A DNA stretch of 43,058 nt, taken from assembly GCA_022826665.1 (NCBI GenBank), contig JAJDUK010000080.1, positions 1 through 43,058 on the forward strand, given 5' to 3'. Below, piece after piece: positions 1 to 43,058 of this stretch (within the stretch, counting starts at the first letter, position 1; every line of letters starts with the position of its first letter). This DNA comes from Alphaproteobacteria bacterium. Its GTDB lineage: Bacteria; Pseudomonadota; Alphaproteobacteria; UBA828. The position numbers were made by a program, and so were the translations under genes. The notes under the pieces were generated by a model. The model was not told the DNA's origin. It saw nothing but the letters and a program-made list of their open reading frames with translations, and did not search any database.

Positions 1-89
1 AGCAACTTCCCGCGCTGTTCGGCGAGATCGTTGTGAGCCTGCGCTGCCATGCCGGACTCCGTCTGTATCCGAATATAGGAAACAGACAT
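1..89 (-). CDS. Possible N-terminus of the IS transposase (partial)
   Basis: An open frame starts at ATG 89 (MSVSYIRIQTE...) and runs off the left edge after about 29 codons, pointing into the element. It lies about 50 bp inside the terminal repeat, where a transposase would be expected to begin. The residues are too few to recognise a family on their own. A second ATG lies 13 codons further in. The assignment rests on position and orientation only: it reads in the same direction as the transposase tail at the right edge. Confidence 0.3.
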   Translation of the reverse strand, partial: MSVSYIRIQTESGMAAQAHNDLAEQRGKL

Positions 90-140
90 CGTAGCGTGAA
101 CATGGCATTTCTCAAACTCGCAAAATCAGGACGTGCACCC
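1..140 (-). mobile_element. 5' end of an insertion sequence (ISKra4-like), cut by the window edge
   Basis: Read on the minus strand from 140 towards 1, the stretch opens GGGTGCACGTCCTGATTTTG. This closely matches the plus-strand start at 42919, GGGTGTACGTCTGATTTGTG, so the two are imperfect terminal inverted repeats of the same kind of element. The neighbouring phosphatase gene loses homology exactly here, which marks the junction at about 140/141. The family is assigned from the transposase tail at the other end of the window. No matching target-site duplication is obvious between the two outer flanks. Confidence 0.65.
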
Positions 141-1239
141 CATCGCTCACGAAGCGGTAAAGGAATTCGCCCCGTTCGTCGTCGCCCAAGTACACCACCA
201 CCCGCCCGTCGGCGGCGAGCGTCACCTCCGCGTTCTCGTGCTTGAAGCGGCCGAGCGCCGTGCGCTTCTTCGGCGTGGACGCGGGATCCAAGGGATCGAT
301 CTCCACCACGTAGCCGGCGCGGTGCGGCTCGTTGGGATGCTTGGAGACGTCGAAGCGCTCATCCGTCATCGCCCAGCCGTAGCCGCGGTCCTCCGCCTTG
401 ATGCCGTAGCGCTTGAAGCCGGCGGGCAGCGCGAAGTCGGGATCGCTGGACGAAAAGTAGCCGTTGAAGTTCTCCTCGCAGGCGAGATAGGTGCCCCAGA
501 GTGTGCGCCCGTTGCCGCAGTTGTTCCAGGTGCCGAGCGCGGTGGTGCCGTCGGGGTCGGCGGCGGTCTTTACTAGATCGTGGCCGCGCGCGGGTCCGGT
601 GATCTCCATCGGCGTGTCCGGGGTGATGCGGCGGTTGTAGGGCGAATCCTGGACGATCCCCCAGACGCCGCCCTGTTGCGCGATTTCGACGACGGAGACC
701 CCGTGCGTGGCTTTGCTCTTGCGCACGTCGTCCTCGGTCTCCGGCTTCCCTGACTCGCGGTTCGCGAACGCGATGCCGAGGTTCGTGTACTCGTTGTTTA
801 CGGCGAGCACGCTGCGGCCCTCATGGGCGAAGAGCGCCATGCCGTCGCAGTTGTCGCCGAAGGCGGCCTCCTGGCTCTCGCCGGTGCCGCGGCTCGTATG
901 GTCGAAGGCGGCGCCGTTCGACCAGAGCGGATCGCCCCAGCGGGCCACCACCTGCCAGCTATAGCCCTCGGGCACCGTGACCGTGTCGAGGCCGTTGGCG
1001 GCAACCGGCGTGAAGTCGAGGCCCGCCGCCCCGACACGGGCTGGGGACGCCGCCATGCCGCCGGCACCCAGCACGAACGCGCTCACGCCGAATGCAGCGC
1101 CACCTTCCAGAAAGCCGCGTCGCGAGATCGCCCTCTCGGTGAGCCGCTCGAAGTCGGTTGGTGAGGCGTCCCGGTCGATCATGTCGCCGGCATCGTCCTG
1201 TGAGACCGCGTCGCGCGCGGCCACTGCGTCGTCACGCAT
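112..1239 (-). pseudogene. PhoX/DUF839-family alkaline phosphatase, 3' part lost to an IS
   Basis: This family comprises exported metal-dependent phosphomonoesterases. The start at 1239 is chosen for a GGGAG box six bases upstream; two other in-frame ATGs lie at 1245 and 1272. Near residue 40 is a Tat signal (SRRGFLEGG followed by a hydrophobic Ala/Gly/Val stretch). The PhoX core then follows, including NEPHRAGYVVEIDP and GRFKHENAEV. Homology stops at FLYRFVSDG, and the last eight codons (VHVLILRV) are read from the insertion-sequence end before a TGA. PhoX proteins usually have 550-700 residues, so about 40 percent is missing. The product is probably non-functional. It is transcribed towards the IS with no partner gene nearby. 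Confidence 0.85.
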
Positions 1240-1422
1240 GTCCATCTCCCGTGGTCGAATGAAGCTACGCACTTAGCCCGCGCCGCCCATCCGGCGCTGC
1301 AGGTGCGACCGGAAATAGCGGCAGCCGGTTACGGCCCGTCGGCACTCGTGTGACAGTCTCGTGACGCCGCAAGTCCCCAGAGCGTCATCGCCCGCACCGC
1401 CGCCCCTTACCCTGGCCCGCGT

Positions 1423-2478
1423 CTACAATCTCCAACGGAGCGCGACGTGCAGGCCGGTGTCGGGCGCGGCATGAAACGTGCCATCGTCCTCGGTGACCGC
1501 AATTTCCAGTGTCATGTCCTCGCTGAATCGCCACGATCCTCCCATCCCGATCATGACGACGGGGTCCGACAGCGGAGAAACGGCGGAGGCACCGTAGGGT
1601 GAGGAATAAACGTCGACCTGCGTCGTCAGGTTGAAGTCTGCCGATAGTTGCCAGGTCACGCCGAAGCGCCCGAAGGCGATGAACCGGCCGCCAATGCCCG
1701 GTAGATTTGGCGGCGCTTGACCGACCAGAAGCCCCAGCGTCGCGCTGTAGAGCCACTCGCGCGAGGCGGTCGATGCCGACAGAGAGCCCGAGGTTTCGGC
1801 CCAGGCCGAAACCGAAAAACCTCCCGATCCGGTCAAATCGCCTTCATCGCCGGTAGGGAGCTTCAGCATGCTCCGCAGTGTCATGCCGTCGTTCGAAAAC
1901 GGCGGCGACGGCAGCGCATAGCCCAAGCCGAGGCTCACGTCCCCGGCAGAAGAGACGCTGCTTTCGATATCGACATGGGTCCCGTCGCTATCGGCGTAGA
2001 TCAGCGTCAGGCGGTCACGCGGGGTGATGAGACGATCACCTTGAGGGAGGCCGAAAGTTCGGTGCCACTCCTCGATGAAGCTATCCAGACTGCCGGGCTT
2101 GTGCGACACGAAGGAAAGATCCAGCAGATACTCCCAGCCGTTCCCAAATCCATGGCGGAGCGAGAGAGCTTGCCTGTGCGTCTCCCCATCGATCAGCACG
2201 ATTTCCTGGCCGGACGTCCCTCCACGCAAGTGTGACGCTAAGTCCATCGACGCGACCAGTTCCGATGAGCCCGGCGCCAGCACCGGCGTGCCGAAGGAAC
2301 TCGGTACCCCGTACAACATGTGAAACGGGTTCAGATTTACGATGCGCAGCGGTGTCGCGATGCTGCGTTCGTCTGCTTCTTCGGCTGCAGTCGCGCCCGA
2401 CGAGAAGACGGACATCGTCAGGGCGCACACGAGTCCGAGACACGCGCCCGCGAGGGCCCGGCCTCGTGAGAATCTCAC
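1423..2478 (-). CDS. DUF3187 family outer-membrane-type protein
   Basis: This 351-residue protein matches the DUF3187 family by its opening NLNPFHMLYGVP, the Gly-rich alternating strands, and an aromatic/Leu-terminated C-terminus (HVALRWRL) typical of outer-membrane beta barrels. The frame is open far upstream, inside the hydroxylase gene. The GTG at 2478 is chosen because it gives a Sec signal peptide: RFSRGR, then ALAGACLGLVCALTMSVF, with cleavage near ATAA. No strong ribosome-binding site is visible. It lies 47 nt downstream of the molybdenum hydroxylase operon on the same strand and may be co-transcribed. No ligand can be named; a passive channel or a stand-alone barrel are both possible. 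Confidence 0.75.
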   Translation of the reverse strand: MRFSRGRALAGACLGLVCALTMSVFSSGATAAEEADERSIATPLRIVNLNPFHMLYGVPSSFGTPVLAPGSSELVASMDLASHLRGGTSGQEIVLIDGETHRQALSLRHGFGNGWEYLLDLSFVSHKPGSLDSFIEEWHRTFGLPQGDRLITPRDRLTLIYADSDGTHVDIESSVSSAGDVSLGLGYALPSPPFSNDGMTLRSMLKLPTGDEGDLTGSGGFSVSAWAETSGSLSASTASREWLYSATLGLLVGQAPPNLPGIGGRFIAFGRFGVTWQLSADFNLTTQVDVYSSPYGASAVSPLSDPVVMIGMGGSWRFSEDMTLEIAVTEDDGTFHAAPDTGLHVALRWRL

Positions 2479-2525
2479 CGGAAGCAAGTCGAAAACCGGC
2501 TCGTGCTCAGACAGTCGTGTCCCGT

Positions 2526-3539
2526 TCAGCCGCCGGCTTGCGCCCTCTTCTCGTCGAGGGCGCGGAGGATGACCTCGGGCGTCACCGGAATCTGGGTGAT
2601 GCGCACGTCGAGCGCGTTGTTGATGGCGTTCACAATGGCCGGGATCGGGCCATTTGTCACCATCTCGCCCACTCCCTTGCCGCCGTAGGGGCCGCTTTCC
2701 GCCGGGTACTCCAGCACCTCGCAGGTGACCTCGGGCATCTCCGACGCGCCGGGCTGGAGATAGTTTTGGAAATCCACCGGCGCAGGATCGATAGCCGGAT
2801 AGCCGGGCGCGGTGGTCTCGTAGAGCGCGTGGCCGATGCCCATCCAGGAACCGCCCACGATCTGGCCCTTCACGAGGTCGGGGTTCACCTGCTGGCCCAC
2901 CTCGTAGACGCTCTTCATGTCGAGCACCTCGACCATGCCCGTCTCGGTATCGACCTCGACCTCGACGATGGTGCAGGCATGGGCCTGGGTCGAATCCGGG
3001 TCGCACTCTCCGGTCTCCGGGTCCATCGGGCTCGGCGGCTTGAGGTAGGCGCCGCGCCCGGCGATGGTCTTGCCGTAGCCGAAGTGGGCGGCGCCCGCGA
3101 CCTCGCCGACCGAGACCGACCTCTCGGCCACGCCCTTAATGTGGATGTTGCCGTCGCCGTCGGTCTCCAGGTCCTCCGGGCTCGCCTCCAGCAGCTCGCC
3201 CGCGACCTCCAGCATCGCCTTGCGCGCCTCCTGCGCCGCCATCACCACCGCGTTGCCCGCGCGATGCGTGGTGCGGCTCGCGAAGGTGCCAGTGCAGTGG
3301 GGGCCGGTGTCGGTATCGGCGGTCTCCACCACGATGCTCTCGTAGGGGACGCCCAGGGTCTCCGCCGCGATCTGCGCCAGCACGGTCCTGAGGCCCTGGC
3401 CGAGATCGACGCTCGCCATGGTGACGACGAAGTCGCCCGCCGGAGTCATGTGGATCAGCGACTGGGTGGGGTCGCCGCCCAGGTGCATTCCGGTCGGATA
3501 ATTCACGGCCGCGAAGCCGGTGCCCCTTACCTTGGCCAT
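2526..3539 (-). CDS. Molybdenum hydroxylase, molybdopterin-binding subunit, C-terminal half (NdhM-like)
   Basis: These 337 residues correspond to the second half of the xanthine dehydrogenase/aldehyde oxidase large subunit. They include the molybdopterin-binding regions (ASVDLGQGL near 43, TGTFASRTT near 83) and the catalytic Glu of the GKGVGE motif at residue 292. The ATG shares one base with the stop of the N-terminal half (TGATG), so translation is probably coupled. In most relatives both halves form one chain of about 770 residues. A separate medium subunit is known in nicotinate dehydrogenase of Eubacterium barkeri (NdhM). The sequence shows a hydroxylase that adds a water-derived oxygen to a heterocycle or aldehyde; the substrate cannot be read from it. 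Confidence 0.85.
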   Translation of the reverse strand: MAKVRGTGFAAVNYPTGMHLGGDPTQSLIHMTPAGDFVVTMASVDLGQGLRTVLAQIAAETLGVPYESIVVETADTDTGPHCTGTFASRTTHRAGNAVVMAAQEARKAMLEVAGELLEASPEDLETDGDGNIHIKGVAERSVSVGEVAGAAHFGYGKTIAGRGAYLKPPSPMDPETGECDPDSTQAHACTIVEVEVDTETGMVEVLDMKSVYEVGQQVNPDLVKGQIVGGSWMGIGHALYETTAPGYPAIDPAPVDFQNYLQPGASEMPEVTCEVLEYPAESGPYGGKGVGEMVTNGPIPAIVNAINNALDVRITQIPVTPEVILRALDEKRAQAGG

Positions 3540-4885
3540 CAGCTTGCCTTTCTGTCCCAGGAGGTCATCGCTTGGTAATCCGCCGGGAGATCGTGACCTG
3601 CAAGCCTTGCCGCCGCCTGGATGGTCTCCACCATCGCCGCGTCCTCGTTGACCTTGCGGTGCGCGCGCATGTCGCCGTTGCGGTAGGCGTTGAGCAGCCG
3701 CAGCTGCCACGGATCCATGCCGATAGTCTTGGCGACCTTGTCCATCTGCAACTCGATGGCGAAGGAGGCCGCCATGACACCGAAGCCCCGCATGGCGCTC
3801 GACGGCGGCCGGTTTGTGAACACCACTCGCGCATCGACCCAGACGTTGGGGATGGTGTAGGGCCCCGGCATGTGGCCCGCGTGTTTCATCGAGCCGTAGG
3901 AGCTGAAGCGCAGATAGGCGCCGGAATCCTGATAGGAGGTGATCTTGCGGGCGACGATGCGTCCGTCGTTCATCACCCCGTCCTTGATGAAGAGGCGCCA
4001 AGCGGAGCGGGTGGAGGAGACCTGCATCTCCTCCTCCCGCGTGTACTTGAACTTGACCGGCCGCCCGGTCCTCATCGCGGCCAGCACCGAGATCGGCTCG
4101 ACCGCCACATCCACCTTGCCGCCAAAGCCGCCGCCCACGGTACCGCCGAGGAAGCGCAGCTTGCCCGGCGCCAGACCGAGGATGGCCGCGGTGTTGTCGC
4201 GGGCGAAGTGCACGGCCTGCGTGTTGGTGTGCACCGTGATGCGCCCGTCGCCGCCGGGCTTGGCGATGCAGCCGTTGGTCTCCATCGGCGCCTGCTCGAT
4301 GGGGCTGGTTTGGTACTTGTCCTCGACGATGTGGTCGGCCTCGGCGAAGCCCTGCTCGACATCGCCGAAGCGAATCTGCGCGGCCGCGTGGTCGTCCGGA
4401 TAGATGTAGTGGTTGTTCGGCCAATGGGCGGTCAGCGCCGGCGCCTCACCGGACATCGCCTCCTCCACGTCGAACACGCCGGGGAGCGGGTCGTACTCGA
4501 CCTCCACCTTGGCGGCGCCGGCGCGGGCGGCCTCGGCACTCTCGCCGATGACGGCGACGATGGGCTCGCCCCGCCAGCGCACCTTGTCGAAGGCGAGGAT
4601 CGGCTCGTCCTCGGGCCCGACGCCGACGGCGGCAAGCCCGTTCCACACCTTCTTGCCGGGCAGGTCCTCGTGGGTGAGGACGCAGACCACGCCGGGGCTC
4701 GCCTCGGCCGCGCTGGTGTCCACGCGCACGATGTTGGCGTGGGGCTCCGCGCTCCGGTGCATCTTGAGATGCAGCATGCGCGGGTAGTGGACGTCCTCGT
4801 AGTAGGTGGTCTGGCCGCGCGCGTGGCTTTCGAGGTCGCGCTGCCCGACGTTCCGGCCGACGACGCCGAGTTCCTTCATCGACAT
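3539..4885 (-). CDS. Molybdenum hydroxylase, molybdopterin-binding subunit, N-terminal half (NdhL-like)
   Basis: These 448 residues form the first half of the large subunit: the aldehyde oxidase/xanthine dehydrogenase a/b hammerhead domain (about 20-145), then the molybdopterin-binding domain with GGGFGGK at 251-257 and AMRGFG further on. It ends cleanly at SWDRKAS with a TGA, and the next gene starts in the overlapping TGATG. Start: the ATG at 4885 overlaps the stop of the Fe-S subunit (TAATG). A second ATG two codons later is possible. Because it lacks the catalytic Glu, it must pair with the downstream subunit. The frame change coincides with a proper stop and start, which argues for a real split rather than a reading error. 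Confidence 0.85.
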   Translation of the reverse strand: MSMKELGVVGRNVGQRDLESHARGQTTYYEDVHYPRMLHLKMHRSAEPHANIVRVDTSAAEASPGVVCVLTHEDLPGKKVWNGLAAVGVGPEDEPILAFDKVRWRGEPIVAVIGESAEAARAGAAKVEVEYDPLPGVFDVEEAMSGEAPALTAHWPNNHYIYPDDHAAAQIRFGDVEQGFAEADHIVEDKYQTSPIEQAPMETNGCIAKPGGDGRITVHTNTQAVHFARDNTAAILGLAPGKLRFLGGTVGGGFGGKVDVAVEPISVLAAMRTGRPVKFKYTREEEMQVSSTRSAWRLFIKDGVMNDGRIVARKITSYQDSGAYLRFSSYGSMKHAGHMPGPYTIPNVWVDARVVFTNRPPSSAMRGFGVMAASFAIELQMDKVAKTIGMDPWQLRLLNAYRNGDMRAHRKVNEDAAMVETIQAAARLAGHDLPADYQAMTSWDRKAS

Positions 4886-5376
4886 TAGCTCGCCTCCTCC
4901 CCGGTATCCGAGAGCGCTTGCGCGGCCTGTTGCACCGCGCGGACGATGGGCGCGAACCCGGTGCAGCGACAAAGATTGCCAGAGAGCCCCTCCACGATCT
5001 CGTCGCGGCTGGGCGCCGGGTTGCGGTCCAACAGCGCCTTCGCCGCCATCACCATGCCGGCGGTGCAGTAGCCGCACTGCGCCGCATAGTTCTCGACGAA
5101 CGCCTGCTGCAGCGGCACGATCGCGTTGGTCGCGTTGAGGCCTTCGAGCGTGGTCACCTCGGCGCCCTCGGCCCGCTCGGCGAGCGTCAGGCAGGAGAGG
5201 CGGAGCTCCCCATCCACCAGCACCGAGCAGCTGCCGCAGCCGCCCTGGCCGCAGCCGCTCTTGACTGCGGTAAGTTCGAGAGTGTCACGCAGCACGTCCT
5301 GCAGCGTTGCCAGCGGCTGGATTATTACCGCTTCGTCACGGCCGTTGACCGTGAGGCGTATCAGCTTGTCTTCCAT
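4885..5376 (-). CDS. Molybdenum hydroxylase, [2Fe-2S] subunit
   Basis: This is the electron-transfer subunit (163 residues) of the hydroxylase. The N-terminal ferredoxin-type cluster uses Cys42, 47, 50 and 62 (GCGQGGCGSC). The C-terminal helical cluster uses Cys101, 104, 136 and 138 (CGYCTAGM and NLCRCTGF). All eight ligands are present and the length is normal for the family. Electrons pass from the molybdenum centre through these clusters to the FAD subunit encoded just upstream. The gene lies 22 nt after the FAD subunit and overlaps the large subunit by one base. It is probably cytoplasmic: no signal sequence is seen on any subunit. Confidence 0.93.
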   Translation of the reverse strand: MEDKLIRLTVNGRDEAVIIQPLATLQDVLRDTLELTAVKSGCGQGGCGSCSVLVDGELRLSCLTLAERAEGAEVTTLEGLNATNAIVPLQQAFVENYAAQCGYCTAGMVMAAKALLDRNPAPSRDEIVEGLSGNLCRCTGFAPIVRAVQQAAQALSDTGEEAS

Positions 5377-5398
5377 CGTTGCCTCCCGCTCAACGTCG

Positions 5399-6214
5399 TC
5401 AGGCGAGCACCGCCAGCACTCGGCCGACGAAGACGCCGGTCATGCGCCGGCGATACCAGTCGGTCGCGACCGCGTCGGTCTGGGGCGCGACCGCGGCTTC
5501 GGCTGCCTGGGCCGCCGCCGTTATCGCCGCGTCGTCCAGGCTCGAGCCGATCACCGCCTGCTCTGCCGCCGGGCAGCGGAGAGGGTGCGCGTGCGCGCCG
5601 CTGAGCGCGATCCTGGCGTCCGACACGGTGCCGCCGTCCTTCTGCACGCAGGCCGCAACGGTAACCACCGAGGGCGTCGAGTAGCGCCGCCGCGCGCACT
5701 TCATGTAGGCGGCGGCTCCCGCCAGCGCGTCCAGCTCGATCCGGGTCAGCAGGCCGGTCCGGGGCGGGGCGCCGTCCGTCCAGCCGGCGTAGAAGTCCTC
5801 GATGGATTGTGTGGTCTCGCCGTCGGCGGTCGCGAAGACCAGCCGCGCGCCGAGGGCGAGCAGCGCAGGTGCGAGATCGCCGAAGGGCGCGCGGGCAAAC
5901 AGGTTGCCGCCGACCGTCGCCATGTTCTGCACCGCCGGCCCGCCGATCTCGCGGGTGGCGGCCTGGAGCGCCGGAATCGGCACGGCCTCGCGCAGCACGC
6001 TCAGCGGAACCGCCGCTCCGATCGACCAGCCGTCATCGCGCGACACCACCTTGTCGAGGCCGAGGCGGTCCACCCCGATCAGGTAGCCGCCATCCGACGG
6101 GTACGTCTCGCGCATCAGGCTGGTGCCGCCTGCGAGCACCGCTGCCGCAGCACCGTGGCGCGCGATCAGATCGGCCGCTTCGTCGATCGAGCCGGGCCGA
6201 AGCAACTCTGGCAT
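5399..6214 (-). CDS. Molybdenum hydroxylase, FAD-binding subunit
   Basis: This 271-residue member of the CO dehydrogenase flavoprotein/medium-subunit family is the first gene of the FAD, Fe-S, large, medium unit. The FAD pyrophosphate is held by AGGTSL (28-33) and TVGGNL (100-105), both intact. It passes electrons from the iron-sulfur subunit to the final acceptor. The order FAD, Fe-S, L, M is that of ndhFSLM. The gene faces the aminotransferase across a 193-bp divergent spacer that holds a hairpin and a copy of the dispersed repeat. Confidence 0.92.
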   Translation of the reverse strand: MPELLRPGSIDEAADLIARHGAAAAVLAGGTSLMRETYPSDGGYLIGVDRLGLDKVVSRDDGWSIGAAVPLSVLREAVPIPALQAATREIGGPAVQNMATVGGNLFARAPFGDLAPALLALGARLVFATADGETTQSIEDFYAGWTDGAPPRTGLLTRIELDALAGAAAYMKCARRRYSTPSVVTVAACVQKDGGTVSDARIALSGAHAHPLRCPAAEQAVIGSSLDDAAITAAAQAAEAAVAPQTDAVATDWYRRRMTGVFVGRVLAVLA

Positions 6215-6238
6215 GGACGTCCCCCCTCCGTCCGTTAC

Positions 6239-6295
6239 TGAGACGCGGGCCGGATATTAGCCCGCCTGTCTCACCAAGGTCACGGCCTGCGTCGC
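6239..6295. repeat. Hairpin and half-copy of the dispersed fold-back repeat
   Basis: TGAGACGCGGGC (6239-6250) can pair with GCCCGCCTGTCTCA (6260-6273), a 12-bp stem with a two-base bulge. The segment from 6257 to 6295 matches 35 of 39 bases of the left arm of the fold-back element at 12815. It sits between the divergent hydroxylase and aminotransferase genes, so it could act as a transcription barrier or simply be a repeat insertion. There is no T-run for a standard terminator. Confidence 0.6.
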
Positions 6296-6407
6296 GTCGC
6301 GCGGAACGCGCGCGGAGCACGCGATGCGCGCGGGCGTGCGCTCTGACCTTGCCGCGCCGCTGGCAGGGCGAGTATCGTCCGCCGCGCAAGCGATGACGAG
6401 GCGCGAC

Positions 6408-7787
6408 ATGGCAACGAAGCTCGACGTGAGCGGCCGAAATCTCGACCTGGAAAGCGCGGTTGACGAGGTAAAGGCGCGCTATGTGAGCGCCAATCCCGCA
6501 AGCCGGGCGCAATACGAGCGGGCGAAACAGAGCCTGCCCGGCGGCAACACCCGCACCGGCATGTTCTACACGCCCTTCCCGCTCGCGATCGAGAAGGCGG
6601 CCGGCGCGACGCTGATCGACGTCGACGGCCACACCTACACCGATTTCGTCGGCGACTTCTCCGCCGGCCTTTACGGCCATTCGCATCCCGTGATTCGCGA
6701 GGCCCTGATGGCGGCCCTCGACGACGGGATGGCCTACGGCTCGTCGAGCCCCTACGAGGAGCGGCTGGCGACGCTCGTCTGCGCCCGTTTCTCTTCCATC
6801 GAACAGGTGCGGTTTACCAACTCGGGCACCGAGGCCAACACCATGGCGCTGGTCACCGCCCGCGCGGTCAGCGGCAAGGACCTGGTCATGGTGTTCGAAG
6901 GCGCCTATCACGGCGGCACCATCTACTTCGGCCGCAAAAGCGCGCCGATCAACATGCCCTTCCCCTTCCTCATCGCGCCCTACAACGACCCGGAGGAGGC
7001 GACGCGCCTAATCGCTGAGAATGCGGACCGTCTCGCCTGTGTGCTGGCTGAGCCAATGCAGGGGGCGTCCGGTGCGATTCCGGGCGATGTGGACTTTCTG
7101 CGGGCGTTGCGCGAGGCCTGCACCGCCCACGGCGTGCTGCTGATCTTCGACGAGGTGATGACGTCGCGGGTTGCCCCCAACGGGCGCCAGGGGCAGCTCG
7201 GGATCACCCCCGACTTGACGACGCTCGGCAAATACATCGGTGGCGGCATCTCCTGCGGCGCCTTCGGCGGCCCGGCCGAGATCATGTCGCGCTACGATCC
7301 GTCGAAGCCCGGTGCCTTCGTCCACCACGGCACCTTCAACAACAACGTGCTGATGCTCAGGGCTGGCGCCGCCGGGCTCGAGAAGGTCTTCACGCCGGAG
7401 GTGCAGGTCGCGCTCAGCGAGTCAGGCATTGCCTTGCGCGACGCCCTCAATGGCCTCGCCGCCAAGCACGGGGCACCCTTCCAGGTCACCGGGCTCGGCT
7501 CGATCATGACGATACACTTCCAGAGCGAGCCTCTGCGCTCCATCCGCGACATCCAGCCCAGGGACGAGCGCCTGCGCCAGCTCCTGCATCTCTATCTGAT
7601 CGACAAGGGGTTCTTCACCACCCGGCGCGGGTATATGGCGCTGTCACTGCTCATCACCGAGGCCGATTGCGCGGGCCTGACCCAGGCGATCGACGACTTC
7701 CTGGCCCACCACGGCCATCTGCTCGATACTGCCCCTGAGGAAGCGCCAGTCGACGTTTGGCCGGCGGCCGCCGGCGCCACCACCTAG
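6408..7787 (+). CDS. Class III aminotransferase, glutamate-1-semialdehyde aminomutase-like
   Basis: A PLP enzyme of 459 residues in fold type I, subgroup III. Visible are SGTEANTMA (139-147) in the phosphate-binding region, AYHGG (166-170), the cofactor Asp248 in IFDEVMTSR, and the Schiff-base Lys275 in TLGKYIGGG. The start at 6408 is preceded by GAGG seven bases upstream; an ATG at 6393 is the alternative. It resembles GSA aminomutase in outline, but the context (a SnoaL-like partner, opposite a molybdenum hydroxylase) suggests catabolism of an amino compound rather than haem synthesis. The substrate is unknown. The next gene follows after 13 nt. Confidence 0.88.
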   Translation: MATKLDVSGRNLDLESAVDEVKARYVSANPASRAQYERAKQSLPGGNTRTGMFYTPFPLAIEKAAGATLIDVDGHTYTDFVGDFSAGLYGHSHPVIREALMAALDDGMAYGSSSPYEERLATLVCARFSSIEQVRFTNSGTEANTMALVTARAVSGKDLVMVFEGAYHGGTIYFGRKSAPINMPFPFLIAPYNDPEEATRLIAENADRLACVLAEPMQGASGAIPGDVDFLRALREACTAHGVLLIFDEVMTSRVAPNGRQGQLGITPDLTTLGKYIGGGISCGAFGGPAEIMSRYDPSKPGAFVHHGTFNNNVLMLRAGAAGLEKVFTPEVQVALSESGIALRDALNGLAAKHGAPFQVTGLGSIMTIHFQSEPLRSIRDIQPRDERLRQLLHLYLIDKGFFTTRRGYMALSLLITEADCAGLTQAIDDFLAHHGHLLDTAPEEAPVDVWPAAAGATT

Positions 7788-7800
7788 TGAGGGAGAACGA

Positions 7801-8199
7801 ATGAACGATAGTGAACGCCGCAATCTCGCGGTGATTACCGAGGTCTGCGACGCCTATAACCGGCACGACGTGGAGGGCATTGTCCGGCACTTCGCCGAGG
7901 ACTCGTCCTGGCTGCTCTCGCGCGGCGTGCCGCCCGAGGGAGGGCGCGCAAGAGGGATAGACGAGATCCGCGCCATGGCGCACAAGCGCTTTCGTACCAT
8001 CCCAGACATGTACTGGCACATTCGCAGCCACTGGGTCGGCGGCAACCGGGGCTGCTCCGAGTGGACCGTCACTGGCACCGAATCCAACGGCAACAAGATC
8101 AACTGGCTCGGCTGCGACATCTGGGAGCTGAACGACGACGGCAAGATCGTCACCAAGGACACCTACTGGAAGTTTGCGGGCGAGGAGCCGCCGGAATAG
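7801..8199 (+). CDS. SnoaL/NTF2-like fold protein
   Basis: A small 132-residue cytoplasmic protein of the nuclear transport factor 2-like superfamily. It has the typical N-terminal helix (VCDAYNRHDVEGIVRHFAED), the conserved middle segment GIDEIRAMAHKRF, and C-terminal beta strands rich in Trp. Such proteins are hydrolases, isomerases or binding proteins, and the sequence does not decide which. The start has an excellent site (GAGGGAG, six bases before ATG). It is co-directional with the aminotransferase and 13 nt behind it, so the two probably work on the same substrate. Confidence 0.8.
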   Translation: MNDSERRNLAVITEVCDAYNRHDVEGIVRHFAEDSSWLLSRGVPPEGGRARGIDEIRAMAHKRFRTIPDMYWHIRSHWVGGNRGCSEWTVTGTESNGNKINWLGCDIWELNDDGKIVTKDTYWKFAGEEPPE

Positions 8200-8274
8200 G
8201 CACGGCGGCCTGTTGTTGACAGCGTTCCGACCGGCTCTGTAAACAGCAGGGCCGCGCCGGCGCGGGACACCGCC

Positions 8275-8367
8275 GGAGGGATGGCCGAGTGGTCGAAGGC
8301 GGCGGTTTGCTAAACCGTTGTACGGTGACAAGCCGTACCGTGGGTTCGAATCCCACTCCCTCCGCCA
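8275..8367 (+). tRNA. tRNA-Ser(GCT)
   Basis: A complete cloverleaf is visible. The acceptor stem GGAGGGA (8275-8281) pairs with TCCCTCC (8357-8363), followed by a G discriminator and an encoded CCA. The anticodon GCT lies in GGTTTGCTAAACC. The long variable arm (TACGG loop CCGTA) is the class II arm expected for serine, and the T loop reads GGTTCGAATCC. Confidence 0.97.
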
Positions 8368-8539
8368 CCCCTCTTCCGTAAGCTACTGTAATAGACGGGT
8401 TTGCGTTGATCGGACTGCACGTCGCCCCGTTCTTGTTCCCAAACTGAAATCGGATTATTCGATATGTCCCGCCACCTCGCGGGGCGGTGACCAACGTCCC
8501 CGAAGAGTCTCGAATTCGCCGGATTAAAGGTCGTGGATC

Positions 8540-9991
8540 ATGACGGTACTCGTGGAAACCCGAGCCGATCTCACGCTGGAGGCCGCCCGGCGGGTGGCCT
8601 GGGAGGGCGAAGGGGTCGAGCTTGGCGCCACCGCGCTCGCCGCCATGGCAAGTGGGCGGGAGCGCCTGGAACGGATTATCGAGCACGACCCCGAGGTCAC
8701 GATCTATGGCGTGACGACGGGTCCGGGCCAGCTTGCCCGCAAGTCGCTTACGCCAGAACAACGCGAACGGTGGGCCGGCATGTCGCCGGCGCGGATCGCG
8801 GCCTCATGGGGAGATCCGCTGCCCGAGCGGGCCGTCCGCGCCATCGTGCTCGCGCGGCTGACCAACTTCGTGGAAGGCCATTCGGCGGTCTCGCCGGAGA
8901 TCGCCCAGAGCGTCGCCGCCATGCTGGACGAGGACACGCTGCCTAGAGTTCCAACGCAAGGCCAGGGCGGTGCCGGCGAGATCCTGTCGTTGAGCCATCT
9001 GTTCATGGGCCTCGCTGAAGAGGCGGAGCCCGCAATCAAGGACGTGATGTGCCTGGTCAACGGATCGCCTGCGGCCACGGGCCTCGTGACAGATGCTGCG
9101 CTGGTCGCCGAGGGTCGGCTCGAGATCGCAGCACGGGTCTTCGCGCTCTCCTTCGAGGCCTTCAACGCGCCCCTCGACCATCTCGACCCGGCACTCGGCG
9201 ACTATTGGAACAACCCGCACGATCGGTGGGCGCTCGGGCACCTGCGCGAGCTGGTGGCGGGCGGTCATGGCGGGGACCGGCGCCCCTATCAGGCGCCCGT
9301 CAGCTATCGCATCCTTCCGCGAATGCTGGGGCAGGCCCGGCGCGCGGTATCACTGGCTGCGGAGGTCGCGGCGGAATCGCTCCAGGCGGTGACCGACAAC
9401 CCGGTGTGGGCCGAAAGCGCCGACAACGATCAGCCGTTCGGCCGCTTCGTCACGAACGGCGGCTACCACAACCCCCATGCAGTGCTCGCCATGGATGCGC
9501 TCACTGCCGCCTGCGCCAACCTCTGCGTTCTGGCCGAGCGCCACGGTGCGAAGCTTCTGGACGGCACCGTCTCGTTGCTTCCCGACCAGCTGGCGGTTTC
9601 GGACGCCGACGGCGATACCCCGCGCCCTTACATGGGATGTCTGCCGATGGCCCAGACCGGCTACGAGGAGGAAGCCCGCCTATACGCCCAGGCCACGGTG
9701 TTGCCCGGCAGCGAGTCAGGCGGATTCGGCCAGAACGACGTGGCGAGCCCGGTGTTCCTGGCATGGTCCAAGCAGGACCGCGCCGGCCGCTGCCTCGACA
9801 TGGCGCTCGCCAGCCTCGTGCCGATCGCGCTCCGCGCCCTGGACATCACTGATCGGCCCGTTCCTGCGCCGCTGGCTGGGCTCGAGGCCGTGGCCCGAGA
9901 GATCGTGCCAGACCCTGTGCAGCGCCCGGCATTCGGCCCCGTGGTGGCCGCGCTCGCCGACGCCTTGCGCCGCGATATCTATCCGTCTTGA
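8540..9991 (+). CDS. Aromatic amino acid lyase (HAL/PAL) homologue lacking the MIO Ser
   Basis: These 483 residues follow the ammonia-lyase fold from end to end: YGVTTGPG (56-63) in place of YGINTGFG with the catalytic-type Tyr56, CLVNGSPAATG (171-181), and VTDNPVW (284-290). Family members build the MIO electrophile from an internal Ala-Ser-Gly in GASGDLAPLSH. Here the equivalent stretch is GGAGEILSLSH (143-153), one residue shorter and without the Ser, so MIO cannot form in the usual way. The rest of the fold is intact and the frame is clean, so a changed chemistry (non-MIO elimination, isomerisation or binding) is more likely than decay. It stands alone after tRNA-Ser and converges on the LysR gene. 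A weak AAAGG lies nine bases before the ATG. Confidence 0.82.
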   Translation: MTVLVETRADLTLEAARRVAWEGEGVELGATALAAMASGRERLERIIEHDPEVTIYGVTTGPGQLARKSLTPEQRERWAGMSPARIAASWGDPLPERAVRAIVLARLTNFVEGHSAVSPEIAQSVAAMLDEDTLPRVPTQGQGGAGEILSLSHLFMGLAEEAEPAIKDVMCLVNGSPAATGLVTDAALVAEGRLEIAARVFALSFEAFNAPLDHLDPALGDYWNNPHDRWALGHLRELVAGGHGGDRRPYQAPVSYRILPRMLGQARRAVSLAAEVAAESLQAVTDNPVWAESADNDQPFGRFVTNGGYHNPHAVLAMDALTAACANLCVLAERHGAKLLDGTVSLLPDQLAVSDADGDTPRPYMGCLPMAQTGYEEEARLYAQATVLPGSESGGFGQNDVASPVFLAWSKQDRAGRCLDMALASLVPIALRALDITDRPVPAPLAGLEAVAREIVPDPVQRPAFGPVVAALADALRRDIYPS

Positions 9992-10067
9992 CGGAAGTTA
10001 GAGAGTCGCCCGCTCGCACCCCTTTGTGCACGCCTGATTGGCGCGGTGTTTGTGCCGGCAATCGACT

Positions 10068-11090
10068 CTACATCGTCGTCAAACCGTCTTTTCCCGGTGC
10101 ATCGAATCGACAGAATGTGATTTCTGTCTCTCGGCTTATCCACCGCTCCCTGACGCTCCTTAATTCTTTGCTTGCCACTTTCAGTTCTCTTGCCAGGCCG
10201 GCGAGCACCGTCAGAAAACGTTTCGCACTGGGGTTTCTTTGTCCCGTCGTTGTCAGATAAGCGTACAGGCCGCTTTTCGTCTGCAACCATTCATCACGAA
10301 CTGGAATGAGACGGCCAGTCTCGAAATCGTTATTCAAATAGCCATTCCAACCCAGGGCGAGTCCCTGTCCCCTCGCCGCAGCGTCCGTCAAGTGAAAGTA
10401 AATTTCGTGTTTTTCGATCGGGGCCTCCGGGGGCCGGCAATTCTGCGACTTGAACCATGTCTCCCATGTTGTCCAACTCGCTCCCGCCGCGGTCCAGTCC
10501 AAACGGGGCACGCCAAGCCATTGGGAGGGATGTTTGGCCAGCTCCCGCCTGAAGCGCTTGAAATAGGAAGGCGAGGCTACCGGAACGACTTCTTCATCAA
10601 GTAGCCTCTCCGAATGCTGATTGCGGCAAACAGTCGAATACTCGAAAAACACGTCGACACCCACTGGCAACAGCGAGGGAAGCATGTCGTATTCGCAGTT
10701 CAGTATCCGGAGGTCGATGCTTTCATCCAGATGCCGCTTCAGCCTCGCGTAGAGTGGAAGCAAGATCATCACCGAAACGGCCTGCGTGCAGCCTATCGTC
10801 ACGATTGTGTTTTCGGCGTGAAGTTTGTCACTTGCGGCACGCAGGCTTTGAATTGATGGCTGTACAGAGGAAAAATAGTCTTCACCGGTTCTTGTCAGTA
10901 CGAGACCTCGGCCCTTTCGTTCGAATAAGCGAACGTTTAGCGCGTTCTCCAGCTTACCGATGTGACGGCTGATTGCGGGGGACGACACCTCCAGCTCCTC
11001 GGCAGCATGAACTACGCTACCGAGGCGAGCGGTTGCCTCGAACGCGAGCAGTGCGCTGGTGGAGGGAATTCCCGATTTGGCGTCTCTCAA
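10068..11090 (-). CDS. LysR-family transcriptional regulator (GcvA-like)
   Basis: This regulator has 340 residues. The winged-helix domain lies at about 8-67 (LLAFEATARLGSVVHAAEEL, then SSPAISRHIGKLE) and is followed by the periplasmic-binding-protein-like effector domain. The C-terminus extends about 35 residues past the usual end. The frame stays open to an ATG at 11261, but that ATG has no ribosome-binding site. The TTG at 11090 has AGCGAGG four bases upstream and puts the helix-turn-helix at the normal distance from the N-terminus, so it is preferred. Base composition is visibly lower in GC than the flanks. It is downstream of the LuxR-type gene on the same strand and convergent with the lyase, either of which it may control. 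Confidence 0.88.
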   Translation of the reverse strand: MRDAKSGIPSTSALLAFEATARLGSVVHAAEELEVSSPAISRHIGKLENALNVRLFERKGRGLVLTRTGEDYFSSVQPSIQSLRAASDKLHAENTIVTIGCTQAVSVMILLPLYARLKRHLDESIDLRILNCEYDMLPSLLPVGVDVFFEYSTVCRNQHSERLLDEEVVPVASPSYFKRFRRELAKHPSQWLGVPRLDWTAAGASWTTWETWFKSQNCRPPEAPIEKHEIYFHLTDAAARGQGLALGWNGYLNNDFETGRLIPVRDEWLQTKSGLYAYLTTTGQRNPSAKRFLTVLAGLARELKVASKELRSVRERWISRETEITFCRFDAPGKDGLTTM

Positions 11091-11144
11091 GGTGCCTCGC
11101 TGGTACCGTCCGATGTCGAGTCCTCTGCAGGCATGTCGAACGCA

Positions 11145-11156
11145 CCCCCCCCCCCC
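11145..11156. repeat. Homopolymer tract, 12 C (12 G on the coding strand)
   Basis: Twelve consecutive C residues lie 55-66 bp upstream of the preferred LysR start. On the minus strand this is a G12 run inside the open frame that links ATG 11261 to the LysR coding sequence. The tract is followed on the plus strand by CCCAATTCGTTGGG, a small stem with a TTCG loop (overlapping the last Cs). Tracts of this length are prone to slippage, so the count may differ between cells or reads. Confidence 0.85.
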
Positions 11157-11193
11157 AATTCGTTGGGCAAACCCTATTCGTCCGGGCGCTCCC

Positions 11194-11220
11194 TGCCGCC
11201 TCCCAATTAGGAGGGGACTG
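11194..11220. promoter_or_regulatory. Palindromic candidate operator A, upstream of the LysR gene
   Basis: The site reads TGCCGCCTCCCAATTAGGAG then GGGACTG. Its core CCTCC...GGAGG is an inverted repeat. It matches site B (12704-12730) at 22 of 27 positions. It lies 104-130 bp upstream of the LysR start and just downstream of the LuxR stop. The shared site before two neighbouring regulator genes suggests a common binding protein; mobile-element remnants are the alternative. Confidence 0.45.
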
Positions 11221-11279
11221 CAAGAATTGTCAGTAGCGTGGACGAGAGCGGAACGTGCCATTGTCAGCAGGCTAGGATG

Positions 11280-12455
11280 TCATTGCCGCGCAAGAGGGAG
11301 GTCTCCCAACGACATAACCATTTGCACCAGGTCCAATTGACGGGAGATGCCCAGCTTTCCGAACATATGTTTGATGTGCCAGCGGATGGTGCCCTCGCTC
11401 CGCCTCGTCTCGGTGGCGATTTGGCGGATGGTGTACCCCTGAGCCAACATCACCGCCACGTGGCTCTCCGCCGGTGTCAGGCCGAGCAGAGCTTCCACCA
11501 GCGCCGGATCGATACGTGCCCGGCTCGCCGGGTCGACCACCAGCACGAGCGCGGCGACGCTGCTGGGACGCATGTCCGTCCGCTCGTCGCTTACGGGCAT
11601 CGTGTGCAAGACGAGACCGGGCGAAACGACCGAGCGTTTCACCATCATCGTTCCGCTTGCACCTTGGCCACCGAAGCGCGGCAGTGCCCGACCCAATACT
11701 TTTTGGAGAGCGGCGTCGTCTGCCGGTGTGCAGGCGCACAGAAGACCATCCCGGTCTGACAACCCATCGCTCTTACACAGAATGTCGCGGGCACGGTCGT
11801 TCGCAGCCACGATCCGGCCGCGTCGGTCAAGCTGGATGACTCCGAAACGGGTGTTCTCGAGCAACCCGATGACGGACGACCCCAGCGCGCGCGCGCTGAC
11901 CAGCGACTGCCTGACCCGCACGAACTGACGAATGTGGGGCAGAAGACGCTCGATCGTCTCGATCCGGGCCGTCAACCAGCCGTCCCCGTCAACGGGGTCG
12001 GCAGTTTGCCAGCCGATGTGCGAACTACCCGGCCCGTCCAGACGTACGTTGAGGCCATTCTGGGTCTCGCCGAGCGGCATCGCCTCATTGAATGCCGGGG
12101 AGGTCTTACGCTCCTGGTCGGTGTAGAGCTCGGCGACACGGACCAGCCGGCTGTCGGGCAACTGCCTGAATCGAGGCATGCGTTCGTCGCTGGAGTGATA
12201 GACGTCGTAGTACAGCCGCTCGAAGTACTCGTTGCGCTCCCCGCGGTAGCAGAACCGTTTGAGGAGGATTTCGACGTCTTCCCGGGAGCGCCTCTCGCCG
12301 AACACCAGGAAGTTGCCCTTCGACCCTATGGCCTCGTCGATCAGGCCCGCAGTCGCTGGCCAGTGCGCGTCGTCGAGCGCTGCTTCATGCAGCGACCCCA
12401 GAATGCGCTCAAACAGCTCTTGATCGCCCATGAGGGATCCGTTCTCACGGTCCAT
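11280..12455 (-). CDS. LuxR-type helix-turn-helix transcriptional regulator
   Basis: This is a 391-residue regulator. The C-terminal GerE/LuxR DNA-binding domain lies at about 322-385 (LTPAESHVAVMLAQGYTIRQ, then SEGTIRWHIKHMFGKLG). The middle carries a PAS-like segment (NTRFGVIQLDRRGRIVAAND), and the N-terminal 180 residues are a sensor of no recognised type. There is no receiver domain, so it is not a classical response regulator. Two N-terminal Met residues (1 and 9) are possible starts. The LysR gene follows on the same strand, and a 250-bp upstream region carries palindromic site B. Confidence 0.85.
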   Translation of the reverse strand: MDRENGSLMGDQELFERILGSLHEAALDDAHWPATAGLIDEAIGSKGNFLVFGERRSREDVEILLKRFCYRGERNEYFERLYYDVYHSSDERMPRFRQLPDSRLVRVAELYTDQERKTSPAFNEAMPLGETQNGLNVRLDGPGSSHIGWQTADPVDGDGWLTARIETIERLLPHIRQFVRVRQSLVSARALGSSVIGLLENTRFGVIQLDRRGRIVAANDRARDILCKSDGLSDRDGLLCACTPADDAALQKVLGRALPRFGGQGASGTMMVKRSVVSPGLVLHTMPVSDERTDMRPSSVAALVLVVDPASRARIDPALVEALLGLTPAESHVAVMLAQGYTIRQIATETRRSEGTIRWHIKHMFGKLGISRQLDLVQMVMSLGDLPLARQ

Positions 12456-12703
12456 TTGTTGACGATGTTCTCTTGCCGACGATCTCCGGTCCGTCGGCTT
12501 TGGCGGGGGGCAACATTCAATCTTCGCTCTTGGCGAGCATCATTTTTCTCACCTCCGCCGGGCCGGCCAGCGACGCTCGCAGCCCCGGCGGCATGGGCCA
12601 AAGCGCTGCACCCGTATCGTCCCGTTGCCGGCGAACGGACACAGCGCTCCAACCATGATCGATGGCTGCGCGTCGGGCCAATGGTAAGCGGGCGCACGAC
12701 TAG

Positions 12704-12730
12704 TGCCGCCTCCCAAATGGGAGGGGAAAC
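12704..12730. promoter_or_regulatory. Palindromic candidate operator B, upstream of the LuxR-type gene
   Basis: TGCCGCCTCCCAAATGGGAG then GGGAAAC. The core CCTCCC-AAAT-GGGAGG is a perfect 6-bp inverted repeat with a four-base spacer. It is the twin of site A and lies about 250 bp upstream of the LuxR-type start. AAAATTGGGGGG follows five bases later, recalling in inverted order the C-tract and AATT next to site A. Apart from this, the gene-free stretch from 12456 to 12814 shows nothing recognisable. Confidence 0.45.
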
Positions 12731-12814
12731 AGCCAAAATTGGGGGGCTGCAACTTCGGCACGGGGTTCGGAGTGAAGGGCGCGTGCCGGAGTGAACGGTC
12801 CCAGGCTCGGGCGT

Positions 12815-13085
12815 TTAGCCCGCATTTCTCACCACGGTCGCGGCCTGCGTCGCACCCAGGCGTTCGATCCGCCAGGAGCGGGCCGAAAAGCGTATCGGGG
12901 AATACGGTTGAGGCCCGCGACGCCGCGGGCGGACGCCTGGGCGCGACCCGAAGGGTGGCGTTCTCCGACCGACAGGGTGCGTCGAAGCGATTGCCCGATG
13001 CCCCACATCGCGCCGCACGCTTCTCCTGCCCTGTCGGCCGGACAGCGCCGTGCAGACCATGACCGTGGTGAGAAATGCGGGCTAA
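12815..13085. repeat. Fold-back (inverted-repeat) element, about 270 bp
   Basis: The outer arms are identical over 25 bases: TTAGCCCGCATTTCTCACCA CGGTC at 12815-12839 and its reverse complement at 13061-13085. Similarity continues inward with mismatches. Two further inverted repeats nest inside: GTCGCACCCAGGCGTTCG against CGGACGCCTGGGCGCGAC, and CCGACAGGG...GAAGCG against CGCTTC...CCCTGTCGG. The right arm runs through the stop codon of the universal stress protein gene. A related half-arm occurs at 6257-6295. There is no open frame that looks like a protein. It could be a miniature mobile element or a structured transcript. Confidence 0.8.
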
Positions 13086-13903
13086 TGCGACATCAGCACC
13101 GGCACGGTCATCTGGCGCAGGATGTCGCGGGTCACGCCGCCCAGCAGCACTTCGCGCATGCGGTGGTGGCCGTAGCCGCCCATGACGAGCAGGCCCGCCC
13201 CGAGATCGCTGATCTCAGAGAGAAGGGCGTCGCTCGCGCCGAGGTCCGACGAGCTGATCGCGTGCCTGGCATCCGCGCTGACGCCGTGTCGTGCCAGGTA
13301 CGTGCTGACTTCGGCCCCCGGTATGTGCTTGCCGTCGCCAGTGTCGATACCGAGCACGATCACCTTGCTCGCCTGCTGCAAGAGCGGCAGCGCGTCGGCG
13401 AGCGCGCGCCTCGCCTCGCGGGTGCCGTTCCAGGCGAGCATGACGGTCTCCGCATTGACACTGAAGGAGCCGGCATAGGGCCAGACCAGCACCGGTCCCC
13501 CTGCGGCGAGTACCACGCTGTCCGCCAGCCCTGAGATGCTGTTGTCGTCGTCAGGGTCGGTCTGGCCCACGATCGTGATGTCGGCGTAGTGTGCGCTCGT
13601 CGTGACCCCATCGACGGGGTCGCCCGTCAGCAGGCGCCATTCGGACGGCACTATCGACTTCGCCATCCGTTCGGAGAATTGCCGCTCGGCATCTTCGGCG
13701 GCCGCCCGCTGTTCGGTATCGAGCCGCTTATAGACCTCCGTGGAAAGCTCGAAGCTCGCGAAACCGGGGACGACGAGACGAGGCAGCACGTAGACGCCGG
13801 TCACCCTGCCTTCATGCCGTTCGGCCAGCTCGATCGCCGCCTCCAGCCGCACCTGCGAGCGCTTATCCTGAGCCAGATGAACGACGATGTCCTTGTACGC
13901 CAT
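13082..13903 (-). CDS. Universal stress protein, tandem UspA domains
   Basis: A 273-residue cytoplasmic protein with two UspA folds: the first opens with MAYKDIVVHL, the second with ETVMLAWNGTREARRAL at about residue 150. The ATP-binding signature G-x2-G-x9-G-(S/T) is seen as GGYGHHRMREVLLGGVTRDI near the C-terminus. The start at 13903 has GGAGG seven bases upstream. A CRP/FNR-type box lies about 90 bp upstream, which would fit oxygen- or redox-controlled expression, as for related Usp genes in alphaproteobacteria. The stop codon lies inside the right arm of the fold-back element. A decayed partial copy sits directly upstream. Confidence 0.92.
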   Translation of the reverse strand: MAYKDIVVHLAQDKRSQVRLEAAIELAERHEGRVTGVYVLPRLVVPGFASFELSTEVYKRLDTEQRAAAEDAERQFSERMAKSIVPSEWRLLTGDPVDGVTTSAHYADITIVGQTDPDDDNSISGLADSVVLAAGGPVLVWPYAGSFSVNAETVMLAWNGTREARRALADALPLLQQASKVIVLGIDTGDGKHIPGAEVSTYLARHGVSADARHAISSSDLGASDALLSEISDLGAGLLVMGGYGHHRMREVLLGGVTRDILRQMTVPVLMSH

Positions 13904-13991
13904 GATCAAGCCTCCTTCTCCGTACCGGCCCGTGCGTGACACCCGAGCCATGGAGCGCAAGTCAGCCTAACGGGGTGACTGAGGGCGCGGT

Positions 13992-14005
13992 TTGACATGG
14001 GTCAT
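13992..14005. promoter_or_regulatory. CRP/FNR-family (FixK/FNR-like) binding site
   Basis: TTGAC-ATGG-GTCAT at 13992-14005 differs by one base from the symmetrical consensus TTGAC-N4-GTCAA recognised by FixK, NnrR and related regulators. It is placed 89 bp upstream of the universal stress protein start, in the spacer that separates this gene from its decayed copy. The assignment is by pattern and context only. Confidence 0.5.
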
Positions 14006-14031
14006 TCCAGCCGTCGGCGCGCGCCTCATTC

Positions 14032-14316
14032 CTAGTGCGCCATCAGCACCGGCACGGTCGTCTCCTGCAGGATGTCGTGCGTGACGCCGCCGAACAGCCT
14101 CTCGCGCAGGCGGCGATGGCCGTAGCCGCCCATGACGAGGAGGCCGATGCCGTGATCGCCAATCTCGGAGAGCAGGACATCGCCCGTGTGGATGCCCAAG
14201 GAGGCCCGCGTGTGCCGAGCCTCCGCCCTGACTCCATGGTGCGCCAGATGCGTGCTGATGTCGGCGCCGGGTATGTGCTTGCCGTCGGATCTGTCGACAC
14301 CGAAGACGATTACGGG
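14032..14316 (-). pseudogene. Remnant of a second universal stress protein gene
   Basis: The last 94 codons align with the C-terminal third of the intact neighbour: both share GDGKHIPGA/SDGKHIPGA, LLSEI, GLLVMGGYGH and the ending TVPVLM(S/A)H. Upstream of PVIVFGVDRS the frame has no Usp similarity, so the first two thirds are lost. It points in the same direction as the intact gene and lies 128 bp upstream of it, which indicates an old tandem duplication followed by deletion. The changes spread over the alignment show the copies have diverged for some time. Confidence 0.82.
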
Positions 14317-14497
14317 CACGGCAGGGCTGACGCGGGCGCGTACGGCGGTCTTCGGACGCCGCCCGGACGTCTGTCGCATCTGCCGCCGTGATCTCATTTG
14401 CCAGGCTCGCTCATCGTCCTCTCTGCCTGTGACATGGTGAGAGGGGGCGACCGGCGCAAGGCCGGCCTGATCGGGGCTATGGCGGGTGCTCGGTCTA

Positions 14498-14962
14498 CTA
14501 AGCCGGTGCATCGCGGGAGGGAACCTGGGCCAACGCCCGGCCGGCAAGCACGGTCCGCTCGGCGACGGAGCACGTGGTCTCGAACTCGACACGCCGGCGC
14601 TCCGGAATCAGGCGGTCCACCACCGCCCGTGCGATCACCTCGTCGCCGGGGCGGACCGGAGCCGTGAATCGGAGAGACTGCGAGAGGTAAATGCAGCCCG
14701 GCCCTGGCATCCGGGTGCCGATGACCGTCGAGATCAATGCTGCAGTGCACATACCATGGACGATCCGGCCGCCGAAGCGGGACTGCTCGGCAAAGTCGTC
14801 GTCGAAGTGGAGCGGGTTGGTATCGCCCGTCAGATAGGCGAAGAGCCGCATCTCCTCGTCGTTGATGATGCGCCCGTATTCCGCGCTCATGCCAATCTTC
14901 AGGTCCTCGAAGAAATAACCGAATTGGGCATCGCCCGTGGCCGCGTCGGCCGTGTGCACCAT
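14498..14962 (-). CDS. MaoC-like (R)-specific enoyl-CoA hydratase
   Basis: A single hot-dog-fold protein of 154 residues. The hydratase-2 motif is present as YLTGDTNPLHFDDDFA, with catalytic Asp47 and His52, and FGGRIVHGM follows. Such enzymes hydrate trans-2-enoyl-CoA to (R)-3-hydroxyacyl-CoA. The start at 14962 has GGAGG about ten bases upstream, and no other Met gives a better N-terminus. It faces the amidase gene across a 208-bp divergent spacer. Nothing in the adjacent genes fixes the substrate. Confidence 0.88.
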   Translation of the reverse strand: MVHTADAATGDAQFGYFFEDLKIGMSAEYGRIINDEEMRLFAYLTGDTNPLHFDDDFAEQSRFGGRIVHGMCTAALISTVIGTRMPGPGCIYLSQSLRFTAPVRPGDEVIARAVVDRLIPERRRVEFETTCSVAERTVLAGRALAQVPSRDAPA

Positions 14963-15170
14963 GATCGAATTCCCTCCTCCCGTATTGCCGAGCGGCGGAT
15001 TGTGCGGTGCAACAAGGCTCGTGACAAGCGCGCAACGGCACCCGCGGGCTGGCGTTTGGGAAGCGCCACCGCGCCTGCTCTGTTCGGGCGGGCGCCCGTT
15101 CGGTATATGTGGCGCTCCGGCGGGGGCGGCGTCGTTCGCCTGCGGCGCGGCAATAAAGGGAGGAGAACCG

Positions 15171-16706
15171 ATGGCCAAGTTTCCGACGGTGCGCACACCG
15201 ACGATCGAGGAGGTCCTCGACATCGCCGAGGGCTACGGCATGACGATTACCGTGGAGGACGCGGAATCGTTCCAAGGCCTCATGGCGGGCACGATCGCGT
15301 CGTATCACCGGCTCGACGATCTCGACGAGCCGAAGCTGCCGGTGAAGTATCCGCGCAGCACCGGCTACCGACCGCCGCCTGAGGAGAACCCCTACAACGC
15401 CTGGTACTGGAAGTCCGAGGTCAAGGGCGCCAGCAGAGGGCCGCTCAGGGGCAAGAAAGTCGCGCTCAAGGACAACATCTGCCTCGCCGGCGTGCCGATG
15501 ATGAACGGCGCCACGGTGCTCGAGGGCTACGTGCCCGACATCGACGCCACCGTGGTGACCCGCATCCTCGATGCCGGCGGCACCATCGTCGGCAAGGCCG
15601 CCAACACCTATCTCTGCTTCGACGGCGGCAGCGCCACCACCGCCACCGGCATGGTCGATAACCCGCACAAGAGGGGCCATACCTGCGGCGGCTCGTCCGC
15701 CGGCAGCGGCGTGCTGGTCCTCACCGGCGAGGCGGACATGGCGCTCGGCGGCGACCAGGGCGGCTCGATCCGCATGCCGGCCTGCTGGAGCGGCATCTAC
15801 GGGCACAAGCCCACGCACGGCCTGGTGCCCTACACCGGCATCTTCCCCATCGAGATGACCCTCGACCACACCGGCCCCATGGCGCGCTCGGTGAGCGACG
15901 TGGCGGCCCTGCTCCAGGTCATCGCCGGGCCGGACGGGCAGGACCCCCGCCAGATCGGCACCAAGACCCAGCGCTACACGAGCGCCGTGGACAAGGGCGC
16001 AGACGGCATGAAGATCGGCGTCGTTAAGGAAGGCTTCGGCCATCCGGAGAGCGAGGACGCCGTGGACAGCTGCGTCAGCGCCGCGGTCCAGCGCTTTGCC
16101 GAGCTCGGCGCCACGGTGGAGGAGATCTCGATCCCGATGCACCTGGACGGCCCGCACATCTGGAACGGCATCGCGGTCGAGGGCGCCACCGCACTGATGC
16201 TGAAGGGCAACGCCTTCGGCACCAACTGGGAGGGCTACTACACCACCTCGCTGATGGACGCCTACGCGCGCGGCTGGCGCTCGCGGCCGGACGATCTCTC
16301 CGAGACCGTGAAGTACGTCATGATGCTCGGCGAGTTCATGCACCGCGAGTACCACGGCCGCTACTACGCCAAGGCGCAGAACCTGAGCCGCAGGCTGCGC
16401 GAGACCTACGACGCGGCGCTCGCGGAATACGACGTGCTCGCGATGCCGACGCTGCCGATGCTGGCCACCAAGTTGCCGGAGCCCGACTGCTCGCGCGAGG
16501 AGTACGTCGACGCCGCGCTGAACATGCTGGCGAACACCTGCCCGTTCGACGCCACGGGGCATCCGGCCATGACGGTGCCCTGCGGCAAGGCGGACGACTC
16601 GCCCATCGGCTTGATGCTGATCGGCAAGCGCTATGACGATGCGACCGTGATCCAGGCCGGCGGCGCCTTCGAGAGCCTCGGCGTCTACACGGTGTCGACC
16701 GTATAG
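15171..16706 (+). CDS. Amidase-signature enzyme, nitrile-pathway amidase type
   Basis: A 511-residue amidase with the complete Ser-cisSer-Lys triad: Lys100 (VALKDN), Ser175 (CGGSSAGSG) and nucleophile Ser199 (GGDQGGSIRMP). The roughly 80-residue N-terminal helical part and the segments GVPMMNG, VPYTG.FPIE and the DATG(H)P region near the C-terminus resemble the enantioselective amidases paired with nitrile hydratase in Rhodococcus. No nitrile hydratase genes are in the window. The start has AGGGAGGAG five bases upstream. A hairpin terminator follows the stop. It is probably cytoplasmic and hydrolyses an aliphatic or aryl amide to acid and ammonia. Confidence 0.9.
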   Translation: MAKFPTVRTPTIEEVLDIAEGYGMTITVEDAESFQGLMAGTIASYHRLDDLDEPKLPVKYPRSTGYRPPPEENPYNAWYWKSEVKGASRGPLRGKKVALKDNICLAGVPMMNGATVLEGYVPDIDATVVTRILDAGGTIVGKAANTYLCFDGGSATTATGMVDNPHKRGHTCGGSSAGSGVLVLTGEADMALGGDQGGSIRMPACWSGIYGHKPTHGLVPYTGIFPIEMTLDHTGPMARSVSDVAALLQVIAGPDGQDPRQIGTKTQRYTSAVDKGADGMKIGVVKEGFGHPESEDAVDSCVSAAVQRFAELGATVEEISIPMHLDGPHIWNGIAVEGATALMLKGNAFGTNWEGYYTTSLMDAYARGWRSRPDDLSETVKYVMMLGEFMHREYHGRYYAKAQNLSRRLRETYDAALAEYDVLAMPTLPMLATKLPEPDCSREEYVDAALNMLANTCPFDATGHPAMTVPCGKADDSPIGLMLIGKRYDDATVIQAGGAFESLGVYTVSTV

Positions 16707-16744
16707 CCCGTACCGAGCAGCGGGCTCCATCGACCGCGCTTCTC

Positions 16745-16780
16745 AAGGGGCGCCTCCCATCGCGGGCGGCGCCCTTCTAT
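16745..16780 (+). terminator. Likely Rho-independent terminator after the amidase gene
   Basis: AAGGGGCGCC (16745-16754) pairs with GGCGCCCTT (16768-16776) with one bulged G, and TCTATT follows. It lies 38 bp after the amidase stop. The stretch from here to 17051 contains no gene that I can support. Confidence 0.6.
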
Positions 16781-17051
16781 TGACCGCGGCCACGGCCTCC
16801 GTCGTGCGGCCACGCGAGACGGCTCTACTTTATTTTAGCGGGACGCGCCGAGATCACGCGGGACAGGAGGAATGTGATCCCAGGGGCTGGCGACGGCGCC
16901 GGGACGACGAGCGGCCGCTTATCGTGTCTCCGCCCGCAAGGCAGCCAATGAGGGGCGCCGTCAGGCGAAAGCAATTCTGTACACAAGGGCAATATGTTCC
17001 TGCCGCGACAATATCTGGCCATCATGCTTGACAGCCAAACGTACCGATCAT

Positions 17052-17264
17052 CTAAAACCGCTGATACGATGCCGCCGGAGGCGGAGTATCGTCTGTCTGA
17101 TCGTCTTGCCTCAACCTTGATCCATCGTAAGGAAGAGCTAGGCCGTAGCCCGTTCTTTTGCGAGAGCTGCCACGGCGAGAGCCCAGCTTTCTAGCATTTT
17201 CCTCAAAAACCTCTTTGGCTTCTGGGTTTTTTTCCAGGAGTTCCTCCACTGACAGTTTACCCAT
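17052..17264 (-). CDS. Small 70-aa protein of unknown function
   Basis: It begins MGKLSVEELLEKNPEAKEVF, a charged amphipathic helix, and continues into an Arg/Ser-rich middle and a polar tail. I do not recognise a family. The case for it is the strong GGGAGG site six bases before the ATG and its place 12 nt after the stop of the protease-like gene on the same strand, which makes the two an operon. The tail is of low complexity and the true stop could be affected by decay. It might be a partner, inhibitor or adaptor of the protease. Confidence 0.5.
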   Translation of the reverse strand: MGKLSVEELLEKNPEAKEVFEENARKLGSRRGSSRKRTGYGLALPYDGSRLRQDDQTDDTPPPAASYQRF

Positions 17265-17276
17265 GTTCAGCCTCCC

Positions 17277-18224
17277 TTATAACAGCTGTTGATAGCTCAT
17301 GCGCGTATGTACAACAGCTCTCTGTCCCCTTTTCTGCATGTAATCTGTTAGCAATTTATGATAAGATCGAACTAGTCTGTTAAGATTCTCGACTTTCCCA
17401 AAATCATCGATTTTTAAATTCAAGTCTCGTCTGAGTCGATCAATGTTGATACCAATGCCGTGAGAATTCCATCGTTTAGCGTCGTTTAGCATCTGAGCAA
17501 TCTCACGTGCCTTCTTCTTTTTCATCGCCAAGGTGACCTTGAGACCCCTACTATCCGTCTTTTTCCAGTTCTTGAACTTATACTTTGCCAACCATTCCTC
17601 CAAAAGAGAAACGGAGAGGTCGCGAGCCTGTTCATATGAATATAGCTCACCTTGATCAAAATTCAAAAGGATTTCAAGCTCCGCTGCTCCTGCGTTACCG
17701 GAATTCGCCTTGCGCAAGAGATCTTCATATCGGATCAAATACCCAAGGGCGGGTATTAGCTTGTTTCCATCTTGACTCTCCACCTGTGGATCAATCGGAC
17801 CAAGCACTGAATAGTAGTCCATATATATTGCGTCACCAGACATCGCCAAAATGGTGCCGGCGGACATTGCATGGCTGGGAATCAAGAAATCTACGGTCAT
17901 ATAATGGTTTCTGATCGTGTCAGAGATGCGCCGGGCGACTTCCGCAAATCCGCCCTGCGTTTCCAGAATAACCATAAGTTTCCGACCGCGCTGTTTCGAG
18001 CGGCCTCTGAGCGCTTCTACCGCATCTCGTATGGCATCGTCAGCGCCAAATGCAATTAGGCCCAGATATGAAAGGCAATCACCAGATGTTACGACCTCAA
18101 TCTCTTTGAGCAAATCTTTGAGCTGTATTTCTACGAGCTCGTTAGCACCCTTACTCATGGCCGTTGCCGCCACTCCTACGCCAGCGAACGAGCGCAGCTT
18201 GGGACGCAATTTTGCTACCCTCAT
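17277..18224 (-). CDS. SDH_sah-family (ClpP/SppA-fold) serine protease-like protein
   Basis: A protein of up to 315 residues with the ClpP/crotonase fold of the serine dehydrogenase proteinase family. Evidence is ILETQGG (86-92) in the oxyanion-forming strand, IPSHAMSAGTILAMSG with probable nucleophile Ser121, and DYYSVLGPIDPQ (137-147). The C-terminal third is Lys-rich and may bind another protein. Start: ATG 18224 gives a basic N-terminus (MRVAKLRPKL) without a clear site; ATG 18158 (MSKGANELVE) is an alternative with GGAG about 14 bases upstream. Base composition is clearly AT-richer than the neighbours and codon choice differs, which indicates horizontal transfer. It is followed by a small gene. 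A peptidase of membrane or foreign proteins is likely; a role in defence is only a possibility. Confidence 0.75.
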   Translation of the reverse strand: MRVAKLRPKLRSFAGVGVAATAMSKGANELVEIQLKDLLKEIEVVTSGDCLSYLGLIAFGADDAIRDAVEALRGRSKQRGRKLMVILETQGGFAEVARRISDTIRNHYMTVDFLIPSHAMSAGTILAMSGDAIYMDYYSVLGPIDPQVESQDGNKLIPALGYLIRYEDLLRKANSGNAGAAELEILLNFDQGELYSYEQARDLSVSLLEEWLAKYKFKNWKKTDSRGLKVTLAMKKKKAREIAQMLNDAKRWNSHGIGINIDRLRRDLNLKIDDFGKVENLNRLVRSYHKLLTDYMQKRGQRAVVHTRMSYQQLL

Positions 18225-18837
18225 CTGAAGGTAGATTCACCACGCGTACTTTCCTCCCATTGTGCCCATTGACTTGTTCATCGGTTCGGCTCCAGAGGAA
18301 TCCTCGCGCTCGCCAGTTGCTACGTCCACCATGAACCTAGTGAGCTGGTTGGTGTCTTGGGGGCGCCGACCCTAATCATGGTCCGGGCGTGCGTATTGCC
18401 TAGCAATGCACCAAGACTGGGCAGCGCGATCCCACGCACCCCTCTCTCAAGTTAACCGCATGCTGGTGACCGTCGGCGTATCATCCCATCGTCACCATCG
18501 TAGTGTCTCAGCGACGACGCCACGATACCACTGCGATATTCCCACCATATCGCCCTCAAGTATACACTCATTCCCCAGATGCCTTTGTGACAGCCAGATT
18601 CAACGGTATCCACCATGCCAGGATGCCCCTTATGGGTGCAGTGCTTGGCATAGGTTCTGCTTGACCGACCGGCTCACGGCTCCGTTCCCCGAATCTGGGA
18701 CGACGGAGCCGACCGCCAGAAGCGGCTGGGCGACGCGCCCGCCTGTCCCGCCCGTTGCGGCCCGTTCGCCCCCGCACCTCATGGCCCAATGATGGCGCGC
18801 GCGCCGCGCGCCTTGCACCGCACCATGGTCCGGGGCG
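18225..18837. other. Gene-free stretch flanking the AT-rich island
   Basis: No open frame here looks coding, and I find no tRNA, integrase or attachment repeat. Base composition changes from AT-rich on the left to GC-rich on the right at about 18.65 kb. A strong inverted repeat lies at 18677-18711 (CGGCTCCGT...ACGGAGCCG with an inner CCC/GGG pair), and GGCGCGCGCGCCGCGCGCC lies at 18794-18812. The latter could serve as an RNA-end hairpin for the RidA gene. The left part presumably holds the promoter of the protease-like gene. Confidence 0.5.
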
Positions 18838-19242
18838 TCAGCCGATGACGGCGGTGGCCTCCACCTCGCAGCGGACATCGGGCGAATAGAGGGCCTGGAC
18901 GCCCATCAGTGTCATCGAGGGCGGCGTGTGGCCCTCGAAGAGCTTCCTGTTGGCTTCGTTAACCACCTCGCCTTCCTCGGGCACGTAGTTCGCGACGTAG
19001 GTGTTCAGCCGGACGATATCCGCCACCGTCCCGCCGGCCTCGGCGAGCACACGGCGGATGTTCTCGTGCGCCTGGGCGAGCTGAGCCGCGAGGTCCGGCC
19101 CCACCGACTCGCTGTTCGCGTTCCAGCCGACCTGGCCCGAGAGATAGACGGTCTTGCCGCCCTCGGCCACCACTGCGTGGCTGAGGCCGTAGGTCAGATA
19201 GTCCGGCACGTTGTCCGGGTTGATGTGGGTGAACTTGGCCAT
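18838..19242 (-). CDS. RidA/YjgF-family protein
   Basis: At 134 residues it has the usual size of trimeric RidA proteins, which hydrolyse reactive enamine/imine intermediates made by PLP enzymes. Seen are VYLSGQVGWN near the N-terminus, QAHENIRRVLAEAGG in the helix, VVRLNTY-like (IVRLNTYV) in the middle and CEVEATAV at the C-terminus. Some members of the superfamily have other roles, so imine hydrolysis is not certain. It follows the acyl-CoA synthetase gene by 39 nt on the same strand. Confidence 0.88.
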   Translation of the reverse strand: MAKFTHINPDNVPDYLTYGLSHAVVAEGGKTVYLSGQVGWNANSESVGPDLAAQLAQAHENIRRVLAEAGGTVADIVRLNTYVANYVPEEGEVVNEANRKLFEGHTPPSMTLMGVQALYSPDVRCEVEATAVIG

Positions 19243-19281
19243 GGGGCCCTCCGTCGTTGCGGCTGGGCGCGGGGCGGCGCC

Positions 19282-20976
19282 TCAGGCGGTCTTCTGCTCC
19301 GCGAGATTGAGCTCTTCGATCATGGTCTCGCGCATCTTGAACTTCTGGATCTTGCCGGTGACGGTCATCGGGAACTCGTCCACGAAGCGCACGTAGCGCG
19401 GCACCTTGAAGTGGGCGATCTGGTCCTTGCAGAAGGCCTTGATCTCGTCCGCGTTCGCGTTTTCCCCGTCGCGCAGCTTGATCCAGGCGCAAAGCTCCTC
19501 GCCGTACTTCTCATCAGGGACGCCGATCACCTGCACGTCCTGCACCTTGGGGTGGCGGTAGAGGAACTCCTCGATCTCGCGCGGATAGACGTTCTCGCCG
19601 CCGCGGATGACCATGTCCTTGATGCGGCCGACGATGTTGCAATAGCCCTCGGCATCGATGGTGGCTTGGTCGCCGGTGTGCATCCAGCCAGCGCCGTCGA
19701 TGGACTCGCGGGTCTTGTCTTCGTCGTTCCAGTAGCCGCGCATGACCGAGTAGCCGCGGGTGAGCAGCTCGCCGGTCTCGCCGCACGCCACGATCCTGCC
19801 GTCCTGGTTCACGACCTTGACCTCGACATGGGGGTGGACGCGCCCCACGGTGGAGACCCGGCGCTCGATCGGGTCGTCGGTCGCCGACTGGAAGCTCACC
19901 GGGCTGGTTTCGGTCATGCCGTAGGCGATGGTCACCTCTTCCATGTGCATCTCGCCGATCACGCGGCGCATGACCTCGATCGGGCAGGGTGAGCCCGCCA
20001 TCGTGCCGGTGCGGAGCGAGGAGAGATCGAAGCGCGCGAACTCCGGATGGTCGAGCTCGGCGATGAACATGGTGGGCACGCCATAGAGCACCGTGCAGCG
20101 CTCGGCCTCGACCGCGCGCAGCACCTCCAGCGGGTCGAAGGCCTCGCTCGGGTAGACCATGGTCGCACCGAACGCAGCCGACATCAGGTTGCCCATCACC
20201 ATACCGAAGCAATGGTAGAGCGGCACCGGGATGCACACCCGGTCGCGCTCGCTCAAGCCCAGCGTCACGCCGTTGAAATAGCCGTTGTTGAGGATGTTGT
20301 GATGGCTGAGCGTCGCCCCCTTGGGGAAGCCCGTGGTGCCGCTGGTGAACTGGATGTTGATGGGGTCGTCGAACTGCAGCCGGCCGGCCAGCGCCTGCAG
20401 CCGCTCGCGCTCGGCAGCACCCGCGAGTCCCGGAATCTCGGCGAAGTTGTACATGCCGGCCGTCGTCTCGGTGCCGAGGCGCACCACCGTCTCCAGATGC
20501 GGCAGCGTCGCAGCCTTCAGCGCGCCGGGCCGGGCGTTGTCGAGCTCCGGCGCGAGCCTGCGCAGCATCTCGATGTAGCGGCTCGACTTGAAGGCTTCGG
20601 CGGTGACCAGCGCCCGGCACTCGACCTTGTTCAGCGCGTATTCCAGCTCGGCCAGGCGATAGGCCGGGTTGATGTTAACCAGGATCAGCCCGGCCTTGGC
20701 CGCGGCGAACTGCGTCACCGTCCATTCGCTGTTGTTGGGCGACCAGATGCCGATGCGATCGCCCGGCTCCAGGCCGAGTGCGAGCAGGCCGGCGGCGAAC
20801 GCGTCCACCTTCTCCGTGAGCGTGCCGTATTGCCAGCGCACGTCCTGGTGCGCGACCACCAGCGCCTCGTTGTCGGGGAAGCGCGCGGCGGTCCGATCGA
20901 GCTGCGCGCCGATGGTGAGGCCGAGCAACGGCTGCCCGCTCGCACCGCTCACGTAGCTCATGCCCTGCGGCGTCAT
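19282..20976 (-). CDS. AMP-binding acyl-CoA synthetase
   Basis: A 564-residue member of the ANL superfamily that activates a carboxylic acid to its CoA thioester through an acyl-adenylate. The P-loop motif [11 protein letters not shown] is at 210-220. YGMTETSP and the hinge HTGDQATID lie in the second half, and the C-terminal catalytic Lys is in [12 protein letters not shown] near residue 545. The overall pattern is that of medium/long-chain fatty acyl-CoA ligases. The substrate could also be an aromatic or branched acid. The start ATG 20976 matches the family N-terminus ([17 protein letters not shown]). It forms a pair with the RidA gene. Confidence 0.92.
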
Positions 20977-21029
20977 TGTCCGTCCCTACCTCGTCCGGGC
21001 TGCCCGCCGCCGCGGGCAGGGAGCGCCGG

Positions 21030-21102
<73 letters not shown>

Positions 21103-21178
21103 TTAGGCCGGCACGCGGGCCTGTGTATAGGGCACGACGCGGCGGCTGTCTACGCGCCGGGCGCGGTCGTGGACAGGG

Positions 21179-22144
21179 TCAAACCGCGAGGTACTGCGCG
21201 GCTACGAAAGCAGCGTAGCCGAGCAGCAGGAGCACGCCGAAGAGCCGCCCCAGCCTGAGCCCTGAGAGCATCGTCGCGATCACGAGGCCGGTAACCCCCG
21301 CCAATACCCAGATGTCCAGATGCCTGATCTCGTCGGGCACCGGCAGCGGCGTCACCACGGTCACGACGCCCAGGATCGCAAGGATGTTGAACACGCTGGA
21401 ACCGATCACGTTGCCGATCGCGACTTCGGCGTGCTTGCGATAGGCCGCCACCACGGTGGTCGCGAGCTCCGGCAGCGAGGTGCCGACCGCCACCACCGTG
21501 ATGCCGATCACGGTCTCGGTGATGCCGAGGCCGCGCGCGATGATCGTGGCGGCGCCGACCATCAGGTGGGCGCCGAAGCTGACGCCCGCGAGACCGAGCA
21601 ACGCAGCGAGCACGGCGAGCCAGATGGGCTTGGGCAGGTGCAGGCGCTCCTCGGCCTCCTGGCTGTGGCGGCCGCCCGTCGCGTTGCCGAGCCGGCGCTC
21701 ATGCCAATAGGAGGCGACGGTGAGCACCCCGAGCAGCACCAGCATCAGCGCGCCCTGCCAGGCAACAAGGGTGCCGAACGAGACGAAGACCACGAGCAGC
21801 GCCGTCGCCCCGATCAGCGTCGCGCCGTCCCGCACCGCCGCCTGCCGCGACACCATGACCGGCGTGATCGCGACGGCGAGGCCGAAGATGAGAAGCAGGT
21901 TGGCGATGTTGCTGCCGATCACGTTGCCGAAGGCGATACCGGTCGAGCCCCTGAGCGCGGCTTGCAGGGTGACCACCAGCTCCGGCATCGAGGTGCCGAA
22001 GGCCACGACCGTGGCCCCGATGAGCAACGGCGAGACGTTCAACCGCCGGGCGAGCGCGACCGAGCCCCGCACCAGCGCTTCACCGCCCACGAAGAGCAGA
22101 ATGAACCCGCCGATGAGCTGAATATGGGTCAGCGGGTCGAGCAT
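21179..22144 (-). CDS. CaCA-family Ca2+/Na+ antiporter
   Basis: A 321-residue inner-membrane protein with about ten hydrophobic segments in two homologous halves. Each half bears the family alpha-repeat: [11 protein letters not shown] with [12 protein letters not shown] in the first, and [11 protein letters not shown] with [16 protein letters not shown] in the second. The acidic PE residues that bind the cation are present in both. The relation is closest to the YrbG/CaxA group. It overlaps the RNase E/G-like gene by 16 nt, so it is the last gene of the murA operon here. Confidence 0.93.
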
Positions 22145-23556
22145 CGGCCTCTGTGGCTCGCGGCGGCGGACGCGCCGCTTCGCTCAAGGACATAACGGCC
22201 GTGCGCCTGGGCCGGGTCGGAGACGAGCGTGACCGGGATGTCGAGCCAGCGCGCCAACGCGTCCTCACCGGGCGCGGCGAGCGCTTCCAGCAGCGTAGGC
22301 GCTGCGCGGAGCGTCAACGCCCGTGCGCCCGACGCCGCCTCGCGCCGGGCGGCGCCGACCGCCTCGTGCGCTATGGCTTCAAGCCGCAACCTGCGGCCGC
22401 CGAAGGGACCGCCTGCCGGCTCGGTCAGCGCTTGGCGCAGGCTCGGGCCGAACCGCTGGCGATTGACCTCCACCACGCCGCCGGCGGTGACGCCGAGCAC
22501 GCGGTGGGGAGTCCGGTCCGCCGCGAGCGCGCCCTTCAGCGCTTTGAGCTGCGTCTCCCCGCGGCGGGACCCGCCGCGGCCCGCGAAGTCGATGGCGATC
22601 AGCCCGCTCAGGTTGCGCAGGACGATCTCGCGGCCCGCCGCCTCGGCTGTCTCGGCGGTAGCGGCACCAGTGGCTTGACCGGTGTCGACGTCGATCGCGG
22701 TGAGGGCGCGGGTCTCCTCGATGGTGAGTCGGGCGCCGCCGGGGAGCGTGACCTCGGGCGCCAGCGCTGCCTGGAGCCGGCCGGCACAATCGTGCCGCTC
22801 GAAGAGCGGCGTCGCCGCGACCGCGGCCCCGCCCTCATATGAGATCGCCGGCGCAAGATCCGGCGCTTCGTCTGCTGCCAGCGCCTTGGCCCGCGCATGC
22901 ACGGCTCGGTCGTCGATGGCGATGCACGCGGTGCCTGGCGCTGCCACGTCGCGCAACAGACGCCCGAGCAGCCCGCCCGCGTGCCAGAGGCGCCGGGGCG
23001 TTCGGTCCCGACGCGCCGCGGTCTCGATCTCCTGCCTGCGCGCGGCCAAGGCGGCGACTTCGGTCGGAACCGCGTCCGGGCTCACTGCGGCAGCGCCTCT
23101 GATCGTCAGCGATCCGCCGGGCGCTCCGGCCTCGTCCAGCATCGCACTAAGCGTGCGCTTGATCTGCGGATCGCGGAGACGGCGCGAGAACGTGAGCCCG
23201 CGCCCACCAGGGCTAAAGACGGCGTAGCGGCCGGCCAGCGTCGGGCGCCGCGTGACCCGCGCGCGCTTGCCTTCGTAGGCGTCGCAGACCACTTGCACGA
23301 TCGGCGGCCCGCCGTCGGCATCGAGGCCGCGTGCGCCTTGCAGGAATGCCTCCTCGCCCGCGCCGATATCGACAATGCAGGCGTCGATGCCCGTCATCCG
23401 GCCGAGCGGGCGCGCCACGTGCACGTCGCCGATGCGGCTGGGCTTCGCCGCCCACTCGATGAAGAACGAGACCGGCCCCCCGCCCGCGACCGCCGCCGCC
23501 TGCATGCCATAGGAGCTCGCGCTGATGAGTAACTCGTCGCCCATCGCCTCGGTCAC
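22129..23556 (-). CDS. RNase E/G-family protein lacking the zinc-link Cys pair
   Basis: This 475-residue protein follows RNase G through its S1-like and catalytic parts. The Mg-binding Asp pair is at Asp289 (LTAIDVDTG) and Asp323 (LIAIDFAGRG). The TxCPxC zinc-link motif that normally follows the catalytic domain is absent: the equivalent place reads LTEPAGGPFGG. The helix between the two Asp residues is also shorter than in E. coli. It starts at GTG 23556, sharing four bases (GTGA) with the Maf stop; ATG 23544 is an alternative. Likely an RNA-processing endonuclease, though perhaps a weak or monomeric one. It is encoded in the murA-hisGD-maf operon. Confidence 0.85.
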   Translation of the reverse strand: MTEAMGDELLISASSYGMQAAAVAGGGPVSFFIEWAAKPSRIGDVHVARPLGRMTGIDACIVDIGAGEEAFLQGARGLDADGGPPIVQVVCDAYEGKRARVTRRPTLAGRYAVFSPGGRGLTFSRRLRDPQIKRTLSAMLDEAGAPGGSLTIRGAAAVSPDAVPTEVAALAARRQEIETAARRDRTPRRLWHAGGLLGRLLRDVAAPGTACIAIDDRAVHARAKALAADEAPDLAPAISYEGGAAVAATPLFERHDCAGRLQAALAPEVTLPGGARLTIEETRALTAIDVDTGQATGAATAETAEAAGREIVLRNLSGLIAIDFAGRGGSRRGETQLKALKGALAADRTPHRVLGVTAGGVVEVNRQRFGPSLRQALTEPAGGPFGGRRLRLEAIAHEAVGAARREAASGARALTLRAAPTLLEALAAPGEDALARWLDIPVTLVSDPAQAHGRYVLERSGASAAASHRGRCSTR

Positions 23557-24161
23557 ATGGGGCCGGGAGGCCGGGGCGGCAAGCCGAGGCCGACCAGCAG
23601 CCCATAGGTCTCGTGCAGCGGCAGCCCCACCACGTTGGAATAGGAGCCACCCATGAAGCGGACGAAGGCCGCCGCCCGTCCCTGGATCGCGTAGCCGCCG
23701 GCCTTGCCCCGCCATTCGCCGCAGGCGAGATAGGCCACGATTTCCTCGTCTGAAAGCTGCTTGAAGGCCACCGCGGTGCGCACCAGCCGGCTCACGGCAC
23801 GGCCCGCCGGATCGATCACCGTGACCCCACCACAGACCCGGTGCCGCCGGCCGGAGAGCAGAGTGAGGCAGCGCCGCGCGCTCTCCTCGCTCTCCGCCTT
23901 GTCCAGGATGCGCCGGCCGCAGGCCACCACCGTATCGGCACCCAGCACGAATGCCCCCGGATGGCGCGCCGCGACCGCCTCTGCCTTGGCGCGGGCGAGT
24001 CGGGCCGCGTGCGCCTCCGGCCGCTCGCCGGGGAGCACGGCCTCGTCGAGCGCGGCAGGCTCGACCGTATCCGGCCCATAGCCGATCTGCTCCAGCAGCG
24101 CGCGTCGGCGGGGCGACGCCGAGGCAAGCACCAGGGGCGGACGCGGCGGGACAGACGTCAC
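23553..24161 (-). CDS. maf: Maf-family nucleoside triphosphate pyrophosphatase
   Basis: A 202-residue Maf/YhdE-type enzyme that hydrolyses non-canonical or excess nucleoside triphosphates (dTTP/UTP type). It shows the N-terminal LASASPRRRALLEQIG, the ADTVVACGRRILDKAE block with the catalytic Asp, and IQGRAAAFV...SYSNVVGLPLHET near the C-terminus. It starts with GTG 24161, two bases after the stop of the phosphatase gene, and its stop overlaps the RNase gene start. In related operons infA usually stands just before maf; here there is no room for it. Confidence 0.93.
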   Translation of the reverse strand: MTSVPPRPPLVLASASPRRRALLEQIGYGPDTVEPAALDEAVLPGERPEAHAARLARAKAEAVAARHPGAFVLGADTVVACGRRILDKAESEESARRCLTLLSGRRHRVCGGVTVIDPAGRAVSRLVRTAVAFKQLSDEEIVAYLACGEWRGKAGGYAIQGRAAAFVRFMGGSYSNVVGLPLHETYGLLVGLGLPPRPPGPM

Positions 24162-24163
24162 GC

Positions 24164-24610
24164 TTACACCACCGGCGGGCGGGGCACGCCGAAGCGCTCC
24201 GTGAGCTTCGCCATGAGCCCGTCCCGCACCTCGCGGTAGGCGAACAGCCGGGTCTCACGGTTGCCCTCGACGATGCTGGGATCGAGGGTGTGCCAGAACT
24301 CGAGCTCGCAGTGCGCGGTGCGGGTGAGTTCGATCGCCCTGTGCTGGGCCTCCGGCGAGAGCGAGACCACCATGTCGAAGGAATCGCTCTCGAGATCGTC
24401 GAAGGTCTTGGGCCGGTGGCTGCCGATATCGATCCCGATCTCCGCCATGACGAGGACCGCGAAGGCGTCACGCCCGCCGCCGCTGCGCACGCCCGCCGAA
24501 TCGACGAAAAGCCGGGTGCCGAAGAGGCTTTTCATCAGTCCTTCCGCCATGGGCGAGCGCACGGAGTTCCACGTGCAGGCGAAGAGGATGCTGCCGGGGA
24601 GTATGCCCAT
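24164..24610 (-). CDS. Low-molecular-weight phosphotyrosine phosphatase/arsenate reductase-like protein
   Basis: A 148-residue protein with the CX5R phosphate-binding loop at Cys12-Arg18 (CTWNSVRS) and a general-acid Asp in HTLDPS near residue 110. Both are needed for low-molecular-weight phosphatase chemistry. The same fold serves thioredoxin-type arsenate reductases, but the extra redox Cys residues of ArsC are not seen, so a protein phosphatase is the better guess. It is fixed in this operon in many alphaproteobacteria, 14 nt after the UPF0262 gene. Confidence 0.85.
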   Translation of the reverse strand: MGILPGSILFACTWNSVRSPMAEGLMKSLFGTRLFVDSAGVRSGGGRDAFAVLVMAEIGIDIGSHRPKTFDDLESDSFDMVVSLSPEAQHRAIELTRTAHCELEFWHTLDPSIVEGNRETRLFAYREVRDGLMAKLTERFGVPRPPVV

Positions 24611-24624
24611 GGCGAGCGAGCGGG

Positions 24625-25110
24625 CTAAAGCCGGACATGCAGCGCGTGGACGAGCGTGAACAGCCGCCGCGCCGTCGCCTCGTCGATATCGATGGTGCCG
24701 GCGAGTTCCCGGCGGATAATCTCGGCGCCGTCGTTATGGCAAGACCGCCGGCCCATGTCGATCGCCTCGATTTGCGAACGCGGCGCGGTTCTGATCGCCT
24801 CGTGATAGGTGTCGCAGATAGTCGCGTAGTCGCGCAGCGTCTGGCGCAGCGCCGCAAGCAGCAGCACGGCCTGGACCTGCGGCACGCCCATGTCGTCCTC
24901 GACATCGAGGAGCAGCCGCCCTTCCTCGCGGCCGATGCGCAGACGATAGGGGCCGCCCGACCCTTCGACCGGCGCGAAGCTGTTCTCCTCCAGCAGGTCG
25001 TGGATGGCGATGCGGCGCTCGTGTTCGTAATCCGGGCCTCGGCGGAAGCCGGCGCTCGGGTCCAGTGTGACCTCCACCAGCCGGTCCGTGCCAGCCGGGT
25101 CCCCTCCCAC
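24625..25110 (-). CDS. UPF0262 family protein
   Basis: A 161-residue conserved protein of unknown function that is nearly confined to alphaproteobacteria. It is recognised by HERRIAIHDLLEENSF, RQTLRDYATICDTYHEAI, and the C-terminal AIDMGRRSCHNDGAEII. There is no signal or membrane segment. The start is GTG 25110, 4 nt after the hisD stop, with GGAG eight bases upstream. Its constant position beside hisD and the phosphatase gene is the best-known thing about it. Confidence 0.88.
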   Translation of the reverse strand: MGGDPAGTDRLVEVTLDPSAGFRRGPDYEHERRIAIHDLLEENSFAPVEGSGGPYRLRIGREEGRLLLDVEDDMGVPQVQAVLLLAALRQTLRDYATICDTYHEAIRTAPRSQIEAIDMGRRSCHNDGAEIIRRELAGTIDIDEATARRLFTLVHALHVRL

Positions 25111-25114
25111 TTGC

Positions 25115-26416
25115 TCACTCCGTGCCGCCGCCGAGCCTGAGCGCCACCGAGAGCGCGTGGGCGTGAAGCCCTTCGGCTTCGGCGAGCGTGACGGCCGCCG
25201 GGCCGATTTGCGCGAGGCTCGCGGCGTCGCAGCCGACGAAGGTCGTGCGCTTGAGGAAATCCAGAGGCGAGAGGCCCGAGGAGAAGCGGGCGCTGCGGGC
25301 GGTCGGCAGCACGTGGTTGGGGCCGGCCACGTAGTCGCCGATAGCTTCCGGCGTGTGCCGGCCGAGGAAGATGGCGCCAGCGCTGGTCACAGCATCCGCC
25401 AGCCGGGCGGGCTCAGCCACCGCGAGTTCCAGGTGCTCGGGCGCGAGCCGGTTGACCAGCGGCGGCGCCTCGTCGAGGGAGCCGACGACGATGACCGCGC
25501 CGTGATTCCGCCAGCTCGCGGCGGCGATATTGGCCCGCGGGAGCCGCGCCAAGTGCACCGCCACCGCCTCGGTCACCCGGTCCGCGAACGCAACGTCGTC
25601 CGTGATCAGGATGGCCTGTGCGTCGCCGTCGTGCTCGGCCTGCGAGAGCAGGTCCGCGGCGATCCACTCCGGCTCGTTGGCATTGTCCGCTACCACCAGG
25701 ATCTCCGACGGGCCCGCGATCATGTCGATGCCGACCGTGCCGAAGACTAGGCGCTTGGCGGCGGCGACATAGGCGTTGCCGGGACCCACGATCTTGTCCA
25801 CCGGCGCGATGCTCTCGGTGCCGTAGGCGAGCGCGGCGACCGCCTGCGCCCCGCCGACCCGATAGATCTCGGTGACGCCGGCGATCTCGGCGGCGGCCAT
25901 CACCGCCGCATCGAGCGCGCCGTCCGGCGTCGGCACCACCATGGCGATGCGCGCCACGCCCGCGACGCGCGCAGGGATCGCGTTCATCAGCACGGTGCTG
26001 GGATAGGCGGCGGTGCCGCCCGGCACGTAGAGCCCGACCGCATCCAACGGGCGCCAACGGGCGCCCAGCCTGACCCCGGCCTCGTCGTGGTAGTCGAGGT
26101 CCGCCGGCATCAGGCGGACGTGGAAGGCCTCGATCCGTTCCGCCGCCTGCGTGAGCGCGTCGCGCACGGCAGCAGGCGCGGCGGCGGCTTGGCCGGCGGC
26201 CTCGTCCGCCGAAAGCCGGATCGTGTCGGGCGTGAGCGCGATGCGGTCGAAGCGCGCGGTGTAGTCCAGCAGCGCCGCGTCGCCCTCTTCGCGCACCTTG
26301 TCGACGATCGCCGCCGCCTCGCGGTCGACGTCCTCGGCCACGCCGCGCCGGGCCGCGAGCAGAGCATCGAAGGCGGCGGCGAAGCCCGCGCCAGCGCTAT
26401 CCAGCCTGTGCGCCAT
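25115..26416 (-). CDS. hisD: Histidinol dehydrogenase
   Basis: It catalyses the last two steps of histidine synthesis, L-histidinol to L-histidine with two NAD+ and a bound Zn2+. The 433-residue length is normal. Seen are [16 protein letters not shown], the [17 protein letters not shown] block, [23 protein letters not shown], and GPNHVLPT with the conserved His near the C-terminus. The ATG overlaps the hisG frame by 20 nt. UPF0262 follows after 4 nt. Confidence 0.97.
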
Positions 26417-27062
26417 TCACCGCCTCGCCGAAGCGCTCGATCCAGGCCTGGAGTTCGCCGGCCCGGGTCTTGAGCGCGGTGCGATTGACCACCAGCCGGG
26501 CGGAGATATCGGCGATATGCTCCACCTCGACCAGGCCGTTGGCCCTGAGCGTCGCGCCGGTGCCGACCAGATCGACGATCCGCCGGCAGAGCCCCAGCCC
26601 CGGCGCAAGCTCCATCGCGCCGTTGAGCTTGATGCACTCGGCCTGCACGCCGCGGGCGGCGAAATGGCGTCGCGTCACCTGCGGATACTTGGTGGCGACC
26701 CGCACGTGACTCCAGCGCGAGGGGTCGTCCCCAGTCGCGAGTTCCGCCGGCTCCGCCACCACCATGCGGCAGAGGCCGATGCCGAGATCGAGCGGCGCAT
26801 AGATCTCGCGGTACTCGAACTCCATCAGCACGTCGTTGCCGACCACGCCGAGCTGGGCCGCGCCGAAGGCGACGAAGGTGGCGACATCGAAGCTGCGCAC
26901 CTGGATCAGCCCGAGACCCGGATCGGACGTGGCGAAGCGCAGCTGGCGCGCGTGCTCGTCCGCGAACGCGGTTTCCGGCTCAATGCCGGCGCGCGACAGC
27001 ACGGGCGAGAGCTCGCGGGCGATCCTGCCCTTGGGCAGCGCGAGCAGCAGGCCGTCGATCAC
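26397..27062 (-). CDS. hisG: ATP phosphoribosyltransferase, short form
   Basis: First enzyme of histidine synthesis, joining ATP and PRPP. At 221 residues it is the short form, which lacks the C-terminal regulatory domain and works as an octamer with HisZ in known cases. [11 protein letters not shown] at the N-terminus, [12 protein letters not shown] and [14 protein letters not shown] (the PRPP loop) are present. The start is GTG 27062, overlapping the stop of the DUF2948 gene (GTGA). No hisZ lies in the window, so the partner must be encoded elsewhere. Confidence 0.95.
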
Positions 27063-27487
27063 AGGCGCTCCTCCCCCTGCACCGCAGCCAGTCGCGGCTC
27101 CTCCAGGTCCTGAAACAGGCAAGCGAGGTGGCCGGCCTCGATCCATACCTCGGCACCGTCCTGAAACAGGAGCCGCACCACGGTCGTGGACCGGTCGGGC
27201 TCGGCGACCATACCGGCGAGCGTGAGCAGCCGCGCGGGCTCGGCGCGGTCGATCCCACGCTGCTTGACCGCAGAGACCGCATCGAAGTGGATCGCGGCCC
27301 GCGCCTGGCCCGCGGGTCCACCCGCGGCCTCGCGGCAGCGGCGCACGACGATGGCCGCGAAGCGGCTGTCGGCGGGCTCGAAAGCCATCTCGCCGACCGC
27401 GAAGACGGCGTCCTCAAGGCATGCGGAGATCACGGCGAGATCGCCGGCATCCTCTGCCCGCAGCTTGAGACGCGTGCACGCCGTCAA
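27059..27487 (-). CDS. DUF2948 family protein
   Basis: A 142-residue protein of unknown function, known chiefly from alphaproteobacteria between murA and hisG. It begins with [20 protein letters not shown], has [20 protein letters not shown] in the middle, and ends with the acidic segment [11 protein letters not shown]. It has no signal peptide or membrane segment. The start overlaps the murA stop as ATGA, so it is translationally coupled. Confidence 0.88.
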
Positions 27488-28767
27488 TGATGGACCCGGT
27501 CGATCTCGGCGCCGCAGGCCGCGAGCTTGTCCTCAATCCGCTCGTAGCCGCGGTCGAGGTGATAGACCCGGTGCACCACGGTCTCGCCCTCGGCGGCGAG
27601 TCCCGCAAGGACCAGCGACGACGAGGCCCGGAGGTCGGTGGCCATCACCTGCGCGCCAGTGAGCGAGTCCACGCCGCGCACCAGCGCGGTCGGGCCGCGA
27701 ACGGCGATGTCCGCGCCCATGCGGCGCAGCTCCTGCACGTGCATGAAGCGGTTCTCGAAGATCGTCTCGGTGATCATCGCGGCGCCGTCGGCGACAGTCA
27801 TGAGCGCCATCGCCTGCGCCTGCAGGTCGGTGGGAAAGCCGGGATAGGGCCGCGTCGTCACGTCCGTCGCCGCCGGCCGGCCGTTGCCGCGCACCCGGAG
27901 CCCACGCGCCGTCACGGTGATGCTAACCCCGGCAGCCTCCAGATAGTCGAGCAGCGAGCGCAGCAGGGCGGCCGGCGCGCCGGCCAGCTCGACATCGCCG
28001 CCCACCATGGCAGCCGCCAGCGCATAGGTGCCGGCCTCGATGCGATCGCCCACCACGTGATGCTCGGCGCCGGAGAGCGCCTCCTTGCCGCGAATCAGAA
28101 GCTCGTCAGTCCCGATTCCCGTGATGTCGGCGCCCATCGCGTTCAGGCAAAGGGCGAGATCGGCGATCTCGGGCTCGCGCGCGGCGTTGCGGATGACCGT
28201 CTCGCCGTCCGCCAGCGTCGCCGCCATCATCAGGTTTTCCGTGGCTCCCACCGAGGCGAAGGGCAGCCTGATCTCTGCTCCGCGCAGGCGCCCGCGCGCG
28301 TGCGCCCGGATGTCGCCGTCCTCCAGCACGACCTGGGCACCGAGCCGGGCGAGCCCGTCGATGTGCAGATCCACTGGCCGCGTGCCGATGGCGCAGCCGC
28401 CGGGGAGCGAGACGGTCGCGCGCCCCGTGCGGGCGAGCAGCGGGCCCAACACCAGGATGGAGGCGCGCATTCGGCTCACCAGCTCGTAGGGCGCCGTGGT
28501 GCTGGTGATCTGGCGCGCCCGGAGCGAGAGCACCCGCCCGGCATTGCCGCCGCGCCGGGCGTGGCCGTCCATGCCGATCTCGACCCCGTGCTGGGCCAGC
28601 AGGTGCGCGAGCGTGGTGATGTCGGTGAGGTGCGGGATGTTGGCGAGCGTGAGCGTTTCGTCGGTCAAGAGACACGCCGCCATCAACGGCAGGGCCGCGT
28701 TCTTGGCGCCAAAGATCTCGATCTCGCCCTCGAGCGGGCGGCCGCCCCTGATGCGGATGCTGTCCAT
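27484..28767 (-). CDS. murA: UDP-N-acetylglucosamine 1-carboxyvinyltransferase
   Basis: First committed step of peptidoglycan synthesis: enolpyruvyl transfer from PEP to UDP-GlcNAc. The 427-residue length is standard. Lys22 (GAKNAALP) and the loop Cys125 in [15 protein letters not shown] (Cys115 in E. coli) are both present, so the enzyme should be fosfomycin-sensitive by this criterion. The start at 28767 ([12 protein letters not shown]) gives the normal N-terminus; the frame stays open upstream without similarity. It is the first gene of the nine-gene minus-strand operon that ends with the antiporter. Confidence 0.97.
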
Positions 28768-28904
28768 CAATCGCCCCTGGCGCCGGGGGCAGGGCGCCGC
28801 ACCGCCATGCGGCCGCACATGAGAATCGGCGCGGCCGCACCATAGGCGAGCGGTGCCCGAGGGACAAGCCAGCGGGGCGACAGACCAGGAACCTGCCATT
28901 GACG

Positions 28905-28925
28905 GAAACCGGGCCGAAGGCCCGG
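28905..28925 (-). terminator. Probable Rho-independent terminator of the sarcosine oxidase operon
   Basis: On the minus strand CCGGGCC-TTC-GGCCCGG forms a perfect 7-bp stem with a three-base loop, followed by TTTCCGT. It stands about 110 bp after the soxG stop and before murA. The T-run is weak. Between it and soxG lies a GC-rich set of short repeats (GCGCTCGCTCCGCTCGCTTG and CGCGCGTAGCGCG). Confidence 0.6.
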
Positions 28926-29035
28926 ACGGCGCGACTGCGCCGCGCGCGTAGCGCGTAGGCAAGCGAGCGGAGCGAGCGCCCGCCGTTGAGGGAAATGAAC
29001 GAGTCGGGAGAGGGACAGGGAGAAGTGGGTGCTTC

Positions 29036-29629
29036 TCAGCCCTGCCGGTACTCCGCCATGGCGTCGAGCAGCCAGGTGGCCAGATAGACCGAGAACGAAT
29101 TGCGCACCGTGATCTCGTAGGACGGCGTGTCGTCAGTCTGGTGCAGAATCACGTTTGCCTTCGCCAGCGCGGTTTGCACGCAGGTGTTGGGCTTGAACGC
29201 TCGCGGGTGAAGGTCGAGGCGGCAGCCCTTCATCAACACCTCCCGCGCGCGCGGGCCCGAGAGCGCGAGCGTGGCGTACATGGCGCTCACGTCAGTCAAC
29301 GCGTGGTGGCGGCCGTCGAGGCGCCCCCGCAGCGTGTCATCGAGCTGAGCACCTTCCTCCGCCGGGCCGGTCACCAGCCACTCGTCGGGACCGAGCCAGA
29401 GCAAGATCTTGCCGTTGACGGTGGTGGCTGCGGTGTTTGGTGTGCGCGGCAACGACCCGCCAAGAATGGCGCCGGCGGCGGTGAGCGCCTCAACATCCTT
29501 CGGATCGATTCGGAGGTTGAAACGCGCACGCGCCGACCTGTCTGTTAGCGTCACGCCATCGGCGCGCGCGCCCGCGAGCGCGTCTGCAAGGCCCGCGAGC
29601 GGGCTGCGGGGTGCCGGCGCCTCAGCCAT
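29036..29629 (-). CDS. soxG: Sarcosine oxidase gamma subunit
   Basis: The small structural subunit (197 residues) of heterotetrameric sarcosine oxidase. It is recognised by [49 protein letters not shown] and [20 protein letters not shown] near the C-terminus, a folate-binding-like GcvT-related fold. The ATG at 29629 overlaps the alpha-subunit stop by 8 nt. It completes the order B, D, A, G. No folate genes (glyA, purU, folD) are attached, unlike many sox operons. Confidence 0.93.
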
Positions 29630-32627
29630 CCCGCTTGGCTCCTTCCGAGTCGTAGAACACCGGCTCGGTGATCTTGCAGGGCAGGAAGCCGGTCTCGGGC
29701 GCCGCATAGATGGTCTCGCCCTTGCGCGCCCGGCCGCCCTTCACCAGCGCGAGCGCGATGGAACGCCCCAATGTCGGGCTCGCGTAGCTCGATGTGACGT
29801 GACCGATCATCGGGATCGGCGGCTGCCCGCGCTTGTCCACCAGCTGCGTGCCTTCGGGTAGCACCTTCTTGGGGTCGTCGGTGAGGATGCCGACGAGCTG
29901 CTTGCGGTCCTCGCGCCGCGAGTCTTCGCGGTTCCAGGCGCGCTTGCCCAAGAAATCGGCTTTCTTCTTGGAGACGATCCAGTCCATGCCGAGGTCGTGC
30001 GGCGTGGTGGTGCCGTCGGTCTCCTGGCCCACGATGATGAAGCCCCGCTCGGCACGCAGCACGTGCATCGCCTCGGTGCCGTAGGGGGTGATGCCGTGCT
30101 CGGCGCCTGCCTCCATCAGGGCATCCCACAGGCGGCGGCCGTGGCTCCAGGGCACGTTGATCTCGAAGCTGAGCTCGCCGGTGAAGCTGATGCGGAAGAC
30201 GCGGGCATTCACGCCGGCGACGACGCCCTCCTTCACGCTCATGAAGGGGAAGGAGTGGGCATCCAGCGCCATCTCCGGCGCCAGCGCAGCCAGCACGTCG
30301 CGGGCGCGTGGGCCGGCCAGCGCCACCGTCGCCCACTGCTCGGTCACCGAGGTGCAGTAGACCTTGAGCTCCGGCCACTCGGTCTGCAGCCATTCCTCGA
30401 GCCATTCCAGCACGTGGGCCGCGTTGCCGGTGGTCGTCGTCATCAGGTAGTGGTTCTCGCCGAGGCGCGCGGTGGTGCCGTCGTCGAAGACCATACCGTC
30501 GTCGCCGCACATCAGCCCGTAGCGCACCCGGCCTACCTTCAGCGTCGAAAAGGCGTTGGTGTAGACCATGTCGAGCAGGGTCGTGGCGTCGGGCCCCTTG
30601 ATGTCGATCTTGCCGAGGGTGGAGGCATCGAGGATACCCGCAGCCTCCCGCACCGCCCGGCATTCGCGCGCCACCGCCGCGTGCTTGTCATCGCGCCGCT
30701 TGGGATACCACCAGGGCCGGTGCCACTGGCCCACGGGCTCGAACACCGTACCTGCGGCCTCGTGCCACACGTGCATCGCCGTGCGCCGCACCGGGTCCAT
30801 CAGCGCGCCGGTATCGCGCCCGGCGAGCGCGCCGAAGGTGACCGGCGTATAGGGCGGGCGATAGGTGGTAAAGCCCACCTCGGGCACCGTCTTGCCCAGC
30901 GCATCGGCAAGGATGGCAAGCCCGTTGACGTTCGCCGTCTTGCCCTGGTCGGTGCCCATGCCGACGGTGGTGTAGCGCTTGACGTGCTCGACCGACCGAA
31001 AACCCTCGCGCGCGGCGAGCCGGATATCCGCCGCGGTCACGTCGTCCTGGTGGTCGACCATGTGCTTGGCCTTGCCGTGGCCGAGCGGCTTCAGCCCCGG
31101 TGCGAGCCAGTAGGGTGTGATGGCGCCGGGCTCAGGTGCTTCGACCGGCGGTGCCGGCGGCGGCGTGCCATCGCCGAAACCCGCCGCCTCGGCCGCGCGC
31201 GCGCCGATGGCGGCCCCCTCCGCGAGACAAGCGGCGAGGCCAAAGCTGCCGTTGGCGGCGCCCGCGACTTCCAGTGCTTGCGTCGCGGTGCCGGGGAGGA
31301 AGATGCCCCGCGCCTCTTCGTAGGTGAGCTTGCCGGCCGACTGGCTGAAGAGATGCACCGCCGGGTTCCAGCCGCCGGAGACCAGCACGCTGTCGCAGAA
31401 GATGCGGTATTGCTCGCCGCTGAGCCCGCCATCCCCGTCGAGCTTCGCAACGGTGACGGAGCGCACCCGCTTCGTCCCGTGAGTGGCGGCGATGGCCGAG
31501 CCGGTGTGGAGCGCGACGCCGGCCTCCTTGAGCGCAGGCGCCAGCGGCGCCGCGGGCTCGGGCCGGCAATCGACCACGGCGCCGACCGTGCCGCCCGCCT
31601 CGACGATGTCGTGCGCTACCTCGTAAGCCGCGTCGTTGTTGGTAAACAGCACCGCGCGCTCGCCCGGCAGCGCCGCGTACTGGTTGAGGTAGCGCTGCGC
31701 CGCCGAGGCCAGCAGAATGCCGGGGCGGTCGTTGTCGGCGAACACCAAGGGCCGCTCATGGGCGCCGGTGGCGAGCACCACCCTGCCCGCCTTGATGTTC
31801 CAGAGGCGCTGACGGCTCGTGCCGGCCGGCGCGCCCGGCCCCAGGTGGTCGGTGCGGCGCTCGAACGCGCTCAGCGAGTTGTGGTCGTAGTAGCCGAAGA
31901 GCGTGGTGCGGGTGAGGACGCGGACCTCCTCCATCGCGGCAAGACGCCCGGCCGCCGCTTGGGCCCAGGCCGCGCCGTCGACGCCATCGACTCTGTGGCG
32001 CAGGCCCACCAGGGCGCCGCCGAGGGTCGCCTCGTCGTCCACCAGCATCACCCGCGCGCCGGCCTCACCGGCGGCGAGCGCCGCGGAGATGCCCGCCGGG
32101 CCGCCGCCCACCACCAGCACGTCGCAGTGGATGTTCATCTTGTCGTAGGAGTCCGGGTCGGGCGCCTCCGGCGCGCGGCCGAGCCCCGCCATCCGCCTGA
32201 TCGCGGGCTCGTAGAGCGACTTCCAGAAGGACGCCGGCCAGAGGAAAGTCTTGTAGTAGAAGCCGGCGGGGAAGAGCGGCGCGAGCCGCCCGGTCCAGGC
32301 GGCGAGGTCGCAGTTGGCGCTCGGCCAGGCGTTGACGCCGGCGGCGGTGAGCCCGTCGTAGAGCTCGACCTGGGTCGCACGCAGGTTGGGCTCCGTCCGT
32401 GCGCCTTCGCCGAGTTGCACCAGTGCGGACGGCTCCTCCGCGCCTGCGGTGAGGATGCCGCGCGGCCGGTGATACTTGAAGCTGCGGCTGGTCAGGTGCG
32501 TGCCGCTCGCGATCAGCGCGGACGCCAGCGTATCGCCGGCATAGCCCTCGTAGCTCCGCCCGTTGAAGGTGAAGCGGAGGCGCTGCGCCCTGTCGATCCG
32601 CCCACCCTCCTTGAGACGAAAGCGCAC
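29622..32627 (-). CDS. soxA: Sarcosine oxidase alpha subunit
   Basis: A 1001-residue large subunit that binds NAD+ and, in its C-terminal half, tetrahydrofolate. In order: a 2Fe-2S-like N-terminal domain fold (RFTFNGRSYEGYAGDTLASA), a Rossmann domain (VVGGGPAGISAALAAGEAGA at about 150), the pyridine-nucleotide region, and a GcvT-like aminomethyltransferase domain over the last 380 residues (GILDASTLGKIDIKGPDA...). Formaldehyde from sarcosine is normally passed to tetrahydrofolate there. The start is GTG 32627, sharing a base with the soxD stop (TAGTG). The enzyme makes glycine, H2O2 and 5,10-methylene-THF. Confidence 0.95.
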   Translation of the reverse strand: MRFRLKEGGRIDRAQRLRFTFNGRSYEGYAGDTLASALIASGTHLTSRSFKYHRPRGILTAGAEEPSALVQLGEGARTEPNLRATQVELYDGLTAAGVNAWPSANCDLAAWTGRLAPLFPAGFYYKTFLWPASFWKSLYEPAIRRMAGLGRAPEAPDPDSYDKMNIHCDVLVVGGGPAGISAALAAGEAGARVMLVDDEATLGGALVGLRHRVDGVDGAAWAQAAAGRLAAMEEVRVLTRTTLFGYYDHNSLSAFERRTDHLGPGAPAGTSRQRLWNIKAGRVVLATGAHERPLVFADNDRPGILLASAAQRYLNQYAALPGERAVLFTNNDAAYEVAHDIVEAGGTVGAVVDCRPEPAAPLAPALKEAGVALHTGSAIAATHGTKRVRSVTVAKLDGDGGLSGEQYRIFCDSVLVSGGWNPAVHLFSQSAGKLTYEEARGIFLPGTATQALEVAGAANGSFGLAACLAEGAAIGARAAEAAGFGDGTPPPAPPVEAPEPGAITPYWLAPGLKPLGHGKAKHMVDHQDDVTAADIRLAAREGFRSVEHVKRYTTVGMGTDQGKTANVNGLAILADALGKTVPEVGFTTYRPPYTPVTFGALAGRDTGALMDPVRRTAMHVWHEAAGTVFEPVGQWHRPWWYPKRRDDKHAAVARECRAVREAAGILDASTLGKIDIKGPDATTLLDMVYTNAFSTLKVGRVRYGLMCGDDGMVFDDGTTARLGENHYLMTTTTGNAAHVLEWLEEWLQTEWPELKVYCTSVTEQWATVALAGPRARDVLAALAPEMALDAHSFPFMSVKEGVVAGVNARVFRISFTGELSFEINVPWSHGRRLWDALMEAGAEHGITPYGTEAMHVLRAERGFIIVGQETDGTTTPHDLGMDWIVSKKKADFLGKRAWNREDSRREDRKQLVGILTDDPKKVLPEGTQLVDKRGQPPIPMIGHVTSSYASPTLGRSIALALVKGGRARKGETIYAAPETGFLPCKITEPVFYDSEGAKRDG

Positions 32628-32923
32628 TATCCGCCCTCCGCCTCGTCGCCCGGCGCATCGGGCCTGGGCGTGCCCATGGGATAGATCGTGAGCACGTCGT
32701 TGCTGACGGTGTCGCGCAGCGCGTTGAACCAGCGCCGGCAGCCTTCCCGGTGCATCCAGCGCTCGGCGTGGACGCCCTTCGGGTTGCTCCGCATGAAGAG
32801 ATAGTCGCCCCAGCCGGCATCGTCGGTCGTCGCCGGGTCGGGGCGTGCGATGTGGGCCTCGCCACCGTAGCGAAACTCGGATTCCGGCCGCGCGCCGCAC
32901 CAGGGGCAATCGATCCAGAGCAT
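32627..32923 (-). CDS. soxD: Sarcosine oxidase delta subunit
   Basis: The 98-residue zinc-binding subunit. CPWCGARPESEF at the N-terminus and HREGCRRWFNALRDT supply the Cys/His ligands, and TIYPMG near the end is usual for SoxD. It starts at ATG 32923, 10 nt after the soxB stop, and overlaps soxA by one base. Confidence 0.95.
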   Translation of the reverse strand: MLWIDCPWCGARPESEFRYGGEAHIARPDPATTDDAGWGDYLFMRSNPKGVHAERWMHREGCRRWFNALRDTVSNDVLTIYPMGTPRPDAPGDEAEGG

Positions 32924-32933
32924 TCCGCGCTTC

Positions 32934-34184
32934 CTAGTGCGCCACGGCCGCCGCCGCGTGCTCGTCGATGAGCGCGCCGGAGGTGAAGCGGTCGAGCGCA
33001 AAGGGCGCGTTGAGCGGGTGCGGCTCGCCGGTCGCGATGGTGTGGGCCAGCACCCAGCCCGAGCCCGGCGTCGCCTTGAAGCCGCCGGTGCCCCAGCCGC
33101 CGTTGATGAAGAGACCTTCCACCGGGGTCTTGCCGATGATGGGCGAGGCATCGGGGCAGACATCCACGATCCCGGCCCAGGAGCGCATCATCCGCACCCG
33201 GCTGAAGATCGGGATCAACTCGACGATGGCCCCCATCTGGTCCTCGATGGTGTGCAGACCGCCGCGCTGGCTATAGGAGTTGGGCGGGTCGAGGCCGGCG
33301 CCGATCACGAGCTCGCCCTTGTCGGACTGGCTGACGTAGACGTGCACGCCGTTCGACATGATGACGCAGTGAAGCACCGGCTTGAGCGGCTCAGAGACCA
33401 GCGCCTGCAGCGGGTGGCTCTCGATCGGCAGCCGGAAGCCCGCCATCGCAGCCAGCACCGAGCTATGCCCCGCGACCACGATGCCGACCTTCTTCGCGGC
33501 GATCGTGCCTTGCGTGGTTTGCACGCCGGTCACCCGGCCGGCTTCCACGTCGATGCCGGTGACCTCGCAATTCTGGATGATGTCGACGCCGCGCGCGTCC
33601 GCCGCCCGCGCGTAGCCCCAGGCGACCGCATCGTGGCGTGCGTTGCCGCCTCGTCGCTGCAGGGTGCCGCCCATGATCGGGTAGCGCGTCTTGGGCGAGG
33701 TGTTGAGGATCGGGCAGAACGCCTTGACCTCCTCCGTGGACAGCAGCTCGGCATCGACCGCGTTGAGCCGGTTGGCGTTGACCCGCCGGGTCGCCTCCTG
33801 CAGATCGTGGACGTTGTGGATCAGGTTCAGCACGCCCCGCTGGCTGAACATCAGGTTGTAGTTCAGTTCCTGTGCGAGGCCTTCCCACAGCTTGAGCGAG
33901 TGCTCATAAAGCGCCGCGCTCTCGTCCCACAGATAGTTGGAGCGGATCACCGTGGTGTTGCGGCCGGTGTTGCCGCCGCCGAGCCAGCCTTTCTCCAGCA
34001 CCGCCACATTGGTGATGCCGTGGAGGGCGGCGAGGTAGTAGGCGGTCGCCAGCCCGTGTCCGCCGGCGCCGATGATGACCACATCGTAGGCTGGCTTCGG
34101 TGCAGGGCTCCGCCACTGCTCCGGCCAGTGCTCGTGGTGGCTCAGCGCGTTGCGCGCCAGGCTGAAGATCGAGAACTTTTTCAT
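32934..34184 (-). CDS. soxB: Sarcosine oxidase beta subunit
   Basis: A 416-residue flavoprotein of the DAO family that oxidises sarcosine and carries the FMN shuttle. The FAD-binding GxGxxG is at 39-44 (GAGGHG). His184 in [12 protein letters not shown] is the residue that corresponds to the covalent FMN ligand of known enzymes. [17 protein letters not shown] near the C-terminus belongs to the second flavin-binding motif. It is the first gene of soxBDAG, divergent from the CoA-binding gene over 142 bp. Confidence 0.96.
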
Positions 34185-34326
34185 TTGCGCGTGCCCGAAT
34201 ACAGGAACCGCGCGGCCGTGTCACTCGCGCCGGTTGGACGAATCCCCGTGTGCGTCTTGACGGGCTGCGGCCGGGGGGCTACTTGTGCGCCTCACGCACC
34301 CCCGACAGCCGCACGGATCTCTCACG

Positions 34327-34878
34327 ATGGTCGATGTCGCGATCAAGTCGACGGACGGGCACCCGCTCGTCTTCCTGCCCGAGCACGACGGCTACGCCGA
34401 CGATTACCTGCGCACCATCCTCCGAGGGGTGAAGACCTTCGCGATGGTGGGCGCCAGCACTCAGTGGCGCCGGCCCAGCTTCTACGCCATGAAGTATCTG
34501 ACCAAGAAGGGTTATCGGGTGATCCCCATCAACCCGGGCCGGGCCGGCGAGACGATCCTGGGCGAGACGGTCTACGCGAGCATCGCCGAGTGTCCCGATA
34601 AGCTCGACATGGTGGATATCTTCCGCACCTCGGAGGAGGCGCTGGATATCACCAAGGACGTCATCGCGAACAAGGATGAGAAGGGCATCGGGGTGCTGTG
34701 GATGCAGCTCACGGTGCGCAACGACCACGCCGCGCAGCTCGCCGAAGAGGCCGGGCTCACGGTCGTCATGAACCGCTGCCCCAAGATCGAGTTCGCCCGA
34801 CTCTCGGGCGAGCTGAGCTATAGTGGCATCAACTCGCGGATCGTATCCGCCAAGCGGGCAAGGCCGCTCAACGCATGA
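34327..34878 (+). CDS. CoA-binding (YccU-like) protein
   Basis: A 183-residue protein with a Rossmann-type CoA_binding_2 domain: FAMVGASTQWRRPSFYAMKYL near 38-58, GYRVIPINPGRAGETILGE, and the C-terminal MNRCPKIEFARLSGEL with the family Cys. Related proteins bind CoA but their role is unclear. The start at ATG 34327 is the family start; a longer frame to 34285 has no support. It overlaps the sulfhydrylase gene by four bases (ATGA), a pairing seen in other proteobacteria. Confidence 0.88.
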   Translation: MVDVAIKSTDGHPLVFLPEHDGYADDYLRTILRGVKTFAMVGASTQWRRPSFYAMKYLTKKGYRVIPINPGRAGETILGETVYASIAECPDKLDMVDIFRTSEEALDITKDVIANKDEKGIGVLWMQLTVRNDHAAQLAEEAGLTVVMNRCPKIEFARLSGELSYSGINSRIVSAKRARPLNA

Positions 34879-36200
34879 ACGAGATGCAACCCCTCAAGGC
34901 GGAGGCTGACAAGGCCGCGCCGCAACGCGAGTACGGGATAGAGACGCTGGCGGTCCACGCCGGCGCGCGGCCCGACCCGGTCACCGGTGCGCGGACGACG
35001 CCGATCTATCAGACCGCGGCCTACGCTTTCGACGATGCCGACCACGCGGCCGAGCTCTTCAACCTGCAGACCTTCGGCTACATCTATTCGCGCATCACCA
35101 ACCCCACCGTCGCCGTGCTCGAGGAACGGGTCGCGGCGTTGGAGAACGGACGCGGCGCCGTGGCGGCTGCCACCGGCCACGCGGCGCAGTTCCTGTTGGG
35201 CGCGACGCTGCTGGAGAGCGGCGACGAGTTCATCTCGTCGAACAATCTCTACGGCGGCTCGGTCACCCAGTTCGGCCTGAGCTTCAAGAAGCTCGGCTGG
35301 ACCTGCCACTTCGTCGACATGACGGAGCCCGAGAACGTCGAGCGGGCGATGACCGACAAGGTCAAGTTCGTCTTCTGCGAGGGGCTGGCGAACCCCGGCG
35401 GCATCGTGCTCGATCTCGAAGCGATCGCCGAAGTCACGAAGCGCCACGGCGTGCCGCTCATTGTCGACAACACGATGGCCTCACCCTATCTCTGCCGGCC
35501 CTTCGAGCACGGCGCCGACCTCGTGGTCCACTCGACCACGAAGTTCATCGGCGGCCACGGCAATACCATGGGCGGCATAGTGGTCGAATCCGGCCGCTTC
35601 GACTGGTGGCAGAACGACAAGTTCCCGAGCATGACCAAGCCGGACCCTGCCTATCACGGCCTCACCTTCGCCGAGACCTTCGGCGATTTCGGCTTTACCA
35701 TGAAGATGCGCGCCGTGGCGCTGCGGGACTATGGCCCGAGCATGGCTGCGCAGGCGGCCTGGAACTTGCTGCAGGGGGTAGAGACGTTGCCGCTCCGCAT
35801 GGAGCGCCACTGCTCGAACGCGCTCGCGGTCGCCAAGTATCTGGAAGACCACCCCAAGGTCTCCTGGGTTTCCTACGCCGGGCTGAAATCGAACCGCTAT
35901 TACGAGCTCGCCCAGAGATACCTGCCGCGCGGTGCCGGTGCGGTCTTCACCTTCGGCGTCAAGGGCGGCTACGAGGCCGGGCTCAGGGTGGTCGATACCG
36001 TCAACATGTTCTCGCACCTCGCCAATATCGGCGACACGCGGAGCCTGATCATCCACCCGGCGTCCACCACCCACCGCCAGCTCTCCGACGAACAGAAGTC
36101 CAACGCCGGCGCTGGGCCGGACGTGGTGCGACTCTCCGTGGGCATCGAGAGCATCGACGACATCATCGCCGACCTCGACCAGGCCCTCGATCAGGCCTGA
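34875..36200 (+). CDS. O-acetylhomoserine/O-acetylserine sulfhydrylase family enzyme
   Basis: A 441-residue PLP enzyme of the Cys/Met metabolism family, MetY type. SRITNPTVAVLEERVAALE, the PLP-pocket Asp198 (IVDNTMASPYLCRP) and Schiff-base Lys223 in HSTTKFIGGHG are present. The long C-terminal half with FGVKGGYEAG and HPASTTHRQLSDEQ matches MetY rather than MetB. It joins sulfide (or a thiol) to O-acetylhomoserine. Cystathionine-type lyases are the alternative. It is translationally coupled to the upstream CoA-binding gene. Confidence 0.9.
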   Translation: MNEMQPLKAEADKAAPQREYGIETLAVHAGARPDPVTGARTTPIYQTAAYAFDDADHAAELFNLQTFGYIYSRITNPTVAVLEERVAALENGRGAVAAATGHAAQFLLGATLLESGDEFISSNNLYGGSVTQFGLSFKKLGWTCHFVDMTEPENVERAMTDKVKFVFCEGLANPGGIVLDLEAIAEVTKRHGVPLIVDNTMASPYLCRPFEHGADLVVHSTTKFIGGHGNTMGGIVVESGRFDWWQNDKFPSMTKPDPAYHGLTFAETFGDFGFTMKMRAVALRDYGPSMAAQAAWNLLQGVETLPLRMERHCSNALAVAKYLEDHPKVSWVSYAGLKSNRYYELAQRYLPRGAGAVFTFGVKGGYEAGLRVVDTVNMFSHLANIGDTRSLIIHPASTTHRQLSDEQKSNAGAGPDVVRLSVGIESIDDIIADLDQALDQA

Positions 36201-36223
36201 CGCATTGATCTAAGGGAAGATTT

Positions 36224-37000
36224 CTAAGGGCTTGGGGGCGCCTTGCCTTCGGGCTTCGTCGGTGCGCCTGCGCGGTCGCGGGCGGCGAGCAGGCCGCGGC
36301 AGAGTGCGCCGTTGAATTCCATGGCGATGCGGACGCTCGCGAGCGTGCGCAGATGCTCGTCGAAGCCCGCTTCGGTGAGCGGTGCACCCTCCGCCGTGAC
36401 GAAGGCGCGGTCGTCCAGCCCGGCCGGACCGCCGACGCGACCCCTCATCTCCAGGTAGCGGCGCTGCAGGCCGGCACCCTCGGGTCGGGCAACGGCGGTG
36501 CGCGCCAGTGCTTCAACGGTCATTGCCACCAATGCAGCCTTGTCGAAACCTTGGGCCAGCAGGGCGCGCAGCAGAGCCTCCTGCCGCCCCTGAAACGCCT
36601 TGTGCCGAAAAGTCGTACGCAAATTTGCAAGGGAGTCGTCGTCCCCCGCCTCGCCGAAGGCGGCGCCAAAGGCGAGGCCCTCGGCGACCCCTCGATTGAC
36701 CTCGTCCGCGCACATGTGCTCCCGCAGGCGCGGAACCACGCGAGTCACCCACGGCAGTGAGGCAACGGCATCGCGCATGTCCTCGGCCATCATGTAGGCG
36801 AAGTTCGCGGCGCACCAAAAGGTCGGCAGGCGGAAGTCGATGGAGACCGCGCCGTCCGCGCCGACCGTCACCTCCTCCACGAAGCCCAAATCGGTCACCG
36901 GCTCGTCGAGCTCGGGATCAGTGACGGCAGCCAAGCAGGCCAGAACCTCAGCCTCGCGCCCGGCCTCGGCCGCGCCGTCACGCGTACTCATGGGCCGCAT
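36224..37000 (-). CDS. DUF59 (MIP18/SufT-like) iron-sulfur assembly-type protein
   Basis: A protein of 258 residues; the N-terminal 110 form the DUF59 domain: VTDPELDEPVTDLGFV, FRLPTFWCAANFAYMMAEDM with a conserved Cys, and PWVTRVVPRLREHMC. The remaining 130 residues are an alpha-helical extension that belongs to a subgroup found with an amidohydrolase beside binuclear-iron (propane/phenol-type) monooxygenase genes, where both are thought to help maturation. No monooxygenase genes are in the window. ATG 37000 or 36991 are possible starts. It follows the amidohydrolase gene by 13 nt and is convergent with the sulfhydrylase. Confidence 0.75.
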   Translation of the reverse strand: MRPMSTRDGAAEAGREAEVLACLAAVTDPELDEPVTDLGFVEEVTVGADGAVSIDFRLPTFWCAANFAYMMAEDMRDAVASLPWVTRVVPRLREHMCADEVNRGVAEGLAFGAAFGEAGDDDSLANLRTTFRHKAFQGRQEALLRALLAQGFDKAALVAMTVEALARTAVARPEGAGLQRRYLEMRGRVGGPAGLDDRAFVTAEGAPLTEAGFDEHLRTLASVRIAMEFNGALCRGLLAARDRAGAPTKPEGKAPPSP

Positions 37001-37013
37001 CCGCCGCGCCGGC

Positions 37014-38012
37014 CTAACTCCAGAGCTTCGCCTTGGCCGCGTCGATATCGATGTCGTAGAGCCGGGCCGCGTTGAGCCCGAGAATCTTCCGCTTCACCTC
37101 GGGCGTGAGGTCAACGCCGCGCTCCTGCTTGATGTCGTCGGGAAGCTCGAAGGACCAGAACTTCTCCACCAGCCACTTGGGCGTCCAGATGGCGTAGTCG
37201 CTCGCAAAGGTGAGCTTGTCCTCGCCCACCCAGAACAGGAGCTCGGCGATCACCTCGGCGAAGTAGCGCGGGCGCGCGTGCATGAAGGGCATCACCACGG
37301 CGAGCCCGCCCCAGACGTTCTCCTCCTGCACGGCGATCCAGCAGAAGTCGTCGAGCCGCGGCAGGCCGACGTGCTCGACGATGAATTTGAGGTTGGGGAA
37401 GTCGGTCGCGGCGTAGTCGACGTCGTGGCAGTCGAAGGCGTCCTTGGCCAGCGGCGTGATGGTCGGCCCCTTGTGGACGTGCATGTTGGTGATGCCGAGC
37501 TTCTCGCAGAGCTCGAAGCAGCGATAGGCCTCGGTGTCGTTGAGCCGCCAGCCGCGCGAGGCGCCGCGCCATTCGGCCGTGTAGAGCTTCACGCCCCTGA
37601 TGCCGTAGGCCTCCTTCAGCGCGTGAATGTGCTCCAGCGCGGCCGTGCCCTCGCGGGGGTCGAAGGAGCCGTTGAGGATGAAGCGGTCCGGGTGCTCCTG
37701 CGTGATGACTGCGTTCTGCTCGGTGGTGTTGAAGCCCTCGATATAGAATTCCTTGAGGTAGGTCGGCTGGATGATCGCCATGTCCACCGGCCCGTCGACG
37801 AAGAGGTCGCGAACCATCGTCTCCGCGTCGTACTTCTCGAACTTCTCCTTGGGCCAGACCTCCTGCTCGGGGCTGAGCGCGCTGTGGTAGGCATAGAAGC
37901 AGTCGATGAACTGCTTGCCGTGGATGTTGCGCTGGTTGGCCGGCGCGGCATCCCAGAAGTGGGTGTGCCCGTCGACGACGAACAGTTCCTCCCCGTCGCT
38001 GGTCCTGTACAT
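37014..38012 (-). CDS. Amidohydrolase_2 family (TIM-barrel) hydrolase/decarboxylase-type protein
   Basis: A 332-residue metal-dependent TIM-barrel protein. The first metal-binding HxH is His16/His18 in VDGHTHFWD; further ligands are HVHKG near 155, VEHVGLPR and the late FASDYAIWTP Asp. The opening segment YRTSDGEELFVVDGHTHFWD and NQRNIHGKQFIDCFYAYH resembles the amidohydrolase encoded in mycobacterial propane monooxygenase clusters more than hydrolases of soil catabolism. The start at 38012 matches that N-terminus. It is the leading gene of the amidohydrolase and DUF59 pair and diverges from the cyclase gene over 143 bp. Confidence 0.8.
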   Translation of the reverse strand: MYRTSDGEELFVVDGHTHFWDAAPANQRNIHGKQFIDCFYAYHSALSPEQEVWPKEKFEKYDAETMVRDLFVDGPVDMAIIQPTYLKEFYIEGFNTTEQNAVITQEHPDRFILNGSFDPREGTAALEHIHALKEAYGIRGVKLYTAEWRGASRGWRLNDTEAYRCFELCEKLGITNMHVHKGPTITPLAKDAFDCHDVDYAATDFPNLKFIVEHVGLPRLDDFCWIAVQEENVWGGLAVVMPFMHARPRYFAEVIAELLFWVGEDKLTFASDYAIWTPKWLVEKFWSFELPDDIKQERGVDLTPEVKRKILGLNAARLYDIDIDAAKAKLWS

Positions 38013-38155
38013 CACCTGCTCCCCTCGGCTGCGACCGAGGGCGAGGGTAGCCGGGCCCGCGCCAAACACAAGCCGCGATGCGGGAGGCGATATGGCGCGC
38101 ACACGGCGCCGCTGATAAGCTTGCGGAAGCGCGGAACGAGAGGGGAGATCCGGGG

Positions 38156-38860
38156 ATGGCTGAGCGGATGGTCGACCTGACGTTGACGCTGACCGACAAC
38201 ATGCCGGCGCACAAGCTGTTCCAGCGCCCGGTCATCGTGCCCCACTACACCCACGAGCAGACCCGCGAGCAGTTTTTCCTGGGCGTGGAGAACGACAGGC
38301 TCTCCTTCGCCACCACCTACATGGGCATGATCGACCACATCGGCACCCACGTGGACGCGTTCTATCACGTCAATCCCGAGGGCGCGCCGGTGGACCAGAT
38401 GCCGCTCGACATGTTCATGGGCAAAGCGGTCTGCTGGGACCTGACCTACGTTCCCGATCTCGGCGACATCGACGTGGCGGACTTCGAGAAGGCGGAGGAG
38501 AAGGGCGGCGTCAAGGTGGACGGCCACATCGTCCTGCTCAACACCGGCCTCCACAATCGCCACTACCCGGACGTGAAGTCGGTATGGAGCAACCCCGGCA
38601 TCACCGAAGCCGCGACCCACTGGCTCGCGGATCGCGGCTCCAAGCTCCACGGCGTCGAAGGCCCGTCCACCGACAAGCCTTCCGATAACCTCTTCCCCAA
38701 CCACCGCGTCTGCCGCGACCGCGGCATCGCCCACTACGAGTGGCTCATCAACCTCGAAGAGCTGATCGGCAAGGGCGAGTTCATGTTCTACGGGCCACCG
38801 ATCAAGATCGGCAACGGCAGCGGCGCGCCGGTGCGCGCCTGGGCGATCCTCGACGAATAA
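38156..38860 (+). CDS. Cyclase/kynurenine formamidase-family metal hydrolase
   Basis: A 234-residue member of the cyclase family. The metal site HxGTHxDxxxH is HIGTHVDAFYH at 61-71, where the Pro usually found at position 69 is Phe. Members include kynurenine formamidase, isatin hydrolase and creatininase-unrelated cyclic amide hydrolases. The later segment VEGPSTDKPSD matches the group. It starts at ATG 38156 with GGGGAG eight bases before. It heads a four-gene plus-strand run with CobW, amidase and isochorismatase. Confidence 0.88.
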   Translation: MAERMVDLTLTLTDNMPAHKLFQRPVIVPHYTHEQTREQFFLGVENDRLSFATTYMGMIDHIGTHVDAFYHVNPEGAPVDQMPLDMFMGKAVCWDLTYVPDLGDIDVADFEKAEEKGGVKVDGHIVLLNTGLHNRHYPDVKSVWSNPGITEAATHWLADRGSKLHGVEGPSTDKPSDNLFPNHRVCRDRGIAHYEWLINLEELIGKGEFMFYGPPIKIGNGSGAPVRAWAILDE

Positions 38861-38898
38861 GCCCACATCGCCGGCGATCGCAGCCGGGTGAGGCGCCG

Positions 38899-39984
38899 AT
38901 GACCCGCATCGACGACCGCTCGGTCGACGAGCGCATCCCCATCACCCTGCTCACGGGTTTCTTGGGCGCCGGCAAGACCACGCTGGTGAACCGGCTGCTC
39001 AGCGCGCCCGACGCCGGCAAGATCGCGGTCATCGTCAACGAATTCGGCGAGATCGGGATCGACGGCGACCTCATCGCGCGCGCCAACGAGGACATGCTGG
39101 AGCTCACCAACGGCTGCATCTGCTGCGCCGCCCAGGGCGACCTGATGGACGGGCTCAACCGGCTCTTCCTGCGCAAGATCGGCCTCGCCGAGCCCCAGGT
39201 GGACTTCGACAAGATCGTGATCGAGACCACCGGCATCGCCGACCCCTCGCCGCTGGCCCGGCTCTTCTACACCGACATGAAGCTCGACCTCACCTTCCGC
39301 CTCGACGCGGTGCTGACGGTGGTGGACCTGAAGCACGTGACCGGCCAGATCGCGCGCTCGCCGGAGGCACAGAAGCAGATCGCCATCGCCGACAAGCTCA
39401 TCTTCAACAAGCGCGACCTGGTGGACGACGACGAGTTCGCCGCGGCCGTGGCGGCGGTCGAGCGCCTCAACCCCTTCTCGGTCAAGGAGGTCACCACGCA
39501 CGGCGCGCTGCCGGTGGAGCAACTGCTCGACCTTGACCTGTTCGAGCCCAAGCGGCGGGACGACATGGTGGGCGCCTGGATCGGCGCCGACCGATCAGAC
39601 ACCGATCACGCGGCCGACGATCATGCCCACGACGATCCCGTCCACACGCCGGGCGTCGGCGCGGTCTGCCTGCAAACCCATGAGCCGCTGGAGTGGAACG
39701 CGCTGCTCCGCTTCTTCCTGGAGCTCACCGAGGAGAAGGGCGAGGACCTCTTCCGCGTGAAGGGCATGGTGCATTTCCAGAACGTCGAGAAGCCGGTGAT
39801 CATCCAGGGCGTGCAGGCCACCTTCAGCCCGCCCACCTATGCCGAAGCGTGGCCGCGCGGCGAGGTGGCGACGCGGATCGTCGTGATCGGCCGCAACCTC
39901 GACCGGGCCTCAATGGAGGAGCGGTTCGCGGCCTGCGTGGCGAAGCGCGAGACCGTGCTCGACCGCGGAATCGGCGCGATCTGA
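38899..39984 (+). CDS. CobW/COG0523 family GTPase (metal insertase type)
   Basis: A 361-residue G3E GTPase that loads metal (Zn, Co or others) into partner enzymes. GTP motifs are GFLGAGKTT (20-28), the conserved NGCICC (71-76) with the metal-binding CxCC, IVIETTGIADP, and NKRDL (170-174). A His/Asp-rich linker follows at about 233-250 (DHAADDHAHDDPVH), then the CobW C-terminal domain. The start follows the cyclase stop by 38 nt with a weak GTGAGG. Its place between two hydrolases suggests it serves the cyclase, whose active site needs a metal. Confidence 0.93.
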   Translation: MTRIDDRSVDERIPITLLTGFLGAGKTTLVNRLLSAPDAGKIAVIVNEFGEIGIDGDLIARANEDMLELTNGCICCAAQGDLMDGLNRLFLRKIGLAEPQVDFDKIVIETTGIADPSPLARLFYTDMKLDLTFRLDAVLTVVDLKHVTGQIARSPEAQKQIAIADKLIFNKRDLVDDDEFAAAVAAVERLNPFSVKEVTTHGALPVEQLLDLDLFEPKRRDDMVGAWIGADRSDTDHAADDHAHDDPVHTPGVGAVCLQTHEPLEWNALLRFFLELTEEKGEDLFRVKGMVHFQNVEKPVIIQGVQATFSPPTYAEAWPRGEVATRIVVIGRNLDRASMEERFAACVAKRETVLDRGIGAI

Positions 39985-40009
39985 GCGACCATCCGAGCAG
40001 GAGCCATCC

Positions 40010-41404
40010 ATGAGCTTTGCCTACATGACGGCGACCGAACTCAACGGCCTGCTGGCGGCGCGCGACATCTCGCCGGTGGAGCTGGTGGAGGACACGCTCA
40101 GCCGTCAGGAGGCGCTGGAGCCCCAGATCAACGCCTTCGTCACCCGCACGCCGGAAGTCGCGCTGGAGGCCGCACGCGACGCGGAGTATGCCATCGCCGC
40201 GGGCAAGGCCGGCGCGATCGCGGGTCTGCCCACCTCGGTCAAGGACCTGGTGGCGATGGCGGGCGTGCCCTGGACCTTCGGCTCCCGCCCCTTCGCCAAC
40301 AACGTGCCGGACTTCGACGCGCCCGCGGTTGAGCGGGTCAGGGCCGCCGGCGGCTGCATCGTCGGCAAGTCCACCACCAGCGAGTTCGGCTGCAAGGCGG
40401 TCTGCGACAGCCCGCTCACCGGGATCACCCGCAACCCGTGGAACCTGGCGAAGACATCCGGCGGCTCCAGTGGCGGCGGGGCCGCGAGCGTCGCCGCCGG
40501 GCTCACGCCCTTTGCGGTCTGCACCGATGGCGGCGGCTCCGTGCGAATTCCGTCCGCGCTCTGCGGGCTCTTCGGCATCAAGGGGCAGTTCGCGCGGGTG
40601 CCGGTGCACCCGGTCTCGGCTGCCCCCACCCTCGCCCACGTGGGCGCGATCGCGCGCACGGTCCGGGACGCCGCGTTGCTGCTCGGCGTCATGGCAGGCC
40701 ACGACCGCCGCGATGCCTTCGGCGTCGCCGAGCCCGTGCCGGATTTCGTTGCCGCCTGCGATGGGGACGCAAAGGGCATGCGCATCGCGTGGAGCTCCAC
40801 CCTAGGCTACGCCGAGCCCGAGCCCGAGATCGCGGCCCTTTGCGAGGTCGCTGCCCGGCGTTTCGAGGCGCTGGGGTGCGAGGTGGAGGTGGTCGAAGAC
40901 GCGCTGGGCGATGACCCGGTCGAGATCTGGATGGCGGAGTTTTACGGCGGCATCGGCACCAAGCTGAAGGACCTGATGGCGGAGCGGCCGGATGAGCTGG
41001 ACCCCGCCGTGGTCGAGACGCTGAGCGGCGGGCTCGACCGCTCGATGGTGGACTATTTCGGCCAGCTCTTCGCCCGCTACGAGTTCCGCGAGAAGATGCG
41101 CCAGCTCTTCGAGCGCCACGACCTGCTGCTCTCGCCGACGCTGCCGTGCGCCGCCTTCGACGTGGGCCTCGACACGCCGCCGGGGCAGGGGGCGCGCAAC
41201 ATCGTCTCCTGGGTCTACTACACCTATCCCTTCAACCTGACCGGCCAGCCGGCGGCCTCGATCCCGGCGGGCTTCACCAAGGCCGGGCTTCCTGTCGGCT
41301 TGCAGATGGTGGCCGGCATCAATCGCGAGGTCGACATCATGCGCGCAGCCGCCGCGTTCGAGGAAGCGGCACCCTGGGCCGGCCGCCGGCCGCCTCTGGC
41401 CTAG
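40010..41404 (+). CDS. Amidase-signature hydrolase
   Basis: A 464-residue amidase-signature enzyme with the full triad: Lys78 (PTSVKDLVA), Ser153 (TSGGSSGGGAA) and nucleophile Ser177 (CTDGGGSVRIP). It has the size of GatA/AtzF-like amidases but no GatB or GatC beside it. It differs clearly from the amidase at 15171, which is longer at the N-terminus. It hydrolyses an amide, with substrate unknown. It lies 25 nt after the CobW gene and 33 nt before the isochorismatase-family gene, probably in one operon. Confidence 0.92.
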   Translation: MSFAYMTATELNGLLAARDISPVELVEDTLSRQEALEPQINAFVTRTPEVALEAARDAEYAIAAGKAGAIAGLPTSVKDLVAMAGVPWTFGSRPFANNVPDFDAPAVERVRAAGGCIVGKSTTSEFGCKAVCDSPLTGITRNPWNLAKTSGGSSGGGAASVAAGLTPFAVCTDGGGSVRIPSALCGLFGIKGQFARVPVHPVSAAPTLAHVGAIARTVRDAALLLGVMAGHDRRDAFGVAEPVPDFVAACDGDAKGMRIAWSSTLGYAEPEPEIAALCEVAARRFEALGCEVEVVEDALGDDPVEIWMAEFYGGIGTKLKDLMAERPDELDPAVVETLSGGLDRSMVDYFGQLFARYEFREKMRQLFERHDLLLSPTLPCAAFDVGLDTPPGQGARNIVSWVYYTYPFNLTGQPAASIPAGFTKAGLPVGLQMVAGINREVDIMRAAAAFEEAAPWAGRRPPLA

Positions 41405-41437
41405 CCCGCCGGACAGCGCACAACGACGGAGGTGGCG

Positions 41438-42124
41438 ATGCCGCTGGATGACAAGGTCCGCGAGGCGCTGGACACCATCTTCTCGGGCGACTCCGGGCTC
41501 TACAGGAACCGCGGGTGGAACCAGCGCTCGGGCTTCGGCACGCGGCCCGCGCTCCTCAACATCGACCTCGCCAACGCCTGGACGCGACCGGGCTACCGCT
41601 TCTCCTGCGATGACATGGACGAGCGCATCATCCCCGGCGTGCAGCGTCTGCTCGAGGCCGCCCGCGCCAAGCGTATCCCGATCGTCTACACGACGACCGC
41701 CTTCTGCAGCCGCTTCGACATGGGCGCGTTTCCGCTCAAGAAGCCCTTCGAGGACCTGATGCTGGGCTCGCCGGCCACCGAGATCGACGACCGCGTCGCG
41801 CTGGAGGACGGCGTCGACACGCTGATCGTCAAGAAGCGTCCGAGCGCCTTCGCCGGCACCCATCTCGGCGGCATCCTGCGTGCCGGCGGCATCGACACGC
41901 TGATCTGCACTGGCGTCACCATGGCGAGCTGCGTCCGGCACACGGTGGAGGACGCGCTGGGCGAGGGCTTCCGCACCGTCCTGGTGCGCGAGTGCGTGGG
42001 CGACCGCGTGCCCGCGGCCATCGAGTGGAACCTGTTCGACCTCGACATGAAGTACTGCGACGTCGAGCCGCTCGAACGGGTGCTGGCCTACCTCGCCGAG
42101 CTGGAACCCTTCGAAGAGCGTTAG
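41438..42124 (+). CDS. Isochorismatase-family hydrolase, N-carbamoylsarcosine amidohydrolase-like
   Basis: A 228-residue cysteine hydrolase. The triad Asp43 (LLNIDLANAW), Lys133 (VKKRPSAFAGT) and nucleophile Cys165 (GVTMASCVRHTVEDA) is spaced as in N-carbamoylsarcosine amidohydrolase. This enzyme releases CO2 and NH3 from N-carbamoyl amino compounds. An ATG at 41438 with GGAGG five bases upstream is preferred over GTG 41432. Its stop overlaps by three bases the stop of the convergent pcm gene. Beside sarcosine oxidase, this is the strongest hint for carbamoylsarcosine use, but other isochorismatase-fold activities are possible. Confidence 0.85.
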   Translation: MPLDDKVREALDTIFSGDSGLYRNRGWNQRSGFGTRPALLNIDLANAWTRPGYRFSCDDMDERIIPGVQRLLEAARAKRIPIVYTTTAFCSRFDMGAFPLKKPFEDLMLGSPATEIDDRVALEDGVDTLIVKKRPSAFAGTHLGGILRAGGIDTLICTGVTMASCVRHTVEDALGEGFRTVLVRECVGDRVPAAIEWNLFDLDMKYCDVEPLERVLAYLAELEPFEER

Positions 42125-42801
42125 GCCGGCCCCCGCGTCAGCGGGACGAAGGCCACCGGCAGCAGCGATTTCGCCGCGCTCAGGCCGTCGGCGCGCTTCT
42201 CGATGCGCTGCAGGTGCTGGGTCTCGGCGGCGCGGCCGACGGGGATCACCAGGCAGCCGCCGGGCCCGAGCTGCACCACCAGCGCCGGCGGGACGGACGC
42301 CGCCGCCGCGGTGACGACGATGCCGTCGAACGGCGCCTCCTCCGGCCAGCCCGTGCGGCCGTCGCCGGCGCGCACCGTCGCCTTGGCGTAGCCCAGCGCC
42401 TTGAGACGCACCGCAGCGGCCGTCGCCAGCGGCTCGACGACCTCGACCGAATAGACTGTGGCCCCCAGCGCGCAGAGCACGGCGGTCTGGTAGCCGCATC
42501 CGGTGCCCACCTCCAGGATGCGCGCCCCCGGCTCGACGTCGAGCAGCTCGGACATCAGGGCGACGATGTAAGGCTGAGAGATGGTCTGGCCGTGGCCAAT
42601 GGGGAGCGGCCTGTTCTCGTAGGCGAACGACGCCTCCGCTTCGGGCACGAAGGCCGCGCGCGGCACGGTGCGCATGGCCTCCATGACGGCATCGCCGAAG
42701 ACCGGCCGTCCGGTCTTGTCGCCGGTCTCATGCGCGTCGCGCGCAATCGCCTCCAGCATGGTGTCGGCGGTCGCGCTCGCTCCAAGCAAATTGCGCAGCA
42801 T
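42121..42801 (-). CDS. pcm: Protein-L-isoaspartate O-methyltransferase
   Basis: A 226-residue SAM-dependent enzyme that repairs isoaspartyl residues. It has the PCMT start VPRAAFVPEAEASFAYENRPLPIGHG, QTISQPYIVALMSELLD, and the SAM loop LEVGTGCGYQTAVL. The ATG 42801 gives a normal N-terminus. It follows the truncated flavin oxidoreductase gene by 15 nt and converges on the isochorismatase-family gene. The length is within the family range. Confidence 0.95.
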   Translation of the reverse strand: MLRNLLGASATADTMLEAIARDAHETGDKTGRPVFGDAVMEAMRTVPRAAFVPEAEASFAYENRPLPIGHGQTISQPYIVALMSELLDVEPGARILEVGTGCGYQTAVLCALGATVYSVEVVEPLATAAAVRLKALGYAKATVRAGDGRTGWPEEAPFDGIVVTAAAASVPPALVVQLGPGGCLVIPVGRAAETQHLQRIEKRADGLSAAKSLLPVAFVPLTRGPA

Positions 42802-42816
42802 CGTCCGCGCGCGCCG

Positions 42817-42918
42817 CTAGCGTAAGTGGGGCAGCACCTTGGTCGCGTACTCGGCGACCATTCGTTCCTGGTCTTCCGTCATCAGGTAGAGCGCGAACTG
42901 CGTGACCCCGGCCGCTTC
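42817..42918 (-). pseudogene. C-terminal fragment of an LLM-class flavin-dependent oxidoreductase
   Basis: Thirty-odd codons ending in AGVTQFALYLMTEDQERMVA and then EYATKVLPHLR match the conserved C-terminus of bacterial luciferase-like monooxygenases (GV.QF..YLM). The rest of the gene is missing: the sequence upstream switches to insertion-sequence DNA at 42919. It was the gene before pcm, 15 nt away. It cannot be functional as seen. Confidence 0.7.
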
Positions 42919-43058
42919 GGGTGTACGTCTGATTTGTGAGATTCATGCTGCTGCGCCGGCGCGCCGTTCCCAGAAATCGTCGAAGCGATTGCTCTCGACG
43001 GCGCAGCGCAGGGCGATGATGGCGTTGGCGCCGTTGACGGTCCAGCGCATGCCGCCCT
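42919..43058 (-). mobile_element. 3' end of an insertion sequence (ISKra4-like), cut by the window edge
   Basis: The element starts with the plus-strand end repeat GGGTGTACGTCTGATTTGTG, paired with the repeat at position 140, and then holds a transposase tail on the minus strand. The orientation is the same as in the left fragment, so the window edges could be two copies or one split copy. Confidence 0.75.
42943..43058 (-). CDS. ISKra4-family transposase, C-terminal end (partial)
   Basis: The last 38 codons read GGMRWTVNGANAIIALRCAV then ESNRFDDFWERRAGAAA. The pattern RW.V.GANAIIALRC....R..DFW is the usual ending of ISKra4-group transposases. The stop is 25 bp inside the end repeat. The upstream part lies outside the window. 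Confidence 0.75.
   Translation of the reverse strand, partial: GGMRWTVNGANAIIALRCAVESNRFDDFWERRAGAAA

Follow-up and report, generated by a model that had tools for sequence, protein, structure and literature searches.

The histidine ammonia-lyase (HAL) reaction needs MIO, whose biogenesis requires the Ser of an Ala-Ser-Gly triad; without this Ser, no MIO is formed. The window, by which we mean the whole 43,058-nucleotide stretch of DNA analyzed here, contains a gene for a protein of this family from which the triad is absent, and this raises the question of whether such a protein can still be an enzyme and, if so, which reaction it might catalyze. The gene and its surroundings are as follows.

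6324..8199, + strand: upstream gene pair, class III aminotransferase (6324-7787) and SnoaL-like protein (7801-8199)
8275..8367, + strand: tRNA-Ser (GCT), between the lyase gene and the upstream pair
8540..9991, + strand: lyase homologue of PF00221 without the MIO triad, 483 amino acids, ATG start, zero internal stops
8705..8707, + strand: codon of Tyr56, which is invariant in the wider clade and corresponds to the catalytic Tyr53 of P. putida HAL
8966..8998, + strand: former MIO loop, residues 143-153 (GGAGEILSLSH)
8972-8974, + strand: codon of Ala145, at the place of the MIO-forming Ser
9290..9310, + strand: QAPVSYR, residues 251-257, with Gln251 and Arg257 kept and Val254 in place of HAL Tyr280
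10068..11261, - strand: LysR-type regulator, convergent, downstream of the lyase gene

The former MIO loop and its conservation

The protein is a member of the PF00221 superfamily (208.7 bits, cut-off 27.3) and scored 147.8 bits with the HutH equivalog model TIGR01225 (NCBIfam), which is below the cut-off of 539.15. The motifs IYGVTTGPG (with Tyr56), NGSPAATG (with Asn174), TDNPVW (residues 285-290), and GGAGEILSLSH (residues 143-153) lie where the original prediction had placed them. Its former MIO loop is VPTQGQGGAGEILSLSH, and that of the canonical HutH proteins of related genomes is GSVGASGDLAPLAH. Aligned with the canonical sequence GSVGASGDLAPLSH, the window protein reads GQ-GGAGEILSLSH, with Gly-Ala-Gly in place of Ala-Ser-Gly and one residue less; it is likewise shorter by one residue than the reference segment GSVGASGDL (residues 138-146) of P. 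putida HAL. The predicted loss of Ala-Ser-Gly with deletion of one residue was thereby borne out and can be refined to Gly-Ala-Gly followed by Glu147. The most natural position of the gap is directly before the triad, G-Q-(-)-G-G-A-G-E-I, so that Ala142-Ser143-Gly144 of HAL correspond to Gly144-Ala145-Gly146 of the window protein and Asp145 corresponds to Glu147; MAFFT itself shifted the gap by one or two residues toward the C-terminus. Since the gap can be set either in front of the triad or within it, "Ser lost" and "Ser to Ala" are equivalent descriptions of one event. The Ala-Ser-Gly triad by which MIO enzymes (HAL, PAL, TAL, and the aminomutases) are recognized is absent from the window protein.

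When one genome per species was scanned, 32 loci with close relatives were obtained, mostly from alphaproteobacterial metagenome-assembled genomes. The sequence GGAGEIL was invariant in the window protein and all 30 full-length close relatives (69-89% identity), none of which has an intact Ala-Ser-Gly, and pairwise dN/dS values were 0.14-0.20. The altered loop is conserved and maintained by purifying selection; neither decay nor an assembly error accounts for it. The earlier view that the clean reading frame makes decay less likely was thus confirmed, and decay, sequencing error, or misassembly of an ordinary HutH, in favor of which nothing speaks except the draft, metagenome-like assembly of 106 contigs, was rejected as having a negligible probability, because the loop recurs in relatives from other assemblies, the dN/dS values are low, and the protein is deeply separated from HutH in the tree. 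In two clade members (G489:C68:253054-254289 and G034:C16:291041-291343) the matched stretch contains an in-frame TGA, which may indicate ongoing decay of the gene in some genomes.

Within the genus of the window, a PF00221 gene is present in all eight genomes, that of the window included. The GGAGEIL loop was found in the seven that could be read, and in the eighth (G756, locus L163) the loop was not cleanly readable; a canonical Ala-Ser-Gly loop was read in L160, from another genus of the same family. A second tier of relatives with 44-53% identity includes plasmid-encoded proteins of Rhizobium tropici and R. jaguaris. The proteins of this tier and the approximately 25 paralogues of one alphaproteobacterial genome, G086, have as common signature a small residue followed by Gly-Glu. 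One distant paralogue, L132, happens to carry Ala-Ser-Gly at the loop position, and in a few others the middle position is Ser, Pro, Asp, or Glu. A tree of 78 PF00221 proteins (quick method, SH-aLRT without bootstrap, loop columns retained, 6s7j not among the sequences) places this Gly-Glu clade on one side of a branch (SH-aLRT 99) and separates it both from canonical HutH and from another MIO-less clade with the loop GSVGY (SH-aLRT 100). One member, L010 (JAPPNP010000015.1), lies on a contig binned as Chloroflexota that has an alphaproteobacterial arrangement of HutC, urocanase, and lyase genes; it groups with the alphaproteobacteria in the tree and is probably misbinned.

Tyr56, Asn174, Gln251, Arg257, and Gly146-Glu147 are invariant in the alignment of the wider clade; the HAL counterparts of the first four, all catalytic-site residues, are Tyr53, Asn195, Gln277, and Arg283. 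Three other active-site residues of HutH are replaced in the window protein, His83 by Ile86, Tyr280 by Val254, and Glu414 by Asn399. An AlphaFold2 model (mean pLDDT 89.6) matched ergothionase (6s7j, Z 37.7), tyrosine aminomutase (Z 37.4), and HAL (Z 36.9) equally well, and Foldseek agreed. A search with residues 90-165 of the window protein aligned residues 92-155 of 6s7j over 64 residues ungapped (E 4.7e-7). The loop is thus of the ergothionase type, RIPMRSSIGEGDITTLSH in the window protein aligning ungapped with RVPTQGQGGAGEILSLSH in ergothionase, whereas MIO enzymes need a gap there. Its architecture is that of the one enzyme with this fold and without MIO that was found among the solved structures.

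Gene contexts of the clade

The window's own neighbors (aminotransferase, SnoaL-like protein, tRNA-Ser, and LysR-type regulator) carry little functional information and no pointer to betaines. The tRNA-Ser gene sets the lyase gene apart from the aminotransferase/SnoaL pair, which is not counted as a functional partner because L003 alone retains it beside the lyase. The neighborhood was for the same reason dropped as a functional guide, the block of xanthine-dehydrogenase-type, aminotransferase, and SnoaL genes being kept only there. The molybdoenzyme genes of xanthine-dehydrogenase/CO-dehydrogenase type (FAD and Mo subunits; window 2526-6214, - strand) are partially conserved beside the lyase, again in L003 only. 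Farther downstream (29036-34184, - strand), open reading frames judged by eye resemble sarcosine oxidase subunits (soxB, soxA, and soxG-like). For the relatives, neighboring genes were called by GC content by codon position; longest-ORF calling gave many shadow ORFs without families.

At four loci (L010, L017, L018, and L030), a HutC-type repressor gene is followed by a urocanase gene and then by the lyase gene, and in L017 and L018 the TGA stop codon of the urocanase gene overlaps the GTG start codon of the lyase gene. The L017 urocanase scored 945 bits with HutU versus 719 bits with the S-methyl-thiourocanate hydratase model and 701 bits with the thiourocanate hydratase model, so that the expected intermediate is urocanate. 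In the window's genome, hutU, hutC, hutG, and hutI lie together on another contig (L120, G000:C100:30000-48000), all scoring over their cut-offs. This genome has no canonical hutH, the window protein being its only PF00221 member, and a tblastn search for a decayed HutH next to hutU gave none. Similarly, the MIO-less lyase of G366 is the only PF00221 protein of that genome and is encoded beside hutU. G289, from the same genus as the window, contains the lyase, and a urocanase search there gave no hit; G185, G357, and G279 possess a canonical HutH in addition to the MIO-less protein.

A gene for a glycine-betaine-type binding protein (OpuAC) directly precedes the lyase gene in L013, L014, and L019, in L013 with a ProV-type ATPase nearby as well, and in R. 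jaguaris the lyase gene is directly followed by genes for an ATPase, two permeases, and OpuAC. OpuAC was found beside the lyase in 0 of 19 whole genomes scanned; the adjacency is thus not general, and L013, L014, L019, and L075 are the basis of the transporter link. Of 17 genomes, 16 lacked EgtD (PF10017); such betaines would therefore be imported, home-made hercynine being unlikely. A gene for a UbiD decarboxylase, a family that includes aryl-acrylate decarboxylases, adjoins the lyase gene in G163, G246, and R. tropici. In the 5.6 Mb of G246 there is a single UbiD hit, and we estimate the chance of its lying within 2 kb of the lyase gene at ~0.1%, uncorrected for the number of neighbors inspected. 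The type III glutamine synthetase TIGR03105, considered as a methylamine marker, scored over the cut-off in 15 of 17 genomes and was dropped, as no base rate for the class was available.

The paralogues of G086 (loci L051, L056, L057, L062, and L128-L135) occur in a genome of 2.7 Mb in 7 contigs that also has seven urocanase-family genes; most of its PF00221 genes are MIO-less, and several form tandem runs of two to six. The genes at the head of one run, which consists of five tandem clade members and is followed by an ABC permease gene, encode an S-methyl thiourocanate hydratase, scoring 890.8 bits (cut-off 880), and a protein resembling S-methyl thiohydantoin desulfurase, scoring 409 bits (just under the cut-off of 450). 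As hydratase and desulfurase represent later steps of thiohistidine-betaine breakdown, the betaine-lyase step is left for the tandem genes. At another locus of this genome (L123/L103, G086:C3:77116-78519), a lyase with intact Ala-Ser-Gly, which may act on thiohistidine or ergothioneine as a MIO-type enzyme, has as neighbors a thiourocanate hydratase (963 bits, cut-off 930) and a DUF917 protein, and the link between this pathway and MIO loss is thus not absolute.

A putative betaine lyase and its alternatives

From sequence and context we infer, at roughly even chances, that the window protein is a MIO-independent lyase releasing trimethylamine from an aromatic amino-acid betaine. For the lineage of the window, conversion of hercynine (histidine betaine) to urocanate and trimethylamine would be the likeliest reaction, with a chance somewhat short of even. 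Arg257 would anchor the carboxylate and Tyr56 would take the beta proton, and the quaternary ammonium group would depart without help from the MIO electrophile, on which the elimination of primary amines depends, yielding a tertiary amine (trimethylamine) and an aryl-acrylate. Urocanate formed from hercynine could then be passed on to urocanase, HutI, and HutG. Trimethylammonium is a better leaving group than ammonia, which, applied to this protein, is a plausible reason why MIO could be dispensable. The ergothionase-type loop, the retention of Tyr56, Asn174, Gln251, and Arg257, and the hut, betaine, and UbiD contexts suggest such an activity; against it stand the higher sequence score to HAL and aminomutase, the G289 genome without a urocanase hit, the missing OpuAC neighbors in the scanned genomes, and the intact triad of L103.

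Retention of the catalytic Tyr and the carboxylate-binding Arg would also suit an active MIO-independent enzyme that acts on an aromatic or imidazole acid with another leaving group (thiolate, sulfonate, hydroxyl, or acyloxy) or catalyzes hydration or isomerization, and the diversity of the gene contexts and the many G086 paralogues, which imply several substrates, are consistent with it. We nevertheless regard this reading as rather unlikely, since clade members of separate lineages lie beside genes for betaine-type ABC transporters and for the thiohistidine-betaine pathway and the nearest MIO-less enzyme with a known structure is a trimethylamine lyase.

The operons of HutC, urocanase, and lyase, together with the two genomes that have a urocanase and no other PF00221 protein, could alternatively mean that the protein is a MIO-independent HAL standing in for HutH. 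This appears improbable, because HAL chemistry requires MIO, all three of the HAL residues His83, Tyr280, and Glu414 are replaced, three genomes contain a canonical HutH alongside the MIO-less protein, and the protein occurs in G289 without a urocanase hit.

The original prediction had left the choice between a new reaction on the same scaffold and a binding protein. The first part points in the right direction, whereas the second is disfavored: a non-catalytic pseudoenzyme binding a histidine-like ligand, as a sensor or subunit, would be in line with the loss of the defining electrophile and of some HAL residues, but it is likewise improbable in view of the four invariant residues, the stoichiometric-looking operons with enzymes (urocanase and UbiD) and betaine-type transporters, and the existence of a MIO-less catalytic relative.

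Extending the betaine-lyase reading to the whole clade, we tentatively propose, with less confidence than for the window protein itself, a large unrecognized class of MIO-independent aromatic-betaine lyases. It would include a hercynine trimethylamine-lyase with which marine and sponge-associated Alphaproteobacteria begin hut-type catabolism in place of HutH, and it would have radiated in the G086 genome into paralogues presumably each acting on a different betaine. If the proteins are betaine lyases, genomes with a hut pathway and no HutH would be explained, trimethylamine would have one more microbial source, marine and soil bacteria would have a route for betaines of the hercynine and ergothioneine type, and many natural MIO-independent scaffolds would be at hand for studying amine elimination without an electrophile in this fold. 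As these proteins match HutH models, they are liable to be labeled histidine ammonia-lyases though unable to form MIO.

Comparison with known systems

In the open literature searched for MIO-less homologues and a hercynine lyase, only ergothionase was found, and an earlier description in subscription papers is possible; in that literature, the MIO-less clade described here, which is widespread and conserved and occurs in hut and betaine contexts, appears uncharacterized. The loss of MIO as such is less novel than was originally implied, ergothionase being a trimethylamine lyase of the same fold that also lacks it.

Several other PF00221 groups are without the triad. A second MIO-less clade with the loop GSVGY[LI], annotated as HutH, occurs in Alphaproteobacteria and other Pseudomonadota (L053, L059, L060, L061, L104-L107, L143, and L153-L156). 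Two further groups without canonical Ala-Ser-Gly have the loops GS[FL]G[AG]SDL (L052 and L058) and GE[GA]DL (L068:459-2339 and L108); the GEGD loop of the latter, of which G246 has several such copies, resembles that of the Treponema ergothionase. The L143 protein (WP_174005109.1), annotated as HutH on an Agrobacterium plasmid, has the loop GSVGYLTH and belongs to an ergothioneine-type cluster, and its gene neighbors encode a DUF917 protein, a urocanase-type hydratase, a Zn hydrolase, and a glycine-betaine ABC transporter. As in the clade of the window protein, absence of the triad is combined here with a betaine transporter and urocanase-type context, but the deletion is a different one and the GSVGY clade is separate and nearer to HutH. 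The MIO triad was thus lost in more than one clade, twice in betaine-type contexts. An ergothionase has been reported from Agrobacterium radiobacter (PMC7653990), and we infer by analogy that the L143 protein may be this enzyme; short L143 fragments used as queries did not retrieve ergothionase.

With HutH (P. putida HAL, PDB 1gkm/1b8f), the window protein shares the fold, the counterparts of Tyr53, Asn195, Gln277, and Arg283, and, in some relatives, the hut gene context, whereas it lacks Ala-Ser-Gly, His83, Tyr280, and Glu414 and belongs to a separate clade. Tyrosine 2,3-aminomutase (S. globisporus, PDB 2ohy), the second-best structural match, likewise has Asn in place of HAL Glu414, but it is MIO dependent, and its model gives the window protein only 100 bits (cut-off 501). 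Ergothionase (Treponema denticola, PDB 6s7j/6s7q) releases trimethylamine from ergothioneine without MIO, according to PMC13405746, which cites Maurer 2019. Its loop GEGDITTLSH has the same length as that of the window protein and conforms to the same pattern, G-x-G-[DE]-I-x-x-L-S-H, and its segment ALQDPLSFR places an aliphatic residue at the position of HAL Tyr280 and keeps the Arg, as in the window protein. The two proteins differ in that they are only ~19% identical in the structural alignment, the profile score of the window protein to 6s7j (1.7e-14) is weaker than that to HAL and the aminomutase (1e-26), and the substrate is probably not that of ergothionase, as the urocanase encoded next to the L017 lyase fits urocanate better than thiourocanate. 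The window protein thus has a well-known fold, yet it is a triad-less variant of the MIO family for which ergothionase is the MIO-less precedent.

Follow-up and report, generated by a model that had tools for sequence, protein, structure and literature searches.

An amidohydrolase-DUF59 gene couple of propane-type monooxygenase operons also occurs outside them: a possible metalloprotein with its own carrier

Two adjacent genes of an alphaproteobacterial contig, encoding an amidohydrolase-fold protein (AMH) and a DUF59 protein, were found to be bound more tightly to each other than either is to a monooxygenase, since the two stand together at 79 of the best 80 relatives' loci, at 16 of 16 loci of the window's family and in 17 of 17 plasmid records with an AMH at least 50% identical. 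It was also found that the couple occurs outside monooxygenase operons. The reading that we favour, at a probability of roughly 0.45, is that the locus is a free-standing two-gene unit, in which AMH is a metalloprotein and the DUF59 protein its dedicated CIAO2/PaaD-like carrier, with AMH as the client.

The analysed stretch of DNA, hereafter the window, is 43,058 nucleotides long and is one entire contig (C19). A first-pass annotation had placed an amidohydrolase and DUF59 pair at 36224-38012; the coordinates were confirmed, both genes lie on the minus strand and belong to PF04909 and PF01883, and the features of the locus are as follows.

36224..37000, minus strand: DUF59 / FeS_assembly_P protein, 258 aa, with PF01883 (4.6e-14) at residues 16-88
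37001..37013, minus strand: gap of 13 bp between the AMH stop and the DUF59 start
37014..38012, minus strand: AMH (amidohydrolase-fold), 332 aa, ATG at 38012, with PF04909 (2.9e-51) at residues 13-321
38013..38077, no strand: spacer separating AMH from the divergent cyclase operon; its length increases if an internal ATG is the cyclase start
38078..42124, plus strand: cyclase (PF04199), CobW GTPase, amidase and isochorismatase, context genes

The DUF59 gene lies downstream of the AMH gene, both on the minus strand, and the spacing of 13 bp suggests a single transcription unit. The dN/dS ratios (Nei-Gojobori, against four congeners) were 0.02-0.12 for AMH and 0.15-0.21 for DUF59, so that both are under purifying selection and therefore real genes. 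The absence of monooxygenase subunits from the window, also remarked in the first-pass annotation, held in tblastn searches at 1e-12 with propane-type alpha and beta and toluene-type alpha subunits; the operon GroEL gave no window match at this threshold either, and PF00355 (Rieske) was not matched in the ten window genes scanned (within 29625-42121). CobW proteins, one of which is encoded in the divergent operon, are GTPases that handle metals.

Relatives of AMH were scanned with one genome per species, and the best 80 of 553 confirmed relatives were retained. The operon context of these 80 loci was read from a gene-family table and by tblastn; gene lengths and some starts in such neighbouring loci are approximate, and neighbours without a search were named by eye. 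A propane-type operon surrounds AMH at 74 of these best 80 loci, with alpha subunit, reductase, beta subunit, coupling protein, AMH, DUF59, GroEL and often an alcohol dehydrogenase. The alpha subunit was found at 71 of the 74; two loci on cut contigs (L039 and L049) have the beta subunit, and one on a 3-kb contig (L057) has GroEL only. AMH of the window is 69-78% identical to that of loci L011-L086, 74 of which are in propane/phenol operons. By sequence, AMH and DUF59 of the window are orthologues of the accessory pair of group V (propane/phenol) diiron monooxygenases, which bears out the likeness seen in the first-pass annotation. DUF59 follows AMH within 210 bp at 79 of the same 80 loci, and the propane-type locus L034 has AMH and no DUF59. 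The six non-operon loci are L007-L012, five of them from the window's family; L009, whose AMH is 98% identical to that of the window and which shares part of its surroundings, belongs to or closely resembles the family. No propane-type alpha or beta, toluene-type alpha or operon GroEL was found in the flanks of L007, L008, L009 and L012 (10 kb each side), of L010 (5 + 10 kb) and of L011 (10 + 3.5 kb). A monooxygenase cluster just outside the window, for which the annotation had allowed, was rejected because none was present in the flanks of these six unlinked relatives.

The window's pair is like that of the group V prm/mim operons in its orthologous proteins, their order and their tight spacing; it differs in that prmABCD, the operon-type GroEL and the alcohol dehydrogenase do not adjoin it, and in that monooxygenases of other types are present in trans. 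In those parts of the cited papers that were accessible, the operon amidohydrolase and DUF59 genes of Mycobacterium smegmatis are MSMEG_1975-1976, with MSMEG_1970-1979 tabulated together under carbon limitation (PMC5445863). An amidohydrolase and an iron-sulphur cluster assembly protein are marked in monooxygenase gene layouts in a figure legend (PMC9213486), and operon amidohydrolase and iron-sulphur assembly genes are also described in the accessible text of PMC6849523. According to the same text, an amidohydrolase, an unknown protein and an alcohol dehydrogenase are displaced in Mycobacterium sp. AT1, and GroEL remains with the monooxygenase. As far as this partial account goes, the window resembles AT1 in that the amidohydrolase and its neighbour lie away from the monooxygenase, whereas in AT1 the alcohol dehydrogenase moved along and a propane-type enzyme is in the genome, neither of which was found for the window's pair. 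That the pair helps maturation, as the first-pass annotation had put it, could not be sustained in that form; the heterologous-expression evidence cited concerns GroEL (PMC6849523, accessible part). A GroEL accompanies another monooxygenase (excerpt of PMC11057499), and DUF59 is not mentioned in the accessible portion of PMC10401708. No paper on an amidohydrolase-DUF59 couple was found by title or abstract in the open literature; PMC9213486 marks both genes under other words.

The window's family was sampled with 21 genomes, which were searched for AMH and PF02332. AMH was found in 18 of them, full-length in 17 of the 18, including genomes of 2.1-2.4 Mb, and a PF02332 hydroxylase was likewise found in 18/21. 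Both occur together in 15/21, always on separate contigs. AMH is missing in G006, G017 and G020 (62-84% complete), and PF02332 in G004 (88% complete), G010 (94%) and G011 (67%). The pair of G004 is intact, with full-length AMH. G010, the sole family genome >90% complete without PF02332, showed a frameshift in AMH, possibly an assembly error; its DUF59 aligns throughout. Of the 17 other family AMH loci, 16 were covered (all but that of G019): DUF59 adjoins AMH within 210 bp in every one, no propane-type alpha or beta, operon GroEL or toluene-type alpha was found in any, and the pair was unlinked from a monooxygenase in every family locus read. The neighbours of the pair differ between the family's genera, therefore the pair itself is the sole conserved part. 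The cyclase-CobW operon, beside which the first-pass annotation had located the pair, does adjoin it in the window (38078-42124, plus strand), and cyclase-CobW-amidase and sarcosine oxidase operons adjoin it in most loci read from the window's genus, but five other family genera, including one g3 locus just 5.2 kb long, have other neighbours. A role tied to cyclase-CobW was rejected, because this neighbourhood was seen in no other genus of the family.

Six PF02332 hits were found on four contigs of the window's genome: C74 and C89 carry an alpha and a beta each, C68 has an alpha and C57 a lone beta. Against PDB sequences, the C74 alpha was matched by toluene/o-xylene monooxygenase with an E-value of 1.3e-187, by phenol hydroxylase with 2e-36 and by methane monooxygenase with 1.4e-18. 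Identity to this C74 subunit is 54% for the C89 alpha and 53% for the C68 alpha. To judge from these matches, the three alpha subunits of the genome are toluene-type. The best match of the alpha from an alphaproteobacterial operon (G365, see below) was methane monooxygenase (1.2e-63). No propane-type enzyme was found in the window's family, where the hydroxylases that were classified, a part of the PF02332 hits, are toluene-type. The genome encodes four GroELs, two with groES and two lone and divergent, whose best matches are 33-45% identical to the operon (MimG-type) GroEL; no close relative of the latter was found in the genome, and an operon-type GroEL elsewhere in it was rejected, all four being of other types. 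A genome search for prm/mim homologues with a comparison of neighbours, as the annotation had proposed, thus yielded monooxygenases in most family genomes (18/21) and no propane-type one. Its suggestion of a distant monooxygenase as the client gains from the six PF02332 hits elsewhere in the genome and loses from the toluene type of the three alphas and the missing operon GroEL. With neither a propane-type enzyme nor an operon GroEL found, the choice it had offered between a distant monooxygenase and another client therefore stands, sharpened.

In a sample of 385 genomes of the class (AMH threshold 1e-60, PF02332 over its cut-off), AMH was found in 6 and PF02332 in 23, and all 6 AMH genomes were PF02332-positive. 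Five of the six are genomes of the window's family; in the other one, G365, the operon is linked. There were 17 PF02332-positive, AMH-negative genomes, of which 11 were read (all but G099, G158, G188, G256, G284 and G390); 7 of these 11 were found to encode a toluene-type alpha, at 42-55% identity to that of the family, without AMH. G047 (L166) was found to carry the propane-type alpha (74%), reductase, beta and coupling protein together with GroEL; AMH, DUF59 and an operon-type alcohol dehydrogenase were all missing from the two stretches read (the 16-kb operon stretch included; E 0.01), and AMH was also missing genome-wide at 1e-60. G401, from another family of the order and 79% complete, encodes two alphas of toluene type, and a search for AMH at 1e-30 found none. 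A Mycobacterium monooxygenase is reportedly active in E. coli with its GroEL and without the AMH-DUF59 pair. Because dissociation was seen in both directions, the pair is no obligate part of propane-type monooxygenases.

Plasmid records were also searched, and the best 40 of 113 AMH-matching records were listed. Among these 40, AMH was at least 50% identical in 17 records, with DUF59 adjacent in all 17. A monooxygenase adjoins the pair in 10 of the 15 records read (all but NZ_CP049318 and NZ_CP121653), and none was found on the plasmid records, the only replicons covered here, of Halomicrococcus, Halorarius, Peribacillus and Rhizobium N324. In Thermomicrobium and two haloarchaea, the pair adjoins an alcohol dehydrogenase, and no monooxygenase is present in the annotated stretch. 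These alcohol dehydrogenases are 42-59% identical to the operon enzymes, with one divergent Gemmobacter enzyme, to which they are 25-29% identical, set aside. Thermomicrobium has a toluene-like monooxygenase (43% identical to the family alpha) about 370 kb from the pair on the same replicon. Of 12 plasmid records with more remote relatives of AMH, 11 show a DUF59 neighbour, here a shorter one; in the twelfth (L205), a 249-aa piece is annotated as AMH and no DUF59 adjoins it. Six remote stretches were annotated; they show genes for SDR, aldehyde dehydrogenase, AMP-binding or thiolase proteins, and a monooxygenase in no case, and PF02332 was absent from 7 of the 8 remote-pair replicons searched (of 11). 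R. oxybenzonivorans has several PF02332 proteins, each separated from the pair by >100 kb. In Shinella and Ensifer, the two read of six such records, NifU (PF01106) replaces DUF59 and its start overlaps the AMH stop; no PF02332 was found in the Shinella record. A still remoter PF04909 match, in Haloterrigena, has neither DUF59 nor NifU by annotation. Since two unrelated iron-sulphur families adjoin one AMH clade, these data point to AMH as the fixed partner. The occurrence of the pair well beyond monooxygenase operons therefore makes another client, possibly AMH, at least as likely as a distant monooxygenase.

The AMH tree was rooted for drawing only; several of its deep forks are open and long branches meet in it. 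The remote group formed one side of a branch (100/100), and the unlinked Thermomicrobium and haloarchaeal copies branched at the base of the close group, where the order is unresolved. The clade of the window joins an alphaproteobacterial operon clade (93/97; the operon clade itself 96/87), and genera g4 and g5 of the window's family were placed elsewhere (92/93). This is suggestive only of two places for the family's AMH copies, one origin still being compatible. The tree is consistent with, but does not prove, a couple that predates its inclusion in propane-type operons.

The DUF59 protein consists of an N-terminal DUF59 domain and an all-helical extension of about 150 residues (98-245), with D28-P29-E30 and C63 conserved in the domain and C234 in the extension. 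In the predicted model (pLDDT 91.4), the domain matches CIAO2B (Z 11.9) and bacterial DUF59 structures (Z 11.2) in what amounts to a tie. No fold was found for the extension in a whole-protein search; as the matches mostly cover the DUF59 domain, its novelty is left aside. The protein scores 31.7 bits against a cut-off of 180 for the PaaD NCBIfam equivalog and is also far under the cut-offs of the SUF models. The PF01883 match, the DPE motif, the conserved Cys and the DUF59 fold are those of a CIAO2-type carrier, and carriage of iron or an Fe-S cluster is putative. The protein thus resembles PaaD and CIAO2B/SufT in its domain, DPE and Cys and differs from them in its helical extension and amidohydrolase partner. 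The other DUF59 genes of the window's genome are one in the SUF operon and one of an Mrp-type ATPase.

AMH scored 175.4 bits against the PF04909 cut-off of 26.4, and no NCBIfam model matched it in an NCBIfam scan. Its predicted model (pLDDT 87.7) is a TIM barrel with 3irs as the best structural match (Z 26.1), followed by PF04909 decarboxylases and ACMSD (Z about 20-22); it resembles metal-dependent decarboxylases and hydratases over a range of Z 19-26, with dinuclear oxygenases lower (SfbO, Z 19.3; SfbO and kin about 19-20). No match at 0.001 was found against the sequences of solved structures, where 3irs was the best profile match (E 0.0026). Like ACMSD-like PF04909 decarboxylases, hydrolases and hydratases, AMH has the barrel and the HxH, His, His, Asp set (H16, H18, H180, H214 and D272), which by family precedent we take to be metal ligands; unlike them, it has a DUF59 neighbour at nearly every locus. 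In the alignment, H16 is kept in 113/113 close-group rows and H18 in 111/113; the two rows that lack H18 are Peribacillus L149 and Rhodococcus L153, of which L153 belongs to an operon. H180, H214 and D272 are each present in 112/113 close rows, with the frameshifted G010 as the exception. In nine remote rows, the H16 column holds V eight times and S once, and the D272 column (strand 8) holds G eight times and E once; A and E stand there in the Shinella row, the only NifU-type one aligned. H18, H180 and H214 are kept in all 10 remote rows (nine and Shinella), and all 10 have gained a His at the T277 column. With three His kept and one gained, the remote site looks remodelled and not erased; if DUF59 loads the AMH metal, the site of the remote group must have been remodelled.

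Two further assignments for AMH were considered. It shares Pfam family and fold with AibH2, SfbO and PtmU3, of the amidohydrolase-related dinuclear oxygenase class defined in PMC10811679, which has iron-dependent members according to the sections accessible. The ligands of AibH2 are D25, H27, D337, H340 and D342 (PMC7782822, available part). AMH as such an oxygenase was rejected, because the D-x-H and D-x-x-H-x-D/E pattern is lacking: AMH shows H16-x-H18 and D272 instead, its second-metal positions are occupied by I275 and T277, and no Rieske protein is among the neighbours scanned. An Fe-S cluster on AMH cysteines was also rejected, as only C38 and C224 (C169 in part) are conserved in the close group and no Cys set is conserved beyond it.

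Several explanations of the locus were weighed. A serious competitor, which we rate as quite possible, is that the pair matures diiron monooxygenases in trans; here it would insert or guard the iron of the toluene-type hydroxylases encoded on other contigs, and in operons that of the propane-type enzymes. It would account for the propane-type operons around 74 of the best 80 of 553 relatives, for the 15 of 21 family genomes with AMH and PF02332 on separate contigs, for the AMH frameshift in the one genome >90% complete without PF02332 (G010) and for the unlinked pair with a toluene-like enzyme in Thermomicrobium; there is also the analogy with PaaD, a DUF59 protein described as indispensable in vivo for the PaaABCE diiron enzyme (accessible part of PMC4498308). 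Nevertheless, toluene-type hydroxylases without the pair in 7 of 11 class-sample genomes read and in G401, the propane-type enzyme of G047 without it, the intact pair of G004 (88% complete) without PF02332, and the remote couples in catabolic clusters without a monooxygenase (7 of 8 replicons PF02332-free) speak against maturation in trans. The AMH-as-client unit was favoured over it because the bond within the pair is the strongest and dissociation occurs both ways. AMH itself would then be the client of DUF59, which may supply or guard iron for it; AMH might perform a catabolic step common to propane-type operons, where it stands next to the alcohol dehydrogenase, and to several unrelated pathways, and the couple would have been taken up by the propane-type operons and not have arisen in them. 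The main result against AMH as the client is the unlinked association of AMH with diiron enzymes, with 6/6 AMH genomes PF02332-positive against 23/385 overall and the toluene-like enzyme of Thermomicrobium. The metal-site changes of the remote group, the lack of a Cys set suited to an Fe-S cluster, L034 without DUF59 and L149 and L153 without H18 also tell against it.

It is rather improbable that the pair serves a third metalloenzyme (sarcosine oxidase or cyclase-CobW) or has a general iron-stress role. The operons beside the pair in most window-genus loci and the metal-handling nature of CobW GTPases favour such a client, but those neighbours were unseen beside the pair in five other genera, and the genome has its own SUF-operon and Mrp-type DUF59 genes. 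That the pair no longer functions and is left over from a lost propane-type operon is very hard to believe: the operon genes are missing and AMH of G010 has a frame change, as a relic would have it, whereas the low dN/dS of AMH within the genus largely refutes this, and the full-length AMH in 17 of 18 positive family genomes, the 2.1-2.4 Mb ones included, also counts against it, as do the two tree places of the family's copies, with one origin still compatible.

More broadly, it is conceivable, though we consider it unlikely, that a PF04909 clade obligately paired with a private iron-sulphur carrier (mostly DUF59, in some cases NifU) is an iron-dependent enzyme system of its own, which ranges from haloarchaea to actinobacteria and which propane-monooxygenase operons have taken up. 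If so, the operon pair, which has long been depicted as an accessory of the monooxygenase, would be an enzyme of the pathway in its own right. Propane/phenol-type monooxygenases are sought for bioremediation and oxidation chemistry, and the lineages with the pair apart from the enzyme, or the enzyme apart from the pair, are natural tests of the pair's role. Were AMH not the client, the pair would act in trans as a maturation factor and could be employed with other diiron enzymes; if AMH is the client, it would be a missing pathway step and a new kind of iron-supplied amidohydrolase.

The sarcosine oxidase operon of the window adjoins the amidohydrolase-DUF59 pair in most of the loci read of the window's genus. 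The list gives this operon first, then settings elsewhere of the pair, its amidohydrolase or an amidohydrolase-family gene (L, fetched loci with their own coordinates).

Window 29036-34184, sarcosine oxidase operon
L144:7249-10153, L147:6863-9853 and L148:6865-9881, clustered DUF59, amidohydrolase and alcohol dehydrogenase genes (Thermomicrobium and two haloarchaea)
L129:3517-4499, amidohydrolase gene whose reading frame changes
L204:8001-9304 and L220:3803-5118, overlapping amidohydrolase-family and NifU-domain genes (Shinella and Ensifer)

No monooxygenase was observed in the annotated stretches of the Thermomicrobium and haloarchaeal loci. L129 belongs to the sole family genome more than 90% complete that carries no PF02332 protein, and its frame change reflects either a real loss or an assembly error. 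In Shinella and Ensifer, it is as if NifU had replaced DUF59 beside the amidohydrolase-family gene.

Monooxygenase genes and GroEL paralogues were also found apart from the pair.

L166:6357-12363, operon for a propane-type monooxygenase, GroEL included
L130:9281-12920 and L131:5205-8942, tandem pair of genes for toluene-type alpha subunits within a single cluster (genus g6)
L094:9462-10454, lone toluene-monooxygenase beta-type gene (window's genome, contig C57)
L141:7486-9156 and L142:7867-9462, two divergent GroEL paralogues (window's genome, contigs C49 and C57)

The 16-kb stretch of L166 contained no amidohydrolase, DUF59 or operon-type alcohol dehydrogenase. The lone beta-type gene neighbours a thiolase-like gene, with no adjoining alpha subunit in the gene calls. 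Each divergent GroEL lies no more than a few kb from a hydantoinase A/B-like pair, a likeness judged by eye. The gene calls showed no GroES beside either GroEL. These two GroELs are possibly private chaperonins.
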